Source: Dysgonomonas sp. 25 (GTDB lineage Bacteria; Bacteroidota; Bacteroidia; Bacteroidales; Dysgonomonadaceae). Taken from it: 64,000 nt of DNA. Each line of letters opens with the position of its first letter. The stretch's first letter is position 1. Shown piece by piece: positions 1 to 64,000 of the stretch. A program made the position numbers and the translations under genes. The stretch is taken from positions 62,001 to 126,000 of the forward strand of contig NZ_QVMN01000007.1 of NCBI RefSeq assembly GCF_010501075.1. Direction: 5' to 3'. Under the pieces are notes generated by a model. It was not told the DNA's origin and ran no database searches. It saw only the letters and a program-made list of their open reading frames with translations.

Positions 1-1020
1 AATTTGAGCCGGATTGCTGATAACGGGACGCATTATGAGAACTTCCTCCCATCCTATAATGCAACATTTTATGCTTATGGAACGATAACTTCGGGTATTC
101 CTTACTGCGGCATCAATGTCAGCCGCATTGGTACGATGAATGATCCGTATATTACGTCTATATTCAACCAGTTCAAGAAGTTAGGTTATAAGACCTGCCT
201 CTATTACGGCGGATTTCTTTCGTGGGAGAATATCGGCGGATTTTCGTCCTATCACGGCTGCGACGTTATCTATTCGGGTGTGGATATGGGTGGTAAATCC
301 GATTCGGGCGATTGGGGTGTCGAAGATGAGAAGCTGTTCGATCTGGTCTTAGAGAAAACCAATCCCGAAGAATATACCCTGAATGTTATTCTGACTTCGT
401 CTTATCACTCGCCTTACTCGATAGACGTTTGCAGTAAAGGTTTTCCTTATAAGTCAGAGGATGATTTGCCCGCAGAGGTGAAAGAGTATTACAAATCGGG
501 TATGACAATAAACGAACTCGGACATTTGTGGTATGGCGACTGGGCTATCGGGCGGTTTATGAAAAAGGCCGAAGCTGACTATCCGCAGGCTTTGTATGCC
601 TTCACGGGAGACCATTACGGGCGTCGCTTCCTCAACAGAATTCCTAATCTGTACGAATCGTCATCGGTTCCTTTCATCTTGTACGGAAATCAGATAGAGA
701 AACAGAAGTCTTCCGTTCCCGGAAGCCATGTCGATATAATACCTACGCTGATAGAGATGGTTGCCCCTGAAGGATTTACATATTACAGTTTCGGTCAGTC
801 GATGACATCTCCCGGAAAGAACTATGGTATAGGCTTTGAAAAAGCTATCGATTGCGATTCGCTGTATTTTTTCCCTGTTCCTAAAGATGCTCCTGTTGTT
901 TCCATCAATTTGCAGGATATGAAAGAGAACAAACAGGCTGTCAATAAATATCAGCAGCAATATAAAGATATGATGCAGTTGGCATGGTATTATACGGCAA
1001 AAGGCGATACAATCAAATGA
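1..1020 (+). CDS. LTA synthase / sulfatase family phosphotransferase, C-terminal part
   Basis: The reading frame is already open at base 1, so the N-terminal membrane region and probably the nucleophile Thr lie outside the window. What remains is about 339 residues of an alkaline-phosphatase-fold (sulfatase, PF00884-like) domain. Visible signs are the GIPY motif near residue 35, the YYGG/SWENI stretch around 70, and the late metal-ligand motif FTGDHYGRR near residue 200, which is typical of LtaS and phosphoglycerol transferases. Relatives are inner-membrane enzymes that move a glycerol- or ethanolamine-phosphate headgroup onto envelope glycans or lipids; which acceptor is used here cannot be read. 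It converges with the next minus-strand gene with an 8-base tail overlap. Confidence 0.85.
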   Translation, partial: NLSRIADNGTHYENFLPSYNATFYAYGTITSGIPYCGINVSRIGTMNDPYITSIFNQFKKLGYKTCLYYGGFLSWENIGGFSSYHGCDVIYSGVDMGGKSDSGDWGVEDEKLFDLVLEKTNPEEYTLNVILTSSYHSPYSIDVCSKGFPYKSEDDLPAEVKEYYKSGMTINELGHLWYGDWAIGRFMKKAEADYPQALYAFTGDHYGRRFLNRIPNLYESSSVPFILYGNQIEKQKSSVPGSHVDIIPTLIEMVAPEGFTYYSFGQSMTSPGKNYGIGFEKAIDCDSLYFFPVPKDAPVVSINLQDMKENKQAVNKYQQQYKDMMQLAWYYTAKGDTIK

Positions 1021-1300
1021 TTCTCGTCTTGTCCTCGTTATATACCGAATAGGATTGGGTGGAGGAATATTCGATAGCTGTTGCTTCTTGATATTGAGTA
1101 GACGGTGCGCTTTGTGGAATGGAAAAGCCTTTTCCCCCGGGTATGAAATACAACCAGCCCGAATGAAATTCGGTGTTTTCTATCTCTTTCTCAAAAGGGA
1201 ATATGCGCTGAATCTTATTTTCAGCATCTAATTCAACAACAACATTTTTCAGGTAAATATCGGGCCAAATAAACGTGTAGTGTGAGTAGAAGCGCAACAT
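1013..1300 (-). CDS. Small protein resembling an isolated amidohydrolase N-terminal subdomain
   Basis: A 95-residue protein whose start codon overlaps the stop of the preceding gene (TAATG, one shared base), so it is very probably translated as the last cistron of the ileS-dksA-lspA operon. Residues 1-55 (SHYTFIWPD, LKNVVVELD, ENKIQRI, TEFHSGWLYFIPG) look like the small beta-sandwich that opens Bacteroidota amidohydrolases of the SAH/cytosine-deaminase type, where the equivalent stretch leads to PGFVNAHCHLE. Here the metal-binding His pair and the TIM barrel are absent and a Ser/Gln/Tyr-rich tail follows. So it cannot be a hydrolase by itself. The resemblance is from memory of the family and is an inference. 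Confidence 0.7.
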   Translation of the reverse strand: MLRFYSHYTFIWPDIYLKNVVVELDAENKIQRIFPFEKEIENTEFHSGWLYFIPGGKGFSIPQSAPSTQYQEATAIEYSSTQSYSVYNEDKTRII

Positions 1301-2085
1301 TACTTAGCTATTTCTCTTTCGCGTGTACGCAGGCTGTTTTCCGCATCGGTAGACGTAGAGTCTTGATAGCGAATGTGGTATATGAAAACCGGAGACTTTT
1401 CAACTGATTTCTTCGATTGTTTGAGGCGAATATAACCGTTAACACCGGTGAGTAACGAATCGGGTAGATTCGGCTTCGTAAAGGCATAATGTGCATCCCG
1501 CCCGATGTGTTTCGTCTGGCGGACAGTTGTATCTTTGTAGGTATAGTATATGCCCGCTTCCAGTCTGCTCAACGAATCGGCGCCCAATACATCGAACTGG
1601 AACGAGAAAAATTCCCTTCCTACTTTGTCTAAGGTGTGTGTCGGCAATTTGAAGGAATAAGTCGGCGTATTGTCGTTCAGAAAGATACGTTTAGTCATCA
1701 TATCATTCGACGCATTGCGATAACCATCCAATGCTAATTGCTCGTCTCTTAAAGTGGAAAGTAAAATATTGATTCGTTTCAGGTTGCTGTCGTTCACCTT
1801 CCTGTATTCGTCCATATTATCCGAATACCAGGCAATAGACGAATCCAATTGGGCTTGGGTAATACTATGTTTTTGCAACACTCCCGCTAAAATGCGGTTT
1901 TTGTATTCCTCTGTCCGTTGCTCGGCCGGTAGATTATGGTTCTCAACAATTGCGTTTGCCATTTGCAGGTCATACATCACATCTGTCATCTTGTCGCGCG
2001 AAAGGACATAACTCGGGCGTTTACCGCACGATATGGCGAGTAATACAGTTAGCAGGATGAATGATATGACCGGCTTTAGTTTCAT
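1300..2085 (-). CDS. DUF4296 domain-containing lipoprotein
   Basis: A 261-residue protein with an N-terminal hydrophobic segment and lipobox (LLAISC, Cys about residue 20), so it is probably exported and lipid-anchored. The region following (KMTDVMYDLQMANAIVEN, then a 30-residue helix ending IAWYSDN) matches DUF4296, a helical domain restricted to Bacteroidota and usually encoded beside lspA. The C-terminal half is a beta-rich region of unknown role. The start overlaps the lspA stop by four bases (ATGA), showing translational coupling. Its constant association with lipoprotein signal peptidase is suggestive, but no function is established. Confidence 0.85.
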   Translation of the reverse strand: MKLKPVISFILLTVLLAISCGKRPSYVLSRDKMTDVMYDLQMANAIVENHNLPAEQRTEEYKNRILAGVLQKHSITQAQLDSSIAWYSDNMDEYRKVNDSNLKRINILLSTLRDEQLALDGYRNASNDMMTKRIFLNDNTPTYSFKLPTHTLDKVGREFFSFQFDVLGADSLSRLEAGIYYTYKDTTVRQTKHIGRDAHYAFTKPNLPDSLLTGVNGYIRLKQSKKSVEKSPVFIYHIRYQDSTSTDAENSLRTREREIAK

Positions 2086-2687
2086 TTCTTCGGATTTTTT
2101 TCGAACAATTTACCCAATGACTTGAAATAACCTATCAACAAAATGAATATTCCCACCGTAATAGCCGAATCTGCAATGTTGAACACGGGACTAAAGAAAA
2201 CATACTTCTCGCCGCTCCAAGTCCATTCTATCAACGGGAAGTAGAGCATATCCACAACCTTTCCGTGCAGCCAGTCGGCATACCCGTCGGTCGTTGTGAA
2301 AGTCGATACTGTTCCGGGATAACTGGCAGTGAAGAATTGCCCGTAAAATACCGAGTCGATAATATTCCCGAATGCTCCCGCCCAGATAAGCGCAAAGCAG
2401 ACAATAAAGCCTTTAGGGTATTTATTCTCTTTGACTAATTTGTACAAGAAATAAGCTATACCTCCTACGGCAATTATGCGGAAAATGGAAAGGAAGAGTT
2501 TTCCGATAACTTCCATCCCGAATGCCATCCCGTTATTCTCGATAAAGTAGATTTTGAACCAACTGGTTATTTCTATCATTTCGCCCAACGACATGTGTGT
2601 TTTGACCCATATCTTGCTGAACTGGTCGATGACGATAACTAATACGATAACGATGATGGCTAATGTGCCCGAAGATAGTTTTTTCAT
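2082..2687 (-). CDS. lspA: Lipoprotein signal peptidase (signal peptidase II)
   Basis: Inner-membrane aspartyl protease that removes the signal peptide of diacylglyceryl-modified prolipoproteins. Four hydrophobic segments are visible, and the two catalytic Asp motifs are present as GNIIDS and FNIADS. An in-frame upstream Met would add 14 residues; I chose MKKLSSG because it places the charged residues directly before the first membrane helix as in the family. Between the third and fourth helices there is a long insert (TASYPGTVSTFTTTDG region) that is common in Bacteroidota homologues. It lies 85 bases after dksA and overlaps the DUF4296 gene by four bases. The window itself encodes many lipoproteins that need this enzyme. 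Confidence 0.95.
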   Translation of the reverse strand: MKKLSSGTLAIIVIVLVIVIDQFSKIWVKTHMSLGEMIEITSWFKIYFIENNGMAFGMEVIGKLFLSIFRIIAVGGIAYFLYKLVKENKYPKGFIVCFALIWAGAFGNIIDSVFYGQFFTASYPGTVSTFTTTDGYADWLHGKVVDMLYFPLIEWTWSGEKYVFFSPVFNIADSAITVGIFILLIGYFKSLGKLFEKNPKK

Positions 2688-2772
2688 TGTTTTTTTTATA
2701 GCACAAAGAAACAGAAGAAAAGGCAGCAAATTGCTTTTTCTTCCGTTTCTTATGATTCAATATTTTGCTAAA

Positions 2773-3153
2773 TTATCTGACACCTTTGTTCTTGGCTTCG
2801 ATACTTAGTGTCGCATGTGGTACAGCGCGCAGGCGCTCTTTAGGGATTAGTTTTCCTGTCTCGCGGCAAATGCCGTATGTCTTGTTTTCGATACGGATAA
2901 GTGCCGATTGCAGGTTCTGTATAAACTTCATCTGGCGTTGTGCCAAACGTCCGGCCTCTTCTTTTGATAGGGTAGACGCACCTTCTTCCAATACCTTGAA
3001 TGTCGGCGACGTATCGGTCACGTCATTACCATCGGTATTGGTAATTGCAGCCCTCAAATGGTCGTATTCTTTTTTAGCTGCTTCCAGCTTTTCGAGGATT
3101 AACTGGCGGAATTCCTCCAGTTCCTCGTCCGTATATCTTGTTTTTTCTGCCAT
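2773..3153 (-). CDS. dksA: TraR/DksA family transcription factor
   Basis: A 126-residue coiled-coil protein of the DksA family, which binds in the secondary channel of RNA polymerase and acts with (p)ppGpp. The coiled coil (residues 8-90) carries the expected acidic turn around DVTDTSP. The globular end reads YGICRETGKLIPKERL, with a single Cys at residue 96; the other three zinc-ligand cysteines of the classical finger are absent (THATL-type Cys also replaced in HATLSIEAKN). It is therefore a zinc-free type, as in other Bacteroidota members I recall. It sits 60 bases downstream of ileS and ahead of lspA. Confidence 0.92.
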   Translation of the reverse strand: MAEKTRYTDEELEEFRQLILEKLEAAKKEYDHLRAAITNTDGNDVTDTSPTFKVLEEGASTLSKEEAGRLAQRQMKFIQNLQSALIRIENKTYGICRETGKLIPKERLRAVPHATLSIEAKNKGVR

Positions 3154-3213
3154 AATTGTGCTTGTTTATAAGTTAGACAATCCTGTTTCTTGTATGAAGA
3201 TACTAATTATTCA

Positions 3214-6200
3214 TTAATTCTTCTCTATAAAAACTCTTAAAATATAGTCGTCCATATCTATTTCTACTCCTTCTTTGACATCGGATAGCTCTACGCTATC
3301 GGCAAGTGTTTGAGTAGCAATATAATCCTTGTAATCGTTGATCGCTTCGCGCACTTGCTCAATATCCGAAATCTGTACACGTATACGGTCGGTTATCTCG
3401 TAACCATTCGATTTACGCAGGTTCTGAATCCGGTTAACCAGCTCACGTGCAATACCTTCCTTACGCAAATCGTCGGTTATGGTGACGTCCAGCGCAACAG
3501 TCAGCCGTCCTTCGTTGGCTACAAGCCATCCCGGAATGTCTTCGGAAATGATTTCCACATCCGATAGCTCAATAACAGCATTCTGCCCTTCAATGTTCAG
3601 TGCAAAATAACCTTCTTTCTCGAACCGGGCTATATCTTCCTGTGCCATTTCTTGTATAGATGCTGCTAATTGCTTCATTATCTTTCCATAACGAGGGCCG
3701 AGCTTTTTGAAGTCGGGTTTTATCTTTTTCACTAAAATTCCTTCTCCGCTGTCGACGAATTTCAGCTCTTTCACGTTCACCTCGTTCAATATCAGGTCGC
3801 ATACGGCTTTGATGTCCTCCTCTTGCTTCTTGTCTACCACAGGAACCATGATGCGGTTCAACGGTTGGCGGACTTTGATATTCACCTTGCGGCGGAGGGC
3901 AAGTATCATCGACGATATGTCCTGTGCTATCTGCATGCGTTCCTCCAATTGGCTGTCTATAACGCTTTCGTTATATACTGGGAAATCGGCGGTGTGTACC
4001 GATATGGCATTGTCGCGTCCTGTCACCGAAACCAAATCCATATACAATTTGTCGGCATAGAACGGCGATATAGGCGCCATCAGTTTCGCTACCGTTTCGA
4101 GGCAAGTATATAAAGTCTGGTAAGCCGAAAGCTTGTCTTTCGTCATCTCGCCACCCCAAAAACGTTTACGGTTGAGGCGGATGTACCAGTTACTTAAATT
4201 GTCGTTCACAAAGTCCGATATGGCACGTCCGGCCTTCGTTGGTTCATAATCTGCCAGACATTCGTCTACATATTTTATCAACGAATTGAGCAGCGATATA
4301 ATCCATCGGTCTATCTCCGGACGCTCGCTCAACGATATATCTGCTTCGGCGTAAGTGAACTTATCGACATTGGCATATAATGCGAAGAACGAATAGGTAT
4401 TGTAAAGCGTGCCGAAGAATTTGCGGCGCACTTCTTCTACCCCTTCTATGTCGAATTTCAGATTATCCCACGGCGAAGCGTTGGTTATCATATACCAGCG
4501 CAACGGGTCGGAGCCGTATTTCTCGATGGCTTCGAATGGATCGACGCCATTGCCCAGACGTTTCGACATTTTGTTGCCGTTCTTGTCCAATACAAGGCCG
4601 TTCGATATAACGTTTTTGAACGATATGCTGTCGCGCACCATAGTCGATATAGCGTGTAGTGTAAAGAACCATCCACGCGTCTGGTCGACACCCTCGGCGA
4701 TAAAATCGGCCGGATATACTTTTTCGAATTCTTCTTCGCTGATATGCGGATAGAATACCTGTGCAAACGGCATAGCTCCCGAATCGAACCAAACGTCGAT
4801 AAGGTCTAACTCGCGTTTCATCGGTTTGCCCGAATCCGAAACCAATATGATATTGTCCACATACGGACGGTGCAAGTCTATCTTTTCATAATTCAGCGTA
4901 TCCAAATCGCTCTCTTGGAAGTCTTTCCAAGGCATTTCTTTCATATAGCCTGCGGCAATTGACTTCCGCATTTCTTCGCAAAGCTCTTTCATTGAGCCGA
5001 TGCATTTTTCTTCTTTTCCGTCTTCGGTGCGCCAGATAGGAAGCGGTGTGCCCCAGTAGCGGCTGCGGCTGAGATTCCAGTCCTGCAGGTTTTCGAGCCA
5101 TTTGCCGAAACGTCCCGAACCTGTTGATGCAGGCTTCCAGTTGATAGTGTTATTCAACTCTATCAGGCGGTCGCGGCAAGCGGTGGTTTTGATGAACCAG
5201 CTATCGAGCGGATAATACAATACAGGCTTATCCGTACGCCAGCAATGTGGGTAATTGTGCACATGTTTCTCTATGCGGAATGCTCTGTTCTGCTGTTTCA
5301 GCATAACGCTGATGTCGACATCCAATGTCGCATCTGCACCCGAAAGGAGGCTGTCGTATTCGTTTTTGACGTAACGTCCTGCGTATACTTTATATAATTC
5401 GACGTTGACATTGTTTTTCACAAAGTCAGCATCGAGATCTTCTATCTTGAAATATTTACCTGTGAAATCGACCATCGGGCGCTGATTGCCTTCTTTGTCG
5501 AGTAGCATCAATGCCGGAACATTGTTCGCTTTCGCTACGCGGGCATCATCGGCACCGAATGTCGGCGCGATGTGTACGATACCCGTACCGTCTTCGGTGG
5601 TAACGAAATCGCCTGTCACTACTCTGAATGCTCCTTCTCCCGGATTCACCCAAGGTATCAGTTGTTCGTATTCCATTCCGGCGAGGTCAGCACCTTTCCA
5701 TTCGCCTACCACTCTGAATGGTATGAGCTTGTCGCCCAGCTTATAATCTTCCAAAGCTATGTCTTTCGCCTTTTCGTTGAACAGGCTATACATAAGAGAT
5801 TTAGCGGCTACAACCGTTTCTTTCTCTCCCGTGTATGGATTATACGTTTGTACGGCAACATATTCGATATTCGGTCCTACAGCCAAAGCCGTGTTAGACG
5901 GCAACGTCCACGGAGTTGTTGTCCATGCCAGGAAATAAGCTTCGCCGAATTGTGCCATTTCGGGCTTCGGCGCTTTCATTTTGAATTGGACAATAGCCGT
6001 CGTGTCTTTTACATCGCGATAGCATCCCGGTTGGTTCAGCTCGTGCGAACTAAGTCCCGTTCCCGCAGCAGGCGAGTAGGGCTGTATGGTGTACCCTTTG
6101 TATAGGTAGTCTTTTTTGTATAGCTCTTTCAGCAGATACCAGAGAGTTTCTATATAGCGGTTGTCGTAGGTGATATAGGGATCTTTCATATCCACCCAAT

Positions 6201-6624
6201 ATCCCATAATGCGCGTGAGTTCTTCCCACTCGCGGGTATATTTCATTACTTCCTTGCGGCAAGCATCATTATATTCTTCTACAGTGACTTTTTTTCCAAT
6301 ATCTTCTTTGGTGATTCCGAGCATTTTCTCGACGCTCAATTCCACCGGAAGCCCATGCGTATCCCATCCCGCTTTGCGGTTGACAAGAAAACCTTTCATC
6401 GTTTTATAGCGGCAGAAAATATCTTTAATCGAGCGAGCCATTACATGGTGAATACCGGGCATGCCATTGGCTGAAGGAGGCCCTTCGTAAAACACAAACG
6501 ACGGCGCGTCTGCACGTACTTCCAGACTTTTCTGGAAGATATTGTCCTTATCCCATTTTTTCAGGATTTCTTTGTTTATTTCGGACAGGTTAAATTGGTT
6601 GTATTCTGCAAATTGCTTACTCAT
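3214..6624 (-). CDS. ileS: Isoleucyl-tRNA synthetase
   Basis: A full-length 1136-residue class I aminoacyl-tRNA synthetase that charges tRNA-Ile. The HIGH signature appears as HHVM at about residues 59-62, preceded by GPPSANG, and the KMSKS loop as NKMSKRLGN at about residue 687. Between them lies the CP1 editing domain (WTTTPWTLPSNTALAVGP). The anticodon-binding and long C-terminal domains follow; the long C-terminus without zinc-finger cysteines is typical of the eukaryote-like (IleS2) type. First gene of the operon ileS-dksA-lspA-DUF4296-95 aa protein. A TATCTTTG element lies about 37 bases upstream of the start. Confidence 0.98.
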   Translation of the reverse strand: MSKQFAEYNQFNLSEINKEILKKWDKDNIFQKSLEVRADAPSFVFYEGPPSANGMPGIHHVMARSIKDIFCRYKTMKGFLVNRKAGWDTHGLPVELSVEKMLGITKEDIGKKVTVEEYNDACRKEVMKYTREWEELTRIMGYWVDMKDPYITYDNRYIETLWYLLKELYKKDYLYKGYTIQPYSPAAGTGLSSHELNQPGCYRDVKDTTAIVQFKMKAPKPEMAQFGEAYFLAWTTTPWTLPSNTALAVGPNIEYVAVQTYNPYTGEKETVVAAKSLMYSLFNEKAKDIALEDYKLGDKLIPFRVVGEWKGADLAGMEYEQLIPWVNPGEGAFRVVTGDFVTTEDGTGIVHIAPTFGADDARVAKANNVPALMLLDKEGNQRPMVDFTGKYFKIEDLDADFVKNNVNVELYKVYAGRYVKNEYDSLLSGADATLDVDISVMLKQQNRAFRIEKHVHNYPHCWRTDKPVLYYPLDSWFIKTTACRDRLIELNNTINWKPASTGSGRFGKWLENLQDWNLSRSRYWGTPLPIWRTEDGKEEKCIGSMKELCEEMRKSIAAGYMKEMPWKDFQESDLDTLNYEKIDLHRPYVDNIILVSDSGKPMKRELDLIDVWFDSGAMPFAQVFYPHISEEEFEKVYPADFIAEGVDQTRGWFFTLHAISTMVRDSISFKNVISNGLVLDKNGNKMSKRLGNGVDPFEAIEKYGSDPLRWYMITNASPWDNLKFDIEGVEEVRRKFFGTLYNTYSFFALYANVDKFTYAEADISLSERPEIDRWIISLLNSLIKYVDECLADYEPTKAGRAISDFVNDNLSNWYIRLNRKRFWGGEMTKDKLSAYQTLYTCLETVAKLMAPISPFYADKLYMDLVSVTGRDNAISVHTADFPVYNESVIDSQLEERMQIAQDISSMILALRRKVNIKVRQPLNRIMVPVVDKKQEEDIKAVCDLILNEVNVKELKFVDSGEGILVKKIKPDFKKLGPRYGKIMKQLAASIQEMAQEDIARFEKEGYFALNIEGQNAVIELSDVEIISEDIPGWLVANEGRLTVALDVTITDDLRKEGIARELVNRIQNLRKSNGYEITDRIRVQISDIEQVREAINDYKDYIATQTLADSVELSDVKEGVEIDMDDYILRVFIEKN

Positions 6625-6660
6625 GATATAATTCTTTCTAATCTGCTTTTAAAATTCTTG

Positions 6661-6668
6661 CAAAGATA
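6661..6668 (-). promoter_or_regulatory. -7 promoter element for the ileS operon
   Basis: TATCTTTG on the minus strand matches the Bacteroidota -7 consensus TAnnTTTG. It lies 37 bases upstream of the ileS start. A clear -33 TTTG is not seen. Confidence 0.6.
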
Positions 6669-6726
6669 ATGAAAAATTAGATACAGTATATATTTTCGAC
6701 TGATAGCGAGTCCTTAATAAAACAGA

Positions 6727-6754
6727 AAAACCCAATCCGTCTGGAATGGGTTTT
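6727..6754 (-). terminator. Intrinsic terminator of the outer-membrane protein gene
   Basis: Twelve-pair stem with one mismatch and a 4-base loop (stem arms 6727-6738 and 6743-6754), followed on the minus strand by a T-rich run. It lies 22 bases after the stop at 6777. Confidence 0.8.
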
Positions 6755-6776
6755 CTCTGATTATATAAGAGTGTTT

Positions 6777-7586
6777 TTATTTTGCTCTGTACATGATGCG
6801 GAAGTTAACCATCGGCCAAACTTTTACTTTGTTCAGATAGCTGTTAATGGACAAACTTTCGCTCTGATAGTCTGGTGCTGAAGTTGCTTTTCCATCTTGG
6901 CGGATTTCGTATGTCGGCTGGATCAGAATACCTGCATCGCAAGCGAAGCTCCAGTCGCCTTTGTATTTGGCAAAGGGTTTACTATATCCCACACCGATAT
7001 ATGGTTTTACGATTTCTCCTGCACGGATTTTAGCATTGAGGCGTCCGTCATCGATATTCAATCTTTTGCCTTTCAGTTTCAATGTAGGCCAAGTGCCGTT
7101 CGGATCTAAAAGGGTCGAGCGCTCTCCGGTAGTCGGATTACGTAGGTAACCTTCAGCGATGAAGTCGCTGTTGCCTATATAAAGTCCCCCTACTACGTGG
7201 AAAGGATTGAATTGGTCAGGATACCAGTCTACTAATACGTGACCTGTGAAAGACTTGAATTTGAATTTTACATGATAATCAGGTGCATATCCTACCGACG
7301 CCATTAGCGCAGGGTCGTTCACTCGGATATCATCTTTTATGCTGAATGTTTTAGGCATGTAGTTAATCCCGGCACGAAGGAAAAAGTTGTCATTTATAGG
7401 TGTGATACCCTCAAATGTTACCCCCATAGTCGTAATACCAGCTCCGACTCCTATTTGATTGAAAAGTTCGAAATTCCTGCGGTTGAACCATCTTTTTGAT
7501 ACAACCTGTGCTTCGGTGTACGAATTAAATAAGAAAATAGAACAAACAGCAATTAGTACAGTAATATAAAGTTTTTGTTTTTTCAT
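6777..7586 (-). CDS. Outer-membrane beta-barrel protein
   Basis: A 269-residue protein with a cleavable signal peptide (MKKQKLYITVLIAVCSIFLF, cleavage near SYTEAQ). The mature part is a run of alternating hydrophobic/polar strands with aromatic ends (FFLRAGINYMP, VKFKFKSFTGHVLVDWYP, PMVNFRIMYRAK) ending on a charged-aromatic strand, as in small 8-12-strand Bacteroidota porin-like proteins. No specific family can be named. The start was moved to the internal Met 15 codons into the open frame because the signal peptide begins there. It is monocistronic, with a TAACTTTG element at 7675-7682 and a terminator at 6727-6754. Confidence 0.85.
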   Translation of the reverse strand: MKKQKLYITVLIAVCSIFLFNSYTEAQVVSKRWFNRRNFELFNQIGVGAGITTMGVTFEGITPINDNFFLRAGINYMPKTFSIKDDIRVNDPALMASVGYAPDYHVKFKFKSFTGHVLVDWYPDQFNPFHVVGGLYIGNSDFIAEGYLRNPTTGERSTLLDPNGTWPTLKLKGKRLNIDDGRLNAKIRAGEIVKPYIGVGYSKPFAKYKGDWSFACDAGILIQPTYEIRQDGKATSAPDYQSESLSINSYLNKVKVWPMVNFRIMYRAK

Positions 7587-7674
7587 ATAAGCGTTATAAA
7601 AATAGTATACACATATATAAGTTTGCCGCAAGGACGTATATAATATAAAGCTCTTTAAATTTTTAATTTAGCCA

Positions 7675-7682
7675 CAAAGTTA
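7675..7682 (-). promoter_or_regulatory. -7 element upstream of the outer-membrane protein gene
   Basis: TAACTTTG on the minus strand, about 88 bases upstream of the chosen start at 7586. The intervening leader is AT-rich. Confidence 0.5.
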
Positions 7683-7794
7683 ACCCTTATTTTTACATAA
7701 AAGTGATTAAAAGAGATATTTTTTTCAAAAAAAAGCATTTTAACAAGTTTCCACCCTCTATATAAACGTGTTGTAAAGATATGTGAAAATAAGG

Positions 7795-7829
7795 AATGTG
7801 CTGCTAATATGCAAATATAGCAGCACATT
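7795..7829 (-). terminator. Intrinsic terminator of the PEPCK-like gene
   Basis: Perfect 12-base-pair stem (7795-7806 with 7818-7829) and 11-base loop located eight bases after the stop at 7837. On the minus strand it is followed by CCTTATTTTC; on the plus strand by a T5 run, so it could work in both directions. Confidence 0.8.
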
Positions 7830-7836
7830 TTTATGA

Positions 7837-9570
7837 CTAATCTTTATTAATTAACGAAAATAGCTCTTCGGCAGCTTCGCGCGGACCGTCTTTTGCATGT
7901 CCGTCGATGGCAAGCGATGTATGTATTTCGCCGATTTCCACGCCTGTGTTCTTCATGTCGGTGAAATATTCGCGTACCAGCTTCTCTGTCGCTCCTCTTT
8001 CCTGAACAGGCCCGAACGGATTGGCAAAATAGGATTTTACAAGTCCTTCTTCGGTCGTAGTGCCTTTAGCTTTTCTGGCTCCGGCTTCGAATATGTCTAT
8101 TGCTTTATCCAAATCGTCGTAGAAAACAATTTTCTTGTCGGCTTCGGCGTAATTGTTTGCATACAACATAATATCGACCTTGTACCCTTTGGAGATGACT
8201 TCGTATGTCGAGATAGGGATGGTAACGCGGGCGTTTATTTTGTCGGGATTGGTAAATATCCCTCTGTCCATTTGCTCGTATGCGTATGATGGGTCGAGGT
8301 CGTCGATGCGGACAAAAGCGCCGATTTCGGTACCGTACCCTTTGATGACGCCGTTCTCTTTCACGAGGTAGCCCATGTCGTCGAAGATGACGCGCATGTG
8401 GCGTATATAGTTCTCGTTGAGTGTGCGGAAGGCTTCGAGGCTTTCGGATTTACCTGCGCCGCTGTCGCCCATGATGATGATATTCGATTCATTACCGTTT
8501 CGCAGAACGATGTTGACCATAGCGCCGTGGATCGGCAGGCGTCCTTTTTCGATTTGCTTGACGTTGTGCAATGTCAGCAACATCTTTTTCATGTAGCCGA
8601 AATAGTCGATATCGTCGTTGTGGTTGGCATATCCGATGAGGATGTCGTTCTTTTTATCTTTATAGTAGAACGTCCGTTTTTCTTCGTCGCCGTCAGGATA
8701 GCCGAAAACGTATATAATATCCGGTTTTTTGCCGATATACTGGTCTTCTGTGGCAATCTCGAACAAGTTAGAAAGCCCGATACCCTGCACCATGAAATCG
8801 CGGTGGAAGTATACGAACGTCAGCATATTTCCTACCCACACAGGGAATACAAACCAGTCGTCCTCGCTCAAAACGATGTTGGCAAGCGGATTTTGTTGGT
8901 GTTCCTGAAAGATTCCGTCACGCTTGTTGCGTTTGGTGTAGGAGATAAACGGCGGTTGAATAATCACTTTGCTGATGAATGGTATGGCAGCCAGTCCTTT
9001 ATATTCGACAGGGCAATTCCAGTTTACATCGTTCAGCGTCAATCCGGCATTCGCACCTGCCATGCTCTGACGGAAAATGCGGGTAGGATGCCCGTTTACA
9101 GTGCCCTGTATACGTCTTCCCGTGGCAAGGATCAGTTCGTTGAACATCTGGTTGGCCTGAATGAAGCGGACGTTCTGTAAGCCTTCGCTTACGCGGTTGT
9201 TGCGTACGATGGCATAGCGTTCGAGGCGTTTCCAGTAAACGAAAAGCAGTTCGGTAATCTCGATGAAGAGGTCTTTGTCTTCGAAAAAGATAGAAAATTT
9301 ATTGTCGACTTCCAGTACTTCTTCGGTATTGAATACGGTCAGCAATTTAAATACTTCTATCAGCGAATTTATCAGTTCTTCTTCCGATTTGAAGTGGTTG
9401 ATATAGTAATCATATATCACAACCTCGTCCTTTTTGAGGACTTTCTTGATGAAAGACTGGATAAACCTTCTGAATCCGAAACTGTTGAGTAATTTCTGTT
9501 TTGTATCGCAATATTTCATGGAGAAGTTGATCATAACCTTTCCATGTGATAATGTAAACTCATTTAGCAT
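7837..9570 (-). CDS. PEP carboxykinase / HPr-kinase-like P-loop protein
   Basis: A 577-residue protein. Its C-terminal half contains a P-loop GDSGAGKSE at about residues 367-375, followed by VIFDDMGYL, the arrangement of the PEPCK/HPr kinase nucleotide-binding fold; relatives are often labelled phosphoenolpyruvate carboxykinase. The N-terminal half (residues 1-340) is unlike the classical ATP-PEPCK N-lobe: it opens with a helical region and contains GRRIQGTVNGHPTR and PFISYTKRNKR. I cannot see the canonical PEPCK oxaloacetate-binding Arg context with confidence, so the enzymatic reaction is open: PEPCK, a protein kinase, or another phosphotransferase. Alternative starts are Met 13 and Met 18. 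Monocistronic, with a TATCTTTG element about 60 bases upstream. Confidence 0.75.
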   Translation of the reverse strand: MLNEFTLSHGKVMINFSMKYCDTKQKLLNSFGFRRFIQSFIKKVLKKDEVVIYDYYINHFKSEEELINSLIEVFKLLTVFNTEEVLEVDNKFSIFFEDKDLFIEITELLFVYWKRLERYAIVRNNRVSEGLQNVRFIQANQMFNELILATGRRIQGTVNGHPTRIFRQSMAGANAGLTLNDVNWNCPVEYKGLAAIPFISKVIIQPPFISYTKRNKRDGIFQEHQQNPLANIVLSEDDWFVFPVWVGNMLTFVYFHRDFMVQGIGLSNLFEIATEDQYIGKKPDIIYVFGYPDGDEEKRTFYYKDKKNDILIGYANHNDDIDYFGYMKKMLLTLHNVKQIEKGRLPIHGAMVNIVLRNGNESNIIIMGDSGAGKSESLEAFRTLNENYIRHMRVIFDDMGYLVKENGVIKGYGTEIGAFVRIDDLDPSYAYEQMDRGIFTNPDKINARVTIPISTYEVISKGYKVDIMLYANNYAEADKKIVFYDDLDKAIDIFEAGARKAKGTTTEEGLVKSYFANPFGPVQERGATEKLVREYFTDMKNTGVEIGEIHTSLAIDGHAKDGPREAAEELFSLINKD

Positions 9571-9630
9571 AATGCAATATATATTTTTGTTTTAATTGTT
9601 ATTGGCTGTTTTTATATGGACAAAACTTGA

Positions 9631-9638
9631 CAAAGATA
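9631..9638 (-). promoter_or_regulatory. -7 element for the PEPCK-like gene
   Basis: TATCTTTG on the minus strand, 60 bases upstream of the 9570 start. No convincing -33 element. Confidence 0.55.
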
Positions 9639-9775
9639 GCAAAAAATACGAAAAATATGCTGCTTAATACTCCTATTCTTTTGTTATTGATATTTAACAA
9701 AACAACAATTGCCCGTCCATTGTTTTATACAAATAGAATAGAAAACCCCTAAAAAGAAAAAGGAGTAGCAGTGTT

Positions 9776-10489
9776 ATGAAAACAGATTTATACCGCGCCT
9801 CAACCAGAGGACATTTCGACCATGGCTGGTTAGATACTTATCACACATTTAGTTTTGCGAATTATTATAATCCCGATAGAATCCATTTTGGCGCTTTGCG
9901 CGTAATCAACGACGACGTTGTAGCGGGAGGAGAGGGCTTTGGTACGCATCCTCACGACAATATGGAGATTGTTTCGATTCCGCTTTATGGCGAATTGGAA
10001 CACGAAGATAGTATGGGACATACCGAGGTTATCCATCCGGGCGAAGTGCAGGTGATGAGTGCCGGAAGCGGAATAACTCACAGCGAATACAATTCGAGTA
10101 AGGACAAGCCTCTCAACTTTTTTCAGATATGGGTTTTCCCAAAAATACAGAACGTGAAACCCCGTTACGATCAGCGTTCGTTTGATTTTGACGATAAAGG
10201 GCGATTTATACAGATTGTGTCGCCCAACAGGGAAGATGATAATCTTTGGGTATATCAGGATGTATGGTTCAGTATCGCGACATTGGATAAAGATACCGAA
10301 TTGGAATATCAGATAAAGAAAAAAGGCAATGGCGTTTTTGCGATGGTTATCGAAGGCGATTTTATTGTGGCAGGGACGGAGTTGCATCGCAGAGATGGCT
10401 TGGGAATATCAGAAACGGAAACGGTAAAGGTAAGGGCGGCATCAGACAATGCCCGTATTTTACTGATTGATGTTCCTATGAAGATTTGA
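9776..10489 (+). CDS. Pirin family protein (bicupin)
   Basis: A 237-residue two-cupin protein. The first cupin shows the pirin signature: [18 protein letters not shown] followed by EHEDSMGH and the [10 protein letters not shown] box; the His and Glu residues there are the metal ligands. The second cupin ([13 protein letters not shown]) lacks metal ligands, as is usual. Pirin relatives include quercetin dioxygenases and redox-sensing proteins, so the activity cannot be fixed from sequence. It begins with an AGGAG ribosome-binding site 9-13 bases before the ATG, uncommon in this window, and is followed after 23 bases by the aldolase gene, suggesting cotranscription. Confidence 0.93.
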
Positions 10490-10512
10490 TAATTATATAT
10501 AAAGATACTATT

Positions 10513-11568
10513 ATGAATAAGAAGATTACATCCCTCTTAGGGGATAAGAGCGATTACTTGCTCGGACATACATGTAAGACGATTGATAAGTCGCTGATTC
10601 ATACAGCCAGCGACGATGTTATTGATAAATTGTGGGTAGATACCGACCGTAACCTGCCTACATTGAACAACTTGCAACGCTTATTCGGTCACGGGCGTCT
10701 GGCAAATACCGGATATTTGTCCATCTTGCCCGTCGATCAGGATATAGAACATACTGCGGGAGCTTCTTTCGCTCCCAACCCGATATATTTCGATTCGGAG
10801 AATATTCTGAAATTGGCTGTCGAAGGCGGATGTAGTGCTGTGGCTTCTACATTTGGCGTCTTGGGTTCGGTAGCGCGTAAGTATGCGCACAAAATCCCGT
10901 TCGTGGTGAAAATTAATCACAATGAGCTGTTGACCTATCCCAACTCTTACGAACAGATTATGTTCGGAACGATCAAGGAAGCTTGGAATATGGGCGCAGC
11001 AGCTGTGGGTGCGACTATTTACTTTGGTTCGCCCGATGCCCGCCGCGAGATTGTGGAAATAGCCAAAGCGTTTGAATATGCGCACGAATTGGGTATGGCT
11101 ACTATTTTGTGGTGTTATCTCCGCAACAGTGATTTCAAAAAAGACGGCGTAGACTATCACGAAGCGGCCGACCTCACCGGGCAGGCAAACCATATAGGAG
11201 TGACGATAAAAGCCGACATCGTGAAACAGAAACTTCCGACTAACAATGGCGGTTTCACCGCTATCAACTTCGGAAAGAGCGATCCGCGTATGTATGACAA
11301 GTTGAGTTCCGATCACCCTATCGACCTTTGCCGCTATCAGGTGGCTAACGGTTACATGGGGCGCGTGGGGCTTATCAATTCGGGAGGCGAGTCGCACGGA
11401 GCGTCCGACCTTGCCGATGCTGTCTACACAGCTGTGGTGAACAAACGCGCCGGAGGTATCGGGCTGATTTGCGGGCGTAAAGCCTTCCAGCGTCCGATGA
11501 AAGAGGGGGTAGAGCTTATCAATACCATACAGGATGTGTATCTGGATAAAGATATTACTTTAGCGTAA
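10513..11568 (+). CDS. fbaB: Class I fructose-bisphosphate aldolase (FbaB/DhnA type)
   Basis: A 351-residue DeoC/FbaB-family aldolase that cleaves fructose 1,6-bisphosphate into glyceraldehyde-3-phosphate and dihydroxyacetone phosphate through a Schiff base. It resembles E. coli FbaB along its whole length: [52 protein letters not shown], and ADIVKQK, whose Lys forms the Schiff base. The upstream in-frame Met at 10486 overlaps the pirin stop; the ATG at 10513 gives the family-typical N-terminus [17 protein letters not shown]. Probably transcribed with pirin; ends in a strong terminator. Confidence 0.95.
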
Positions 11569-11591
11569 ATAGTGATTGTTATATGAAACGG

Positions 11592-11627
11592 GGAAGGCAA
11601 CTCTTAGCAGGGTTGTCTTTCTTTTTT
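11592..11627 (+). terminator. Intrinsic terminator after fbaB
   Basis: Twelve-pair stem including G-T pairs (11592-11603 with 11610-11621), loop of six bases, then T6. Confidence 0.88.
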
Positions 11628-11674
11628 ATATATTTACGCATATTTTGCGAGCAAAAGCTTCATAAACAGAAAAC

Positions 11675-12736
11675 ATGAATAGACGGAACTTTTTAAATGC
11701 CGGAATCGGTTTGTCATTACTTTCGCTGATTCCCAGACGGTTGATTGCAGATAATATATCCTATAATCCTTTGCCCGAAACGGTCAAGCCTCTCAGATTG
11801 AAACAGGGCGACAAGGTGGGGCTGGTGGCTCCGGCATGGTTGATAACCGAAAAGGAGTTGCAAGCGTCTGTCGAACGGGTGAAACAGCTTGGTTTAGAGC
11901 CCGTTTATCCCAGCAATATACTCGATAAGCATGGCTATTTCAGTGGTACGGACAAGCAGCGTGCCGATAGATTCAATGATATGGTGAAGAATCCGGATAT
12001 AAAAGGGATTATATTCACCAACGGCGGCTATGGCTGTGCCAGAATCCTCGATTTCATAGACTATGATTTGTTCAAAAAGAATCCGAAAGTAATTATCGGC
12101 TTCAGCGATAGCACAGCGCTCCTCAATGCCGTGCATCAAAAGACAGGAGTCGTAACTTTTCACGGGCCTGTTGCGCAAACCATCCATCGCGAATACAATA
12201 AGATGCAATTCAGGAATATCGTGATGAACCCGAGTGCAAAATACCTGATAGAGAGTTCCGGGAGCGATCTGGCGAAATCCGCTCAGGATAAAGTGCTGGA
12301 ACGGTATACGATAACTTCCGGCAGGGTGCAGGGCGAATTGGTTGGCGGCAACCTTACTTTGATTTGTTCTCTGATGGGAACGCCTTATCAGATAGATATG
12401 AAAGGTAAAATCGTTATGATAGAAGAAATCGATGAAGAGCCTTATCGTATCGACAGAATGCTTACGCAGTTGATTGCTTCGGGCGAATTAGCCAAAGCCT
12501 CGGGTATTGCTTTCGGTGTTTGCCGGAAATGTGATAAATCCGATAAAACGGTTGCTCCCAATTCGTTTACGTTGAGGCAGGTAATAGAGGATAGAATCAA
12601 GCCGCTGGATATTCCGTCGGTATATGGATTATCTTTCGGGCACAATCAGTGCAATTTTACCTTTCCCATAGGACTGAAAGCCCAATTGGATACGGATAAG
12701 ATGACTGTTGAATTGATGGAGAGGGCAGTTTTGTAG
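11675..12736 (+). CDS. LD-carboxypeptidase, peptidase family S66, with Tat-like signal
   Basis: A 353-residue muramoyl-tetrapeptide carboxypeptidase-type protein that would remove the terminal D-Ala from peptidoglycan tetrapeptides. The S66 motifs are present: TNGGYGCARILD, the nucleophile context GFSDSTALLNA with FHGPV after it, GELVGGNLTL, the Glu region EEIDEEPYRIDRML and the His in SFGHNQCNF. The N-terminus MNRRNFLNAGIGLSLLSL is a twin-arginine style signal (RRNFL then a hydrophobic run), implying export in a folded state, unlike the cytoplasmic E. coli LdcA. It converges with the nitroreductase gene, five bases away. Confidence 0.9.
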   Translation: MNRRNFLNAGIGLSLLSLIPRRLIADNISYNPLPETVKPLRLKQGDKVGLVAPAWLITEKELQASVERVKQLGLEPVYPSNILDKHGYFSGTDKQRADRFNDMVKNPDIKGIIFTNGGYGCARILDFIDYDLFKKNPKVIIGFSDSTALLNAVHQKTGVVTFHGPVAQTIHREYNKMQFRNIVMNPSAKYLIESSGSDLAKSAQDKVLERYTITSGRVQGELVGGNLTLICSLMGTPYQIDMKGKIVMIEEIDEEPYRIDRMLTQLIASGELAKASGIAFGVCRKCDKSDKTVAPNSFTLRQVIEDRIKPLDIPSVYGLSFGHNQCNFTFPIGLKAQLDTDKMTVELMERAVL

Positions 12737-12741
12737 CAGCC

Positions 12742-13281
12742 TTAGTCGCGATAAGTATATTTGCCAATATGTACTTTCTCCCATTGTAGTTTTTCTTCGT
12801 CAAAAGGAGAACGTTCCTGTGCTTTATGTCCGATAGCGATGACGGATAATACCTGCAATTGCAATGGTATGTCAAACAATTCTCTGACGTAATCTTCCGA
12901 CGATGTGTCGTCAGCCGTGAACCGTTCGCGTATCTGTATCCAGCAGCTACCCAAGCCCAGATCTTCGGCTTCGAGCTGGATCAATATCGAAGCGATAGAG
13001 GCATCTTCAATCCACACATCACTGGCCAACGGATCGGCCAGTACGATGATTGCTAACGAGCAGCCCTCTATCGGCTTGCTTCCTGCGGGTTTGCATTGCG
13101 ACAGCTTTTGCAGCTGTTCTTTATCTTCGATAACGACAAATTGCCAAGGAGTTTTGCTCTTCGACGATGGCGACTTCAAAGCGGCTTTCAATATAGCTTC
13201 TACCTGTTCGGGGTTTAGTTTTTCTTCCGTAAACTTCCGCGTACTGCGGCGCTTGGTTATTAATTCCTGAAAGCTGTTCAT
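12742..13281 (-). CDS. Nitroreductase family protein (FMN-dependent)
   Basis: A 179-residue flavoprotein of the nitroreductase superfamily. The N-terminal FMN phosphate-binding motif RRSTRKF is followed by KSPSSKSKTPWQFVVI and the mid-domain GLGSCWIQIRER. The length fits a compact single-domain member acting as an NAD(P)H-dependent reductase; the physiological substrate is unknown. Its start codon overlaps the stop of the upstream sugar transferase by one base (TAATG), so the two are cotranscribed, though no functional link is evident. Confidence 0.92.
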   Translation of the reverse strand: MNSFQELITKRRSTRKFTEEKLNPEQVEAILKAALKSPSSKSKTPWQFVVIEDKEQLQKLSQCKPAGSKPIEGCSLAIIVLADPLASDVWIEDASIASILIQLEAEDLGLGSCWIQIRERFTADDTSSEDYVRELFDIPLQLQVLSVIAIGHKAQERSPFDEEKLQWEKVHIGKYTYRD

Positions 13282-14657
13282 TACTTGTAATCCTCCCTGA
13301 ATAATTTGTCTATCTCGTCATTGATTTGTTTCGCTTCTTTCACTCCTTCGGTGCTGCTCTTGCGTAGCAGGATGTTCAGCGTCTGCATAATGAGCTTCAT
13401 ATCCAACGCCAACGAATAGCCGTTGATGTAGAGCAGGTCGTATTTCAGTTTGTCGCGTGCAGTGGTATTGTATTTCCCCTGAATCTGTGCTAATCCGGTT
13501 AATCCGGCTTTGACACGGTGACGCAGGTCATATTCGGGTATTTCTTTCTTGAATTGCTCAACGAAGTAAGGACGCTCCGGGCGAGGGCCTACAATACTCA
13601 TATCCCCTTTGAGAATGTTGAATATCTGTGGTATTTCGTCTAAGCGGGTTGCCCGCATGAAGTGTCCGAATCGTGTTATCCGTTTGTCATTTTGTGTAGC
13701 CAGCATCGGTCCCGATTTTGCTTCGGCATTCTCTATCATGGTACGGAACTTATAAATCTTGAAGATTTTTCCGTCGCGCGTTACCCGTTCCTGTACGAAG
13801 AAGGCTGTTCCGCCGCCGATTTTCAGGAATATGTAGAGGATAATAGCCGGTATGATGAAGACAATAGCACCAATGAAAGCAATGAATACATCCATCATCC
13901 GTTTGACGGATTCGTTGCCCGGTTGTATGCCCAGATGCCTCACATTGAGTAGCGGAGCATCGTCTACCTGCAATATGTTGGCGTTGAATAGCAAAATCTC
14001 CTTATTGCGAGGCTCGTAGATGGTCATCTTGTTCTTTTCGACACAGTATTTGATAATCTGTTGTTTGCGTTCCTCGTTGATGTCTTCCGTAAGAAAGATA
14101 ACTTCGCATTCGTCGATATATTTGTTCAGCTTTATATTGGTCGGGCGGCAGATATATTTGATAGCCGACCACATGCTGTCGCCTTCTATCAGTTTGTAGG
14201 CCAACGCCCGTCCCCTGTCGTCGCCGATGATTAGTACCGATTTCTTGGCATTGGCACGGCGATACATCTTATTGGTGAAGTAGTGCCAAATGGAGACAAG
14301 TAATAACTGAATGAACGAACTGAGGATGAGTACGCTTCGTGGATAAGCAAATTCGCGGGCAAGGAAGCTTAACGCCATTGTTACGCAGAACAACCCGAAA
14401 ATGGTAAGTGCCGTAGAATAGGCTATGCCAAAGTAGGTGAAGTCTTTAGCCCTGTCTAATTCGAATATATGCGCCAGAACGAGGTATGCCAGCCCGATGT
14501 AGGGAGAAATGGATATAAAAGCATAGTAGTTATCGGTGAACGCATCTAATGACTGTCTTAGCAAGAGATAAGACAATATGATAGAAGCGTAAATCAGGAT
14601 AAGGTCCACAATGGGTACTATTAACCTCAATATTCTGGTATTAAATAACTTATCCAT
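13281..14657 (-). CDS. Polyprenyl-phosphate sugar-1-phosphate transferase (exopolysaccharide initiation)
   Basis: A 458-residue WcaJ/CpsE-type initiating phosphotransferase. Four hydrophobic helices fill residues 8-135, followed by a Rossmann-like region (SVLIIGDDRGRALAY) and a fifth membrane segment (VFIAFIGAIVFIIPAIILYI). The catalytic C-terminal domain has KIYKFRTMIENAE, TRLDEIPQIFNIL, and GDMSIVGPRPERPYFVEQF with the conserved Asp-Glu pair. It moves a hexose-1-phosphate (often glucose or galactose) onto undecaprenyl phosphate to start capsule or surface glycan synthesis. No other glycan genes are adjacent, so it is an orphan initiator here. Confidence 0.93.
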   Translation of the reverse strand: MDKLFNTRILRLIVPIVDLILIYASIILSYLLLRQSLDAFTDNYYAFISISPYIGLAYLVLAHIFELDRAKDFTYFGIAYSTALTIFGLFCVTMALSFLAREFAYPRSVLILSSFIQLLLVSIWHYFTNKMYRRANAKKSVLIIGDDRGRALAYKLIEGDSMWSAIKYICRPTNIKLNKYIDECEVIFLTEDINEERKQQIIKYCVEKNKMTIYEPRNKEILLFNANILQVDDAPLLNVRHLGIQPGNESVKRMMDVFIAFIGAIVFIIPAIILYIFLKIGGGTAFFVQERVTRDGKIFKIYKFRTMIENAEAKSGPMLATQNDKRITRFGHFMRATRLDEIPQIFNILKGDMSIVGPRPERPYFVEQFKKEIPEYDLRHRVKAGLTGLAQIQGKYNTTARDKLKYDLLYINGYSLALDMKLIMQTLNILLRKSSTEGVKEAKQINDEIDKLFREDYK

Positions 14658-14709
14658 ACATTTATTGTTTTATGTTAAAAAAAAATACTTGTGCGAGAAT
14701 TGCTTATTT

Positions 14710-17157
14710 CTATTTCTCGTTTGCTTTTTTCTTCGTAGCAGTCGATTTTTTAGTCGACTTGGTAGCAGTGCTCTTTTTAGTTGTCGATTTAGTCTTGGCA
14801 GCCGTTTTCTTCTTCGTAGTAGTAGATTTGGCTTTTGTCGTAGACTTTGTCTTCTTCTTTTCTTCCGGACCTATGATCTTCATACAATCATCATACGAAA
14901 GTGTCAACGGATCGGCATCTTTCGGCAGGCGATACGATTTTTTGTTATAAGCGATATAAGGTCCCCAGCGTCCTTTCAGGATTTTTACTCCCTCGTTCTC
15001 GTCGAAAGTTTTGATAAGCTTTTCCGCTTCTTTCTTCTTCTTATCTTCGATAATCGGGATTGCTTCTTCCAACGTGATGGCATAAGGATCGATTTCTTTC
15101 GGCAAAGAAGCAAACAGGTTATTATGTTTGGCATAAGGGCCGAAACGTCCGATACCTATCGTCACTTCTTTTCCTTCGTATTCGCCTAATTTGCGCGGCA
15201 TGTCGAATAACTTCAACGCCTCGTCCAAAGAGATGGTTGTGATAGATTGGTTCTTCCCTAACGAAGCGAATTTTGGCTTTTCCTCATCTTCGCTGGTCCC
15301 TATCTGCACCATTGGCCCGAAGCGTCCGATGCGTACCGATACCTGGCGTCCTGTTTCGGGATCTGTACCTAAAACGCGTTCGCCGACTTTATGTTCGGTT
15401 TGTATATTGTTGGTGGCTTCTACAACCGGGTGGAACTTTTTATAGAAATCCCCGATTGTTTTTGTCCAATCCTCTTTTCCTTCGGCAATCTGGTCAAACT
15501 CCTGTTCGACGTTGGCCGTGAAGTTATAGTCCAATATATTGGGAAAGAACTCTTGCAGGAAGTCGTTTACTACGAATCCTATATCAGTCGGAATCAGCTT
15601 GTTTTTGTCAGCTCCTGTTATTTCGGTTTTTACCTTTTCCGACACCTTGCCTTTCGATAAGGTCAGGACATCGTATTGGCGTTCCGTTCCGTCCAGTTGC
15701 GATTTCTCGACATATTCGCGGTTGAGGATAGTCGATATAGTAGGTGCATAAGTCGACGGACGACCGATGCCTAATTCTTCCATTTTACGCACGAGTGCAG
15801 CTTCGCTATATCGTGGAGGCTTCTGGGTGAAACGCTCGGTAGCAGTCGTTTCTTTCATATCCAACAGCTCCGCCTTTTTCATCGGTGGCAGCATATTGGC
15901 TGCAGCTTCTTCGTCCACGGTTTCGTCCTCGTCGGAACTTTCCATATAAAGGCGAAGGAAACCATCGAATTTAAGCACTTCTCCGCTTACGCTGAAATAC
16001 ATATCGTTGGTAGAAATGCCAATGGTAACCGTTGTGCGGTCGAGCTCGGCATCCGCCATTTGCGAGGCAGCTGTACGCTTCCAGATGAGTTCGTATAATT
16101 TCTTTTCCTGCGCCGTACCGGTTACTGTCTGCTGCTCCATATAAGTCGGGCGGATAGCCTCGTGCGCTTCCTGCGCCCCTTTTGCCTTGGTCGTGAATTT
16201 GCGGGGTTTAGAATATTCTTTCCCGTAAAGCGACTCGATAGCATTCCGCGAGGTATTGATAGCCAATGCCGAAAGGTTTACGGAGTCGGTACGCATATAG
16301 GTGATTTTTCCCGATTCGTATAGCTTTTGTGCTATCATCATTGTCAATGATACGGGAAAACTCAATTTGCGCGAAGCTTCCTGTTGCAGGGTAGACGTAG
16401 TGAACGGGGGAGCCGGTGATTTTTTTACAGGCTTGGTTTCTACCTTTTCTACGGTGAAAGTTGCTTCTTTCAGTTTTTCGAGGAAAGCCAGTGCTTCTTC
16501 TTTCGTTTTGAGGCGTTTATTCAGCTCTGCTTTTATTTCGTATTTCGTTCCGTTTTCTTCCTTCGTGAAGATGGCTACTACCCGGTACGAAGCTTCGGCT
16601 GTGAAAGCCATTATTTCTTTTTCGCGCTCTACTATCAATCGTACGGCAACAGATTGTACGCGTCCGGCTGATAATGACGGTTTTATCTTTTTCCATAGGA
16701 TAGGGGAGAGTTCGAACCCTACGATGCGGTCTAATACACGGCGTGCTTGCTGTGCATCTACGAGATTGTTATCGATTTGACGCGGATTTTCGATTGCATG
16801 CAGAATGGCGTCTTTCGTAATCTCGTGGAAAGCAATACGTTTGGTGTCTTTTTTGTCTAATCCTAATGCCTGATACAAGTGCCACGAAATAGCTTCTCCT
16901 TCGCGGTCTTCATCGGAAGCGAGCCATACGGTTTCGGCATTTTTAGCGGCTTTTTTCAGTTCGTCGACAACCTTTTTTTTGTCGGCCGGTACTTCGTATA
17001 CAGGGGTGAAGTTATGATTGATATCTATTCCTAAGTCTTTCTTTTTCAGGTCGCGGATATGGCCGTAACTGGACATGACCTTGAAATCTTTTCCAAGAAA
17101 TTTTTCTATTGTTTTGGCTTTCGCCGGTGATTCGACTATCACTAAGTTTTTCTGCAT
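14710..17157 (-). CDS. topA: DNA topoisomerase I
   Basis: An 815-residue type IA topoisomerase that relaxes negative supercoils. The Toprim domain (VIVESPAKAKTIEKFLG at the start, WLASDEDREGEAISWHL around residue 80) is followed by SAGRVQSVAVRLIVERE and the catalytic Tyr in TYMRTDS near residue 288. Instead of zinc-finger cysteines, the C-terminal part has repeated modules each carrying GRFGP or GRWGP (GRFGPMVQIG, GRFGPYAKHN, GRWGPYIAYN), a common Bacteroidota arrangement. The last 60 residues are almost only Lys, Thr, Ser and Ala, a basic tail probably contacting DNA. A TACTTTTG element is 74 bases upstream. Confidence 0.97.
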   Translation of the reverse strand: MQKNLVIVESPAKAKTIEKFLGKDFKVMSSYGHIRDLKKKDLGIDINHNFTPVYEVPADKKKVVDELKKAAKNAETVWLASDEDREGEAISWHLYQALGLDKKDTKRIAFHEITKDAILHAIENPRQIDNNLVDAQQARRVLDRIVGFELSPILWKKIKPSLSAGRVQSVAVRLIVEREKEIMAFTAEASYRVVAIFTKEENGTKYEIKAELNKRLKTKEEALAFLEKLKEATFTVEKVETKPVKKSPAPPFTTSTLQQEASRKLSFPVSLTMMIAQKLYESGKITYMRTDSVNLSALAINTSRNAIESLYGKEYSKPRKFTTKAKGAQEAHEAIRPTYMEQQTVTGTAQEKKLYELIWKRTAASQMADAELDRTTVTIGISTNDMYFSVSGEVLKFDGFLRLYMESSDEDETVDEEAAANMLPPMKKAELLDMKETTATERFTQKPPRYSEAALVRKMEELGIGRPSTYAPTISTILNREYVEKSQLDGTERQYDVLTLSKGKVSEKVKTEITGADKNKLIPTDIGFVVNDFLQEFFPNILDYNFTANVEQEFDQIAEGKEDWTKTIGDFYKKFHPVVEATNNIQTEHKVGERVLGTDPETGRQVSVRIGRFGPMVQIGTSEDEEKPKFASLGKNQSITTISLDEALKLFDMPRKLGEYEGKEVTIGIGRFGPYAKHNNLFASLPKEIDPYAITLEEAIPIIEDKKKKEAEKLIKTFDENEGVKILKGRWGPYIAYNKKSYRLPKDADPLTLSYDDCMKIIGPEEKKKTKSTTKAKSTTTKKKTAAKTKSTTKKSTATKSTKKSTATKKKANEK

Positions 17158-17230
17158 GCTTATATTGTATAATCTTAAGATTCTGCTTTATAGAGAATAT
17201 CCCTCTTCTCTTGTTATTATTTTTCGAGGG

Positions 17231-17238
17231 CAAAAGTA
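17231..17238 (-). promoter_or_regulatory. -7 element for topA
   Basis: TACTTTTG on the minus strand fits TAnnTTTG, 74 bases upstream of topA. Confidence 0.5.
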
Positions 17239-17312
17239 ATGAAATTGTTTTAATGTTCTTTAATAAAAGCCTTCAAATATTCCATTCTCTTTATTTATAG
17301 GTATTTACAATC

Positions 17313-17348
17313 AGAGGGATATTAATTCGTCTCAATATCCCTCTTTTT
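17313..17348. terminator. Hairpin between the coiled-coil protein gene and topA
   Basis: Perfect 11-base-pair stem (17313-17323 with 17334-17344), 10-base loop. It lies 26 bases after the minus-strand stop at 17371, so it should end that transcript, but the T run is on the plus-strand side, so its strength on the minus strand is uncertain. Confidence 0.6.
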
Positions 17349-17370
17349 GTTGTCTCATATAACGTTATTT

Positions 17371-18246
17371 TTAGTCTTTTAGTTCAAAAGGCTTCGAGCC
17401 TATTCTGTTGCCATCGGCAAAAATATCGACTCTGTATTTACCCGGCATCAGGTATTCCTCTACATCCCAATAGAGGGTGACAAGGATTTCCTCTCCGCCA
17501 TATTCTACAATACGTTTCATCGAATAGTTGATTTCCTTGTTTTCGTATTGGAAAACATTCGAACGGCTTTTGGTCAGCACATCATCGTCGGGTTTCATAA
17601 TGCGCACGTAGATAGTACGTTCGCCCGGTTCGGCAGTGATGTTCTTTGTTATGGTGAAATTGACAACGAATTGTTCTATTTTCTTGATTTTTTTCTGGAC
17701 TTTCCCTTTTTTATTTGTCCCTTGGATGGTTATGTTTGTAGCATCGAGCTTGGATGCTAAAGTTACTTTCTGCTCGAGGTCGTCTTTTGCCTGAGAGACC
17801 TGATTCAGGGTTTGGGTAGCCTGATTATATTTTGCTGCGATTTCGGCTTTGTCTTTCTTTAATTGCTCATTCACTTTGTTCAATGAATCAATCTGAACAA
17901 TATATGATTTCATCACTTGGCGAAGAGTAGATAATTCTTTGTTGAGGCGGTTGATTTCGGCACGGTCGTTTGCTTTTACTGTACGGAGTTCTTCTAACAA
18001 GCGTTGTACTTTGGCTTGTTCGTTGTTTAGTTGGTGAAGCAGCGAGTCGTTTTTGATGTTGTACTTCATTGTCTCGTACTGAATCGTCAACCCTTCGTAG
18101 TCATCTTCGAGTTCTTGTTTCTTCAGATCGAGTTCCTGCTCGGTTTCGTCACTCTTTTGTTTGTAATGCCATAAGAAGTAGCCCGAACCTAAAAGTCCCA
18201 CAATAAGTATAATGATAACAACTATTAGTATTTTGTTTTTATCCAT
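17371..18246 (-). CDS. Membrane-anchored coiled-coil protein
   Basis: A 291-residue protein not assigned to a named family. Residues 6-27 form a single N-terminal membrane helix (ILIVVIIILIVGLLGSGYFL). Residues 30-165 are a long, highly charged coiled coil rich in Glu, Lys and Leu heptads. The last 110 residues form a beta-rich domain (VNFTITKNITAEPGERTIYVRIMKPD ... PGKYRVDIFADG, split here by an intervening strand) resembling an immunoglobulin-like fold. The topology suggests a periplasmic rod with a terminal domain tethered to the inner membrane. It is monocistronic, with TATATTTG 30 bases upstream. Confidence 0.85.
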   Translation of the reverse strand: MDKNKILIVVIIILIVGLLGSGYFLWHYKQKSDETEQELDLKKQELEDDYEGLTIQYETMKYNIKNDSLLHQLNNEQAKVQRLLEELRTVKANDRAEINRLNKELSTLRQVMKSYIVQIDSLNKVNEQLKKDKAEIAAKYNQATQTLNQVSQAKDDLEQKVTLASKLDATNITIQGTNKKGKVQKKIKKIEQFVVNFTITKNITAEPGERTIYVRIMKPDDDVLTKSRSNVFQYENKEINYSMKRIVEYGGEEILVTLYWDVEEYLMPGKYRVDIFADGNRIGSKPFELKD

Positions 18247-18275
18247 AGTAGCATTAGCTGATTTTCTTCCGGCTA

Positions 18276-18283
18276 CAAATATA
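18276..18283 (-). promoter_or_regulatory. -7 element for the coiled-coil protein gene
   Basis: TATATTTG on the minus strand, 30 bases upstream of the 18246 start. Confidence 0.5.
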
Positions 18284-18389
18284 TATGTTTTTAAATATAC
18301 TTGATTGATTTATACCTTTCCTTTCGCTTTTTTTAATAATTAGGCTGTTTTTTCCTCGAATGTCTATTTTTTTATTGAGAATAAGCATG

Positions 18390-18397
18390 TACATTTG
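18390..18397 (+). promoter_or_regulatory. -7 element for mdh
   Basis: TACATTTG 80 bases upstream of the mdh start; no clear -33 box. Confidence 0.45.
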
Positions 18398-18476
18398 CTA
18401 TCTCCTTACAAAAAGATAGAGAGAGTACAACAATTTACTATATAATTAAACTATAAACTAATAAAATTAAAGTATC

Positions 18477-19418
18477 ATGTCTAAAGTAACAGTGGTGGGT
18501 GCCGGAAATGTAGGTGCTACATGTGCTAATGTTTTAGCCTTCAATGAAGTGGCTGACGAAATCGTTATGCTGGATGTAAAAGAGGGAGTATCGGAAGGTA
18601 AAGCTATCGATATGAATCAGACAGCTCAGTTGCTTGGTTTCGATTCGCGTATCAAAGGTGTGACAAACGATTATGCTGCTACAGCTAACTCGGATGTTGT
18701 AGTTATCACTTCGGGTATTCCGCGTAAGCCGGGTATGACACGCGAAGAGCTGATAGGAGTGAATGCCGGTATCGTGAAATCGGTAGCGGAAAGTATCTTG
18801 AAGCATTCGCCTAACGCGATTCTGGTTATTATTTCCAACCCGATGGATACGATGACTTATCTGGCATCTAAAATCACAGGACTTCCTAAACACCGTATCA
18901 TCGGTATGGGAGGAGCTTTGGACAGTTCGCGTTTCAAATATTACCTGAGCGAAGCGCTCGGCTGCAACCCGAACGAAGTGGAAGGTATGGTTATCGGCGG
19001 ACATGGCGATACGACTATGATTCCGGTAGTGCGTCTGGCTACTTACAAAGGTATCCCGGTTACGGAATTGCTCTCGAAAGAGGTATTGGATAAAGTGGTT
19101 GCCGACACAATGGTCGGTGGTGCTACACTCACAGGCCTTTTGGGTACGTCGGCATGGTATGCGCCGGGTGCAGCGGGAGCTTATGTGGTAGAATCTATCA
19201 TCCACAACCAGAAGAAAGTTATTCCATGCTGCGTTACGTTGGAAGGTGAATACGGACAGAACGATATTTGTATCGGTGTGCCTGTGGTATTGGGCAACAA
19301 AGGTTGGGAAAAGATTATCGACCTGAAACTGAATGCTGAGGAGAAAGAGAAATTTGCTGCTTCGGCTGCTGCCGTTCACAAAACAAACAATGTATTGAGA
19401 GAATCGAACTTGGTGTAA
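18477..19418 (+). CDS. mdh: Malate dehydrogenase
   Basis: A 313-residue NAD-dependent dehydrogenase of the LDH-like MDH class, interconverting malate and oxaloacetate in the TCA branch and the reductive route to succinate/propionate used by anaerobic Bacteroidota. Motifs: dinucleotide-binding VVGAGNVGA, adenosine-ribose Asp in MLDV, substrate loop SGIPRKPGMTREE with the Arg residues that favour a dicarboxylate, IISNPMDTMTYL, and the catalytic His in VIGGHGDTTMIP. Complete, monocistronic and followed by a strong terminator shared with convergent htpG. Confidence 0.96.
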   Translation: MSKVTVVGAGNVGATCANVLAFNEVADEIVMLDVKEGVSEGKAIDMNQTAQLLGFDSRIKGVTNDYAATANSDVVVITSGIPRKPGMTREELIGVNAGIVKSVAESILKHSPNAILVIISNPMDTMTYLASKITGLPKHRIIGMGGALDSSRFKYYLSEALGCNPNEVEGMVIGGHGDTTMIPVVRLATYKGIPVTELLSKEVLDKVVADTMVGGATLTGLLGTSAWYAPGAAGAYVVESIIHNQKKVIPCCVTLEGEYGQNDICIGVPVVLGNKGWEKIIDLKLNAEEKEKFAASAAAVHKTNNVLRESNLV

Positions 19419-19442
19419 ACCGATTTGGATATGTATATAATT

Positions 19443-19467
19443 AAGGCAGCTCCACAGGAGCTGCCTT
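19443..19467. terminator. Shared terminator between mdh and htpG
   Basis: Perfect 11-base-pair stem with a 3-base loop between the convergent genes. AT-rich on both sides, so it can serve both directions. Confidence 0.85.
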
Positions 19468-19480
19468 ATTTGTTTATTTA

Positions 19481-21373
19481 CTATTTAATCAGTTCTGTGC
19501 TTCGCTTGATGAAATTGCTTAACGCTTCACCTTTCAACATACCATTCGAGAGCAGAGCTAAGTCGATTAGCTGGTGTACGGTATCACTGCCGGAAGCGTA
19601 TTGGCTGACAGCATCTTTGTCTTTTCCATCGACATCGCCCATAATTTGCTTAATAAGCGGATGTTCGACATTCAAGACCAGATTGTAGTAGTTGGGCATT
19701 TCACCGTAGAAGGACATGCCCGATTGCATAGCCGACATTTCTTTCATGCGGCGCATCATCTCGTTTTGAGTGATTTGCACGGGTTGCCCCTTCTCGCCTA
19801 ATGTAGCGTAGTCGATTGTGAACTCTGTTTTGTCGAGTTTGGGCAGCTGGGAAGTAAATGTTTCGCTCAGCTCCTCTTTCTGCTTGTCGGTCAACTCTAC
19901 CTTGTTCGAATCGTCTTTCTTGATAAGGTTGTCGATGGTGTCACTATCGACACGGACAATGCGTGTTTTCTCGAGCTTACGTTCCAGCAAGCCGGTCATG
20001 TGGATGTCTAATTGTCCATCCAGCAACAAGACGCTATAGCCCTTATCCTTGGCAGCGCTGATATAAGCATACTGCTCGTCTTTGTTAGAGGCATATAAAT
20101 AGACGAGGTTGCCATCTTTGTCGGTTTGGTTAGCCTCTACCAATGTTTTGTATTCGTCGAGGGTGAACATTTTACCATCCGCATCCTTCAATAGAAAGAA
20201 TTTGGTTGCCCTGTCATAGAACTTGTCGTCGGTGAGCATGCCATAGTCGATAAACAGGCTGAGGCTGTTCCATTTTTCTTCGAATTGCTTACGGTCTTCA
20301 TTGAAAATTTCATCCAGTCTTTCAGCCACTTTACGGGTGATATAACCCGAAATCTTTTTCACATTCTGATCGCTTTGCAGATAGGAACGCGAAACGTTGA
20401 GCGGGATGTCCGGCGAATCGATGATTCCGTGCAATAGTGTCAGGAATTCGGGTACAATGCCCTCGACCGAGTCGGTCACGAATACCTGGTTGCTATATAA
20501 TTGTATCTTGTTGCGGTTGAGGTCTAAATTATTCTTGACCTGCGGGAAATATAAAATTCCTGTCAGTTTGAACGGATAATCCACATTCAGGTGTATCCAG
20601 AACATCGGATCGTCTGAAAAAGGATATAATTCTTTATAGAATTTCACATAATCCTCATCCGTCAGATCAGCAGGCTTGCGCGTCCATAGCGGGTTGGTGT
20701 CGTTGATGACATTGTCTTCGTCCGTATCGACCGATTTACCGTCTTTCCATTCCGTTTTTTTACCGAATACAATCGGTACAGGCAAGAAGCGGCAATACTT
20801 TTTCAATAATCCTTCGATAGTACTGTCTTCGAGGAAGTTTTTGTTTTCATCGTCTATGTATAGTATGATGTCTGTCCCTCGTTCTTCCTTGTCAGCAGCA
20901 GATATAGTGTATTCGGGCGAACCGTCGCAGCTCCATTTTACGGCTTTGGCTCCCTCTTTGAAGGATTTGGTGATGACTTCGACTTTCTTTGCCACCATAA
21001 AAGCCGAATAGAATCCCAAGCCAAAATGTCCGATGATGGCATTGGCGTCAGTCTTGTATTTGTCGAGGAATTCATTTGCCGAAGAAAAGGCTATCTGGTT
21101 GATATACTTGTCTATTTCCTCTTCGGTCATACCAATCCCGTGGTCGGATATAGTTATTGTCCCGTTTTCTTTGTTGACAGCAATCCTGACAGAAATGTCA
21201 CCCAATTCGCCTTTAAACTCTCCAAGAGAGGCGAAAGTTTTTAACTTTTGCGTGGCATCTACTGCATTCGATACCAATTCGCGGAGGAAAATTTCGTGGT
21301 CGCTGTACAAAAACTTCTTGATAATGGGGAAAATATTGTCTGTCGTTACCCCGATTTTACCTTTTTGTTCCAT
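19481..21373 (-). CDS. htpG: Molecular chaperone HtpG (Hsp90)
   Basis: A 630-residue Hsp90. The GHKL ATPase domain is visible: LRELVSNAVDA with the catalytic Glu, ITISDHGIGMTEEEI, IGHFGLGFYSAFMVA and the Thr in RGTDIILYI. The middle domain includes LNVSRSYLQSD with the conserved Arg, and the C-terminal dimerisation domain is complete. The open frame begins 21 codons earlier, but MEQKGKIGV matches the family's N-terminus. It has no MEEVD tail, as expected for bacterial forms. It clients unfolded proteins in the cytoplasm under stress. No -7 element of the usual type was found upstream. Confidence 0.96.
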   Translation of the reverse strand: MEQKGKIGVTTDNIFPIIKKFLYSDHEIFLRELVSNAVDATQKLKTFASLGEFKGELGDISVRIAVNKENGTITISDHGIGMTEEEIDKYINQIAFSSANEFLDKYKTDANAIIGHFGLGFYSAFMVAKKVEVITKSFKEGAKAVKWSCDGSPEYTISAADKEERGTDIILYIDDENKNFLEDSTIEGLLKKYCRFLPVPIVFGKKTEWKDGKSVDTDEDNVINDTNPLWTRKPADLTDEDYVKFYKELYPFSDDPMFWIHLNVDYPFKLTGILYFPQVKNNLDLNRNKIQLYSNQVFVTDSVEGIVPEFLTLLHGIIDSPDIPLNVSRSYLQSDQNVKKISGYITRKVAERLDEIFNEDRKQFEEKWNSLSLFIDYGMLTDDKFYDRATKFFLLKDADGKMFTLDEYKTLVEANQTDKDGNLVYLYASNKDEQYAYISAAKDKGYSVLLLDGQLDIHMTGLLERKLEKTRIVRVDSDTIDNLIKKDDSNKVELTDKQKEELSETFTSQLPKLDKTEFTIDYATLGEKGQPVQITQNEMMRRMKEMSAMQSGMSFYGEMPNYYNLVLNVEHPLIKQIMGDVDGKDKDAVSQYASGSDTVHQLIDLALLSNGMLKGEALSNFIKRSTELIK

Positions 21374-21908
21374 TTTTATTTTTCTGTTTATATATTGTTG
21401 ATTTATTACTATTTCTTTTTCATTTTCTATAAGCAAATAAAATGCCAGTTTTCATGTGTGTCAAATTGACGTAATTTTTTATTTTTTTCTTTCAAAATGA
21501 GTGTCAAAAAAGGAATAATAGATATAATATATCTACTATAGATTTATTCTTATCTTGCTGATTAATAGCGTGTTTTTGTCTTTTCCTGCCCGAGAAAACT
21601 TACTTTACAATTTAATAACTGAAGAAAACTTTTTTAATGTAAAATAAAGCATAACTTTGTATTAGAAGAATGAGACACTGGTATGGCGACCCAAAGCGTT
21701 GAGTAAAGTATCCGACGTTCTTTAAAAAGAAATGAAGAAATTCAAAAACTTTTATCTCTTTAGAATGTTATAATGATATTAAGGCTTTTATCTACAGAAT
21801 AAAAAACTTGTTATCATTCACTGTCATTAAGAAAAAAGATATATAAGTCTAAAGGTCTATCAAAAAAGAAGGTATTATTGAGTTATTAAACTTAAAACAG
21901 GACTCGTT
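21374..21908. other. Intergenic region between htpG and the sigma factor gene
   Basis: About 535 bases without a gene. It holds a TAACTTTG element at 21652-21659 and an apparent leader of about 240 bases before the sigma factor gene. No coding potential or clear hairpin series was recognised by eye. Confidence 0.5.
21652..21659 (+). promoter_or_regulatory. -7 element upstream of the ECF sigma factor gene
   Basis: TAACTTTG on the plus strand, 250 bases upstream of the ATG at 21909, giving an unusually long leader if used. Confidence 0.5.
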
Positions 21909-22430
21909 ATGGAAAATGGAAAGGAATTTGAAAGAAAGCTTGTCGATTTGCAGAACAATATGCTAAACTTTGCATTTACTTTGACGTCAAATCGCGAAGA
22001 TGCACAGGATCTTTTGCAAGAGACAACTCTGCGGGCGCTCAACAATAAGGAAAAGTATTACGAAAACGTAAACTTCAAAGGTTGGGTATTTACAATTATG
22101 CACAATATATTTGTGAATAATTACCGCCGTGTGGTACGTAGCCAGACAATTATCGACCAAACAGATAATCTCTATCACTTAAATATGCCTCAGGATTCGG
22201 GGTTCGCTTCACCTGAAGGATCATACACGACGACAGAGATTACAAGGGTTATCAATAGTTTCTCGGACGATTACAAAGTGCCATTTAACATGCACCTTCA
22301 AGGATTCAAGTATGAAGAAATCGCGCAGGAACTAGGATTGCCTATCGGTACGGTAAAAAGTCGTATCTTCTTTGCCCGTCGTCGCTTACAAGAACTTTTG
22401 AGCGACTATAAATATGCAGACAGACAATAG
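21909..22430 (+). CDS. ECF-type RNA polymerase sigma factor
   Basis: A 173-residue sigma-70 family factor. Region 2 spans residues 10-80 (FTLTSNREDAQDLLQETTLRA, then FKGWVFTIMHNIFVNNYRR) and region 4 residues 115-165 (ITRVINSFSDDYKVPF, FKYEEIAQELGLPIGTVKSR). No anti-sigma factor, SusC/D pair or extracytoplasmic sensor gene is adjacent, so it is a standalone ECF type common in Bacteroidota and its signal is unknown. The long leader suggests a post-transcriptional or additional transcriptional control layer, which is an inference. Confidence 0.93.
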   Translation: MENGKEFERKLVDLQNNMLNFAFTLTSNREDAQDLLQETTLRALNNKEKYYENVNFKGWVFTIMHNIFVNNYRRVVRSQTIIDQTDNLYHLNMPQDSGFASPEGSYTTTEITRVINSFSDDYKVPFNMHLQGFKYEEIAQELGLPIGTVKSRIFFARRRLQELLSDYKYADRQ

Positions 22431-22455
22431 TAATGAGCTAAATATAATATTTTGA

Positions 22456-22485
22456 GGTCAGCCTTTCACAGGCTGGCCTTTTTTG
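22456..22485 (+). terminator. Terminator of the sigma factor gene
   Basis: Nine-pair stem (22456-22464 with 22472-22480), 7-base loop, followed by a T run. Confidence 0.9.
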
Positions 22486-22523
22486 TGTGGGTATATTCTT
22501 TCGGAGGTATGGGTAATAAAAAT

Positions 22524-22550
22524 AGGATTGCCGGAGCTACCGGCAATCCT
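22524..22550 (-). terminator. Terminator of dnaK
   Basis: Perfect 11-base-pair stem (22524-22534 with 22540-22550), 5-base loop, followed on the minus strand by a T5 run; 34 bases after the dnaK stop. Confidence 0.9.
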
Positions 22551-22584
22551 AATTCTACTTAACTTCACTATTATTGAAACTTAT

Positions 22585-24483
22585 TTATTTTACTTCTTCG
22601 AAATCGACATCCGTAACATTGTCGTCGCCGTTGCTATTTGGCTGGCTTCCGTCTGCTTGTCCGGCATCTGCACCCGGTTGTTGTCCGGCATTGTACATTT
22701 GCTGGCTCATCTCGTGAAGGAGCTTGTTCAATTCCTCCGTTGCACTGTCGATAGCAGCAAGATCCTGCGCCTTATGTGCATCCTTCAGTTTGTTAAGCAC
22801 TTCTTCGATAGGAGCCTTTTTATCAGCCGGAATCTTATCTCCCAATTCGTTTAATTGTTTTTCTGTCTGGAAGATTAAAGCATCAGCATGGTTCAGCTTG
22901 TCGATACGTTCTTTTTCTTTCTGGTCGGCTTCGGCATTTGCAGCAGCTTCCTCTTTCATGCGCTTGATTTCATCATCGCTCAATCCCGATGAAGCCTCGA
23001 TACGGATTGTTTGCTCCTTACCGGTTGCTTTATCTTTTGCCGAAACGCTCAATATACCATTGGCATCGATGTCGAAAGTTACTTCGATCTGCGGAACTCC
23101 ACGAGGAGCAGCAGGGATACCATCCAGATTGAATACGCCGATTTGTTTATTATCTCTTGCCATCGGACGCTCACCTTGCAATACATTGATTTGCACCGAA
23201 GGTTGATTGTCGGATGCCGTAGAGAATGTCTCGCTCTTGCGTGTCGGGATAGTGGTATTTGATTCGATTAATTTAGTCATCACACCGCCCATTGTTTCGA
23301 TACCCAACGAAAGTGGTGTAACATCCAGCAATAATACATCTTTAACTTCCCCGGTCAATACCGCACCTTGGATAGCTGCACCTACGGCAACTACTTCGTC
23401 AGGGTTAACTCCTTTTGAAGGTGCTTTCCCGAAGAATTTTTCTACTTCAGCCTGTACCGCAGGGATACGGGTCGAACCACCTACCAAGATAACTTCGTCG
23501 ATATCCGAACCGCTCATTTTAGCATCCTTCAATGCCTGACGGCAAGGTTCGATACACTTACGGATAAGGCTATCGGCCAATTGCTCGAACTTAGCTCGTG
23601 ACAATGATTTCACCAAGTGTTTAGGCACACCGTTTACAGGCATGATATATGGCAAGTTGATTTCGGTAGAGGTAGTGCTCGAAAGCTCGATTTTAGCTTT
23701 TTCGGCAGCTTCTTTCAGACGTTGCAAAGCCATAGGGTCTTTGCGCAAATCAACGCCTTCCTCTTTTTGGAATTCTTCGGCTAACCAGTTGATGATTACA
23801 TTGTCGAAATCGTCACCACCGAGGTGAGTATCACCATTAGTCGATTTCACTTCAAATACGCCGTCGCCTAATTCGAGGATGGAGATATCGAATGTACCAC
23901 CACCGAGGTCGAATACGGCAATTTTCATGTCTTTGTTCGATTTGTCCAAACCGTATGCCAATGCAGCCGCAGTAGGTTCGTTTACGATACGCTCTACTTT
24001 TAAGCCTGCAATTTCGCCGGCTTCTTTAGTTGCCTGGCGCTGTGCGTCATTGAAGTAGGCCGGAACAGTAATAACTGCTTGCGTAACTTCCAGACCTAAA
24101 TAATCTTCGGCAGTCTTCTTCATTTTTTGAAGAATCATAGCCGAAATTTCCTGCGGAGTGTACAAACGTCCGTCTATATCCACGCGTGGAGTATTGTTAT
24201 CTCCTTTTACTACTTTATATGGTACACGTTTAGTTTCTTCTGCCGATTGGTCCCATGTTTCACCCATGAAACGCTTGATAGAATAAATCGTTTTTTCAGG
24301 ATTGGTGATAGCCTGGCGTTTAGCCGGATCACCCACCTTGCGCTCGCCACCTTCGATGAAAGCGACTACTGAAGGCGTTGTGCGCTTACCTTCATTGTTG
24401 GCGATAACGATAGGTTCGTTACCTTCCATTACGGCAACACAAGAGTTTGTGGTACCTAAGTCTATTCCTATAATTTTTCCCAT
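22585..24483 (-). CDS. dnaK: Molecular chaperone DnaK (Hsp70)
   Basis: A 632-residue Hsp70. The nucleotide-binding domain begins [16 protein letters not shown] and includes [33 protein letters not shown] and [11 protein letters not shown]. The linker [15 protein letters not shown] leads to the substrate-binding domain, and the C-terminal tail is Gly/Gln/Asp-rich and ends with [11 protein letters not shown], the acidic DnaK terminus. It folds and rescues cytoplasmic proteins with DnaJ and GrpE, neither of which is adjacent. Monocistronic with its own terminator. Confidence 0.97.
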
Positions 24484-25083
24484 AATGTGTTATATAATTT
24501 ATTTGTTGTTTTAATTTTCAATTCTGTTACCCGACGCCATTTCCGCGCCGGCATATTCTAAATATCAAATGCTGTGCCAAAAATGATAGGGCTAATCCAC
24601 GTGACAGGTATCTGACGAATTGACAGTCTGCCTTGTTTGATTGTCTACATTATAATAAAACACACGGAAGTAAGATATTGTTTAGAAGTTGCTGACAGCT
24701 AACCAGATGGATTTTATGCTCGCATTGTTGTAGGAATATCATTTTCTCTTTTTACATCGAAATACTGAACTTCAATTCTTCGAATATTCTTTCCTTGATG
24801 CTTTTTTTCGCAAGAAGTAACCCCAAGAGTACTAATTGGCAATATGCTAATTAATAGATATTTGCAATGTCTGTATGGAAGTACTTATTTTTATTCTACT
24901 TTGATAAATAATTGAATGTTAAAAAAGTAAGACTTTCTGCAATTTTATGCTAAAGATAAAAAACCGATTTAAAATAGCCCTTAAGCTTTGCTTATTAGTT
25001 TTTTTAACTTAAATTTGCATTTGCGAGGTGCTTTAATATTTGAAAAACAAACAATACAATAGCTACAAAATAATATAACTAAT
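24484..25083. other. Intergenic region upstream of dnaK
   Basis: About 600 AT-rich bases between two divergent genes. The right end carries the strong promoter of the next gene (24987-25017). No CIRCE-type palindrome, RNA gene or coding stretch was recognised; the dnaK promoter must lie at the left but no consensus -7 box was found. Confidence 0.5.
24987..25017 (+). promoter_or_regulatory. Bacteroidota-type promoter, -33 and -7
   Basis: TTTG at 24987-24990 and TAAATTTG at 25010-25017 with 19 bases between them, an almost perfect match to the TTTG/TAnnTTTG consensus. It drives the gene at 25084. Confidence 0.75.
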
Positions 25084-25983
25084 ATGCGCTATCTATCACC
25101 AGTACGTTTCTACTCCTATTGTGGAGTCGATTTGAACGACACTTCAACTATTGATAAAAATACTTTAGTTGCACTAATCTCGGATAAACTGTCAGAATCA
25201 GAAAATGGAGTTATATCAATCGAAAATCATGAATATGATGTCCACGATTTGCTCCATGCTATGGATACCCCAGCTTGGGAAAAAGAATTGAGCTATCACC
25301 TATTGATATGGAACCATCCTACATTCCTCAACTTTCTGGAGGCTGACGTGGCAGATATACCTTTCATCCGCAAAGAATGGGCGAGACTGGATCAGGATGA
25401 GGATTTTGTTGACTTTGTGTCGCCATATTTTGCCGGATCTTTCAACAATCTGATGCGTTCTTATCTCGACTCGGTAGACTTTGATGAGGCTATCACGTGG
25501 ATTAACTATCTCAAATTTGTTAGACCGCAAGATTATGATTCAGCAATGGTTTCGACGATGAATTTCTTGGAAGAATCCATTCAGCTGTTTAAGAGTATAG
25601 AACTAACGACTTATGAGGTTAGCAAACCTTTACTAAAGCCTTGGACTGATACGTCATGGTATTTGTTTATCAATAATCTGCCGGTAAATTTGCAAGCTTA
25701 TAAAGACGAACTGGCCGAACTAATATTAGACTTTACAATTAAACTGTATTCTGTAGACCTTACTGTAGCATACATGCTAAGTGTACGTCTATCCCAACTC
25801 CAAGGACTAAACTTCTCACGGAAAGATATTATTCAGAAAAATCATGAAAACCTTTCTGCACAATATAGCGGTCCGGTCGGAACTATAGAAGAAAGTGGAT
25901 CTTCCCGTTCGTCTGCGTGGAATCTGCTGTGGGGAGCAATAGTTGTTGTGAAAATTATTATTTTAATTGCAAAATGTTCATAA
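25084..25983 (+). CDS. Protein of unknown function with a C-terminal membrane anchor
   Basis: A 299-residue protein I do not recognise. It has no signal peptide. Residues 1-260 look like a soluble, mainly helical, acidic domain rich in aromatic residues (WNHPTFLNFLEADVADIPF, WARLDQDEDFVDFV, TWINYLKFVRPQDYDSAM). A Ser/Gly linker (TIEESGSSRSSAWN) precedes a single terminal membrane helix (LLWGAIVVVKIIILIAKC), so it should be tail-anchored in the inner membrane facing the cytoplasm. It stands alone behind a very good consensus promoter, between dnaK and rarA. Confidence 0.8.
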   Translation: MRYLSPVRFYSYCGVDLNDTSTIDKNTLVALISDKLSESENGVISIENHEYDVHDLLHAMDTPAWEKELSYHLLIWNHPTFLNFLEADVADIPFIRKEWARLDQDEDFVDFVSPYFAGSFNNLMRSYLDSVDFDEAITWINYLKFVRPQDYDSAMVSTMNFLEESIQLFKSIELTTYEVSKPLLKPWTDTSWYLFINNLPVNLQAYKDELAELILDFTIKLYSVDLTVAYMLSVRLSQLQGLNFSRKDIIQKNHENLSAQYSGPVGTIEESGSSRSSAWNLLWGAIVVVKIIILIAKCS

Positions 25984-26025
25984 CTCTTTTGCCTCTCTCC
26001 TCACCACTTTAAGCATTCTTTTTCG

Positions 26026-26033
26026 TATCTTTG
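26026..26033 (+). promoter_or_regulatory. -7 element for rarA
   Basis: TATCTTTG 20 bases upstream of the rarA start codon. Confidence 0.55.
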
Positions 26034-26052
26034 GTTTATAAGAATCGAATAT

Positions 26053-27321
26053 ATGAGTCAGCCATTAGCCGAGCGATTACGTCCGCAGTCGCTCGATGAA
26101 TATATCGGACAAAAGCATCTTGTAGGGAAGGGGGCTATCCTGCGCAAAATGATTGAGGCAGGCAGGGTGTCGTCTTTTATCCTTTGGGGGCCTCCCGGGG
26201 TGGGGAAGACAACCTTGGCCAAGATTATTGCCAATACCCTCGAAACGCCTTTCTATACGTTGAGTGCTATCAATTCGGGAGTAAAGGATGTCCGCGAAGT
26301 GATAGAGCAGGCAAAGAGAGGACAGTTTTTCGGTACGGTCAGCCCTATTCTGTTTATAGATGAAATCCACCGTTTCTCCAAGTCGCAACAGGATTCATTG
26401 CTCGGAGCTGTAGAAACGGGTGTGATAACCCTGATTGGCGCGACCACCGAGAACCCTTCGTTCGAAGTTATTCGCCCGCTTCTGTCACGATGTCAGGTGT
26501 ATGTGTTGAAATCGTTAGATAAGGCAGACTTAGAAGAGCTTATCCAACGCGCGCTGACGCAGGATTCGATACTGAAAGAGAAGAATATACAACTGGAAGA
26601 AACAGCTGCTTTGCTACGTTTCTCCGGGGGAGATGCCCGCAAACTGTTGAACATCCTCGATCTGGTTATAGAAGCTGATCTAAGCGATAAGATCATTATC
26701 AACGATAAGATCGTCACCGAACGCTTGCAGGAGAATCCTGCCGCTTACGATAAGGGCGGAGAGATGCACTACGACATCATTTCGGCTTTTATCAAGTCTA
26801 TCCGAGGGAGCGATCCCGATGCAGCTATCTATTGGCTGGCACGGATGGTGGAAGGGGGAGAAGACCCTAAATTCATTGCCCGCCGATTGGTTATTTCGGC
26901 AGCCGAAGATATTGGGCTTGCCAACCCCAATGCTTTACTATTGGCAAACGCTTGCTTCGATGCCTTGCAGAAAATAGGCTGGCCCGAAGGGCGGATATTG
27001 TTGGCCGAAACCACTATCTATCTGGCTACCTCGCCGAAGAGTAATTCGGCCTATATGTCGATAGATGCTGCCATTGCTTTGGTACGCGAAACAGGCAATC
27101 TGCCAGTGCCATTGCATCTTCGCAATGCGCCTACCAAGCTGATGAAGGAGTTGAATTATGGCAAGGACTATAAATACGCTCACAGCTTCGAGAATAACTT
27201 TGTAGAGCAGGATTATGTTCCGCCCGAAATCAGGAACAAACGTTTCTGGGAGCCACAACCGAATGCTTCCGAGGCAAAGATAGTAGAGCTTCTTCGGAAA
27301 TTGTGGAAAGACAGATATTAA
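26053..27321 (+). CDS. rarA: Replication-associated recombination protein A (AAA+ ATPase)
   Basis: A 422-residue AAA+ protein of the RarA/MgsA/WRNIP1 family, which acts at stalled replication forks. The N-terminus MSQPLAERLRPQSLDEYIGQ is characteristic. Walker A GPPGVGKTT starts at about residue 46, Walker B LFIDEIHRF follows, then sensor 1 GATTENPSFEV. The C-terminal part contains the family tetramerisation region (SAFIKSIRGSDPDAAIYWLARM, VISAAEDIGLANP). First gene of an apparent three-gene plus-strand unit with the PH-domain gene (31-base gap) and the archaemetzincin gene. Confidence 0.95.
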   Translation: MSQPLAERLRPQSLDEYIGQKHLVGKGAILRKMIEAGRVSSFILWGPPGVGKTTLAKIIANTLETPFYTLSAINSGVKDVREVIEQAKRGQFFGTVSPILFIDEIHRFSKSQQDSLLGAVETGVITLIGATTENPSFEVIRPLLSRCQVYVLKSLDKADLEELIQRALTQDSILKEKNIQLEETAALLRFSGGDARKLLNILDLVIEADLSDKIIINDKIVTERLQENPAAYDKGGEMHYDIISAFIKSIRGSDPDAAIYWLARMVEGGEDPKFIARRLVISAAEDIGLANPNALLLANACFDALQKIGWPEGRILLAETTIYLATSPKSNSAYMSIDAAIALVRETGNLPVPLHLRNAPTKLMKELNYGKDYKYAHSFENNFVEQDYVPPEIRNKRFWEPQPNASEAKIVELLRKLWKDRY

Positions 27322-27352
27322 GACTATACCTGGATAATACTTATATACTGAT

Positions 27353-27925
27353 ATGAAAGACATTGTACAATTAGAATCGGAATTATCCTCCTATCTGGAT
27401 AAGGACGAGAAACTGTTATGGATAGGGCAACCCAAGCAGGGCTTCATTCTCAAGTCGACAGACTTATTCTTATTCCCTTTTTTAGCTATCTGGGTTGTAG
27501 TGATTATCTTCTTTGCTTTGAGTCCTCATTTCATGGCTGTATTTGAACTCTTTACGAAAATATGGCTCTGTCTTGCGGTGACTATGGTCATCTCTTTCCT
27601 TGTAGCGCGTTTCTGGGGTGACAGTTACAAGCGGAAGAAGACTGTGTATGCCCTTACGGATAAACGGGCAATCGTTAAAGCGGGAATCTTCTCACAGGAA
27701 ATCTCTTCATACGACCTGACTTCCCTGACAAGCATCAGCTACACCGAGAAAGGCAATGGCAGCGGAACGGTTACCTTCGGCGAGCCTCCTGCCACCCTTT
27801 GGACAATGAGAGGCTCGAATAAGACGTTGTTTGACAATTACAAAGAGACTCCGGCATACCTGTATATTATGGATGCCCGCGCCGTATATACGATGTTGAT
27901 GGAAGCCAGAAAAGCAATGAGTTGA
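27353..27925 (+). CDS. Bacterial PH-domain membrane protein
   Basis: A 190-residue protein. Residues 1-30 contain LDKDEKLLWIGQPKQG, the usual opening of bacterial PH (bPH2-type) proteins. Two membrane helices follow (LFLFPFLAIWVVVIIFFAL and IWLCLAVTMVISFLVARF), then a PH-like beta domain (TVYALTDKRAIVKAGIFSQEISSYDLTSL). Such proteins have no established activity. Its last codons overlap the next gene by four bases (TTGA). Confidence 0.85.
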   Translation: MKDIVQLESELSSYLDKDEKLLWIGQPKQGFILKSTDLFLFPFLAIWVVVIIFFALSPHFMAVFELFTKIWLCLAVTMVISFLVARFWGDSYKRKKTVYALTDKRAIVKAGIFSQEISSYDLTSLTSISYTEKGNGSGTVTFGEPPATLWTMRGSNKTLFDNYKETPAYLYIMDARAVYTMLMEARKAMS

Positions 27926-28554
27926 AAGCGATATATCTTATATTACCCTTGTTGCTGCTCTCACTCCTTTCATGCCGGTACGAGCGGAAAGAGTGTCCTT
28001 TACCCGATGAGACGAGTAAGGCAATCGATACGATGACAATCGTAATGCAGCCTTTCGATGATTTCCCTGCCTATCTGGCTGATTCACTCTTTAAGCAGTT
28101 GAAGGCTGTCAATCCCAAGGTTGTTTTGTACGAACCTATCCCTTTGCCCGAAGAGGCTTACTATAAGCCTCGTAACCGCTATAGGGCAGATTCGCTGAAC
28201 CGTTTTCTATGGCAGATGGCTACCACTAAGTCGGTTGTCATAGGGTTGACGACGAAGGATATCAGCGTAACAAACGGCAGCATAGAGGATTGGGGTGTGA
28301 TGGGATTGGCGTATATGCCGGGGCACTCTTGTGTCATTTCTACTTTCCGCTTATCGAAAAAGAATCTACAGGAGCAGCTCTTTAAGGTTGCCATACATGA
28401 GTTGGGGCATACACAGGGATTACCCCATTGCGACTTCGATAAATCCTGCTATATGCGCGATGCAGCAGGAAAGAACCCTTTGGATGAGGAAACCCATTTT
28501 TGCCCTTCTTGCAGGCTGTTTCTGGAAGAGAAAGGCTGGAAGTTGACTTCTTAG
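27922..28554 (+). CDS. Lipoprotein archaemetzincin-family zinc metalloprotease
   Basis: A 210-residue protein starting with TTG, which overlaps the previous stop (TTGA); no in-frame ATG gives the signal peptide. Residues 1-20 are a signal peptide with lipobox LLSC. The catalytic segment at about residues 159-200 reads HELGHTQGLPHC, then CYM after four residues, then a CxxC pair (FCPSC). This is the extended archaemetzincin signature HExxHxxGxxHC...C-Met...CxxC, where three His and a Met-turn hold the catalytic zinc and four Cys a second zinc. Its lipid anchoring suggests a periplasmic or surface protease. It ends four bases inside the convergent znuC-like gene. Confidence 0.85.
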   Translation: MKAIYLILPLLLLSLLSCRYERKECPLPDETSKAIDTMTIVMQPFDDFPAYLADSLFKQLKAVNPKVVLYEPIPLPEEAYYKPRNRYRADSLNRFLWQMATTKSVVIGLTTKDISVTNGSIEDWGVMGLAYMPGHSCVISTFRLSKKNLQEQLFKVAIHELGHTQGLPHCDFDKSCYMRDAAGKNPLDEETHFCPSCRLFLEEKGWKLTS

Positions 28555-29327
28555 TTGCAGCAATCGCAACCCTCGTGCTTGTCGAGTACACGGTGAGGGA
28601 GGTTACCATGCCCGAGAATCTCGATAGGGCAGGAGTATGATTTTTCGAGCCATTCGGTAGTAATATCCGCCCCTGCGTGGTAGTGCAATCCTTCGTTTAC
28701 GCAGGCGATGTTCTTCACCATAGACAGGACAGTACCCACATCGTGCGAAACAAGGATGATAGCCGTGTTTTCGTTTATGCTTTCCAATAGCTTGTAGAAG
28801 TCACTTTCGAATTGCTTGTCTACATATGAGTTTGGTTCGTCCAGAACGAGCAACTTTGGACTGTCCACAATGGCTCTGCCCAACAGTGCCCGCTGAATCT
28901 GCCCGCCCGAAAGCTCGCCGATGGATTTCTTCAGTTGCTTTGTCAATCCCATTTGTCCGGCAACCTCTTTGGCGCGTTCTTTTTGTGCGGCGGAATATGA
29001 AACCTTGAATCTATTAGTCAGAGCCATTCCCGAGAGGATGACATCGAAAACCGAGATAGGGAAATTTTTGTCTATCTTATTGATTTGAGGCAGATAGCCG
29101 ATATTGAACCGCGAAACGGCTTTGTCCCCTTCATAAAAGCGGATGCTCCCCCTGATAGGCTTTATCAGCCCGAGGATTGTTTTCAGCAGGGTTGTTTTCC
29201 CTCCGCCGTTTGGCCCGATGATTCCGAGGAAATCGTTCTCGAATACGCTCAGATTTACATCTTTGAGTACCAATGGATTCTCGTCGTACCCGACTGTAAT
29301 ATGTTCTATGTCAAGTATTTTATTCAT
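28551..29327 (-). CDS. Zinc/metal ABC transporter ATP-binding protein
   Basis: A 258-residue ABC ATPase of the ZnuC/manganese-zinc class. Walker A GPNGGGKTTLLK, signature LSGGQIQRALLGRA and Walker B LLVLDEPNSYVD are intact, as is the switch His in LVSHD. The C-terminal 45 residues contain HYHAGAD and end LDKHEGCDCCN, a His/Cys-rich tail that could bind metal. It overlaps the substrate-binding protein gene by eight bases, but no ABC permease gene lies nearby, so the transporter is incomplete in this window. Confidence 0.93.
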   Translation of the reverse strand: MNKILDIEHITVGYDENPLVLKDVNLSVFENDFLGIIGPNGGGKTTLLKTILGLIKPIRGSIRFYEGDKAVSRFNIGYLPQINKIDKNFPISVFDVILSGMALTNRFKVSYSAAQKERAKEVAGQMGLTKQLKKSIGELSGGQIQRALLGRAIVDSPKLLVLDEPNSYVDKQFESDFYKLLESINENTAIILVSHDVGTVLSMVKNIACVNEGLHYHAGADITTEWLEKSYSCPIEILGHGNLPHRVLDKHEGCDCCN

Positions 29328-30189
29328 GGGCTAAGGCTTGCGCTATTTTTGTTAGTTCACTGTTCCAGTCGTAACTTAGAAGGTTGATAACGTATGTTTT
29401 AGCACCTATCTCGTTGGCTAATGTTTCGGCATTCTTGGCATCGAATTCTTGTTGGATAAATACCACTTTTATATGTTCAGCTTTGGATTTGTCTACCAGT
29501 TTAGCCAGATAGGCGGGCGACGGTGTTTTCCCATCATGCTCGATAGTCAACTGATGTAGTCCATATTCTTCGGCAAAATAGCTAAGAGCAGGGTGATAGA
29601 TGATGAAACTCCTGTTAGTCGCTTTCGCCAGATATGCTTTAATTTGTTCGTCTGTTTTGTCTATCTCGGCTGACAATGCGGCATAATTGGCCTCGTAGAA
29701 GTCCTTGTTGGCAGCGTCCATCTTGACTAATTCCTCATACATATTCTTTGCGATGATGCGCGCCGTAGAAGGGCTGCTCCATATATGCGGATCGCCTTGC
29801 TCGTGTGCCGAGTGAAATTCGCAATGATGGTGGTGGTCGTTGTCGAGCAATGCTACTCCCGATGAGCAGTCTACAATCCTCAACTCTTTGTTGTAACCTT
29901 TTACCTTCTCCACAAATACGCGTTCGGAAGTTAACGTGCCGACAGCAAAGTAGGCCTTGCTTTTACTGATATTTACCAGCTGCGACGGGGTAGGGTCGAA
30001 CGCTTCGGGATTAGCGCCCGAAGGGATAGCACAATGAACGGTATATTTATCTCCGGCCAACTGTTCGAGGAAGTACTTTTGCGGCTCTATCGAGACAGTC
30101 AATACAGCTTTCTCTTCGGAAGTGCTTTTAGGCTTGCACGCAAGGAAAAGGAAAACGGGGAGTATAAATAAGATTGGCTTTAGTCTCAT
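29320..30189 (-). CDS. Zinc ABC transporter substrate-binding lipoprotein
   Basis: A 289-residue periplasmic binding protein of cluster A-I (ZnuA/TroA) with a lipobox (LFLAC, Cys about residue 18). The metal-site His residues are recognisable: the first region around GANPEAFDPTPSQ, the second in GDPHIWSSP, the third in IIYHPALSYFAEEYG, and the final Asp/Glu in VIFIQQEFDAKNAE-like sequence. A His-rich loop DHHHHCEFHSAHEQ sits between the first two, which is typical for zinc-preferring members. It is translationally coupled to the carbonic anhydrase upstream (4-base overlap) and to the ATPase downstream. Confidence 0.93.
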   Translation of the reverse strand: MRLKPILFILPVFLFLACKPKSTSEEKAVLTVSIEPQKYFLEQLAGDKYTVHCAIPSGANPEAFDPTPSQLVNISKSKAYFAVGTLTSERVFVEKVKGYNKELRIVDCSSGVALLDNDHHHHCEFHSAHEQGDPHIWSSPSTARIIAKNMYEELVKMDAANKDFYEANYAALSAEIDKTDEQIKAYLAKATNRSFIIYHPALSYFAEEYGLHQLTIEHDGKTPSPAYLAKLVDKSKAEHIKVVFIQQEFDAKNAETLANEIGAKTYVINLLSYDWNSELTKIAQALAHE

Positions 30190-30842
30190 TTCCTTTTACC
30201 TTTAGTTAAATCGTATATCTTGCGTATTTTGCTCAATTCTTTTTCCATATCTATTTCGAGGTCGATGAGCGAACCGTCGTGCAGGTCGTATATCCAACCC
30301 ACCACGCGCGGGTAGCCTGTTTCGTAATAAGACTTTTGCACTTCGGCTGTTTTCAGCACATTCAGACACTGTTCGTACGTATTGACCTCCACAAAACGGC
30401 GGTAGCGTTTATTCTTATCTTCTATTGCATCCAATTCGTCCTGATGGAGACGATAAACGTCGCGTATACAACGCAGCCAAGGGTTGAGGATGCCATAATC
30501 GAGGTTCTCCATAGCAGCTTTCACCCCTCCGCAATTGTAGTGCCCGCAGACGATGATGTATTTGACATTGAGGTACTCGACACCGTAATTGATGACCGAC
30601 AAAGCATTGAGGTCGGTATTGATAACCATATTGGCGATATTGCGGTGAACAAAGACCTGTCCGTTTTTCAATCCCATGATTTCATTGGCATGCACGCGGC
30701 TGTCGGAGCAACCGATATACAGATATTCGGGGTGCTGGCCATCGGCTATCTGGGTGAAAAAGTCCGGTTCTTTCTTGGTCTGTTCGGCAACCCACTTTTT
30801 GTTGGATTCGAGTATCTTATTATAGAGCTCTTTGCTTTGCAT
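30186..30842 (-). CDS. Beta-class carbonic anhydrase
   Basis: A 218-residue zinc enzyme that interconverts CO2 and bicarbonate. The zinc ligands lie in CSDSRV (Cys, with the catalytic Asp-Arg dyad) and CGHYNCGG (His and Cys). In anaerobic succinate producers bicarbonate feeds PEP carboxylation. It is the first gene of a three-gene unit with the zinc-binding lipoprotein and the ABC ATPase, so a zinc enzyme and zinc uptake parts share one transcript. Confidence 0.95.
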   Translation of the reverse strand: MQSKELYNKILESNKKWVAEQTKKEPDFFTQIADGQHPEYLYIGCSDSRVHANEIMGLKNGQVFVHRNIANMVINTDLNALSVINYGVEYLNVKYIIVCGHYNCGGVKAAMENLDYGILNPWLRCIRDVYRLHQDELDAIEDKNKRYRRFVEVNTYEQCLNVLKTAEVQKSYYETGYPRVVGWIYDLHDGSLIDLEIDMEKELSKIRKIYDLTKGKRK

Positions 30843-30887
30843 CTTCCTTTATTTTTTTATGTGAATCGTTTTAATTGTTATACCCTC

Positions 30888-31245
30888 CCAAAAAGCCTCT
30901 AAAGTGTCGCTTTTTTGTACCACTTTTTGTCCCAGTAGTTACTTTCTTATTTACTCATTATGAGTGTATTGGTTCGATTTTCCGGTATAATAAAATAGTT
31001 TTTTTTGCAATATCACTTTTTATCACTTAATCACAAACAACGTTCGAGGAGCATAGGCGACTCAAAGAACACCAAGATTCTACACTAAGTTCACCAAGTT
31101 TTTTTAAGAACACTTTCTCTCAAAAAGTAACACAAGTATACTTATTTTCGAGCTTTTTATTGAGTTACTTTTTTCTTTGAGAACTCCGTGAAAAACTCAG
31201 TGGAACTCTGTGGTAAAAAATAACAACTCGTAACTATAGATAATT
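30888..31245. repeat. Member A of a dispersed degenerate intergenic repeat
   Basis: The non-coding stretch between coaE and the carbonic anhydrase gene. It shares several blocks in the same order with 49432-49885: AAAAAGCC..., GTGTCGCTTTTTTGT, then CACCAAG...AAGTTTTTTTAAGAAC, then AAAAAGTAAC with an inverted GTTACTTTTT (31122-31131 and 31164-31173), and AACTCGTAACTA at the end. The blocks are diverged. I see no open frame in it. Confidence 0.6.
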
Positions 31246-31248
31246 AAA

Positions 31249-31845
31249 CTATCTTTTTATACTACTTTTTAAAGACTTAATTATCTCCAACGCTTGCTCG
31301 ATGAGCGAGTGCCGGTCGTCTGCCATGATAACAAAATCGGACAATTTCACTTTCTCCTCGTCACTCATTTGGGCGTTTATCCTTTCGCGCGCCTTTTCTA
31401 CGCTCGTATTGTCGCGTCTTACGATGCGCCTGATACGTGTTTCGACAGGTGCGTATATGGTAATCATCTTATCTGCCAGTTTGTTGAATCCCGATTCGAA
31501 CATAATAGCTGCTTCGGTCGCCAGAATCGGATAGTCGTTTTTTCTCTCCTCTACCCATCTCAAAAGGTCTTTCCTTACTTCGGGGTGGATGATGCTGTTC
31601 ACCATTTCGAGCTTTTTCTTATCACTAAAGATTATCGAGGCCAGTAACGGTTTGTTCAGCTTGCCGCCTTCGTATAGCGATTCCCCGAATAAGGCGGTTA
31701 ACTTTTCGCGGATGACAGGCGAAGTATCTGTCAATCGCTTGCTCTCATCATCTGCAATATAAACAGGAATCCCGCATAGTTTGAATATCTCCGAAACAGA
31801 CGATTTTCCACTGCCTATGCCTCCCGTAATGCCTATAATCTGCAT
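31249..31845 (-). CDS. coaE: Dephospho-CoA kinase
   Basis: A 198-residue P-loop kinase that phosphorylates the 3'-hydroxyl of dephospho-CoA, the last step of coenzyme A synthesis. It begins MQIIGITGGIGSGKSSVSEIF (split: P-loop GGIGSGKSS), followed by the substrate region YIADDESKRL and HPEVRKDLLRW, and ends with the lid Arg region RRIVRRDNTSVEKAR. One base separates it from the upstream YbbR gene. It is the last gene of the nusB-yajC-ybbR-coaE unit, a common Bacteroidota arrangement. Confidence 0.95.
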   Translation of the reverse strand: MQIIGITGGIGSGKSSVSEIFKLCGIPVYIADDESKRLTDTSPVIREKLTALFGESLYEGGKLNKPLLASIIFSDKKKLEMVNSIIHPEVRKDLLRWVEERKNDYPILATEAAIMFESGFNKLADKMITIYAPVETRIRRIVRRDNTSVEKARERINAQMSDEEKVKLSDFVIMADDRHSLIEQALEIIKSLKSSIKR

Positions 31846-31846
31846 G

Positions 31847-32839
31847 TTATTCTTTTTCGAGTATGAATTCCACTTCTGCCGGTTCTATTACCAGATTCCG
31901 TACAAAATCGGGGTGTTTGGTCAGACGTACCGGGATGGTCATTTCCTTGTTGTCCTTCAGTTCGTTGTAATCGACCAAAATAGAAAAATCCTTTTCGGTG
32001 ATGTCTTTGTATTTCTTTATAGCCACAGCGAAAGAAACCTTTATGCTCGAAGGGAAGAATTTAACGGACAAATCTTTTGGCAGGTTCGGGCATATAATGG
32101 GCACAGATACATCTTTCGTGTTGAACTTGTCTACTGTGACGCCGATTCTTACCGAGTCGGGAGAGAAGCGCATTCCCTTCATTTTCTGTAAGGGAATAAC
32201 GAGCTCCTGGCTTTTATCCAAGTCGTACACCGTATCGGCTACAGTATGTACAAATGTTGTGGTATCTAAAATAGCTTTGCTTGAATATACCGTAATCTCC
32301 TCGGGAGAGAACGTTATATCTCCGTCGAGGATGTAACCTTGGGCAAGGTTGATGTATCCGTCGTATATGACAGGAACAGTCTTTTTCTCTACCAACGCAT
32401 ACTGGGTAGATATGATTGACGGAGAATAGCTGACAAGTTCGGTTCCCGTATATAATTTGCTGCGGACTAATTGTACGATATTTTCGCTCGGGACAGTAAA
32501 TCTCTGCGACGATTTCCGGCTGTTGATTGCATCCCTGACGTCGACAATTACACTGTCGTTCATCTTCGAGAAGTAGTAACGGAAAAATGCCGAACCGTCA
32601 TCTTTGATTACTGCATGAATATCTTTGGGCAGATTATCCTCGAATATAATGCTATCGGGGATATTGGTGTACTTGATAGGTATGACGTAGTCCACCTCGA
32701 AGCGTTCGCGGTAGACCTGTGCTATCCAGAATACAGCGGATAACAACAGGAAAAAGAGAAAAGTCAGACCGTTTCTCCAAGAAATGTTTTTGAGAAAAGA
32801 CCTGACTTCCTGTTTTGTTTTTGGTCCAGTATTACCCAT
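31847..32839 (-). CDS. YbbR-like domain protein
   Basis: A 330-residue protein with one N-terminal membrane helix (LTFLFFLLLSAVFWIA, residues 22-40) followed by repeated YbbR-type beta domains; recognisable stretches are IKYTNIPDSIIFEDNLPKD, VPVIYDGYINLAQGYILDGD and KDVSVPIICPNLPKDLSVKF. In Firmicutes the YbbR protein CdaR regulates the c-di-AMP cyclase CdaA; whether that applies here is unknown because no cyclase gene is adjacent. It lies between yajC and coaE. Confidence 0.85.
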   Translation of the reverse strand: MGNTGPKTKQEVRSFLKNISWRNGLTFLFFLLLSAVFWIAQVYRERFEVDYVIPIKYTNIPDSIIFEDNLPKDIHAVIKDDGSAFFRYYFSKMNDSVIVDVRDAINSRKSSQRFTVPSENIVQLVRSKLYTGTELVSYSPSIISTQYALVEKKTVPVIYDGYINLAQGYILDGDITFSPEEITVYSSKAILDTTTFVHTVADTVYDLDKSQELVIPLQKMKGMRFSPDSVRIGVTVDKFNTKDVSVPIICPNLPKDLSVKFFPSSIKVSFAVAIKKYKDITEKDFSILVDYNELKDNKEMTIPVRLTKHPDFVRNLVIEPAEVEFILEKE

Positions 32840-32882
32840 AAGTCATACCAGAATCTGGCAAAATGATTAATTTACCTGTTTC

Positions 32883-33272
32883 TTATTTTTGTTGAGCATC
32901 GCCAGCCTGCGATTCGGCCGATGCATAGACTGATGTCTTTTCTATTTTGATTTTGACACCATCGGCAATTTCAACGATAAAATATGTATCGCCTACATCT
33001 TTTATTTTTCCGTGAAGTCCTCCGGCTGTCACCACCTTATCTCCTGTTTTTATCGCATTACGAGCTTCCTGCAATGCTTTTTGTTTTTTCTGTTGCGGAC
33101 GTATCATGAAGAAATACATGATAGCAAACAATGCTACCATCATCAGGATCATGCTGCCTGAACCGCCTAATCCTAAGAATCCTCCTCCTCCTTCGCCACC
33201 TTTAGCAGCTTCTTCAGCAGCCACTTGTCCGGCTTCAGTACTTACTTGCAACAAAATAGTCAATAAATTCAT
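32883..33272 (-). CDS. yajC: Preprotein translocase subunit YajC
   Basis: A 129-residue membrane protein of the SecDF-YajC complex. One membrane helix (MILMMVALFAIMYFFMIRPQ) ends in the diagnostic RPQQKKQK, followed by the conserved small domain NAIKTGDKVVTAGGLHGKI. The N-terminal 35 residues are extended by a Gly/Glu-rich periplasmic segment (AAEEAAKGGEGGGGFLGLGG), common in Bacteroidota versions. The neighbours are nusB upstream and ybbR downstream. Confidence 0.95.
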   Translation of the reverse strand: MNLLTILLQVSTEAGQVAAEEAAKGGEGGGGFLGLGGSGSMILMMVALFAIMYFFMIRPQQKKQKALQEARNAIKTGDKVVTAGGLHGKIKDVGDTYFIVEIADGVKIKIEKTSVYASAESQAGDAQQK

Positions 33273-33383
33273 AACGTCAATAGATTTCTGATATAATTAA
33301 TTAAATGATATTTAAACTCAAATCTTTACAAAGATAGGAGAATTTTTAAGAAATAGGGATAAGGCTTTCTTAGTAAACCTTAA

Positions 33384-34310
33384 TTATTGCTTAAATATTT
33401 TCTGTTCGCTTTTCAGCTCCTTCACAATGGCATCCAATATACCGTTGATAAACGAGGCACTTTTGGTTGTGCTGTATGCCTTAGCGATATTGATGTATTC
33501 GTTCAGGGTGACGCTGGTAGGGATGGAGACGAAATTCATGATTTCGGCTATCGCTATCTGCATGATAACCATATCCATGCTGGCGATACGTTCCGATTCC
33601 CAGTTTTTGGTGTATTTGTCGACCAACTCCTGATATTCTCCGGCATTCAACAGCGTATAATGTAGCAATTTTACGGCAAATTCGCGATCGGTATCGTCCC
33701 TGAACATCGGCAACAATTCCTGCTCCTCGCCGTTTTGCGGGTCAAATCGTTTGATAGTCTTCAACACGAACGAAACAACGATGTCTATATCATCGTTCCA
33801 GTAGAGGCTTTCATCCTCGAGGAAGTTGAACAAGTCCTCCGTCTGTGTGATGATATTCTTCAACACCTTTCTCCAGAATTCGCGATCGGTGTCGTAGCTG
33901 TCATTGGCGTCGTCCAGATATTCTTTGTAGATGTCCGAGGCCAATATCGCATCCAGCGTAGTGCGCAGGAAAGTGTCGTTGTCGTTCCAGTGGAAAGGCC
34001 TGTCGGTCAGATATTTTTGGAGTGTTTTGTTTTTTCTCAATTGAGATACAAAACGGTTGTCGGTAAGTCTTGTATTGGGATTGACATCTTCTTCGGTAGG
34101 GAGCAGCTTTGCCTTTCGGTTATCGATGCGATGTTGATACAGATCGGTGAGTTCGATAAACAACGAAAGTAAATAATGATATAAATCGTATGATTTTTGC
34201 AGACTAAAAAGGAGTTCATTCTCCGCTTTTTTCAGATCTGTTTCTTTACTCTCGAAACAAGCAAATAATATTTGTACCACTCTGATACGTATAAGAACGC
34301 GGTTTATCAT
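33384..34310 (-). CDS. nusB: Transcription antitermination factor NusB (long form)
   Basis: A 308-residue protein whose C-terminal 150 residues are a NusB domain (LLHYTLLNAGEYQELVDKYTKNWE, MQIAIAEIMNFVSIPTSVTLNEYINIAKAYS split by neighbouring sequence, FINGILDAIVKEL). E. coli NusB is about 139 residues; the doubled length with an extra helical N-terminal half is characteristic of Bacteroidota. NusB binds boxA RNA with NusE to suppress termination in rRNA operons. It heads the nusB-yajC-ybbR-coaE unit. Confidence 0.93.
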   Translation of the reverse strand: MINRVLIRIRVVQILFACFESKETDLKKAENELLFSLQKSYDLYHYLLSLFIELTDLYQHRIDNRKAKLLPTEEDVNPNTRLTDNRFVSQLRKNKTLQKYLTDRPFHWNDNDTFLRTTLDAILASDIYKEYLDDANDSYDTDREFWRKVLKNIITQTEDLFNFLEDESLYWNDDIDIVVSFVLKTIKRFDPQNGEEQELLPMFRDDTDREFAVKLLHYTLLNAGEYQELVDKYTKNWESERIASMDMVIMQIAIAEIMNFVSIPTSVTLNEYINIAKAYSTTKSASFINGILDAIVKELKSEQKIFKQ

Positions 34311-34440
34311 TTTCTCGAAGATGAAAATTAATTGTTAGAGTGCAAAAATAGCCAAATTTTGTGTATTACAAAAATGCTGTCCATTTATTTTCTGTCATCT
34401 CGTCCGAAAACGGATATAAAAATGCAAAAGTAAGAAAAAG

Positions 34441-34462
34441 TCCCTCTCCGATTGGAGAGGGA
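34441..34462 (-). terminator. Terminator of the FISUMP protein gene
   Basis: Perfect 9-base-pair stem with a GATT loop (34441-34449, 34454-34462), followed on the minus strand by ACTTTTTCTT; 16 bases after the stop. Confidence 0.85.
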
Positions 34463-34478
34463 TATAGGGTGAGGTGGG

Positions 34479-36422
34479 TTAATCTTTCTTGCAGCGAACG
34501 GAGTATTGATAATCACGACTAAAAGAGTTTCGATAGACTGCTCTATTACCACCACCACCATTGATAAATTCTATTGCGCGGAACCATGCCCCTCCTGTGC
34601 CATTTCCACTTGATGTCCAAAGATAGCCAAAATTATCATAGGTAAGCATTGAGCCACTTCTGCTTGCACCTGCAAGCATCCAGTTCATACCTGGTAATAC
34701 AGCCATAGAGATGATGTTCGAGGCACCCTCAGGTAAAGTTGAAATATCTGGAACAGAACAAGGATCTTTCATCGCTTTCCCATGTCCATGGTTTCCACCT
34801 CCACGATAACCAACAAAGCCGGTGGAAATAAGATTACTTGGAGTTGTTAGTCCACTATATTTTCCTACATTGGAACGTATTTCCAATTCCAGTGTTGTAA
34901 ATTCTTTATCGCTTGGCAAATGCCATCCATTAGGGCAAATGCCTTGCACTTTATTATGGTTTTCTCCTGCGCTTGTTTCACCTTCTGTAAAACTGGCATT
35001 ACCTGCACTACCTCCTTTTTTCATGGTCGCTGCCGGCCAATTATAAAGGCGGCCCAGACGTTGCGATTTGTTATATTCTGTAGGAGAAGTCGCATTTGTA
35101 GAACCAACGACATTTGGATAACCCATCAAAGGATCAGTGCTATTGCTAGCATATGATTCAGTTATTACATTGGGGGAAATAACTGTTGTGCCATCAGTAC
35201 GTCCGGTAGCTGCATAGTTTGTAGCTCTTACATTATGAAGCATCCAGCGACCTGCTGTTGCGCCGAAATCACCCGAAAGAAAAAGATTGCCGTTCTGGTC
35301 GCGGTGTAGTTGAATTCCGGTTGTAGTATTAATAGCAGACGAACCGGCCTGAGCATCGGTGACAGCAGCGATTTCGGAGGAACTAAACCCTGCTCGTCCT
35401 GCCCATTCTTCTATTGTAGGTTCGCTTCCTGTCCCTTGACAATTTACTACAGAAACGGTAATGTCCTTGCTGCGCCTTATAGTTGCGGTATCTTGAAATG
35501 TTATACTGGATATATCATAAGGGGCACTTGCCGCTATATTATAGGTCACGTTGGTCGCATTATACGAACTGTTCTTTAGGTCTACCCCTCCGGATGAAGG
35601 GGCTACTGTAGACATGCCAGATGTACCTGTAATAACCGCATTCCATGCAGTATTACTGTGAACTGCAAATGAACCTGTGGCAGTTGATGTAATAATAATC
35701 TGGCTATTGGTAAACTGATTATTTACTCTAAATGCATAATTTGTTTGATTAAAGGTAACCTTTTTTGTTTGTCCGCATTCAGAATATATAAAGGTAAGCT
35801 CGCTTTCTTTACTATACCACGGATTTAAAGGAACAGCACCCAGAAGATCGGGTAATAAGGTCATCGTTGTAGGCGACGTTGTTAACGTTGTTGGTGTAAT
35901 CGGATTCCCGGTAAAGGAAATGGCATTGAGTCCTGCAGCAGCAGCTGATGACCATGTAGGTGGAATTCCACCTGTCCAGCTAATTTCGAGATTTTGCGCT
36001 GTCAATGCACGGGCGTCTTGTCCACTTGGTAGGTCAAAGTATTCCTGATTGAAATTTAATCCTGCCACTACAGGTTTGTGTAGTGGTTGCCATTCGCTAC
36101 CATTCCATACATACAAGCCCTTTCCATCCATTGTACATTTGTCGTTGTGGTAAACGATTAGTCCAGTATGGGCAGCATCCTCGCTGGCTGCATACCCATT
36201 TGCAAGCATAGGGTAGAGCTTATCTTTGTCGGTTAGTGTCACTCTGGGCATCGCTAACCCTTTGGTCGACATTCCTTGATTATCCATTTTCAGGTCGAGT
36301 AGTGCGCCTTTGTTAGGTGCTTCGGGGCTTCCGATAGAGACTTGTGCATGTAGGCTGCTTGTTGTAACGATTAAGGCTAATATAATAATAGCCTGTGCTA
36401 AAATTTTTTGCTTCATAAACAT
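34479..36422 (-). CDS. Surface protein with FISUMP domain
   Basis: A 647-residue secreted protein (645 if the second Met, MKQKIL, is used). A signal peptide ends near SLHAQ. Residues 30-130 contain a repeat-like start common to Bacteroidota surface proteins (KGALLDLKMDNQGMSTKGLAMPRV, split). Around residues 230-330 there is a BACON-like beta domain (GSFAVHSNTAWNAVITGTSG). Residues 440-647 match the Fibrobacter succinogenes major paralogous (FISUMP) domain: GRLYNWPAATM, CPNGWHLPSDKEF, YLWTSSGNGTGGAWFRAIEF and the end YSVRCKKD. These domains are thought to mediate surface binding; the ligand is unknown. Monocistronic, with a good terminator. Confidence 0.85.
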   Translation of the reverse strand: MFMKQKILAQAIIILALIVTTSSLHAQVSIGSPEAPNKGALLDLKMDNQGMSTKGLAMPRVTLTDKDKLYPMLANGYAASEDAAHTGLIVYHNDKCTMDGKGLYVWNGSEWQPLHKPVVAGLNFNQEYFDLPSGQDARALTAQNLEISWTGGIPPTWSSAAAAGLNAISFTGNPITPTTLTTSPTTMTLLPDLLGAVPLNPWYSKESELTFIYSECGQTKKVTFNQTNYAFRVNNQFTNSQIIITSTATGSFAVHSNTAWNAVITGTSGMSTVAPSSGGVDLKNSSYNATNVTYNIAASAPYDISSITFQDTATIRRSKDITVSVVNCQGTGSEPTIEEWAGRAGFSSSEIAAVTDAQAGSSAINTTTGIQLHRDQNGNLFLSGDFGATAGRWMLHNVRATNYAATGRTDGTTVISPNVITESYASNSTDPLMGYPNVVGSTNATSPTEYNKSQRLGRLYNWPAATMKKGGSAGNASFTEGETSAGENHNKVQGICPNGWHLPSDKEFTTLELEIRSNVGKYSGLTTPSNLISTGFVGYRGGGNHGHGKAMKDPCSVPDISTLPEGASNIISMAVLPGMNWMLAGASRSGSMLTYDNFGYLWTSSGNGTGGAWFRAIEFINGGGGNRAVYRNSFSRDYQYSVRCKKD

Positions 36423-36887
36423 GTTAATTAATTAGTGTATTGTAAGTGATATCTTAATTGTGTTTTTGTTGCATGCATATACTGAACCTGCTTCTCCATC
36501 TTTGCTGAGAAGATGCAAATATCTCATTCTTCTAAAGGAATAGGATGCTTTTGCATAAGGTCTGACACGATAAGGATTTATTGCTTGTTTTTAAGTTACT
36601 CATTGTTAAATGTCCTAAATAAATCTTGCCTGTTTTTTGTAAATTTACCCAATATAAGTAAATTATTAAGTTGATAATGAATGTTATACCGAGTACGTGT
36701 TTGTAAATGTATGAAAACTATATACAAAGAAAAGCAATTTATCTAAAAACGCAAACGAAATGCAGCTTAATTTGCAATGTTTGTTAATAAACGAATACTT
36801 CTATTAACCGAAATCACCATCGGATTAGACAAGTATTTTCTTATCTTTGTGCCTTGTTCTATGCAATATGCTATACACCAGAAGCGA
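36423..36887. other. Divergent intergenic region, FISUMP gene / cmk
   Basis: About 465 AT-rich bases. It holds the cmk -7 element and a perfect 10-base palindrome GTAAATTTAC at 36639-36648, which may be chance in such AT-rich DNA. No gene recognised. Confidence 0.4.
36842..36849 (+). promoter_or_regulatory. -7 element for cmk-ispH
   Basis: TATCTTTG 39 bases upstream of the cmk start chosen here; supports the internal start rather than the longer frame. Confidence 0.55.
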
Positions 36888-37583
36888 ATGAAGAAGATAA
36901 CAATAGCAGTCGACGGTTTCTCGTCATGCGGAAAAAGCACAATGGCCAAAGGTTTGGCGCACGAAATAGGGTATATTTATATCGATAGTGGAGCCATGTA
37001 CCGGGCTGTAACATACTATTGCCTGCAAAACGGCCTTTTCGATGACAAAGTATTAGATGCAGCGGGCTTGAAAAAGCAGCTGGATAATATCAACATATCT
37101 TTTCGGCTGAATGAAGAGACTGCTTTACCCGAAACGTATCTGAACGGGGTGAATGTAGAGCAGGAAATCCGTAATATGGACGTATCTTCGCGGGTAAGCA
37201 TTGTGAGCGCCATCCCCGAAGTCCGCCATGCGATGGTTGCCCTTCAACAGGAAATGGGCAGGCAAAAAGGAATCGTAATGGATGGACGCGATATCGGGAC
37301 GGTCGTTTTCCCCGATGCTGAACTAAAGATATTCGTCACCGCCGATCCTAAGATACGTGCCGAACGCCGTTTGCTCGAACTTCGTAGCAAAGGGGATGAA
37401 CAAACAACATTCGAAGAGGTATTGCAAAACCTGAAAGAGCGCGATCATCTGGATCAAACCCGTGCCGAAAGCCCCTTGAAGCAGGCGGACGATGCATTGG
37501 TGCTGGATAATTCGCACTTGACGCGCGACGAGCAAATGCAGTGGTTGGTAGAACAATACAACAAAGTAGTCGATTCATTGTAA
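36888..37583 (+). CDS. cmk: Cytidylate kinase
   Basis: A 231-residue nucleoside monophosphate kinase that turns CMP/dCMP into the diphosphates. P-loop [15 protein letters not shown] near residue 10, [16 protein letters not shown], the CMP-specific insert, and [21 protein letters not shown] with the lid RAERR. The open frame extends 37 codons upstream, but that part crosses the -7 element and is not family-like, so [10 protein letters not shown] is taken as the start. It is followed after 13 bases by ispH. Confidence 0.95.
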
Positions 37584-37596
37584 TATACGGATAGTA

Positions 37597-38478
37597 ATGG
37601 CAAATAAGAAAATAGAAATTGATCAGCGCTCGGGCTTTTGTTTCGGGGTGGTGAATGCCATTAAGAAAGCAGAAGAGGAATTGGCCAAAGGAGAAATCCT
37701 TTACTGCTTGGGCGATATTGTACATAACAATCAGGAAGTGGAACGTCTCGAGAAATTAGGCTTGAGAACGATCAACCATGAGCAATTTGCCGGGCTGCAC
37801 AATGTGAAGGTCCTGTTGCGGGCACATGGAGAACCGCCTTCGACGTACGAAATTGCCAAGCGGAATAATATCGAAATCATCGATGCCTCGTGTCCCGTAG
37901 TGCTGCGTTTGCAGAAAAAGATATACGACAAATACGAGAATGAGTTGCCTAATAACACCCAAATCGTTATTTATGGTAAGCAGGGACATGCCGAAGTAAA
38001 CGGCCTGATAGGGCAAACGGCAGGAAATGCTATTGTCGTGGAAAAGAAAGAAGATCTCGAAAAACTCGATTATACTCGAAATATTTGCTTATTTTCGCAG
38101 ACGACAAAACCGTTAGACGGCTTTCAGGAAATGATAGATATCATCCAGAGCCGCATGATAGGCGATGCGACATTCGAATATAACGATACGATTTGCCGTC
38201 AGGTATCGAACCGTATCCCCAATATTAAGGAATTTGCTACCAATCACGATATTGTCTTTTTTGTCGCAGGGCAAAAGAGTTCGAACGGGAAAGTCCTTTT
38301 TGCCGAATGTAAGAAATATAACGAGCGTTCGTACTTTGTCTCGGCGCCTTCGGATATAGATCCTGCAGTTATCGACAACGATTCGTCGATAGGCATTTGC
38401 GGAGCCACATCCACGCCTAAATGGCAGATGGAAGAAGTGGAAGCATACGTACAAAAAATCAGAGAACGTTTGAAGTAG
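37597..38478 (+). CDS. ispH: 4-hydroxy-3-methylbut-2-enyl diphosphate reductase
   Basis: A 293-residue iron-sulfur enzyme, the last step of the MEP isoprenoid route, giving IPP and DMAPP. The three cluster cysteines are seen in SGFCFGV (residue 14), DASCPVV (about 97) and GICGATSTP (about 268, with the preceding Cys context of the family), along with the catalytic Glu region in the middle domain and SSNGKVLF. Probably cotranscribed with cmk; the pair is a common Bacteroidales arrangement. Confidence 0.96.
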   Translation: MANKKIEIDQRSGFCFGVVNAIKKAEEELAKGEILYCLGDIVHNNQEVERLEKLGLRTINHEQFAGLHNVKVLLRAHGEPPSTYEIAKRNNIEIIDASCPVVLRLQKKIYDKYENELPNNTQIVIYGKQGHAEVNGLIGQTAGNAIVVEKKEDLEKLDYTRNICLFSQTTKPLDGFQEMIDIIQSRMIGDATFEYNDTICRQVSNRIPNIKEFATNHDIVFFVAGQKSSNGKVLFAECKKYNERSYFVSAPSDIDPAVIDNDSSIGICGATSTPKWQMEEVEAYVQKIRERLK

Positions 38479-38740
38479 CGAGAGCTGAAACAAAGCTTGC
38501 TTTGATTATGCCGAGTCACACCAAACGACTAATGAAATTGAGCAATTAGCTTGAAAAAGCACAAGATAACCTTTATAATTAACCTGTAATTAATGAATGT
38601 CAAAAAGTAGGCAAATCTCCTTTTTTTGCATTATTTAACTATGATAGTCTTCTATGTCTATGGTTTTAGACGTAGATTTGCGGCTGTCATTAGGCTAACC
38701 TGAACGAGATTAACTAAAACCTCTAATATCAGCTAAAAAC

Positions 38741-41215
38741 ATGAAAAGAAACTTGCTCCTCTTCTTGCTATTGCTTTGCTCAATAGCAATGTACTCCCAA
38801 ACGGGCAATGTAACCGTAAAAGGCTTACTTGTCGATTCACTTACGAGCGAACCGGTTGCATATGCGACTATACGTATTTCGGCCAAAGAAACCCCCGATG
38901 TAATGTTGAAAGGATTTGCCACCGATGACAATGGCAAATTCAGCTTTGTCTTGAATAAAGCCGGAAACTACATCATGAAAATACAATACATGGGGAAGAA
39001 GGATATCGTAGAGAATCTGACGATTGGGGATAAAAAAACAATAGATTTTGCCACACTCCTCATGCCCGATAACGATGATATGTTGGGCGAAGTTGTCGTT
39101 ACCGCCCAAAAGCCGCTGGTGCAGGTGGATCTGGACAAGATAACATACGACATGCAGGAAGATCCCGAATCCAAGACAAGCAATCTGCTGGATATGTTAA
39201 AGAAAGTGCCGCTGGTGACCGTCGACGGCGAAGATAATATTCAGCTGAAAGGCTCGTCCAGTTATAAAATCTATATGGATGGCAAACCGTCGAGCATGAT
39301 AGCCAGCAACCCCAAAGATGTTTTGCGCAGTATGCCTGCATCTTCTATCAAAAATATCGAAGTCATAACCGACCCCGGAGCAAAATACGATGCCGAAGGG
39401 GTTGCAGGGATTATCAATATCATCACCAATAAGGAATCGAAATTGGGAGGATATACAGCGACACTGAATGCGGGTGTAGATAATCAGGGTAGCTTCAATG
39501 CGGGTGCATATTTATCGCTCAAATACGGGAAAATAGGATTCACGGGTAGCGGCTCCTATTACAACTACAATAATCCCGAAGGTCGCTTTGCTTCAATGCG
39601 CGAAACTTTTAATTCGCTGGGAGTACCTACTTCTTTCTTAGGACAGACAGCAAAACGCAAGAATCATGGCGACGGACAATACGGTTCGGGCGAATTAAGT
39701 ATAGAACTCGATACTCTGAATCTGATAACAATCGGTTTCAACCGCTACGGAGGTGACTATAGCAGCCGGAGTAATGGAGAAACGGCTTTGTATGATGGAA
39801 GTATGGTAGGACAATATTACTTCGGGCAGAGTGGGAAATCAACAGGCACATATGGCAATACATCGGTCAATGCCGACTATCAACGCACTTTCTCCAAGAA
39901 GGACCAGTTACTGACCTTCTCTTACCGCTTCAACTTCAACCCCGACGATAGCCATTCCAGTACGAACATCGGAAATTCTATGGGCATATTGCCTCCCGAT
40001 GCTGTCTCCAATTATCAGTACACAGATGCGAATATGAAAGAGCATACATTTCAGGGAGATTTTACCACTCCATTCGGGAAAGTGCATAATCTCGAAGCGG
40101 GATTGAAGTATATTATCCGCAACAATAAGAGCAACAGTGCCCGCTACAACTGGGATACCGGGACAAACGACTGGGTGCATGTGCCCAACCTGATGAATGA
40201 TAAGTTCCGCCACGAAACAGATATCTTCGCCGCCTATGCAGGCTATAGCGCCAAGGTAGATAAATGGGGATTCAAGACGGGGCTGCGCTTTGAATCGACC
40301 GATTTGGATGTGAAATTCCCGCAGTTGTCGACAAGCAACTTCAAGACGGATTATACCAATGTAGTTCCTTCGGCAACAATTACTTATCAGCTGAAACCGA
40401 GCCAAACGCTGCGTGGAGGCTACAATATGCGTATCTGGCGTCCGGGAATATGGCAGCTGAACCCTTACGAAAACACTTCGAACCCGAACTATATAACTAA
40501 AGGGAATCCGAATCTGGATGCTGTAAAGAACCACTCTTTCAACCTGAACTACATGTTCTTTAACCCGAAAATCAATATCAATCTGAATACCTCATACTCT
40601 TTCGAGAACAATGCTATCGAGCAATATACGACCGTACAAAGCGGGGTGAGTACGACGACTTATGACAATATTGGTAAAAACAGACGTTTTCAGGCATCTA
40701 CCTATATCAACTGGACAGGCATCCCTAAATTGAGAGTGATGGCTAACCTATGGGGAGGATACGTAGACATCAAAGCCAACAACAATTCGGGAGATGCCAA
40801 TAACGGCTTCACCGGCGGTGGTTACTCCAACATCCAATATACTTTACCTATGAATTTTAACATAGGAGTTAATGGAGGCTATTTCTCACCCAATGTAGGC
40901 TTACAATCCAAAGGCTCTGATTATTATCATTACGGGCTTAACTTGCGCAAAAGCTTTTTGTCGGATAAGCTGAATGTAAATGTCTGGGCGAGAAGTATAT
41001 TCCAAACAGATAGAAAATACAAAAATAGAATGGAAGCAGACACCTTCCGTTACAAATCGTTTAACGAAAATCGTGCCCGTCGTTTCGGGGTTTATATATC
41101 CTATCGCTTCGGCGAGATGAAGGCGCAGATAAAGAAAGCTAAACGCTCCATCAGTAACGATGATATGATTTCCGGCGGTGGTGGCGGTGGCCAACAGGGG
41201 GGCGGCGGCGAATAA
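38741..41215 (+). CDS. TonB-dependent-receptor-like outer-membrane protein (OMP_b-brl_3 type)
   Basis: An 824-residue outer-membrane protein with a signal peptide ending near SMYSQT. Residues 22-105 are a carboxypeptidase-regulatory-like domain (VTVKGLLVDSLTSEPVAYAT, NKAGNYIMKIQYMG). A plug domain follows (VTAQKPLVQVDLDKITYDM, LKKVPLVTVDGEDNIQLKG, IKNIEVITDPGAKYDAEGVA), then a long beta-barrel. It has no DALK-type TonB box I can identify and no SusD partner, so it belongs to the SusC-independent barrel group. The C-terminus is Gly/Gln-rich (GGGGGGQQGGGGE) after the last strand, which is unusual for a barrel whose terminal aromatic usually guides BAM insertion. Confidence 0.88.
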   Translation: MKRNLLLFLLLLCSIAMYSQTGNVTVKGLLVDSLTSEPVAYATIRISAKETPDVMLKGFATDDNGKFSFVLNKAGNYIMKIQYMGKKDIVENLTIGDKKTIDFATLLMPDNDDMLGEVVVTAQKPLVQVDLDKITYDMQEDPESKTSNLLDMLKKVPLVTVDGEDNIQLKGSSSYKIYMDGKPSSMIASNPKDVLRSMPASSIKNIEVITDPGAKYDAEGVAGIINIITNKESKLGGYTATLNAGVDNQGSFNAGAYLSLKYGKIGFTGSGSYYNYNNPEGRFASMRETFNSLGVPTSFLGQTAKRKNHGDGQYGSGELSIELDTLNLITIGFNRYGGDYSSRSNGETALYDGSMVGQYYFGQSGKSTGTYGNTSVNADYQRTFSKKDQLLTFSYRFNFNPDDSHSSTNIGNSMGILPPDAVSNYQYTDANMKEHTFQGDFTTPFGKVHNLEAGLKYIIRNNKSNSARYNWDTGTNDWVHVPNLMNDKFRHETDIFAAYAGYSAKVDKWGFKTGLRFESTDLDVKFPQLSTSNFKTDYTNVVPSATITYQLKPSQTLRGGYNMRIWRPGIWQLNPYENTSNPNYITKGNPNLDAVKNHSFNLNYMFFNPKININLNTSYSFENNAIEQYTTVQSGVSTTTYDNIGKNRRFQASTYINWTGIPKLRVMANLWGGYVDIKANNNSGDANNGFTGGGYSNIQYTLPMNFNIGVNGGYFSPNVGLQSKGSDYYHYGLNLRKSFLSDKLNVNVWARSIFQTDRKYKNRMEADTFRYKSFNENRARRFGVYISYRFGEMKAQIKKAKRSISNDDMISGGGGGGQQGGGGE

Positions 41216-41263
41216 GCCCGTGCAAACCTCTTGCAATGCATTGATGTAAAAAGGAAAAATTAA

Positions 41264-41764
41264 ATGGAAATAATAAGTGGAACAACCGGCTATGCGCGCG
41301 ATATATACGACATAGCCGAGCAGGCATGGGCTGATACATACGGCCATATTTTGTCGCAGGAACAGATAGATTACATGTTGGATATGATGTATAGCCCGCA
41401 GGCGATAGACGACCAGATAAATAAGCGGGGACACCATTTCTACCTTATCCGGGAGGATGCCTCGGCATGCTGGCAGGGCTTTGTTTCGTACGAATACGAT
41501 TATCAAGGCGCTCATAAAACCAAGCTGCACAAATTGTACGTCCTGCCTTCGTGTCATGGGCTGGGTTTCGGGCGGATACTGATAGAAAAGGTTTGCGAAG
41601 ATGCCCGCAAGCATGGAAATAAATCGGTGCTGCTGAATATGAATCGTAATAATGCCACTCTCGGTTTCTACAAACACATGGGATTTGAAATAATAGGCGA
41701 AGAAGACATCGACATCGGCAACGGTTTTCTGATGGAAGATTATATCTTCGAAAAACAGCTTTGA
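41264..41764 (+). CDS. GNAT family N-acetyltransferase
   Basis: A 166-residue acetyltransferase. The acetyl-CoA-binding core is visible as LHKLYVLPSCHGLGFGRILIEKVCEDARKHG (split; the Q/RxxGxG/A-like loop here reads CHGLGFG), followed by LNMNRNNATLGFYKHMGFEIIGEED. The substrate cannot be predicted. It stands 48 bases after the barrel protein gene and 44 before the nuclease gene, whose own -7 box starts 14 bases after this stop. Confidence 0.9.
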   Translation: MEIISGTTGYARDIYDIAEQAWADTYGHILSQEQIDYMLDMMYSPQAIDDQINKRGHHFYLIREDASACWQGFVSYEYDYQGAHKTKLHKLYVLPSCHGLGFGRILIEKVCEDARKHGNKSVLLNMNRNNATLGFYKHMGFEIIGEEDIDIGNGFLMEDYIFEKQL

Positions 41765-41778
41765 ATCCTATAAATTCC

Positions 41779-41786
41779 TATCTTTG
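41779..41786 (+). promoter_or_regulatory. -7 element for the AddB-like nuclease gene
   Basis: TATCTTTG 23 bases upstream of the start at 41809, with a TTTG 15 bases further upstream, which is shorter than the usual spacing. Confidence 0.5.
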
Positions 41787-41808
41787 TATCAAACCCTAAC
41801 GATTTGAT

Positions 41809-44700
41809 ATGATACCATTCCTGCGCAATGTTGCACAAGTCTATTACCATAAATACGGGCAGGCGGTCAGCCGTTTTGCCTTTGTGTTTCCCAACAGGCG
41901 TGCAGGAATTTTCTTCCAGAAATATTTAGCCGAGATTGCAGGAAAACCGCTTTTCTCGCCGCAGATATTTACCATTGCCGACCTTTTCGAGCAATTGAGC
42001 GACTACCATAAGGCCGACCGCATCGAGATGCTTTTCCTGTTGTATGATATATACAAAGAGGTGAGCAATTCCGCCGAAACATTCGACGAGTTCCTTTATT
42101 GGGGCGATATGCTGCTGAACGACTTCGACGATGTAGACAAATACCTGGTCGATGCCAAGCAGCTTTTCCGCAATATATACGACCTCAAGGAGATAGACGC
42201 TGATTTCGATTTCCTGTCACCCGAACAGGTAGAAGCTATCCGTCGTTTCTGGGACAACTTTTTGCCGATAGGGGATAATGACAAGAAACAAGACTTCCTC
42301 GAAATGTGGGAAGTGTTGAATGAATTATACACACGCTTGCGTAAGCGATTAGTAGATAAAGGTTTGGCATACGAAGGGATGATGTTCCGCGAGATAGCGG
42401 AGAAAGCCAAACGCAAAGAAGAACTGCCTTTGCCGAGTGAGCGGATTATCTTCATTGGGCTGAACGGGCATAGCAAATCCGAAGAAGAACTACTCAAATA
42501 CCTGCAAAAGAAAGGCATTGCCGACTTCTATTGGGATTATAGTTCGCCGTTGGTACGCGACAAAGATAATAGGGCATCGCACTTTATCGACAGGAACAAA
42601 ATGCTGTTCCCCTCGCAACTTCCTTTACTGCCCGAAGAGCAGACGATGGACAAGCCTGTTATCGAAGCCATCGGCATCCCTTCGGCAGTGGGGCAAGCCA
42701 AATATGTGCATAGCATTATCCGCTCGCTGATGGAAGAACAGCAAATCTCCTCTCCCGATAAGGCTTTGAACACAGCCGTTATCCTGCCGGACGAGAATTT
42801 GTTGCTGCCGACATTGTATTCCATCCCTCAAGAGATAGACAAAATAAATGTGACGATGGGGTATAACCTGTCCAATTCGTCCGTAGCTGGATTGATGGAG
42901 TATATCTTTGAGATACAGCGCAATGTGCGAAATGCTGCGGATGGTTTTGGCTTTTACTTCCGCCCGGTGATGTCAATACTGAATCATCGCTATATAGCCA
43001 CCCTTATCGGTGAAGAAGTGAAAGCGCTGAAAGACAGTATTATCCGCTTCAATAAAATCATTGTTCCTGCCGGAGACTTACACATTCATCCCCTTCTGCG
43101 GCTGATATTCGTTCCTGTGGAATCGTGGGAAGCCATCCCCGATTATCTGCGGAATATTCTGGCTGCTTTGCAGACTGCCCTTTCGACAAAACGCAACGAT
43201 GAGGACACCAATGACGAGACCGTCCGTTCGTTGGATATAGAATGCGAATTTATCATCGAATACTATAAAACGATAAACCGTCTGGATGAGACTTTTACAA
43301 CGCGAGTACCTCAAATGACGGTAGAGACTTACTTTAAACTGCTGAAAAAACTGATAACAGGCATCAGCATTCCTTTTACGGGCGAACCGTTGTCGGGTTT
43401 GCAGATAATGGGAGTATTGGAAACGCGGTCGCTCGATTTCGACAACCTGATAATCCTGTCGATGAATGAAGGCATCTTCCCGATGAAACGTGCGGCTAAC
43501 TCGTTTATACCCTATAATTTGCGTCGGGGCTTCGAGCTGCCGACCTACGAGCATCAGGACAGCATCTTTGCCTATCACTTCTATCGCCTGATAAATCGCG
43601 CCAAACGCATATACCTGCTCTACGATACCCGTACCGAAGGCTTGCAGAGTGGGGAGATAAGCCGCTATTTCAACCAGATAAAATATTTATATCCCGATTC
43701 TTTCGATATACACGAAAAGCTGGCCGTCTATAAAGTATCGGCGTCCGAGAGCCTCTCTATCTCTATCAGGAAAACGCCGTATATTATGGAGCAGCTTTCC
43801 GCCTTCCTCGAAGGAGGAGAACGGAGCCTCTCGGCGAGCGCTATCAATACCTACCTCAATTGCCCTTTGCAGTTCTATTTTTCGGTAGTGGAGGGGATGG
43901 AAGAAGAAGACGAAATATCCGAAACGATAGAATCGAGCATGTTTGGTACGCTCTTTCATACCATCATGGAGCTGATATACAATCCGTTGGAGGGTAAGAT
44001 GGTGACAGCCGACCTGTTGCATAAAATGCGGAAGAATGATGCCGAATTGACGCAATATATCGAACAATCCTTTGCCGAGAACTACTTCAAGACGGAACGG
44101 GTAAAACGCCTGACCGGGCAAAACTACCTGACAGGCGAGGTTTTGCGCAAATATGTGAAGCGGGTTTTGCTGACGGATGCTAAGCAAACGCCTTTTGTAT
44201 ATACCAAATCGGAGATGAGGATGAATATGTCTTACCTACTTCCGTCCGGCAAACCGGTGATGCTCAAAGGTTTCATCGACCGTGTGGATGCAGTGAAAGG
44301 GCATACCCGAATCATTGATTACAAAACGGGAAAGGGCGAATTGGTTTTTCGCTCGATGGACGATTTGTTCGATAAAGAGATGAAAAACAGGCCGAAAGCT
44401 GTTATGCAGGTTTTCATGTATGCGCATTTATACCTGATAGAACATCCGGACGAAATCTTGGAGCCGGGCATCTATTACCTGCGCGAGCTTTTTGACGATA
44501 AATTCAATCCCGATGTCACCTACCAACCGGCTACCGGAAGCAAGGTGCATGTGACCGATTTCAATCAGTACCGTCAGGACTTCAAAGAACACTTCGAAAA
44601 CTGCCTCGAAGAGATATTTGACCCGCAAATTCCTTTCGGACAGACACCTACGGGTGAAGCCTGCCGGTGGTGCTTATTTACTAATATTTGTAAAAGGTGA
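41809..44700 (+). CDS. AddB-like PD-(D/E)XK nuclease
   Basis: A 963-residue protein with a helicase-like but Walker-A-lacking body and a C-terminal nuclease. The nuclease spans about residues 675-960: LSASAINTYLNCPLQFYF, then the catalytic core with RIIDYKTGKGE near residue 835 (D...DYK motif). An iron-sulfur staple typical of AddB/RecB-type nucleases is visible: one Cys in NCPLQF and CRWCLFTNIC at the end (CxxC then Cys after five). AddB works with AddA in double-strand-break resection; no addA neighbour is present in the window. Its role in recombination repair is an inference from the family. Confidence 0.88.
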   Translation: MIPFLRNVAQVYYHKYGQAVSRFAFVFPNRRAGIFFQKYLAEIAGKPLFSPQIFTIADLFEQLSDYHKADRIEMLFLLYDIYKEVSNSAETFDEFLYWGDMLLNDFDDVDKYLVDAKQLFRNIYDLKEIDADFDFLSPEQVEAIRRFWDNFLPIGDNDKKQDFLEMWEVLNELYTRLRKRLVDKGLAYEGMMFREIAEKAKRKEELPLPSERIIFIGLNGHSKSEEELLKYLQKKGIADFYWDYSSPLVRDKDNRASHFIDRNKMLFPSQLPLLPEEQTMDKPVIEAIGIPSAVGQAKYVHSIIRSLMEEQQISSPDKALNTAVILPDENLLLPTLYSIPQEIDKINVTMGYNLSNSSVAGLMEYIFEIQRNVRNAADGFGFYFRPVMSILNHRYIATLIGEEVKALKDSIIRFNKIIVPAGDLHIHPLLRLIFVPVESWEAIPDYLRNILAALQTALSTKRNDEDTNDETVRSLDIECEFIIEYYKTINRLDETFTTRVPQMTVETYFKLLKKLITGISIPFTGEPLSGLQIMGVLETRSLDFDNLIILSMNEGIFPMKRAANSFIPYNLRRGFELPTYEHQDSIFAYHFYRLINRAKRIYLLYDTRTEGLQSGEISRYFNQIKYLYPDSFDIHEKLAVYKVSASESLSISIRKTPYIMEQLSAFLEGGERSLSASAINTYLNCPLQFYFSVVEGMEEEDEISETIESSMFGTLFHTIMELIYNPLEGKMVTADLLHKMRKNDAELTQYIEQSFAENYFKTERVKRLTGQNYLTGEVLRKYVKRVLLTDAKQTPFVYTKSEMRMNMSYLLPSGKPVMLKGFIDRVDAVKGHTRIIDYKTGKGELVFRSMDDLFDKEMKNRPKAVMQVFMYAHLYLIEHPDEILEPGIYYLRELFDDKFNPDVTYQPATGSKVHVTDFNQYRQDFKEHFENCLEEIFDPQIPFGQTPTGEACRWCLFTNICKR

Positions 44701-44853
44701 AAATGTCGCCTTTTTTGACCAAAATGTTATATTCGTTTTACCTTAAAAATGACTATATTTATACTCCTTTTTTGAAAAGGCTTTGAATCAACCGGCAAAA
44801 CCGCCACAAATGAGTTAACAATTTTATGAACGTAAATAAATAAAAACTGTACC

Positions 44854-45999
44854 ATGGACGTAAAACAATTACAAGAAAAATTCAACTCTCTTTATGGTTC
44901 CGAAGGAGCCGTTTATACTTCACCCGGCCGTATCAACCTGATTGGCGAGCATACCGATTACAATGGCGGATTCGTTCTTCCGGGAGCGATAGACAAAGCG
45001 ATGTATTGTGTTATCAAGCCTAACGGGACGCCCGACCGCATCCGTGCTTATGCAATGGACCTGTCCGAAATGGACGAATTCGGTCTGGACGATATTCCAA
45101 TCAAAGGATGGGCAAAATACATCTTTGGTGTTTGCACCGAAATGATTAAGCGCGGAGCCAAAGTACAAGGTTTCGATACCGTTTTTGCAGGCGATGTGCC
45201 TCTCGGGGCAGGTATGTCTTCGTCGGCAGCCCTAGAAAGCTGTTTCGGTTTCGCTATCAACGATATGTACAACTTAGGATTCGACCGCTTCGAGCTGGCT
45301 AAAATCGGTCAGGCTACCGAGCACAACTATGTAGGAGTGAAATGCGGTATCATGGATCAGTTTGCTTCATGCTTCGGTAAAGAAGGCTCTTTAATCCGCC
45401 TCGATTGCCGTTCGCTCGAATACGAATATGTGCCGTTCAACCCGCAAGGCTATCGCTTGGTGTTGTTGAATACCTGTGTAGCCCACGAACTGGCGTCTTC
45501 GGCATATAACCGCCGTCGCGAATCGTGCGAGAATGCAGCGTCGTATATCCGCAAATACCATCCTGAAGTAGAATTGCTTCGCGATGCTACCATAGAAATG
45601 CTGAAAGAAGTAGCCAACGAGGTAAGCGCCGAAGACTATATGCGCGCCGAGTTCGTAATCGAAGAGATTGCCCGCATGACAGAGGCTTGCGATGCGTTGA
45701 AGGCAGGCGACTACGAAACAGTAGGAAAGAAAATGTACGAAACGCATATCGGGCTTAGCCGCAAATACGAAGTTAGCTGCGAAGAACTCGACTTCCTCAA
45801 TAACATTGCGCGCGAGTGTGGCGTAACAGGTTCGCGTATGATGGGTGGAGGCTTCGGCGGTTGTACTATCAACTTGGTGAAGAACGAATTGCACGACGGC
45901 TTTGTGAAACGTGCGACAGAAGCTTACGAAGCTAAATTCAAAATTAAGCCTAAAGTGTACGATGTCGTTATCAAAGACGGAGCACGCAAGTTAAGCTAA
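44854..45999 (+). CDS. galK: Galactokinase
   Basis: A 381-residue GHMP kinase that phosphorylates galactose at C1 as the first Leloir step. Family motifs: SPGRINLIGEHTDYNGGFVLP, the ATP loop PLGAGMSSSAALES, the catalytic Asp in GIMDQFAS, and MMGGGFGGCTINLV. The gene is alone; galactose permease, galT or galE are not adjacent. It ends with a clear terminator. A 150-base leader separates it from the nuclease gene. Confidence 0.96.
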   Translation: MDVKQLQEKFNSLYGSEGAVYTSPGRINLIGEHTDYNGGFVLPGAIDKAMYCVIKPNGTPDRIRAYAMDLSEMDEFGLDDIPIKGWAKYIFGVCTEMIKRGAKVQGFDTVFAGDVPLGAGMSSSAALESCFGFAINDMYNLGFDRFELAKIGQATEHNYVGVKCGIMDQFASCFGKEGSLIRLDCRSLEYEYVPFNPQGYRLVLLNTCVAHELASSAYNRRRESCENAASYIRKYHPEVELLRDATIEMLKEVANEVSAEDYMRAEFVIEEIARMTEACDALKAGDYETVGKKMYETHIGLSRKYEVSCEELDFLNNIARECGVTGSRMMGGGFGGCTINLVKNELHDGFVKRATEAYEAKFKIKPKVYDVVIKDGARKLS

Positions 46000-46021
46000 A
46001 TTATATAGTTATTTAATCGTG

Positions 46022-46051
46022 AAAGAGGTTGTACTCCGGTGCAATCTCTTT
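46022..46051 (+). terminator. Terminator of galK
   Basis: Ten-pair stem with one G-T (46022-46031 with 46042-46051), 10-base loop, then TCTTTTG. Confidence 0.8.
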
Positions 46052-46071
46052 TCTTTTGTCTTATATTTTCC

Positions 46072-46079
46072 TATCTTTG
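46072..46079 (+). promoter_or_regulatory. -7 element for the peptidyl-prolyl isomerase gene
   Basis: TATCTTTG 16 bases before the ATG at 46096, so the leader would be very short; this also excludes the longer upstream frame. Confidence 0.55.
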
Positions 46080-46095
46080 GCAAAAAAGAAATGAG

Positions 46096-46890
46096 ATGAA
46101 ACATATTTATGTCCTACTTTTACTAATATTAATCTGTTCATTCAACTGTATGTGTTCACAAGAGAAAAACAATTATCTGCTGATAAAGACGTCTATGGGC
46201 GACATTAAAGTCAAGTTGTACGATGAAACACCGCTTCATCGCGACCAGTATCTGAAACTCGTAGACGAAGGCTTTTTCAAAGACCGTATTTTCCACCGGG
46301 TAATCGAAGACTTTATGATTCAGGGCGGCGAAGCCCAAACCAAGACCGGCGAAGAAGAACCACCGCTTATTCCGGCAGAGTTTTGTTTCCCGCAACACTA
46401 TCATAAGCGTGGCGTGCTGGCTGCTGCCCGTATGGGAGATAATGTAAACCCCGAGAAAAAGTCGGACGGATGCCAGTTCTATATCGTTACAGGTAAAAAG
46501 TTTGTACCGAGCCAGATAGCTGACATCGAAAAACAGCGCTACGAACAGCTCAAACAACAAATATTCAACCGCTTGCGGAAAGAGAATACCGAAGCTATCA
46601 AAACCCTTTACCGCGAAGGAGACAAGGAAGGCATGGCAGCCTTGCAGGAGAAACTTATCCAACAGATGGAGACCGAGGCAGAATCGCGCAAAGCCGAATC
46701 CCTCTACTCGGACGAGCAGAAAGAAGCTTACACATCGTTGGGCGGAACACCTCATCTGGATGGCGAATATACCGTATTCGGCGAGGTAGTCGAAGGCATG
46801 GATGTGGTGGCCAAGATAGAGGCTGTTCAAACCGCTGGACAAGACCGTCCACTGACGCCGGTCACTTTTAGCATCGTGCGGGCAGACTAA
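46096..46890 (+). CDS. Cyclophilin-type peptidyl-prolyl isomerase, exported
   Basis: A 264-residue cyclophilin. Residues 1-20 form a signal peptide with Cys residues (SFNCMCSQ) suggesting lipoprotein anchoring. The isomerase core is split: IKTSMGDIKVKLYDETPLHRDQ and FFKDRIFHRVIEDFMIQGGE in the first half, the Q/F stretch DGCQFYIVTGKKF, then an extra highly charged helical stretch of about 75 residues (IEKQRYEQLKQQIFNRLRKE onwards), then YTVFGEVVEGMDVVAKI in the second half. The insertion is absent from E. coli PpiA. It would assist folding in the periplasm. The upstream frame was trimmed because it crosses the promoter. Confidence 0.92.
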   Translation: MKHIYVLLLLILICSFNCMCSQEKNNYLLIKTSMGDIKVKLYDETPLHRDQYLKLVDEGFFKDRIFHRVIEDFMIQGGEAQTKTGEEEPPLIPAEFCFPQHYHKRGVLAAARMGDNVNPEKKSDGCQFYIVTGKKFVPSQIADIEKQRYEQLKQQIFNRLRKENTEAIKTLYREGDKEGMAALQEKLIQQMETEAESRKAESLYSDEQKEAYTSLGGTPHLDGEYTVFGEVVEGMDVVAKIEAVQTAGQDRPLTPVTFSIVRAD

Positions 46891-46904
46891 TACATCTTTC
46901 CTGT

Positions 46905-46935
46905 TTTGCGCATTGGAGGAATTGCATTACCTTTG
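46905..46935 (+). promoter_or_regulatory. Bacteroidota-type promoter of the ABC-F gene
   Basis: TTTG at 46905-46908 and TACCTTTG at 46928-46935 with 19 bases between, 27 bases before the start at 46962. Confidence 0.7.
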
Positions 46936-46961
46936 CGCTTCGTTTAAACAAAAGGATTAAG

Positions 46962-48587
46962 ATGTTAATAGTAGACAGCTTGAAAGTAGAACTGGGTGAC
47001 CGCATCCTGTTCGATAATATCAGTTATATCATCAACGATAAAGACAAAATTGCACTCGTCGGCAAGAACGGGGCAGGTAAATCGACCATGCTCAAGATTC
47101 TGGCGGGTGTCAATACGCATTATAAAGGGACGATTTCCTGTCCCGACGGAACGATAATCGGCTATCTGCCCCAGATAATGAAAGTGGCGGACGAACGCAC
47201 CGTTCGCGAAGAAGCCTCGCAGGCATTCAATCATATCTTCAAGTTGCAGGAGCGCATCGAGGAGATGAACAAGCAAATCGAAACCCGCACCGATTACGAA
47301 TCGGACGACTATGCCAAACTGATCGATGACTTTGCGCAGGCGCACGAACGGCTGGCTGCTATCGAGAATGTCAACTTCGACGGGGAAGTCGAAAAAGCAT
47401 TGCTCGGATTAGGCTTCAAGCGCGGCGACCTCGATCGCCCTACCAATGAATTCAGCGGAGGGTGGCGCATGCGTATCGAACTGGCTAAACTGTTGTTGCA
47501 AAACCCTGATGTGTTGCTCTTGGATGAGCCGACTAACCACCTCGACATCGAGTCTATCGGTTGGCTCGAGGATTTCATCAAGACGCAGGCGAAAGCGGTT
47601 GTACTCATCTCGCACGACCGTGCTTTTATCGATGCAGTCACTACCCGTACCATCGAATTAACACTTGGCCGTATCTACGATTACAAGGTCAATTATACCA
47701 AATACCTCGAACTCCGTCAGGAGCGCCGCCAGCAGCAGATACATGCTTGGGAGGCTCAACAGAAGCAGATACAGGAGATGGAAGAGTTTATCGAACGCTT
47801 CCGTGCACAGGCAGCTAAGGCTGTATTGGTGCAGAGCCGTGTGCGCCAGTTGGAGAAGATGGAGCGTGTAGAGATAGACGAAGAAGACAAGTCGCATATC
47901 CGTATCCGTTTTCAGCAGGGCGTTCGCCCGGGAAGCTATCCGCTGACGGTGGAGAGTGTGACCAAACGATATGATGACCAGTTGATATTCGAAAATGCCA
48001 ACCTGATGATTTCCCGCGGCGAGAAAGTCGCTTTGGCAGGACGAAACGGGGAAGGTAAATCCACCTTTGTCAAATGCGTAATGGGCGAAACCCCTTACGA
48101 GGGAAATATCATGCTCGGGCACAATGTGCAGATAGGCTATTTTGCTCAGAATCAGGCACAATTGCTGGATGAGGATTTGACCGTATTCGAGACGATTGAC
48201 CGCGTTGCCGAAGGCGATATCCGTACCCAGATACGCAATATATTAGGTGCTTTCATGTTCAACCGCGACGATTCGGAGAAGAAGGTGCGCGTACTATCGG
48301 GAGGAGAGCGTACACGTCTGGCAATGATTAAGTTACTGCTCGAACCCGTGAACTTCCTTATTCTGGATGAGCCGACCAACCACCTCGATCTCCGCACCAA
48401 AGAGATATTGAAGCAGGCTATCCTTGACTATGACGGAACGGTTATCCTTGTTTCGCACGACCGCGACTTCTTAGACGGCTTGGTGACTAAAGTCTATGAG
48501 GTTGGCGATAAGCGCGTTACCGAACATATCGGTGGCATCAAAGAATTCTTAGCCAAGAAAAAGGCTGAAGCTCAATTGACTTTGTAA
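46962..48587 (+). CDS. ABC-F family ATPase
   Basis: A 541-residue protein with two ABC domains and no membrane part. First domain: Walker A GKNGAGKSTMLKILAG, signature EFSGGWRMRIELA, Walker B LLLDEPTNHLD. A charged linker (residues 240-310) with ERRQQQIHAWEAQQKQIQ follows. Second domain: Walker A GRNGEGKSTFVK, signature LSGGERTRLAMIK, Walker B LILDEPTNHLD. ABC-F proteins act on ribosomes in translation or antibiotic resistance; the subfamily here is not certain. Its last 16 bases overlap the convergent SDR gene. Confidence 0.92.
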   Translation: MLIVDSLKVELGDRILFDNISYIINDKDKIALVGKNGAGKSTMLKILAGVNTHYKGTISCPDGTIIGYLPQIMKVADERTVREEASQAFNHIFKLQERIEEMNKQIETRTDYESDDYAKLIDDFAQAHERLAAIENVNFDGEVEKALLGLGFKRGDLDRPTNEFSGGWRMRIELAKLLLQNPDVLLLDEPTNHLDIESIGWLEDFIKTQAKAVVLISHDRAFIDAVTTRTIELTLGRIYDYKVNYTKYLELRQERRQQQIHAWEAQQKQIQEMEEFIERFRAQAAKAVLVQSRVRQLEKMERVEIDEEDKSHIRIRFQQGVRPGSYPLTVESVTKRYDDQLIFENANLMISRGEKVALAGRNGEGKSTFVKCVMGETPYEGNIMLGHNVQIGYFAQNQAQLLDEDLTVFETIDRVAEGDIRTQIRNILGAFMFNRDDSEKKVRVLSGGERTRLAMIKLLLEPVNFLILDEPTNHLDLRTKEILKQAILDYDGTVILVSHDRDFLDGLVTKVYEVGDKRVTEHIGGIKEFLAKKKAEAQLTL

Positions 48588-49381
48588 TAGCTGCGCAGGA
48601 TGGCAGCATACCATTTGGCGGGCAGGTATCGTTTGACGTAGATAGACAATACCTGTTCGAATTTTCCCACCGGCACACGGAACGGCGGATTTTTGCGCCG
48701 GATAACTTTTTCTATCACCTTAGCCAGCCGGGTAGGAGAGCTTCCGTTAGTTTCCTCCTTTACGATGATTTCCAATGCCCTTTTGGCCGTTTCGGCATAA
48801 TCGGCTTCGTTCAACGTCGCTTCCGATATTATCCTGTTCGCCGTGAAGCCTGTATTGAAGTCGCCCGGCTCGATGAGTGTTACCTTTACCCCGAAGCGGT
48901 GAAGTTCGAGCGAAAGCGCCTCGCTATACCCTTCGACAGCGAATTTGGATGCCGAGTAGAACCCTTGAAACGGTAATCCCATCACTCCACCTACCGAGCT
49001 GATATTGATTATCTTACCCGAACGCTGACGGCGCATATAAGGGAGAACAGCCGAACAAACATTCACCACGCCATGAAAATTTGTTTCCATCTGTTGGCGG
49101 ATTTCGGCTTCGGTGGCCAATTCCAAAGCCCCCAGAATACCCATGCCCGCATTGTTTATCACTGCGTCTATCTTGCCTTGCTCCGCTATAATATGCTGAA
49201 TACCCGCATCGATAGAGGCAGGCGAAGTCACATCCATTTGCAGGAACGTGAAATGGGGAATCTCCGATTGCAATGCCTTCCGGCTTGTTCCGTAGACGCA
49301 ATACCCCTTTGCTGCAAGGTATTCGGCGCAAGCCTTTCCAATGCCCGACGATGCTCCTGTGATGAGTATGACTTGTTTCAT
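48572..49381 (-). CDS. Short-chain dehydrogenase/reductase
   Basis: A 269-residue classical SDR. Motifs: NAD(P)-binding TGASSGIGKACAEYL, NNAGMG, and the catalytic Ser-Tyr-Lys in INISSVGG and YSASKFAVEGYSE. The residue after the second strand (GTSRKA) favours NADP. The C-terminal region contains SPTRLAKVIEKVIRRKNPPFR, a tail seen in oxidoreductases acting on lipids or retinol-like substrates, but the substrate is unknown. Start trimmed seven codons to MKQVILITGAS. Has a TATCTTTG element 23 bases upstream. Confidence 0.92.
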   Translation of the reverse strand: MKQVILITGASSGIGKACAEYLAAKGYCVYGTSRKALQSEIPHFTFLQMDVTSPASIDAGIQHIIAEQGKIDAVINNAGMGILGALELATEAEIRQQMETNFHGVVNVCSAVLPYMRRQRSGKIINISSVGGVMGLPFQGFYSASKFAVEGYSEALSLELHRFGVKVTLIEPGDFNTGFTANRIISEATLNEADYAETAKRALEIIVKEETNGSSPTRLAKVIEKVIRRKNPPFRVPVGKFEQVLSIYVKRYLPAKWYAAILRSYYKVN

Positions 49382-49403
49382 AGATTGCGATATTAGCTTC
49401 ACA

Positions 49404-49411
49404 CAAAGATA
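49404..49411 (-). promoter_or_regulatory. -7 element for the SDR gene
   Basis: TATCTTTG on the minus strand, 23 bases upstream of the 49381 start. Confidence 0.55.
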
Positions 49412-49431
49412 GAATAAAAAGTAAGATTAAA

Positions 49432-49885
49432 AAATCCCCCAAAAAGCCACAAATGTGTCGCTTTTTTGTCACCCTCGTGTTACTTTTGTACACTTCATAT
49501 TATACTCACTGTAAGCATGTTAAACAAAAAAGGTAGACAAAAAGTATATATACCCTGTGCATTTTTTATTGTAGTTACTTTTTTATTACTTAACCACCAA
49601 GAACACAAAGTTTTTTAAGAACGCTTTCCCAAAAAAGTAACATATCTCTACTTTTTTTCAGTGTTTTTTATCAAGTTACTTTTTCTCAGTGTCACTCAGC
49701 GATTCCTCTGTGAAACTCAGTGTTACTTTTTCTTCCTCACGCTATCGGAAAGAGATGCCTCACTACGTTTCGGCATGACAGTAAAAAGCAACACATCTCT
49801 ACTTCTTTCGGGCATTTTTTTTCGAGTTACTTTTTCTCTTGTAACTTGTAACTGCCCGAAGGGCGGAGTAACTCGTAACTAATCA
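49432..49885. repeat. Member B of a dispersed degenerate intergenic repeat
   Basis: The 570-base gene-free stretch between the SDR gene and the next outer-membrane gene. It shares order-preserved blocks with 30888-31245: AAAAAGCC, TGTCGCTTTTTTGT, ACCAAGAACACAAAG then AAGTTTTTTAAGAAC-like text, and AAAAAAGTAAC with an inverted GTTACTTTTT (49631-49641 and 49675-49684). A second GTAAC/GTTACTTTTTC set follows, including AGTAACTCGTAACTAATC near the end. No open reading frame worth reporting. Confidence 0.6.
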
Positions 49886-49976
49886 TTGATAAACTCTTTC
49901 ACATAAATAACACTTCTTTTAGTACATTATTAGCTTATTTTTATAGATTTGTAATAGAAACAAAAATCTACGCCTT

Positions 49977-51008
49977 ATGAGACGGATTTTATTCTTGCTG
50001 CTGCTTTCTCTGTCCTCATTCTCCCTCTATGCACAGGAAGAGACCCCGAAAGATAGCATACATGTGACAGGTACAGGCGAAAAGCCGCTGATGCAAGGCA
50101 CTATCGGCAACGAAGGACAATCGCTGTCGAAAGGCGAGATTATGTATAATACCTGTTTCACGGACGATACCAATACAATCGAACTGGAACTTCCACCCTT
50201 ATTCTATTACGCGGGTCCCCAATTGGAAGACCGTGAAACGCGCCATCCGATGGCAAACGATTATACTCACGCGGGGGCTGTCAATATTGGCTGGAGCCGG
50301 CATATATCAGGTGGTTCGATGCAACGGACTTATATGGGTAGCGGGCGGATGCAAACGGCAACCATCAACTATAGCCGCCTCATCGACGACCAGTGGACGG
50401 CATCGGCCGGACTTACCATCAACAAGCAAACTTTAGACCGCATCGGGGCGAATACGTCGCTCTATTCCGAAGCTGTTCTTTCGGGCGAAATAGGTTATCA
50501 GATCAACGACCGCATGAATCTCTCGCTCTCGGGAGACTATTCGATATACCGCACAGGCAGAAGCGATGGCACGAGCCCGGGTAGCCTCATGGGCAATTAT
50601 TTCCCCGAAGATCCGGGAGTTTTCTCTTATGGCTTCCGCCCCGTTTACTGGACGGAACTGCAATTCGGCTATCAGGTCACCGACTGGCTCTATGTCGCTC
50701 CGGGTATGTATTCGTCCCGCCATGAGTTTTATAACAATCATTTCAATGATTACGGCTTCAACGGAATGGTCGGTTTGAGAGTTCACGAGCGGGTTAAATT
50801 CAACCTTTACGGCAAAAAATCCTTACGCGGAACCAATTACAGTTTTGGGCCGAGAGGATTGCATCCGCAGGACATGTATGGTGGAGGTATCGAGCTGAAA
50901 ATCAATGAAAATTTCAGTGTCGAATCGGGGATAATCCGCGAGATTAACCCATGGAATGGTAAATGGGAGACGAAACCGTACGTCAGGCCTGTATTTCACA
51001 TCAAATAG
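49977..51008 (+). CDS. Outer-membrane beta-barrel protein of unknown function
   Basis: A 343-residue protein with a signal peptide ending at SLYAQE. After a 90-residue acidic or polar segment (GTGEKPLMQGTIGNEGQSLS) the rest is a beta-barrel: alternating strands such as MQTATINYSRLIDDQWTASAG, LSGEIGYQINDRMNLSLSG, WTELQFGYQVTDWLYVAPG and NFSVESGIIREINPWNG. The last strand ends PYVRPVFHIK. I cannot name a family. It is monocistronic. Confidence 0.82.
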   Translation: MRRILFLLLLSLSSFSLYAQEETPKDSIHVTGTGEKPLMQGTIGNEGQSLSKGEIMYNTCFTDDTNTIELELPPLFYYAGPQLEDRETRHPMANDYTHAGAVNIGWSRHISGGSMQRTYMGSGRMQTATINYSRLIDDQWTASAGLTINKQTLDRIGANTSLYSEAVLSGEIGYQINDRMNLSLSGDYSIYRTGRSDGTSPGSLMGNYFPEDPGVFSYGFRPVYWTELQFGYQVTDWLYVAPGMYSSRHEFYNNHFNDYGFNGMVGLRVHERVKFNLYGKKSLRGTNYSFGPRGLHPQDMYGGGIELKINENFSVESGIIREINPWNGKWETKPYVRPVFHIK

Positions 51009-51143
51009 TTATTGCGCCACTTTTCCCGATTTTGCAAGTAAACTCACTTACTTGCCGCTTTTTTGTGCCGATATGAAGGAATCGTATAACATATTTTAAT
51101 ATGTACACTTACTTAAATTAAACTAAATATTCAATAATTTATT

Positions 51144-51151
51144 TATCTTTG
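51144..51151 (+). promoter_or_regulatory. -7 element for the acyl-CoA ligase gene
   Basis: TATCTTTG 26 bases upstream of the start at 51177. Confidence 0.55.
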
Positions 51152-51176
51152 CAGCTATTCATAACTCGTTATATTT

Positions 51177-52835
51177 ATGGAGGATAAAAGATTCATTCCT
51201 TTACTGAGAAACAGTATTCGTAACAATTGGAACTTGCCTGCACTTTCTGATTATAATGACGAACCCTTCTATTATTACAAAGATGTAGCCCGCGAAATAG
51301 TAAAGTTGCACATGCTCTTTGATGCGATGAATCTGCAAAAAGGCGACCGGGTGGCAATCTGTGGACGCAACTCCTCACATTGGGCAATTACATTCTTTGC
51401 CACAATGACTTACGGTGCAATACCTACCTCTATCCTGCACGATTTCAGTGGCGAAAATATTCAAAATATAGTCAATCATAGCGAAGCGCGTATATTGGTG
51501 GCGGCAGAACAGGTATGGACGAAAGTCGATCCGATGATGATGCCTGCCGTCGAAACAATCCTCTTGATGGAAGACTTTTCCATCCAAAAAGCTAATTCGG
51601 CGGAACTGATTCAAATCCGCTCGGAATGGAAGACTATCCTGAACGAGAAATATCCGCAGGGATTAACAGCTGATGATGTCTACTTCCACGAAGAGAAAGC
51701 CGACGATTTGGTTGTACTCAACTATACATCCGGCACGACCAGTACACCGAAGGGAGTTATGCTGCCATCGCGCAGCCTTTGGTCGAATATACAGCTCACC
51801 TTCGACCGCATGCCGTTTATCAAACCCGGAGACAGCATTGTATCGATGCTCCCGATGGCGCACATGTATGGGCTGACGGTGGAAATATTGATGGGCTTCT
51901 CGATGGGATGCCATGTCCATTTTCTACCGCGCATACCTTCTCCGCAAGTGATATTGGAGGCATTTGCCAAATACAACCCAATAGTAGCTATATCGGTTCC
52001 GTTGATAATCGAAAAAATCGTACAAAGCAAGGTATTCCCCGAATTGAAGAAGCAGCCGGCTAAATTCTTATTGTCGATGTCTTTTACCCGTAAAAGAGTG
52101 TTGAAGAAGATAAAAGAAAAGCTCCTGCCGTTGTTCGGTACCAATCTGAATCAGGTCATAATCGGAGGCGCGGCCTTGAACAAAGAAGTAGGGCGCTTTC
52201 TGACGGAGATAGGATTCCCTTACACCGTGGGGTATGGCATGACCGAATGTGGCCCGCTGATAACATTTATTTCGTGGGAGAAATTCAAGCCCGAATCATG
52301 CGGACAGATAGTGGATAGGATGGAGGCGAAAGTGGATTCGCCCGATCCGGAGAATGTAGAGGGAGAACTCATCGTCCGCGGAGACAATACAATGCTCGGA
52401 TATTTCAAGAACCAAGAACAGACCGACGCTATTATGACCGAAGACGGATGGCTTCATACGGGCGATTTGGTAACGATGGATAAGGACAATTTCGTCTTTA
52501 TCAAAGGACGGTGCAAGTCGGTGATACTCGGGCCTTCGGGGCAGAACATCTATCCCGAGGAGATAGAAGACCTGCTGAATAATTCGCCTTATGTTGCCGA
52601 GGCTTTGATTATCGAGGAGAACAGGAAATTGATAGCGCTGATTTATCCCGATAAGGAATATCTGGAAAAGCAGAATACAAAAGAAAAGAACATTCATTCG
52701 GTATTTGCTTCCGAGATAAAATCGGTTAACAAACGCCTCCCCGATTTCAGCCGGATAGCTAATTTCCGCTTGCAGAAAGAGGAGTTCGAGAAAACACCGA
52801 AACGGAGTATCAAACGTTTCCTTTATCAGCGGTAA
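51177..52835 (+). CDS. Long-chain acyl-CoA synthetase (AMP-binding)
   Basis: A 552-residue ANL-superfamily enzyme that activates a fatty acid as acyl-AMP and transfers it to CoA. The phosphate loop is LNYTSGTTSTPKGVMLP; then HMYGLTVEILMG, YTVGYGMTECGPLI (A5 motif), DGWLHTGDLVTMDKD (A7) and the C-terminal hinge IKGRCKSVILGPSGQNIYPEEIED. The C-terminal catalytic Lys is in FEKTPKRSIKRF. The chain length preferred is not readable. Followed by two plus-strand genes 48 and 25 bases apart, so a shared transcript is possible. Confidence 0.93.
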   Translation: MEDKRFIPLLRNSIRNNWNLPALSDYNDEPFYYYKDVAREIVKLHMLFDAMNLQKGDRVAICGRNSSHWAITFFATMTYGAIPTSILHDFSGENIQNIVNHSEARILVAAEQVWTKVDPMMMPAVETILLMEDFSIQKANSAELIQIRSEWKTILNEKYPQGLTADDVYFHEEKADDLVVLNYTSGTTSTPKGVMLPSRSLWSNIQLTFDRMPFIKPGDSIVSMLPMAHMYGLTVEILMGFSMGCHVHFLPRIPSPQVILEAFAKYNPIVAISVPLIIEKIVQSKVFPELKKQPAKFLLSMSFTRKRVLKKIKEKLLPLFGTNLNQVIIGGAALNKEVGRFLTEIGFPYTVGYGMTECGPLITFISWEKFKPESCGQIVDRMEAKVDSPDPENVEGELIVRGDNTMLGYFKNQEQTDAIMTEDGWLHTGDLVTMDKDNFVFIKGRCKSVILGPSGQNIYPEEIEDLLNNSPYVAEALIIEENRKLIALIYPDKEYLEKQNTKEKNIHSVFASEIKSVNKRLPDFSRIANFRLQKEEFEKTPKRSIKRFLYQR

Positions 52836-52883
52836 GAAATATAACAAGAATACAAATTTTACAAACACCTAAATAATATTATT

Positions 52884-53549
52884 ATGAAACATTTAATTAT
52901 TGCGCTTACTGCTATCTTTGCATTGGCGTCGTGTTCGAGCCAGAGTGAAGAAGATAAAGGAGTTATCAAATACGCGAAAGAAGCGGGATTTACGATCAAT
53001 GGTAACGATGTGAAAAAGTCTGATCCTGCTATTTTGTTTTGCTATGCGAATCACTTATTCGAAGAAGGGAAACAAGACGAAGCTGTCTTCTGGTACTATG
53101 TGGCACAATACCGTTATCGATTCATGTCGAGTTGCTCGGAGCATCTCAAAGCAGGTTCGCTGACCGAAGCACAGGGCAAAAAAATATTGGTAAAAACAGG
53201 TGTTTACACCGAGGATAGAATAGGCAGCCTGCATCTGATTGGCGGAATATACCGGATAGAGCTGTATGAAACGATACAGGCTATGCTCGGGCGAAAGATT
53301 AACGGCTATGCTTATGGCGATCTGGAACAGCTGAAAGCGACTATCGATCGCATGCTGAAATATCAGGAGGAAAACCCTTTCAATCCGATGGGGATGACTC
53401 CGCAACCTTTGCTGAAAAGTGAAGAGGTGCAGGCAGAGAAGCTGACGAAGATAAAAGAGAGCTATGCCGAGCAAAAAGAAAAGATGGACGAAAAAGCGGA
53501 TTACATCAGGGAAACCCGCCTCGAAAACGGATTGGAAAACAGAAACTAA
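52884..53549 (+). CDS. Lipoprotein of unknown function
   Basis: A 221-residue protein with a lipobox (FALASC). The mature region contains DPAILFCYANHLFEEGKQDEAVFWYYVAQYRYRF (split), a tetratricopeptide-like pair of helices, and a helical Lys/Glu-rich tail (AEKLTKIKESYAEQKEKMDEKADYI). It lies between the acyl-CoA ligase and ettA; I see no functional link. Confidence 0.85.
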   Translation: MKHLIIALTAIFALASCSSQSEEDKGVIKYAKEAGFTINGNDVKKSDPAILFCYANHLFEEGKQDEAVFWYYVAQYRYRFMSSCSEHLKAGSLTEAQGKKILVKTGVYTEDRIGSLHLIGGIYRIELYETIQAMLGRKINGYAYGDLEQLKATIDRMLKYQEENPFNPMGMTPQPLLKSEEVQAEKLTKIKESYAEQKEKMDEKADYIRETRLENGLENRN

Positions 53550-53574
53550 CTATAAATAATTATTGTAACAAAAA

Positions 53575-55260
53575 ATGGCAGACGACAAGAAAATCATTTT
53601 TTCGATGGTAGGTGTGAGCAAAACCTATCCACCACAAAAACAAGTGCTCAAAAACATTTACCTGTCATTCTTCTACGGGGCTAAAATCGGTATTATCGGT
53701 TTGAATGGTTCGGGTAAGTCTTCGCTCCTGAAGATTATTGCCGGAATAGATAAGGAATATCAGGGAGACGTAGTTTCGGATAAAACTTTTTCCGTTGGCT
53801 ACTTAGAACAAGATCCGAAGCTCGATCCGACCAAAACGGTAAAAGAGATCGTGCAGGAAGGCGTGCAGCCGATTATCGACATTTTGAAAGAATATGAAGA
53901 AATAAACGAGAAATTCGGTCTGCCCGAGAATTATGAAGATCCCGACAAAATGGATGCTCTCATGGCTCGTCAGGCCGAATTGCAAGATAAGATAGACGCT
54001 ACTGATGCGTGGAATCTGGATAACAAGCTCGAACGTGCAATGGATGCTTTGCGTTGTCCGCCGGAAGATCAGTTGACCGAAAACCTCTCGGGGGGAGAAG
54101 CCCGTCGCGTGGCGCTTTGCCGCTTGCTATTGCAAGAGCCGGACGTATTGCTGCTGGATGAGCCTACCAACCACCTCGACGCGGAATCTATCGACTGGCT
54201 GGAACAGCATTTGCAGCAATATAAGGGTACGGTTATCTGTATCACGCACGACCGTTACTTCCTCGACCATGTGGCGGGATGGATTCTCGAATTAGACCGT
54301 GGCGAGGGTATTCCTTGGCAAGGAAACTACACTTCATGGCTCGAACAGAAGACTAAGCGCATGGAGCAGGAAGAAAAGCAGGCCAGCAAACGCCGTAAAA
54401 CACTCGAACGCGAACTGGATTGGGTGCGTATGGCTCCCAAAGCCCGCCATGCTAAGGGTAAAGCCCGTTTGAACGATTACGAGAAATTGCTGAATGCCGA
54501 CCAGAAAGAGAAGGAGGAGAAACTCGAAATATTTATACCGAACGGCCCTCGCCTTGGTAATAAGGTGATTGAGGCGCATGGCGTCAGTAAAGCTTTCGGT
54601 GATAAATTATTATTCGATAACCTCGAATTTATGTTGCCGCCTTCGGGTATTGTCGGTATCATCGGGCCGAATGGTGCGGGTAAGACGACGCTTTTCCGCC
54701 TGATACAAGGCCTTGAGAATGCCGATAAAGGAACATTCGAAGTGGGAGAGACGGTAAAGATAGGATATGTAGACCAATCACATACGGCTATCGACCCGAA
54801 CAAAACAGTTTATCAGGTTGTTTCGGAGGGTAGTGACTTCATTCGCGTCGGAGGACGGGAAATTAACTCGAGAGCTTATTTGTCCCGCTTCAATTTCACC
54901 GGAGCCGATCAAGAAAAACTCTGCGGCGTGCTCTCGGGTGGAGAGCGCAACCGTCTGCATCTGGCATTGACACTGAAATCGGAAGCGAACGTATTGCTGC
55001 TGGATGAACCTACCAATGACATCGATGTGAATACATTGCGAGCCTTGGAGGAAGGTTTGGAGGGCTTTGCCGGATGTGCCGTCGTTATTTCGCACGACCG
55101 CTGGTTTCTCGATCGTATTTGTACGCACATTCTTGCTTTCGAAGGGAATTCGGAAGTCTTTTTCTTCGAGGGTAGTTACAGTGAGTATGAGGAGAATAAG
55201 AAGATGCGTATGGGTAATGTCGAGCCGAAACGTATTCGCTATCGTAGCCTGACGAATTGA
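53575..55260 (+). CDS. ettA: Energy-dependent translational throttle protein EttA (ABC-F)
   Basis: A 561-residue ABC-F ATPase. First domain: GLNGSGKSSLLKIIAG, signature NLSGGEARRVALCR, Walker B LLLDEPTNHLD. Second domain: GPNGAGKTTLFRLIQG, LSGGERNRLHLALTL, LLLDEPTNDID. The N-terminus MADDKKIIFSMVGVSKTYPP, the linker with ERELDWVRMAPKARHAKGKARL and the Arg-rich P-site tRNA-interaction region are hallmarks of EttA, which binds the ribosomal E site and couples elongation to ADP/ATP. It is the second ABC-F in this window. Confidence 0.94.
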   Translation: MADDKKIIFSMVGVSKTYPPQKQVLKNIYLSFFYGAKIGIIGLNGSGKSSLLKIIAGIDKEYQGDVVSDKTFSVGYLEQDPKLDPTKTVKEIVQEGVQPIIDILKEYEEINEKFGLPENYEDPDKMDALMARQAELQDKIDATDAWNLDNKLERAMDALRCPPEDQLTENLSGGEARRVALCRLLLQEPDVLLLDEPTNHLDAESIDWLEQHLQQYKGTVICITHDRYFLDHVAGWILELDRGEGIPWQGNYTSWLEQKTKRMEQEEKQASKRRKTLERELDWVRMAPKARHAKGKARLNDYEKLLNADQKEKEEKLEIFIPNGPRLGNKVIEAHGVSKAFGDKLLFDNLEFMLPPSGIVGIIGPNGAGKTTLFRLIQGLENADKGTFEVGETVKIGYVDQSHTAIDPNKTVYQVVSEGSDFIRVGGREINSRAYLSRFNFTGADQEKLCGVLSGGERNRLHLALTLKSEANVLLLDEPTNDIDVNTLRALEEGLEGFAGCAVVISHDRWFLDRICTHILAFEGNSEVFFFEGSYSEYEENKKMRMGNVEPKRIRYRSLTN

Positions 55261-55300
55261 AAAAAATGATGAATATAGCGTCGAAGTAAAAAAATATAGT

Positions 55301-55308
55301 TACTTTTG
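55301..55308 (+). promoter_or_regulatory. -7-like element before the DUF5686 gene
   Basis: TACTTTTG lies 15 bases upstream of the terminator hairpin at 55323, so its product would pass through that hairpin before reaching the gene. Confidence 0.4.
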
Positions 55309-55322
55309 ATGCTTGAAATATA

Positions 55323-55360
55323 GGGATTGGTGCGCGTGTAAACGCACTAATTCCTTTTTT
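55323..55360 (+). terminator. Terminator (or leader hairpin) between ettA and the DUF5686 gene
   Basis: Twelve-pair stem with two G-T pairs (55323-55334 with 55343-55354), 8-base loop and T6. Most simply the ettA terminator, but it also lies inside the leader from the 55301 element. Confidence 0.85.
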
Positions 55361-55377
55361 AGACTAAGTGATGTATA

Positions 55378-57945
55378 ATGAATAAAAGCATTGGATATAA
55401 CAGTTTGCTGAAAAGTACCTGTGCACTTTTATTGTTATTACTTTTTATAACAACAAACGCCTTTTCACAAAACACAACTACTATCAAAGGAGTTGTCAAA
55501 GACTCTGTCACGCAGGAATTACTACCCTATGTGACTATCAAGTTTGCCGGTACGACTATTGGGGACTACTCCGGCGAGGATGGAACTTTCCGCATCAGTA
55601 ATAATCAGAATAAAACGGAAGTTATTGTATCCTTTCTGGGGTATAAGAGTGCCAAGTTTACGATACCGGCAGGTAAAACGACTACGAAGGAAGTGTTGCT
55701 CGTAACGGAGGATAAAACACTGAATGAGGTAGTTATCCGTCCTACTAAAGAAAAATATTCCAAGAAGAACAATCCGGCTGTCGAATTGATACAAAATGTA
55801 ATCAAGTATAAAAAGAAGAACGGATTTCAGGCCGAAGAATATTATCAATGTAAAGAATATGAGCGTATTCTGTTTGCACTGAACGAATTTAAGCCGGATA
55901 AAGCCCAGTTCAAGAAGTTTAAGTTCCTGCCGAATTATATGGTAACGTCGGAAATCGATAACAAGCCGATTTTGCCTTTCTCGGTGCGCGAAACAATCAG
56001 CGACTACTATTACCGGAAAGATCCGAAAACCGAAAGGCGTATCGTTCAGGCATACGATCAGGCTGGTATCGATAAGGCAATGGAGCTGGAAGGGTTGGAT
56101 GTTGTTATTAATGAGGTGTTTAAGGATGTAAATGTGTATGATAATTCCATTACTTTGCTGTTTCAGGAATTTGTCAGCCCGTTGAGTGAGCATCGTGCGG
56201 TCAGCTTCTTCAAATGGTATATTACGGATACGGTGACGGTAGACGATAAAAAATATACGCGTCTGGACTTTGTTCCCTTCAATACGCGCGATATCGGCTT
56301 CATCGGGAATATGCTTGTCACCACAGACAGCACGTATGCAGTGAAGAAAGTGACATTGCGGGTACCTACCAAATCGAATATCAACTTTGTGGACGAAATG
56401 GTGGTACAGCAGGATTTTCAGAAGGCAGAGGATGGAAAATGGATTCCCGAGAAACAGCAGATGTCCATTGACCTCTCGCTATATCAGCAGATAAAAATAT
56501 ATGTCGATAAGACCAGGGAATTCAGCGATTTTGTCTATAACGAGCCGCAGGATTCTATCTATTCCATAAAAGCTCCCATTACTTTTGTCGAGGATTTCAA
56601 CGATAAGGACAAAACGTTCTGGGACGAGAACCGTCCGGCGGATCAGCACGTAGACTACCGTATGGACGAGTTGATGGATGAACTTACGAATATCGGCTTT
56701 TTGAAATTCTTTATCAATTTCGGGAAATTTATGGGTAGCGGAGGATATATCCGCACCAACAAAGATCCGGAGAAGAACAAAGTCGATTTGGGAACGGCTT
56801 TCACGGCATACAGTTACAATTCGGTCGAAGGAAACCGTTTGCGTCTCACAGCCCGTACAACACCTAATTTCAATAAGCATCTTTTCCTGTATGGATATGC
56901 CGCTTATGGAACGAAGGACGGACGCCCTAAATACTATGGTGAGGCTACGTGGTCGTTCAAAGAGCAGAAAAAGAATAAAGATGAGTTCCCCAAGAATAAT
57001 CTGGTTGTGGGCTACAAATATGATATGAATAGTCTCGGTCAGCGTTTTACGCAGAACGAACGCGACAATATATTCGGTTCGATAAGTTCGACAAAGAACG
57101 AGAAATTTACCTATAATCGTCAAACACTTGTATCATGGGAGCGGGAGTTCTATAATGGTTTCTCTTTCGCGCTGAAAGGGCAGACTTTCGACGAACGCCC
57201 TGCCGGAAAGCTGAAATTTGAGCGGTTGGATGATTTGAATAACATCATTCCCGAGAATAGTATCCGCACCACTGAGGCGACATTGTCGCTGCGGTATGCT
57301 CCAAATGAGAAATTCTATCAGCATCACCGTACCCGCTACGATGTACCTTCGCCGGGTTATTCTGTGATTCTATCGCATACTAACGGTCTGAAAGGTGTTC
57401 TGGGTGGACAATACGATTACTACAAGTCATCGCTGATGTTCGAAGGACGCCTGTGGGTAGCGCAGTTCGGTAAGATAACCACTAATATACAAGCCGAAAA
57501 AGTATGGGGCGAAGTACCTTTCCCGCTTTTGTTGTCGCCCAATGCCAATAGCTCGTATTTGCTTCAAAAAGGAGACTTTTATCTGGTCGAACCGCTTGAA
57601 TTCCTTCACGATAAGCAAATTACGTGGGATGTGGAATGGCAGATGGGAGGATATATCTTCAATCGCATACCTTTGATTAACAGGCTCAAATTGAGAGAGG
57701 TGTTTGGTCTTAGAGGGGCATGGGGAGATCTCGACGAAAGAAATGATCCGACCAAGAATCACGATTTACTGATATTCCCGAATGCAGCCTTTAAAGCTGA
57801 TAATAAGCCTTATATGGAATATACTGTCGGGGTGGAGAATATTTTGAGTTTCATCCGGATTGATTATGTCCGTAGGATTAACTACCGCAATCATCCCGAT
57901 ATAAATAAGAGTGGGGTACGTTTTTCGCTTAAATTTACATTCTAA
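55378..57945 (+). CDS. DUF5686 / carboxypeptidase-regulatory-like outer-membrane protein
   Basis: An 855-residue outer-membrane protein. After a signal peptide (ending NAFSQN) residues 30-115 form a carboxypeptidase-regulatory-like domain (TTIKGVVKDSVTQELLPYVT, FRISNNQNKTEVIVSFLGYKS). The rest fits DUF5686, a Bacteroidota family with a beta-barrel (repeated aromatic-ended strands such as YAAYGTKDGRPKYYGEATWSFKE, and the last strand SGVRFSLKFTF). The terminal Phe fits BAM recognition. No SusD-like partner is encoded beside it and the transported substrate is unknown. Confidence 0.85.
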   Translation: MNKSIGYNSLLKSTCALLLLLLFITTNAFSQNTTTIKGVVKDSVTQELLPYVTIKFAGTTIGDYSGEDGTFRISNNQNKTEVIVSFLGYKSAKFTIPAGKTTTKEVLLVTEDKTLNEVVIRPTKEKYSKKNNPAVELIQNVIKYKKKNGFQAEEYYQCKEYERILFALNEFKPDKAQFKKFKFLPNYMVTSEIDNKPILPFSVRETISDYYYRKDPKTERRIVQAYDQAGIDKAMELEGLDVVINEVFKDVNVYDNSITLLFQEFVSPLSEHRAVSFFKWYITDTVTVDDKKYTRLDFVPFNTRDIGFIGNMLVTTDSTYAVKKVTLRVPTKSNINFVDEMVVQQDFQKAEDGKWIPEKQQMSIDLSLYQQIKIYVDKTREFSDFVYNEPQDSIYSIKAPITFVEDFNDKDKTFWDENRPADQHVDYRMDELMDELTNIGFLKFFINFGKFMGSGGYIRTNKDPEKNKVDLGTAFTAYSYNSVEGNRLRLTARTTPNFNKHLFLYGYAAYGTKDGRPKYYGEATWSFKEQKKNKDEFPKNNLVVGYKYDMNSLGQRFTQNERDNIFGSISSTKNEKFTYNRQTLVSWEREFYNGFSFALKGQTFDERPAGKLKFERLDDLNNIIPENSIRTTEATLSLRYAPNEKFYQHHRTRYDVPSPGYSVILSHTNGLKGVLGGQYDYYKSSLMFEGRLWVAQFGKITTNIQAEKVWGEVPFPLLLSPNANSSYLLQKGDFYLVEPLEFLHDKQITWDVEWQMGGYIFNRIPLINRLKLREVFGLRGAWGDLDERNDPTKNHDLLIFPNAAFKADNKPYMEYTVGVENILSFIRIDYVRRINYRNHPDINKSGVRFSLKFTF

Positions 57946-57972
57946 AAGAGAATGTAATTCGAGGAAATATTT

Positions 57973-57980
57973 TATCTTTG
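57973..57980 (+). promoter_or_regulatory. -7 element of tRNA-Ala
   Basis: TATCTTTG ends nine bases before the tRNA 5' end. Confidence 0.65.
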
Positions 57981-57989
57981 TATCCGATT

Positions 57990-58063
57990 GGGGAATTAGC
58001 TCATCTGGCTAGAGCGCAACGCTGGCAGTGTTGAGGTGATCGGTTCGAGTCCGATATTCTCCA
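57990..58063 (+). tRNA. tRNA-Ala (anticodon GGC)
   Basis: A 74-base cloverleaf without encoded CCA. Acceptor stem GGGGAAT pairs with ATTCTCC (one G-T), anticodon stem CAACG/TGTTG encloses the loop CTGGCAG with anticodon GGC, and the T arm ATCGG-TTCGAGT-CCGAT is perfect. It is followed directly by a terminator and by the accessory gene array described below. Confidence 0.95.
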
Positions 58064-58110
58064 CAAATTGAATCCTCAGACAGAAATGTTTGGGGATTTT
58101 TATTTTTGTT
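58043..58110 (+). repeat. Parent copy: tRNA-Ala 3' end plus terminator
   Basis: The T-loop TTCGAG, the CTCCAC end, the following AATTGAATCC and the whole terminator hairpin reappear in degenerate form at 58866-58936, 59143-59217 and 59546-59611. This copy belongs to the intact tRNA gene and does not carry the promoter-like half seen in the others. Confidence 0.8.
58071..58103 (+). terminator. Terminator of tRNA-Ala
   Basis: Stem of 12 pairs with two G-T pairs (58071-58082 with 58087-58098), GAAA loop, and a run of T. Found again in the downstream repeats. Confidence 0.9.
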
Positions 58111-58131
58111 TTGAAACAGAAAAAAAGCATT

Positions 58132-58812
58132 ATGATAGAAATGTTGAAGGACAAAAAAAGTATAAAAATATCTAATATAGACACTTTTAGAAAAATTGAA
58201 CTTCCAATTGAACCCGAATTAATAGAAACACTGTTTATTACAGGTTCTTTTATAGATGATTTCTCTTTCTTAGAAAGAATGAGAGAAATAAAAAAACTTG
58301 TATTCTTAGCCTGCAAAAGTGATATTTGGGAGGAACTTAAAGGAAATATATCAATAAAAATTTTACGATTACATAATATAAAACGAGGTAAATTTTATTT
58401 AAATAATATTGATTTTATAAATACATTCCCTTCTTTAGAATATTTATACATCAACATGTTGGGTATAACAGAATTTCCTGATATCGTAAAGCTTGAAAGG
58501 TTACATACAATTTGTAGCTCAAACAGAAACCTGGTGGACTTTTCAACTTTGGAATATGTCCCAAATCTACAAACATTTATTGGTTGGGCTGCAGTTGACA
58601 AACATCGAACTCCTGCAGAAGCTTTTATTCCAATACTTAAGAATACTAAATTGAAGGCTTTTAATTACTCTCAAATGTTTAATGTTGAAAAGAAAAAATT
58701 AAAGAAATATGTAGATTTGTATTGTCCTAATATTTTATACCCCATGTCTACTTTCGAAGGAATTGTTGTAGATAACAGAAAAGTCATGGACATTATAAAG
58801 TTATTTTTCTAA
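58132..58812 (+). CDS. Hypothetical leucine-rich-repeat-like protein
   Basis: A 226-residue protein of unknown function (Met at 58141 is an alternative start). It is AT-rich and unlike its neighbours in base composition. The sequence has leucine/isoleucine-rich units spaced by 20-25 residues (PLEYLYINMLGITEFPDIVKLERL-like: SLEYLYINMLGITEF, ERLHTICSS, FSTLEYVPNLQTFIGWA), suggesting an LRR-type solenoid such as those in Bacteroidota immunity-like proteins, but this is only a guess. It is the only plus-strand gene of the cassette array, and it ends 12 bases before the second repeat copy. Confidence 0.75.
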   Translation: MIEMLKDKKSIKISNIDTFRKIELPIEPELIETLFITGSFIDDFSFLERMREIKKLVFLACKSDIWEELKGNISIKILRLHNIKRGKFYLNNIDFINTFPSLEYLYINMLGITEFPDIVKLERLHTICSSNRNLVDFSTLEYVPNLQTFIGWAAVDKHRTPAEAFIPILKNTKLKAFNYSQMFNVEKKKLKKYVDLYCPNILYPMSTFEGIVVDNRKVMDIIKLFF

Positions 58813-58823
58813 TTATAAAAATT

Positions 58824-58936
58824 TATAAAGCTAACAATATTCTACCAATCCTCACAAAAAGAGTTCGAGCCTTTGGTGCTGTGCTCCACAGAATTTAGAA
58901 TCCTCAGGCAGAAATGCTTGGGGATTTTATTTTTTT
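58824..58936 (-). repeat. Composite repeat copy 2 (promoter-like half and tRNA-terminator half)
   Basis: Begins TATAAAGCTAACAATATTCT, followed by a CAATCCTCACAAAAAG block, GTTCGAGCCTTTGGTGCTG, GCTCCAC and a hairpin ending in TTTT at about 58930. On the minus strand the first half reads TTTG, 21 bases, TAGCTTTA. The hairpin has AATCCTCAGGCA/TGCTTGGGGATT: relative to the tRNA copy both members of one pair changed (A-T to G-C), keeping the stem. Confidence 0.85.
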
Positions 58937-59082
58937 CTTCTGCTACTTATTTTGGCTCTCTTTATGCCTTTCTTCTTAGCCCATAAATTCAAATCAGAGT
59001 TTTTATCTTTATACTGTTCCTCCAATTCTTGTTTTGTTAACCTTCTAAAATTCTTTATTGTTATGTGAATGCTTCTTGACAT
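58927..59082 (-). CDS. Small basic protein of the cassette array
   Basis: A 51-residue open frame: MSRSIHITIKNFRRLTKQ, then ELEEQYKDKNSDLNLWAKKK and a run of Lys/Arg/Ser ending RRKK (isolated here as separate short pieces). It starts 27 bases after the promoter-like element of the 59107 repeat and its stop codon overlaps the T run of the hairpin of the 58824 repeat. The charged helical layout reminds me of short conserved Bacteroidota proteins found near immunity-like genes, but no function is known. Its fit between the two repeats, rather than family similarity, is the main evidence that it is real. Confidence 0.6.
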   Translation of the reverse strand: MSRSIHITIKNFRRLTKQELEEQYKDKNSDLNLWAKKKGIKRAKISSRRKK

Positions 59083-59106
59083 ATAGAATGATAATTATAT
59101 ACTTTC

Positions 59107-59217
59107 TATAAAGCTAACAATTTTCTCCCAATCCTCACAAAAAGAGTTCGAGCCTTTGGTGCTGTGCTCCACGAATTGAATCCTCAGACAGAAATGTTTT
59201 GGGGGGGGTATTTTTAT
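59107..59217 (-). repeat. Composite repeat copy 3
   Basis: Begins TATAAAGCTAACAATTTTCT, followed by CCAATCCTCACAAAAAG, GTTCGAGCCTTTGGTGCTG, GCTCCACGAATTGAATCC and a hairpin in which TTTTGGGGGGGG replaces TTTGGGGATT. Minus-strand reading: TTTG, 21 bases, TAGCTTTA (59109-59116). The G run is eight long. Confidence 0.85.
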
Positions 59218-59486
59218 TCAGAAGATTCGGGGTATTCGGAGAAATAAACGTCCATTCCAATATCTCCCATTATTTTCATAGATTCAGAACTTAATACCGC
59301 TCCTCCTCCCGTAGCATCTTTTCTTATATCGAAACCAATATCAGCAACATATGAACCTTTTGGCAATATAACTCCTTTTGTTTGAAGCCATTTTTCTAAT
59401 GAATCAATCTGATTTGGTAAATCCCAAATATCTTCACATAAATAATCAATACGTTCAAAATTGTCAATGTAAATATTTATTGGCAT
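59214..59486 (-). CDS. Hypothetical protein of the cassette array (90 aa)
   Basis: A 90-residue acidic protein with no signal peptide or membrane helix (MPINIYIDNFERIDYL, DLPNQIDSLEKWLQTKG, PKGSYVADIGFDIRKDAT). I do not recognise a family; the size and compact acidic nature recall immunity proteins, but this is a guess. Its start is 23 bases after the TAGCTTTA element of the 59507 repeat, and its stop touches the T run of the 59107 repeat. Confidence 0.7.
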   Translation of the reverse strand: MPINIYIDNFERIDYLCEDIWDLPNQIDSLEKWLQTKGVILPKGSYVADIGFDIRKDATGGGAVLSSESMKIMGDIGMDVYFSEYPESSE

Positions 59487-59506
59487 AGTTATTAGTTAAT
59501 ATTTTC

Positions 59507-59611
59507 CATAAAGCTAACAATTTTCACCCAATCCTCCCACAAACAGAGTTCGAGCCTTTGCTGCTGTGCTCCATGAATTGAATCTTCAGACAGAAATGTT
59601 TGGGGATTTTA
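59507..59611 (-). repeat. Composite repeat copy 4
   Basis: Begins CATAAAGCTAACAATTTTCA, followed by CCCAATCCTCCCACAAACAG, GTTCGAGCCTTTGCTGCTG, GCTCCATGAATTGAATC and a hairpin AATCTTCAGACA/TGTTTGGGGATT, which keeps a G-T pair where the tRNA copy has G-C. The promoter-like spacing here is 23, two more than the other copies. Confidence 0.85.
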
Positions 59612-60241
59612 TCTTATAATTGTACCATAATAACCAAAATCATGGCTTAAAATATTTCCTGTTACAGCATCAATTATACAATATTCAGTTTCTCCAGTAT
59701 CTTTTCCCATTTCATTCTTATACTGTGTCAATATATTAGTAATAGTATATACATATACATTAAAATGATTGTTAAATTTTAGCTCCGGCTCTAATACTTT
59801 TATTCCTTTTTTATTCAATATTTTTTTTGCTTTGTCTAATATTAATGTAGGACTAATAAAATTTGAAGATTTTCCTTCAAGTAAGAAATCAGGTATAAAT
59901 TTATAATCAAGAGCTTCTGTTAGTTCTAACTTAGAGTTGAGTTTTACCCACATACCTCCCCTTATCCCATCAATATGAGAATATTTAAATGAATATAAAA
60001 CCCATATTTCATTAATTGCGCCTTTTATTGCTTTTTTCTTCAAGAATTTACTTGTATGATTCTTCACATCAGTATAATAAGAACCTTCTGATATATCGAA
60101 ATATTGAAATAAAGAATCTCCTACAGTTTTTCTTACTATATCATTAGATACACTTATAATATCTTCTACCATAATTTTTTGTGCAGATAGAATTGAAGGT
60201 ATAAGCAAGAAAATGCAAATAACTACTTTTACATTTTTCAT
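59609..60241 (-). CDS. Exported hypothetical protein of the cassette array (210 aa)
   Basis: A 210-residue protein with a signal peptide (FLLIPSILSAQ). The remainder contains IWVLYSFKYSHIDGIRGGMWVKLNSKLELTEALDY (split by strands) and the C-terminal TEYCIIDAVTGNILSHDFGYYG, which resembles a PepSY-like beta/alpha unit. AT-rich like the other cassette genes. Starts 20 bases after the promoter-like block at 60259-60268 and stops immediately beside the hairpin of the 59507 copy. Confidence 0.78.
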   Translation of the reverse strand: MKNVKVVICIFLLIPSILSAQKIMVEDIISVSNDIVRKTVGDSLFQYFDISEGSYYTDVKNHTSKFLKKKAIKGAINEIWVLYSFKYSHIDGIRGGMWVKLNSKLELTEALDYKFIPDFLLEGKSSNFISPTLILDKAKKILNKKGIKVLEPELKFNNHFNVYVYTITNILTQYKNEMGKDTGETEYCIIDAVTGNILSHDFGYYGTIIR

Positions 60242-60258
60242 ATAATTTATTTTTGTTC

Positions 60259-60299
60259 CATAAAGCTAACAATTTCCTCTCAATCCCCACAAAAAGACC
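60259..60299 (-). repeat. Composite repeat copy 5, promoter half only
   Basis: CATAAAGCTAACAATTTCCTCTCAATCCCCACAAAAAG-type block; on the minus strand TTTG, 21 bases, TAGCTTTA. The tRNA-like and hairpin halves are missing here, so the promoter-like half can be separated from them. Confidence 0.75.
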
Positions 60300-60307
60300 T
60301 TGACGTT

Positions 60308-60871
60308 TTAGTGGCAAAAATCCTCCTTTTCAATTTTAATAGCCTGAGGGATTGAGCTTTTTCTATGCTCAATCAACTTCCATATTTCACGGTTGCTGCT
60401 AAAAACAGTTATGCCTGTTCCTTTTTTAATAGTAATATTCGAAATCGTATCTTTTGGCATATCCTTGTAATGGGTAGCGATAGTACATTGCAATAAACTG
60501 TCGGTTTGTTCAGTTTTGTATTGATACTTGTTGCAAAGGAAAAAATGTATGTCTGAAGCACCAATTTCGTTGGAAAAATACCGAAAACTGATATCTAAAG
60601 AATCACTTCCCCCTTTGACAAGCAGGTTTATTCTGTCATTGCATCCACCGCATTTACTATTGGCCGGATAATTATTCATATGGTGGGCTACATAAGAATG
60701 AATAACATATTCTCTATATCCGCTATCATTCCCCAAAATGATAGTATCCCCCTCCTGATAAGGTATCCATTCCGTATAGGTAGTGTTGAAAGGTGGGCAT
60801 TTGATCATTGTCTTACACGATATGAAGCAAAATGAAACTAAAAGGACAAACAGATATAATTTATTTCTCAT
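60308..60871 (-). CDS. Lipoprotein of unknown function
   Basis: A 187-residue protein with a lipobox (FCFISC). The mature part is beta-rich (IPYQEGDTIILGN, YREYVIHSYVAHHMNN, SDSLDISFRYFSNEIG) and contains a CGGC pair (SKCGGCNDR). It may be the oldest member of the array or simply a neighbour; it has its own -7 element (60908-60915) rather than a full repeat. Start trimmed three codons to MRNKLYLF. Confidence 0.78.
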   Translation of the reverse strand: MRNKLYLFVLLVSFCFISCKTMIKCPPFNTTYTEWIPYQEGDTIILGNDSGYREYVIHSYVAHHMNNYPANSKCGGCNDRINLLVKGGSDSLDISFRYFSNEIGASDIHFFLCNKYQYKTEQTDSLLQCTIATHYKDMPKDTISNITIKKGTGITVFSSNREIWKLIEHRKSSIPQAIKIEKEDFCH

Positions 60872-60907
60872 ATTATGCAATTATTTTATTTTGATTGGAT
60901 ATCTTCC

Positions 60908-60915
60908 CAAAGATA
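60908..60915 (-). promoter_or_regulatory. -7 element for the lipoprotein gene
   Basis: TATCTTTG on the minus strand, 36 bases upstream of the 60871 start. Confidence 0.55.
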
Positions 60916-61002
60916 GTAGAAATCTGTATTCTTAGCCCTTTCGGGCGAATAAATGAACCAAGTTTTTGATACATTGTTATAACCATATAGATTATATTAG
61001 CG

Positions 61003-61203
61003 ATGAAACTATATTCGGTACTTTCCTATATAAGCCTTGCCCTATTTGCTTCCAGCATTATCCTCTGGTACATATCGGGCAATTACATGAAAGAGCGGAA
61101 ACCTGCTCTATCGCGGAAGGTGACCTATATAGGCGGGTTTATGTTCTCTTTCGCTATTTTTGGCGGTCTGGTAGCCTTGATTCTTTGGGCTACTGCCGGA
61201 TAG
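61003..61203 (+). CDS. Small two-helix membrane protein
   Basis: A 66-residue protein with two hydrophobic helices (residues 6-26 and 42-63) and a short charged loop NYMKERKPALSRK between them. No family known to me. Both ends would face the same side. The frame is clean between the two adjacent, oppositely directed units. Confidence 0.6.
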   Translation: MKLYSVLSYISLALFASSIILWYISGNYMKERKPALSRKVTYIGGFMFSFAIFGGLVALILWATAG

Positions 61204-61268
61204 AATAAAAGAAGCGGCACGATCGCTCGCACCACTTCCCTCAAATTAATTAATCTACTAAAAACGGT

Positions 61269-62693
61269 CTATTCATTATCAGGTGTATAAGGCGGGGGCG
61301 TCTCTTGCGGCCGGCTTTGCTGCTGGATGATTATATGAGACGGTTTTTGAGGAGCTTTAGGCTCTTCATCTTCTCTATCCTCGTCGCTTATCCCTATTTT
61401 ATACCAATCGATCTTGCGTGAGGCATACATCACGATAGCCAGTGCAAGGAACAATCCGACAGAACCGAATAGCAACGCCAGATTCTCTAATTGCAATACA
61501 ATATACAGGAATGAATAAAGGATGGCTAAGCATCCGCCCATCATTGCTGCGTGCTTCTTCCGGCTGAATATCGTCAGCGAATAGAGCGAAACCATGGCTA
61601 CGATGGCTATGGCTGATATCAGGTAAGAAAGCTCGAATCCGATGTGTTCCGACAAAGAGAGTAGGAGGGTATAGAAAATAATCAGGGCGAAGCTGACCAA
61701 TACATACTGCATCGGGTGTATCCTTCTGCGGCTCAATATCTCCACCAGGAAGAAAGCGACAAACGTCAGAGCAATAAACATAATTGCATATTTTACCGCC
61801 CGCATATTCATCTGGTACTGGTTGACAGGCATGCGCAGGCTGACGCCGAAATTGGAATCGGAAAGCATCGAATTATTCTCTCCCGTCCACGCAAATACAT
61901 TTGTGGTGTTATAATCGAATAAATCCCATTTCGCTGTGAAGCCATTCGTAAAATCCCTTTCTGTCGGGAATGTATTGCCGGTAAAAGATACTGTCGACCA
62001 ATCCGATTGCATATTTACCTGCATCTCTTTAGCGGCAAGGGAATAGGACAAATCCTCTGTCCCGTTCAACAATAAATCGAAGCTGAAATTGATTTTTTCG
62101 TCCTTCTTTTTCTGAGCAAGGGACAAAGGTATGGTTATCCCCGAACCTGTGACTCCACCTCTCGGTACACCTGGCTGTACGGCTAATAATTCGCCGTTGA
62201 CATTTAGTTCGATTCGGTTTTTGATTCCTTGCAAATCTGAAATACCAATCACTAAGTATGCTTCCTCCCAGTGCATTTTTTCATCTTTGATATGCAATTT
62301 TTCATTGTCGGGGAAAGAAAAAGAACCAGCTATCTTCATCTTGGCCTGATAGACCAATGCTTTGAACAGGCTGCGTCCCCGTTCTTCCGTTTGCAAATCG
62401 CTGTCTATAGTCATATTGTCCGGCAAAAAATAGGCATATTCGAGCTTAGGTTCGCCTTTGGGCGGCTCTTTTCCGGCCTGAATCCTGATTGAAGGCTCGT
62501 AGGGAACGACAAGTATAGGACCTGTCAACTGTTGACTTCCGCCCCATTTTTCGTTTACTTCGGCGTCTACCGTCACCTTATTGTTTTCGCGTTCCTCGAT
62601 TAAGTTTTTGACCAATTGTATCGGTATCAGCATCACTATTATCATTAATGCTACAATCAGCCCTTTAATCAGAATGTTGTTTGAATTCATCAT
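61269..62693 (-). CDS. creD: CreD-type inner-membrane protein
   Basis: A 474-residue inner-membrane protein of the CreD family. One N-terminal helix (ILIKGLIVALMIIVMLIPIQLV) is followed by a large soluble region and about five C-terminal helices (ALIIFYTLLLSLSEHIGFELSY, AIVAMVSLYSLTIFSRKKHAAM). The charged tail contains EDREDEEPKAPQKPSHIIIQQ. CreD in E. coli answers to the CreBC system and affects colicin E2 tolerance; no creBC neighbours exist here, and a winged-helix protein is upstream instead. The open frame starts 23 codons earlier; MMNSNNILIK is chosen because the earlier part crosses the operator-like palindrome. Confidence 0.9.
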   Translation of the reverse strand: MMNSNNILIKGLIVALMIIVMLIPIQLVKNLIEERENNKVTVDAEVNEKWGGSQQLTGPILVVPYEPSIRIQAGKEPPKGEPKLEYAYFLPDNMTIDSDLQTEERGRSLFKALVYQAKMKIAGSFSFPDNEKLHIKDEKMHWEEAYLVIGISDLQGIKNRIELNVNGELLAVQPGVPRGGVTGSGITIPLSLAQKKKDEKINFSFDLLLNGTEDLSYSLAAKEMQVNMQSDWSTVSFTGNTFPTERDFTNGFTAKWDLFDYNTTNVFAWTGENNSMLSDSNFGVSLRMPVNQYQMNMRAVKYAIMFIALTFVAFFLVEILSRRRIHPMQYVLVSFALIIFYTLLLSLSEHIGFELSYLISAIAIVAMVSLYSLTIFSRKKHAAMMGGCLAILYSFLYIVLQLENLALLFGSVGLFLALAIVMYASRKIDWYKIGISDEDREDEEPKAPQKPSHIIIQQQSRPQETPPPYTPDNE

Positions 62694-62748
62694 GTTTTGT
62701 TTTTTTAATGTTATTATATAAATGGTTGTTATTTGTTTTATTGAAAGA

Positions 62749-62765
62749 ACTTTGAAATTCAAAGT
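62749..62765. promoter_or_regulatory. Operator-like palindrome upstream of creD
   Basis: ACTTTGA-AAT-TCAAAGT, a perfect 7-base inverted repeat with a 3-base spacer, 56 bases ahead of the creD start. It matches 15 of 17 positions of the palindrome at 63697-63713. Confidence 0.6.
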
Positions 62766-62781
62766 GAATGTATAAAAAAAA

Positions 62782-63081
62782 TTAGCTAAGAGGATTAATC
62801 AACTTTTCAAGTGCGTCGATATGTTCTTTAAAAAGCTTTTGTCCCAAAGGCGTTATACTGTACGATGTATTCGGTTTTCGTCCGATAAATTGTTTCTTTA
62901 CCTCTATCACTTCCTCCTTCTCCAAAGCTTTTAAGTGGCTGGCAAGGTTGCCGTCGGTCACGTCCAGCAGATCCTTCATAGTGTTGAAATCGACACTATC
63001 GTTGACAGCCAGAATGGACATAATCCCCAGTCGGACACGGCTATCGAAAATCTTATTCAGACCTGAAATAATATCTGCCAT
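62782..63081 (-). CDS. Winged-helix transcriptional regulator (HTH_34/PF13601-like)
   Basis: A 99-residue single-domain regulator. Helix-turn-helix: FDSRVRLGIMSILAVNDSVDFNTMKDLLDVTDGNLASHLKALEKE (split); wing: EVIEVKKQFIGRKPNTSYSITPLG; C-terminal dimer helix KLFKEHIDALEKLI. The fold resembles the HTH_34/MarR-like family seen in Bacteroidota beside membrane proteins. It lies between a membrane protein gene and creD, each preceded by the same palindrome, so it probably regulates both, including itself. Confidence 0.88.
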   Translation of the reverse strand: MADIISGLNKIFDSRVRLGIMSILAVNDSVDFNTMKDLLDVTDGNLASHLKALEKEEVIEVKKQFIGRKPNTSYSITPLGQKLFKEHIDALEKLINPLS

Positions 63082-63085
63082 TTTG

Positions 63086-63688
63086 TTAAGCCTTTTTCTC
63101 CGATTTATCGTATTTGATATACATGACTATACCGTATATTATATGCATCAGCCCGAAGCCTATCGACCAGAAAAGCAAGCCGTTATATACAAAGAATCCC
63201 GCTAAAAGCCCGAGGATAATTTCGCAAGCTCCCAATATTCTGATGTCGCGGTAGGTGCGTGCTCCCGCCTGTATGAGCGCCAGGCCATAGAATATCAGCA
63301 TGCTGGCGGCCACCATGCGGGTAGCCCCCTGATACATAAGCAGCAGACAGAAGATGCCGCCGACAATCATCGGTATTGCAAAATCCTTTACTATCTGCCA
63401 TGTAACAGGCATCCAGAATTTTGCGCCGCTCTTTCGGGCTTTCCTGAGAGAGAAGAAAAGTCCTGCTCCCCCTGCCAAAGCAATGACTGCCACAGCCAAA
63501 AGAAACAAATCGGTCACCACATCGCTTGTTATGGCATAATGTCCTTTCATCCTGCAATGTGCCGCTCCTGCGCCTGCAAGGGCTATAAGGCCTGCCGAAA
63601 CACCGGAAAAACCGCTTAGCGAAAGGAATTTTGACGACCGTTCCATCATAGAACGGATATGTTTCAGATCATCTAACTTTGTATTCAT
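63086..63688 (-). CDS. Multi-helix membrane protein
   Basis: A 200-residue inner-membrane protein with about six hydrophobic helices (LSGFSGVSAGLIALAGAGAAH, LFLLAVAVIALAGGAGLFFSL, FAIPMIVGGIFCLLLMY, MVAASMLIFYGLALIQAG, ACEIILGLLAGFFVYNGLLFW, GFGLMHIIYGIVMYI). Function unknown. It is the first gene of the unit and is followed by the winged-helix gene after 4 bases. Its upstream region contains the operator-like palindrome. Confidence 0.85.
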   Translation of the reverse strand: MNTKLDDLKHIRSMMERSSKFLSLSGFSGVSAGLIALAGAGAAHCRMKGHYAITSDVVTDLFLLAVAVIALAGGAGLFFSLRKARKSGAKFWMPVTWQIVKDFAIPMIVGGIFCLLLMYQGATRMVAASMLIFYGLALIQAGARTYRDIRILGACEIILGLLAGFFVYNGLLFWSIGFGLMHIIYGIVMYIKYDKSEKKA

Positions 63689-63696
63689 CTTAATTT

Positions 63697-63713
63697 ACTT
63701 TGAATTACAAAGT
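63697..63713. promoter_or_regulatory. Operator-like palindrome at the start of the membrane protein/regulator unit
   Basis: ACTTTGAATTACAAAGT, part of a perfect 10-base inverted repeat (63693-63702 with 63708-63717, spacer AATTA). On the minus strand it overlaps a TTACTTTG -7-like sequence and lies just upstream of the start at 63688. The creD copy at 62749 differs in only two positions. Confidence 0.65.
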
Positions 63714-63863
63714 AAATAATTATCCTTTATATCCACAATAGTTTATGTAACTTTTTGTACTTAAAATAATACTTGCTGGTCAGTTGGCGCAAATCGCTAC
63801 TTGTTTACCACATATATAGACTAAATGACCGATTTTTGATACTATAAAAAAGGGTTGTTTTCC

Positions 63864-63871
63864 TATATTTG
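63864..63871 (+). promoter_or_regulatory. -7 element of the last gene
   Basis: TATATTTG 45 bases upstream of the start at 63916. Confidence 0.55.
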
Positions 63872-63915
63872 TGCAGTTAAAAAAATATTATCAAATAAAT
63901 ACATTGAATACTATT

Positions 63916-64000
63916 ATGCCACAATCAGTTACTCCTAAAAAACGGATAAGCTCCATAGATGCTGTCCGTGGATTTGCCTTGTTCGGCATCCTGATGTTCC
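63916..64000 (+). CDS. DUF418-type membrane protein, N-terminal fragment
   Basis: The first 28 residues of a protein cut by the window end. The sequence SSIDAVRGFALFGILMF is the characteristic opening of DUF418/acyltransferase-like (heparan N-acetyltransferase-related) inner-membrane proteins, where the RGFALFGI stretch starts the first helix. Nothing more can be said from the fragment. Confidence 0.8.
   Translation, partial: MPQSVTPKKRISSIDAVRGFALFGILMF

Follow-up and report, generated by a model that had tools for sequence, protein, structure and literature searches.

What are the small genes lined up behind a tRNA-Ala gene in the window (the whole 64-kb stretch of DNA analysed here), and how did they come to lie there? 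An initial annotation had described them as AT-rich genes on the minus strand, set between three full repeats and one half copy. The repeats proved real: next to tRNA-Ala there are three full copies, starting at 58824, 59107 and ~59507, and a half copy at 60259, and in the window genome they are unique to this locus, the sixth match, elsewhere, being at chance level (E 0.65). A full copy consists of a conserved arm of ~57 nt, hereafter P, the 3′-terminal nucleotides of tRNA-Ala and a terminator hairpin, hereafter T, which the half copy lacks; a full repeat spans the junction between two units, with P belonging to the first and T to the second. We read the region as a tandem array of four cassettes at the tRNA-Ala 3′ end, derived from elements that encode a large serine recombinase (LSR) and stacked by site-specific integration, and assign this reading a probability of roughly 0.7. 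From left to right, the locus comprises:

57990..58064, plus strand: tRNA-Ala (GGC), called by ARAGORN and Rfam (RF00005); its 3′ end is the putative attB/attL
58059..58112 (end approximate), plus strand: tRNA 3′ end and T, left end of cassette 1; fold of −16.9 kcal/mol
58132..58812, plus strand: cassette 1, ORF for a 226-aa protein in tRNA sense, with a weak leucine-rich-repeat match (LRR_4, E 5.6e-5) below the Pfam cut-off
58824..58889, plus strand: P arm 1, ending in the tRNA-like CTCCAC; 70.3 bits
58890..58933 (end approximate), plus strand: T after P arm 1, left end of cassette 2, from repeat and fold
58927..59082, minus strand: cassette 2, 51-aa protein, 92% identical in amino acids to a cassette in another genome (locus L056)
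59107..59172, plus strand: P arm 2, promoter-like on the minus strand; 76.0 bits
59173..59214 (end approximate), plus strand: T after P arm 2, left end of cassette 3, from the repeat
59214..59486, minus strand: cassette 3, 90-aa protein, 79% identical in amino acids to the cassette that opens the oxyR-tRNA-Ala array of genome G003
59507..59574, plus strand: P arm 3; 60.1 bits
59575..59615 (end approximate), plus strand: T after P arm 3, left end of cassette 4, from repeat and fold
59609..60241, minus strand: cassette 4, 210-aa protein, with a weak PepSY match (E 2.9e-4) below the cut-off
60259..60316, plus strand: P arm 4, right end of the array, without T; 33.2 bits
60308..60871, minus strand: right-flank gene, 187 aa, with no P hit upstream; probably the chromosome side
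61003..61203, plus strand: right-flank gene, ORF of 66 aa

The bit scores come from an arm profile whose building set includes the window's own copies. The next-best score in the 64 kb is 3.4 bits, and 200 Markov shuffles of the region gave ten hits, the top one at 9.7 bits. As had been proposed, genes begin near the arm (25, 21 and 18 nt from P for the minus-strand genes) and end at the hairpin. The AT richness was likewise borne out, the array having 29.3% GC versus 43.1% in the window overall; among 2236-bp stretches taken at 250-bp steps, the lowest has 30.0% and may overlap the array. Cassettes 2 to 4 do lie on the minus strand, but the first gene is on the plus strand, and an all-minus array is thus not what the locus holds. 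The proposed homology of half the repeat to the tRNA 3′ end and its terminator also needs narrowing: on strict comparison it covers TTCGAG, the last ~6 nt (CTCCAC, or CTCCAT in repeat 3) and the hairpin, and nothing wider. Exact runs that recur in the tRNA end reach at most 11, 26 and 25 nt in repeats 1 to 3 and 7 nt in the half copy, a random-place null for these being spoilt within the window because draws can fall on other copies. In the tRNA sense, the predicted folds of the tRNA's own T, repeat 1 and repeat 3 reach −16.9, −23.3 and −13.9 kcal/mol (z of −3.8, −5.9 and −2.1), whereas the repeat 3 hairpin attains only −2.7 kcal/mol in gene direction. Since the modelled hairpin is strong in tRNA-sense RNA only, T looks like a terminator of the tRNA type rather than one serving the minus-strand genes. 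The P arm, which mostly lies 9–26 nt away from where an antisense gene begins, probably doubles as the promoter of that gene (−33/−7 type).

How does the locus compare with those of relatives? There, the repeat stands behind tRNA-Ala in other chromosomal settings and with other small genes (the named matches are Dysgonomonas), and the outcome that would have spoken against serial gain, identical genes in identical order in all relatives, was not seen. Among 50 ORFs of hand-delimited arrays, ten clusters recur in more than one locus, one of them joining the near-identical loci L048 and L051 and recurring in G002 too; the family of cassette 2, shared with L056, comes on top of these ten. For the window's own site, in 20 of 23 relatives with a match to the DUF5686 gene, the 3.4–4.1 kb adjoining its 3′ end contain no tRNA-Ala, so the synteny of the window is not common to them, and flanks were compared at an oxyR-tRNA-Ala site in its place. 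Between genomes G002 and G020, the left flank is 94.5% identical over 1202 bp, ending 46 bp past the tRNA, and the right flank 93.4% identical over 4182 bp, beginning 7 and 40 nt past the last P match. Between these flanks lie 620 bp with one cassette in G002 versus 1736 bp with four in G020, and no cassette is common to both at the site: going by these alignments, units have been exchanged between P and T. Different cassettes between 93–94% identical flanks, the recurrence of the same cassettes in other arrays and the existence of LSR elements with a related P arm and tRNA-end repeats (below) support serial integration at the tRNA 3′ end, one of the two origins suggested in the initial annotation.

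Which end travels with the gene? In 13 homologous cassette pairs (gene 63–98% identical), 11 have a stretch of at least 60% identity on the P side, while at 60–110 nt out on the tRNA side identity is at most 48% in 11 of 13. Unrelated arms are ~71% alike anyway, so P-side identity in these pairs does not by itself prove that P travels with its gene. The T beside one and the same cassette family differs between genomes (family g90 in L043 vs L045). Several P matches are weak when taken alone, namely two of the four arms in G020 (E 0.038 and 0.0092) and those in G002 (0.0027), L148 (0.02–0.03), L135 (8e-5 to 5e-4), L126 (2e-4 to 7e-4) and L134 (0.001–0.006); they gain weight from their position and, for L126 and L148, from a direct repeat too. 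A scan of the order with the arm profile returned 48 of 393 genomes at E 0.01, most at 1e-4 to 1e-2 and treated as noise; outside the family only G433 is solid (1.3e-11), with G299 (8.4e-5) backed by its element, and viral contigs gave no exact pattern match. L121 (in G012) and L125 (in G433) have a good P arm, no tRNA called in 19 kb of sequence and no ORF of at least 50 aa adjoining on the left, which counts against the cassette reading, being in part the other outcome named beforehand as refuting it, a repeat elsewhere without small genes.

Could the cassettes instead have been shuffled by RecA, through homologous recombination between repeats, an LSR having only founded the site and unequal exchange having done the rest? 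The repeats measure ~105 bp, two of the window's arms are 97% alike, and similarity is slightly higher among arms of one array (0.776; reached in 10 of 5000 permutations) than among arms of different genomes (0.715), an excess that is mostly due to the window's own array and leaves some room for gene conversion. Yet arms of different genomes are only ~71% alike, G002 and G020 share no cassette at their site, and such exchange does not explain why a cassette recurs at tRNA-Ala loci whose flanks are unrelated, nor why P arms end in the 3′ ends of different tRNAs. We consider RecA-driven shuffling unlikely and prefer the stacking of LSR-element derivatives by site-specific integration.

This preference owes much to a family of elements of 5–8 kb, in which the LSR abuts the tRNA at the start and a P arm forms the far end. 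Their targets are tRNA-Ala, tRNA-Met, tRNA-Leu and others. At tRNA-Ala, L128 has its LSR beside the tRNA and P at the opposite end, followed by an exact 45-nt copy of the tRNA end and terminator (best of 290 random places, 9 nt). Its arm is 95% identical to a 40-nt query from the window (L053 is the same place), and the gene beside its P belongs to a cassette family also found in L046. L148, at tRNA-Leu, has the same layout with an exact 48-nt copy (best of 292 random places, 12 nt), and in neither element does a real tRNA-end copy lie between LSR and far-end P. In L126, a tRNA-Met cassette, the 21 nt after the P arm repeat the end of tRNA-Met exactly (10 nt at the best random place), and G090 has an LSR at tRNA-Met. 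Two loci are less telling: L123, at tRNA-Met, has 8 nt in common with the tRNA end, which is chance level (9), and L135, where P is the far end of an LSR element, retains only TCCAC. Of 18 LSR loci, 12 overlap the tRNA in antisense, with the stop codon inside the tRNA in 10. The other suggested origin, plain duplication of a tRNA-terminator/promoter unit, does not account for the related P arms at tRNA-Met and tRNA-Leu, each of which runs straight into a copy of the 3′ end of its own tRNA.

A small serine recombinase accompanies the LSR in L128 (by Pfam), L148 (by PHROGs), and L135 and L147 (by inspection of the sequence), whereas the window has none. The LSR of L148 had no match in phage or plasmid records at 1e-30, and LSR relatives in other families (L246–L251) showed neither a P arm at E <0.1 nor an attR. 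Proteins of 270–435 aa beside the LSRs, four of five compared being homologous, were considered as Rep-like, but no family supports this. The 66-aa protein of the right flank has a 59% identical homologue in G010, where a decayed LSR element lies next to it at a fragment of tRNA-Ala.

Under the integration reading, a cassette would run from T (left end) through its gene to the P arm (right end), P acting as an attachment arm. The LSR of the element family would recombine the tRNA 3′ end (attB) with a circular form that links P to T, the crossover falling in the terminal few tRNA nucleotides. As T would bring a new terminator and the tRNA end would be restored, the site could be used again, each new cassette displacing the earlier ones further from the tRNA. 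The cassettes may then be LSR elements minus their integration module, with cargo and att ends kept, and would move in trans or together with a helper.

Where, then, is the recombinase? The statement that the window holds no integrase stands: the 64 kb have neither an LSR domain nor a tyrosine recombinase domain (PF00589), and the window genome as a whole has no LSR domain. The recombinase behind the cassettes was probably an LSR now absent from this genome, and we infer that it acted in trans on the window's cassettes. A PF07508 match is absent in 9 of 12 array-carrying genomes of the genus (11 with P at E <1e-5, plus G002), so action in trans rests on transient helpers. Tyrosine recombinases, by contrast, occur in all 12 carriers, 9 to 42 each. 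A phage or island tyrosine integrase using the same tRNA-Ala 3′ end could have moved the cassettes, the LSR elements being just another user of the site. The window genome has 22 such enzymes, the nearest on the contig ~108 kb away; others lie 5.7 kb left of the array in L132 (Phage_integrase, E 1.4e-24; overlooked by a motif scan of 18 loci that found none), directly behind tRNA-Ala in G007 (6.2e-7) and ~4 kb from a P arm in G001:C16. Against this speak P as the far end of the LSR elements L128, L148 and L135, the absence of a real tRNA-end copy between LSR and P in the first two, and phage-like genes that end at a tRNA-Ala fragment by the array in L056 and L057, at a joint without P arm. This alternative appears still less probable than RecA-driven shuffling, and integration by an LSR remains our preferred reading.

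Do the cassette proteins reveal a function? In 12 cassette-gene pairs (1419 codons), differences fall 240, 154 and 491 times on codon positions 1, 2 and 3, so that, judged by this pattern, cassette genes evolve as proteins; for cassette 2 and its L056 homologue the counts are 3, 1 and 10. An Rfam scan of the region returned the tRNA only, and none of the four small ORFs of the window array matched an integrase or transfer family. Most cassettes scanned with Pfam, NCBIfam and PADLOC match nothing, and none matches an immunity family. A PDB search by sequence gave nothing for the 210-aa protein, whose N-terminus looks signal-peptide-like by eye, and matches at E 0.7–1 only for the 90-aa protein; their predicted structures (mean pLDDT 34.6 and 52.8) are too poor for a fold search. 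A third alternative makes the array a recombinase-less member of the rAID (recombinase-associated acquired interbacterial defence) arrays of Bacteroidales, which, in the part of the published account used here, combine a tyrosine recombinase upstream of the array, orphan immunity cargo and conserved intergenic sequence (PMC12247911). The host order, Bacteroidales, is the same, and the locus agrees with that part of the account in its conserved intergenic sequence and in its genes, which are unrelated, short and AT-rich and mostly share one orientation (PMC12247911). However, the window lacks a tyrosine recombinase, the enzyme described there at the rAID array (PMC12247911), and P arms are linked to elements with a serine one. 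PADLOC gave a single chance-level match for ten cassettes (E 0.013), and Pfam matches are varied. Membership among rAID arrays is very improbable to us, and derivation from LSR elements is the reading carried forward.

Integrons work in a like manner: in them, too, small genes that are unrelated to each other stand singly in a row, parted by a recombination site of one kind. Here, unlike there, the site is a tRNA end, the cassettes seem to bring their own promoter, and no integron integrase was seen in the window. The Leu-type LSR matches CcrB of SCC elements, whose target and cargo are different (NCBIfam CcrB, E 1.4e-16; XisF, 1.8e-19; both far under their cut-offs).

Closer parallels are the ssrA islands of Dehalococcoides. 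According to the portion of the report considered here (PMC3146451), a CcrB-like serine recombinase of ~540 aa lies beside attL on the reverse strand, together with a second one of ~200 aa; tandem units downstream of the RNA gene are bounded by copies of its 3′ end, and the authors suggest that units without integration module might be cis-mobilizable elements. L128, L135, L147 and L148 likewise combine an LSR at attL with a small serine recombinase, and our tandem units, too, sit at an RNA-gene 3′ end, some without integrase. In contrast to what that portion describes (PMC3146451), the targets are several tRNAs rather than ssrA, the other genes differ, and the units are single genes of a few hundred base pairs with a conserved arm that is mostly near the antisense gene start. 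CIMEs, in the excerpt of the literature drawn on here (PMC5704250), have lost integration and transfer genes, keep attL and attR, and stack at one site. The window's units similarly have no integrase or transfer gene, and their ends are related to those of an autonomous element (a P arm in common with L128, tRNA-end repeats), although the last P of the window lacks T. They differ from CIMEs as described in that excerpt (PMC5704250) in being cassette-sized, four in the window and in G020, and in reassorting among species. By analogy, the cassettes may represent ssrA-island-like stacking shrunk to single-gene units, with the arm as probable promoter.

A broader proposal is tentative, and we lean against it as it stands: LSR helpers might pick up single-gene cassettes together with their promoters and insert them in trans at tRNA 3′ ends that regenerate with every insertion, the arm setting tRNA specificity, so that Bacteroidales would hold a shared pool of exchangeable small genes and a serine-integrase counterpart of the integron. 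If true, islands that occupy tRNA genes can be reduced to cassettes of one gene without losing the ability to spread, and integron function has been reached by an independent route, one that pairs a serine recombinase with the end of a tRNA. The LSRs, which target tRNAs and have defined att ends, are possible tools for Bacteroidota, and tRNA end plus P arm would make it possible to delimit cassettes automatically. For the Bacteroidales themselves, such arrays would be a testable source of species-specific small genes.

Four things can be seen directly: one pair of genomes differs between repeat boundaries, cassettes recur among loci, repeat arms end in the local tRNA 3′ end, and elements encoding a large serine recombinase (LSR) carry a related arm. 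The array in the window stands behind the following gene:

57990-58064, tRNA-Ala(GGC)

Downstream of it lie the three full repeats and one half copy described in the initial annotation. Each full repeat consists of an arm, P (~66 nt; consensus nATAAAGCTAACAATTTTCTCAnAATCCTCACAAAAAGAGTTCGAGACTTTGGTGCTnTGCTCCAC, from 23 sequences of several genomes), followed by a terminator hairpin, T, which is also present directly after the tRNA; the final repeat is a P without T. The last six letters of the P consensus are the tRNA-Ala 3′ end plus the next base. Within its own genome, a whole-genome search found the repeat confined to this array, whose GC content is 29.3%, versus 43.1% for the window. The annotation's statement that the window lacks an integrase also holds: none of the genome's 22 tyrosine recombinases lies there, and a search of the genome returned no LSR.

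Are cassettes, that is, T-gene-P units, exchanged at the repeats, as the comparison of relatives proposed in that annotation might reveal? The oxyR gene is present in 24 of 25 genomes; in the stretches examined for these 24 (20 extracted, plus loci L119, L128, L129 and L136) it is followed by tRNA-Ala(GGC) in 14, with no tRNA-Ala called in ten. A P arm lies downstream of this tRNA in six of the 14 (G002, G003, G005, G009, G020 and G021) and was not found within the examined stretch in eight, three of which are short contig ends. G002 and G020 match at 94.5% over 1202 bp on the left, ending 46 bp past the tRNA, and at 93.4% over 4182 bp on the right, after the array. Between these flanks, G002 carries 620 bp with one cassette and G020 1736 bp with four other cassettes; from the end of the final P match to the start of the right homology it is 7 nt in G002 and 40 nt in G020. 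The P matches are uneven (E values 1.4e-10, 0.038, 8.9e-7 and 0.0092 in G020, 0.0027 in G002), with arm profiles scored on the very loci used for training. Repeat-bounded exchange is thus seen at one site, in one genome pair.

Counting the window's own genome, the 107-nt repeat was matched in 14/25 genus and 22/101 family genomes (E 0.01), and all six records returned by a pattern scan across named genomes belong to Dysgonomonas. Arrays sit at tRNA-Ala(GGC) in differing chromosomal settings: DUF5686/creD (Pfam) in the window and, going by names we presume from sequence, an lpxC-like (L044, L046, L050), oxyR-like (L045, L052, L119), ruvC-like (L055, L058) or UDP-glucose-dehydrogenase-like flank (L122). 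The DUF5686-tRNA-Ala neighbourhood (window 55378-58064) was found in none of 20 relatives checked, a sign of rearrangement at the window tRNA. To the right of three arrays lies a 53-aa gene, 81–85% identical (L049:4673-4834, L050:6045-6206, L057:4914-5075), which suggests a common chromosomal right flank. In L121 (G012) and L125 (G433) a P arm stands alone, with neither a called tRNA nor a left-adjoining ORF of 50 aa; these are perhaps decayed or displaced cassettes.

Larger elements with a related arm encode an LSR. In G021 (L128), an LSR (Resolvase, 7.7e-18; Recombinase, 1.8e-8) terminates inside tRNA-Ala and is followed by ORFs including a 55-aa ORF, a small serine recombinase, a NUMOD3 protein, a 387-aa protein and a 116-aa cassette gene; at the far end comes a P arm, and behind it the tRNA end with its hairpin is repeated exactly over 45 nt, leading into what is left of a second LSR. 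The same plan recurs at tRNA-Leu(TAG) in G090 (L148), with an exact 48-nt repeat behind the P arm, and at tRNA-Ala(CGC) in G299 (L135), from another family, where the repeat behind P extends no further than TCCAC. The tRNA-to-P spans are ~6 kb, ~8 kb and ~5 kb, respectively. Between LSR and P, a tRNA-end scan found no further copy in L128 and, in L148, two chance places only, of one or two 12-mers. Another motif resembling P, AATTCATAAATTAA.CTAAATCTTCAAGAAATTGGTTCGAGAA, stands beside P arms in L148:11280-11360 and L121 (after P); after the L120 arm only its start is present. It may be an earlier attachment arm of a different type.

LSR relatives were found in 7/101 family genomes (10 matches, 1e-20) and 7/393 order genomes (8 matches, 1e-60). 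Twelve of 18 LSR loci overlap an antisense tRNA, with the stop codon inside the tRNA in ten; of the remaining six, one has a tRNA 79 bp off and five have none called. Among these five, the G010 LSR is a C-terminal remnant adjoining a tRNA-Ala fragment, which shows an LSR element in decay; it lies beside a homologue (59%) of the window's 66-aa flank gene, and this neighbourhood may be related to that of the window. In other Bacteroidales families, relatives occur at tRNA-Ser, tRNA-Arg, tRNA-Leu and tRNA-Met (L246-L251), some with very large proteins as neighbours.

We propose that the LSR would recombine attP with attB at the tRNA end, with insertion adjacent to the tRNA. T would be the element's left end, restoring the tRNA terminator, and cassettes would be elements that lack an integration module and are mobilized either in trans or in cis. 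The crossover point can be narrowed only to the tract in common, which in L135 is no longer than TCCAC. Alternatively, a tyrosine enzyme may act in trans on cassettes. All 12 array genomes searched have such recombinases (9 to 42 each), and PF00589 integrases lie on the minus strand 5.7 kb left of an array (L132:4633-5643, phage-type, G031) and directly behind the oxyR tRNA-Ala (L210:4335-5540, G007), so elements other than cassette arrays also use tRNA-Ala. However, where arrays stand behind phage-like genes with no tRNA called in the stretch (L056, L057), these genes meet a tRNA-Ala fragment at a joint without a P arm.

The arrays have parallels. The Dehalococcoides ssrA islands (PMC3146451), serine-recombinase islands whose integration module is found in 16 units and missing in 15, and the accretion model for cis-mobilizable elements (PMC5704250) agree with the arrays in layout; the arrays of recombinase-associated acquired interbacterial defence look similar, but have a tyrosine recombinase (PMC12247911). 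Tycheposons were also considered (review PMC11389934, in part). The literature searched, mostly outside subscription journals, held no description of such tRNA cassette arrays.

What do the cassettes carry? An ORF lies close on the left of 31/32 P arms (16 loci), 23 antisense and eight sense to the tRNA by a mechanical choice that is sometimes wrong, one sense ORF (L056) overlapping an antisense homologue of the window's 51-aa gene. In 20 of the 23 antisense cases the ORF starts −13 to 26 nt from P. Bacteroidota promoters combine TTTG and TAnnTTT at a set spacing; the P arm fits this pattern and may serve as promoter. Because Met-type arms lack TTTG, the attachment and promoter roles appear separable.

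Ten clusters recur in at least two loci among 50 ORFs of array regions delimited by hand; one links the near-identical L048 and L051, with a further member in G002. The window's 90-aa and 51-aa genes have homologues in G003 (79% identity) and G031 (92%). Thirteen pairs of homologues are highly similar within the gene, with at least 60% identity on the P side in 11/13 and at most 48% on the tRNA side in 11/13. As exceptions, similarity reaches far on either side in c135, c134 has a patch of similarity on its left and is poor on the right, and c191 is poor on the right. Arm-side similarity adds little alone, since unrelated P arms are already ~71% alike.

Changes at codon positions 1, 2 and 3 (240, 154 and 491; 3, 3 and 3 in the near-identical c185 pair) show that cassette genes are under protein-level constraint. 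Pfam gave few matches, of varied kinds: redoxin, GFA, hexapeptide transferase, acetyltransferase, EF-Tu domain 3 and beta-flower repeat. Repeated KVYKGNST...DIVYTI-like units in differing numbers occur in L052:4115-4477, L058:4397-5410 (beta-flower family PF21786) and L047 (reverse complement, 4100-4327), which form a cluster. Stand-alone EF-Tu C-terminal domains make up L046:3725-4066 (PF03143, E 2.1e-10) and L057:5168-5515. As some interbacterial toxins use EF-Tu, a decoy role is conceivable, and such a cassette could be a candidate for it.
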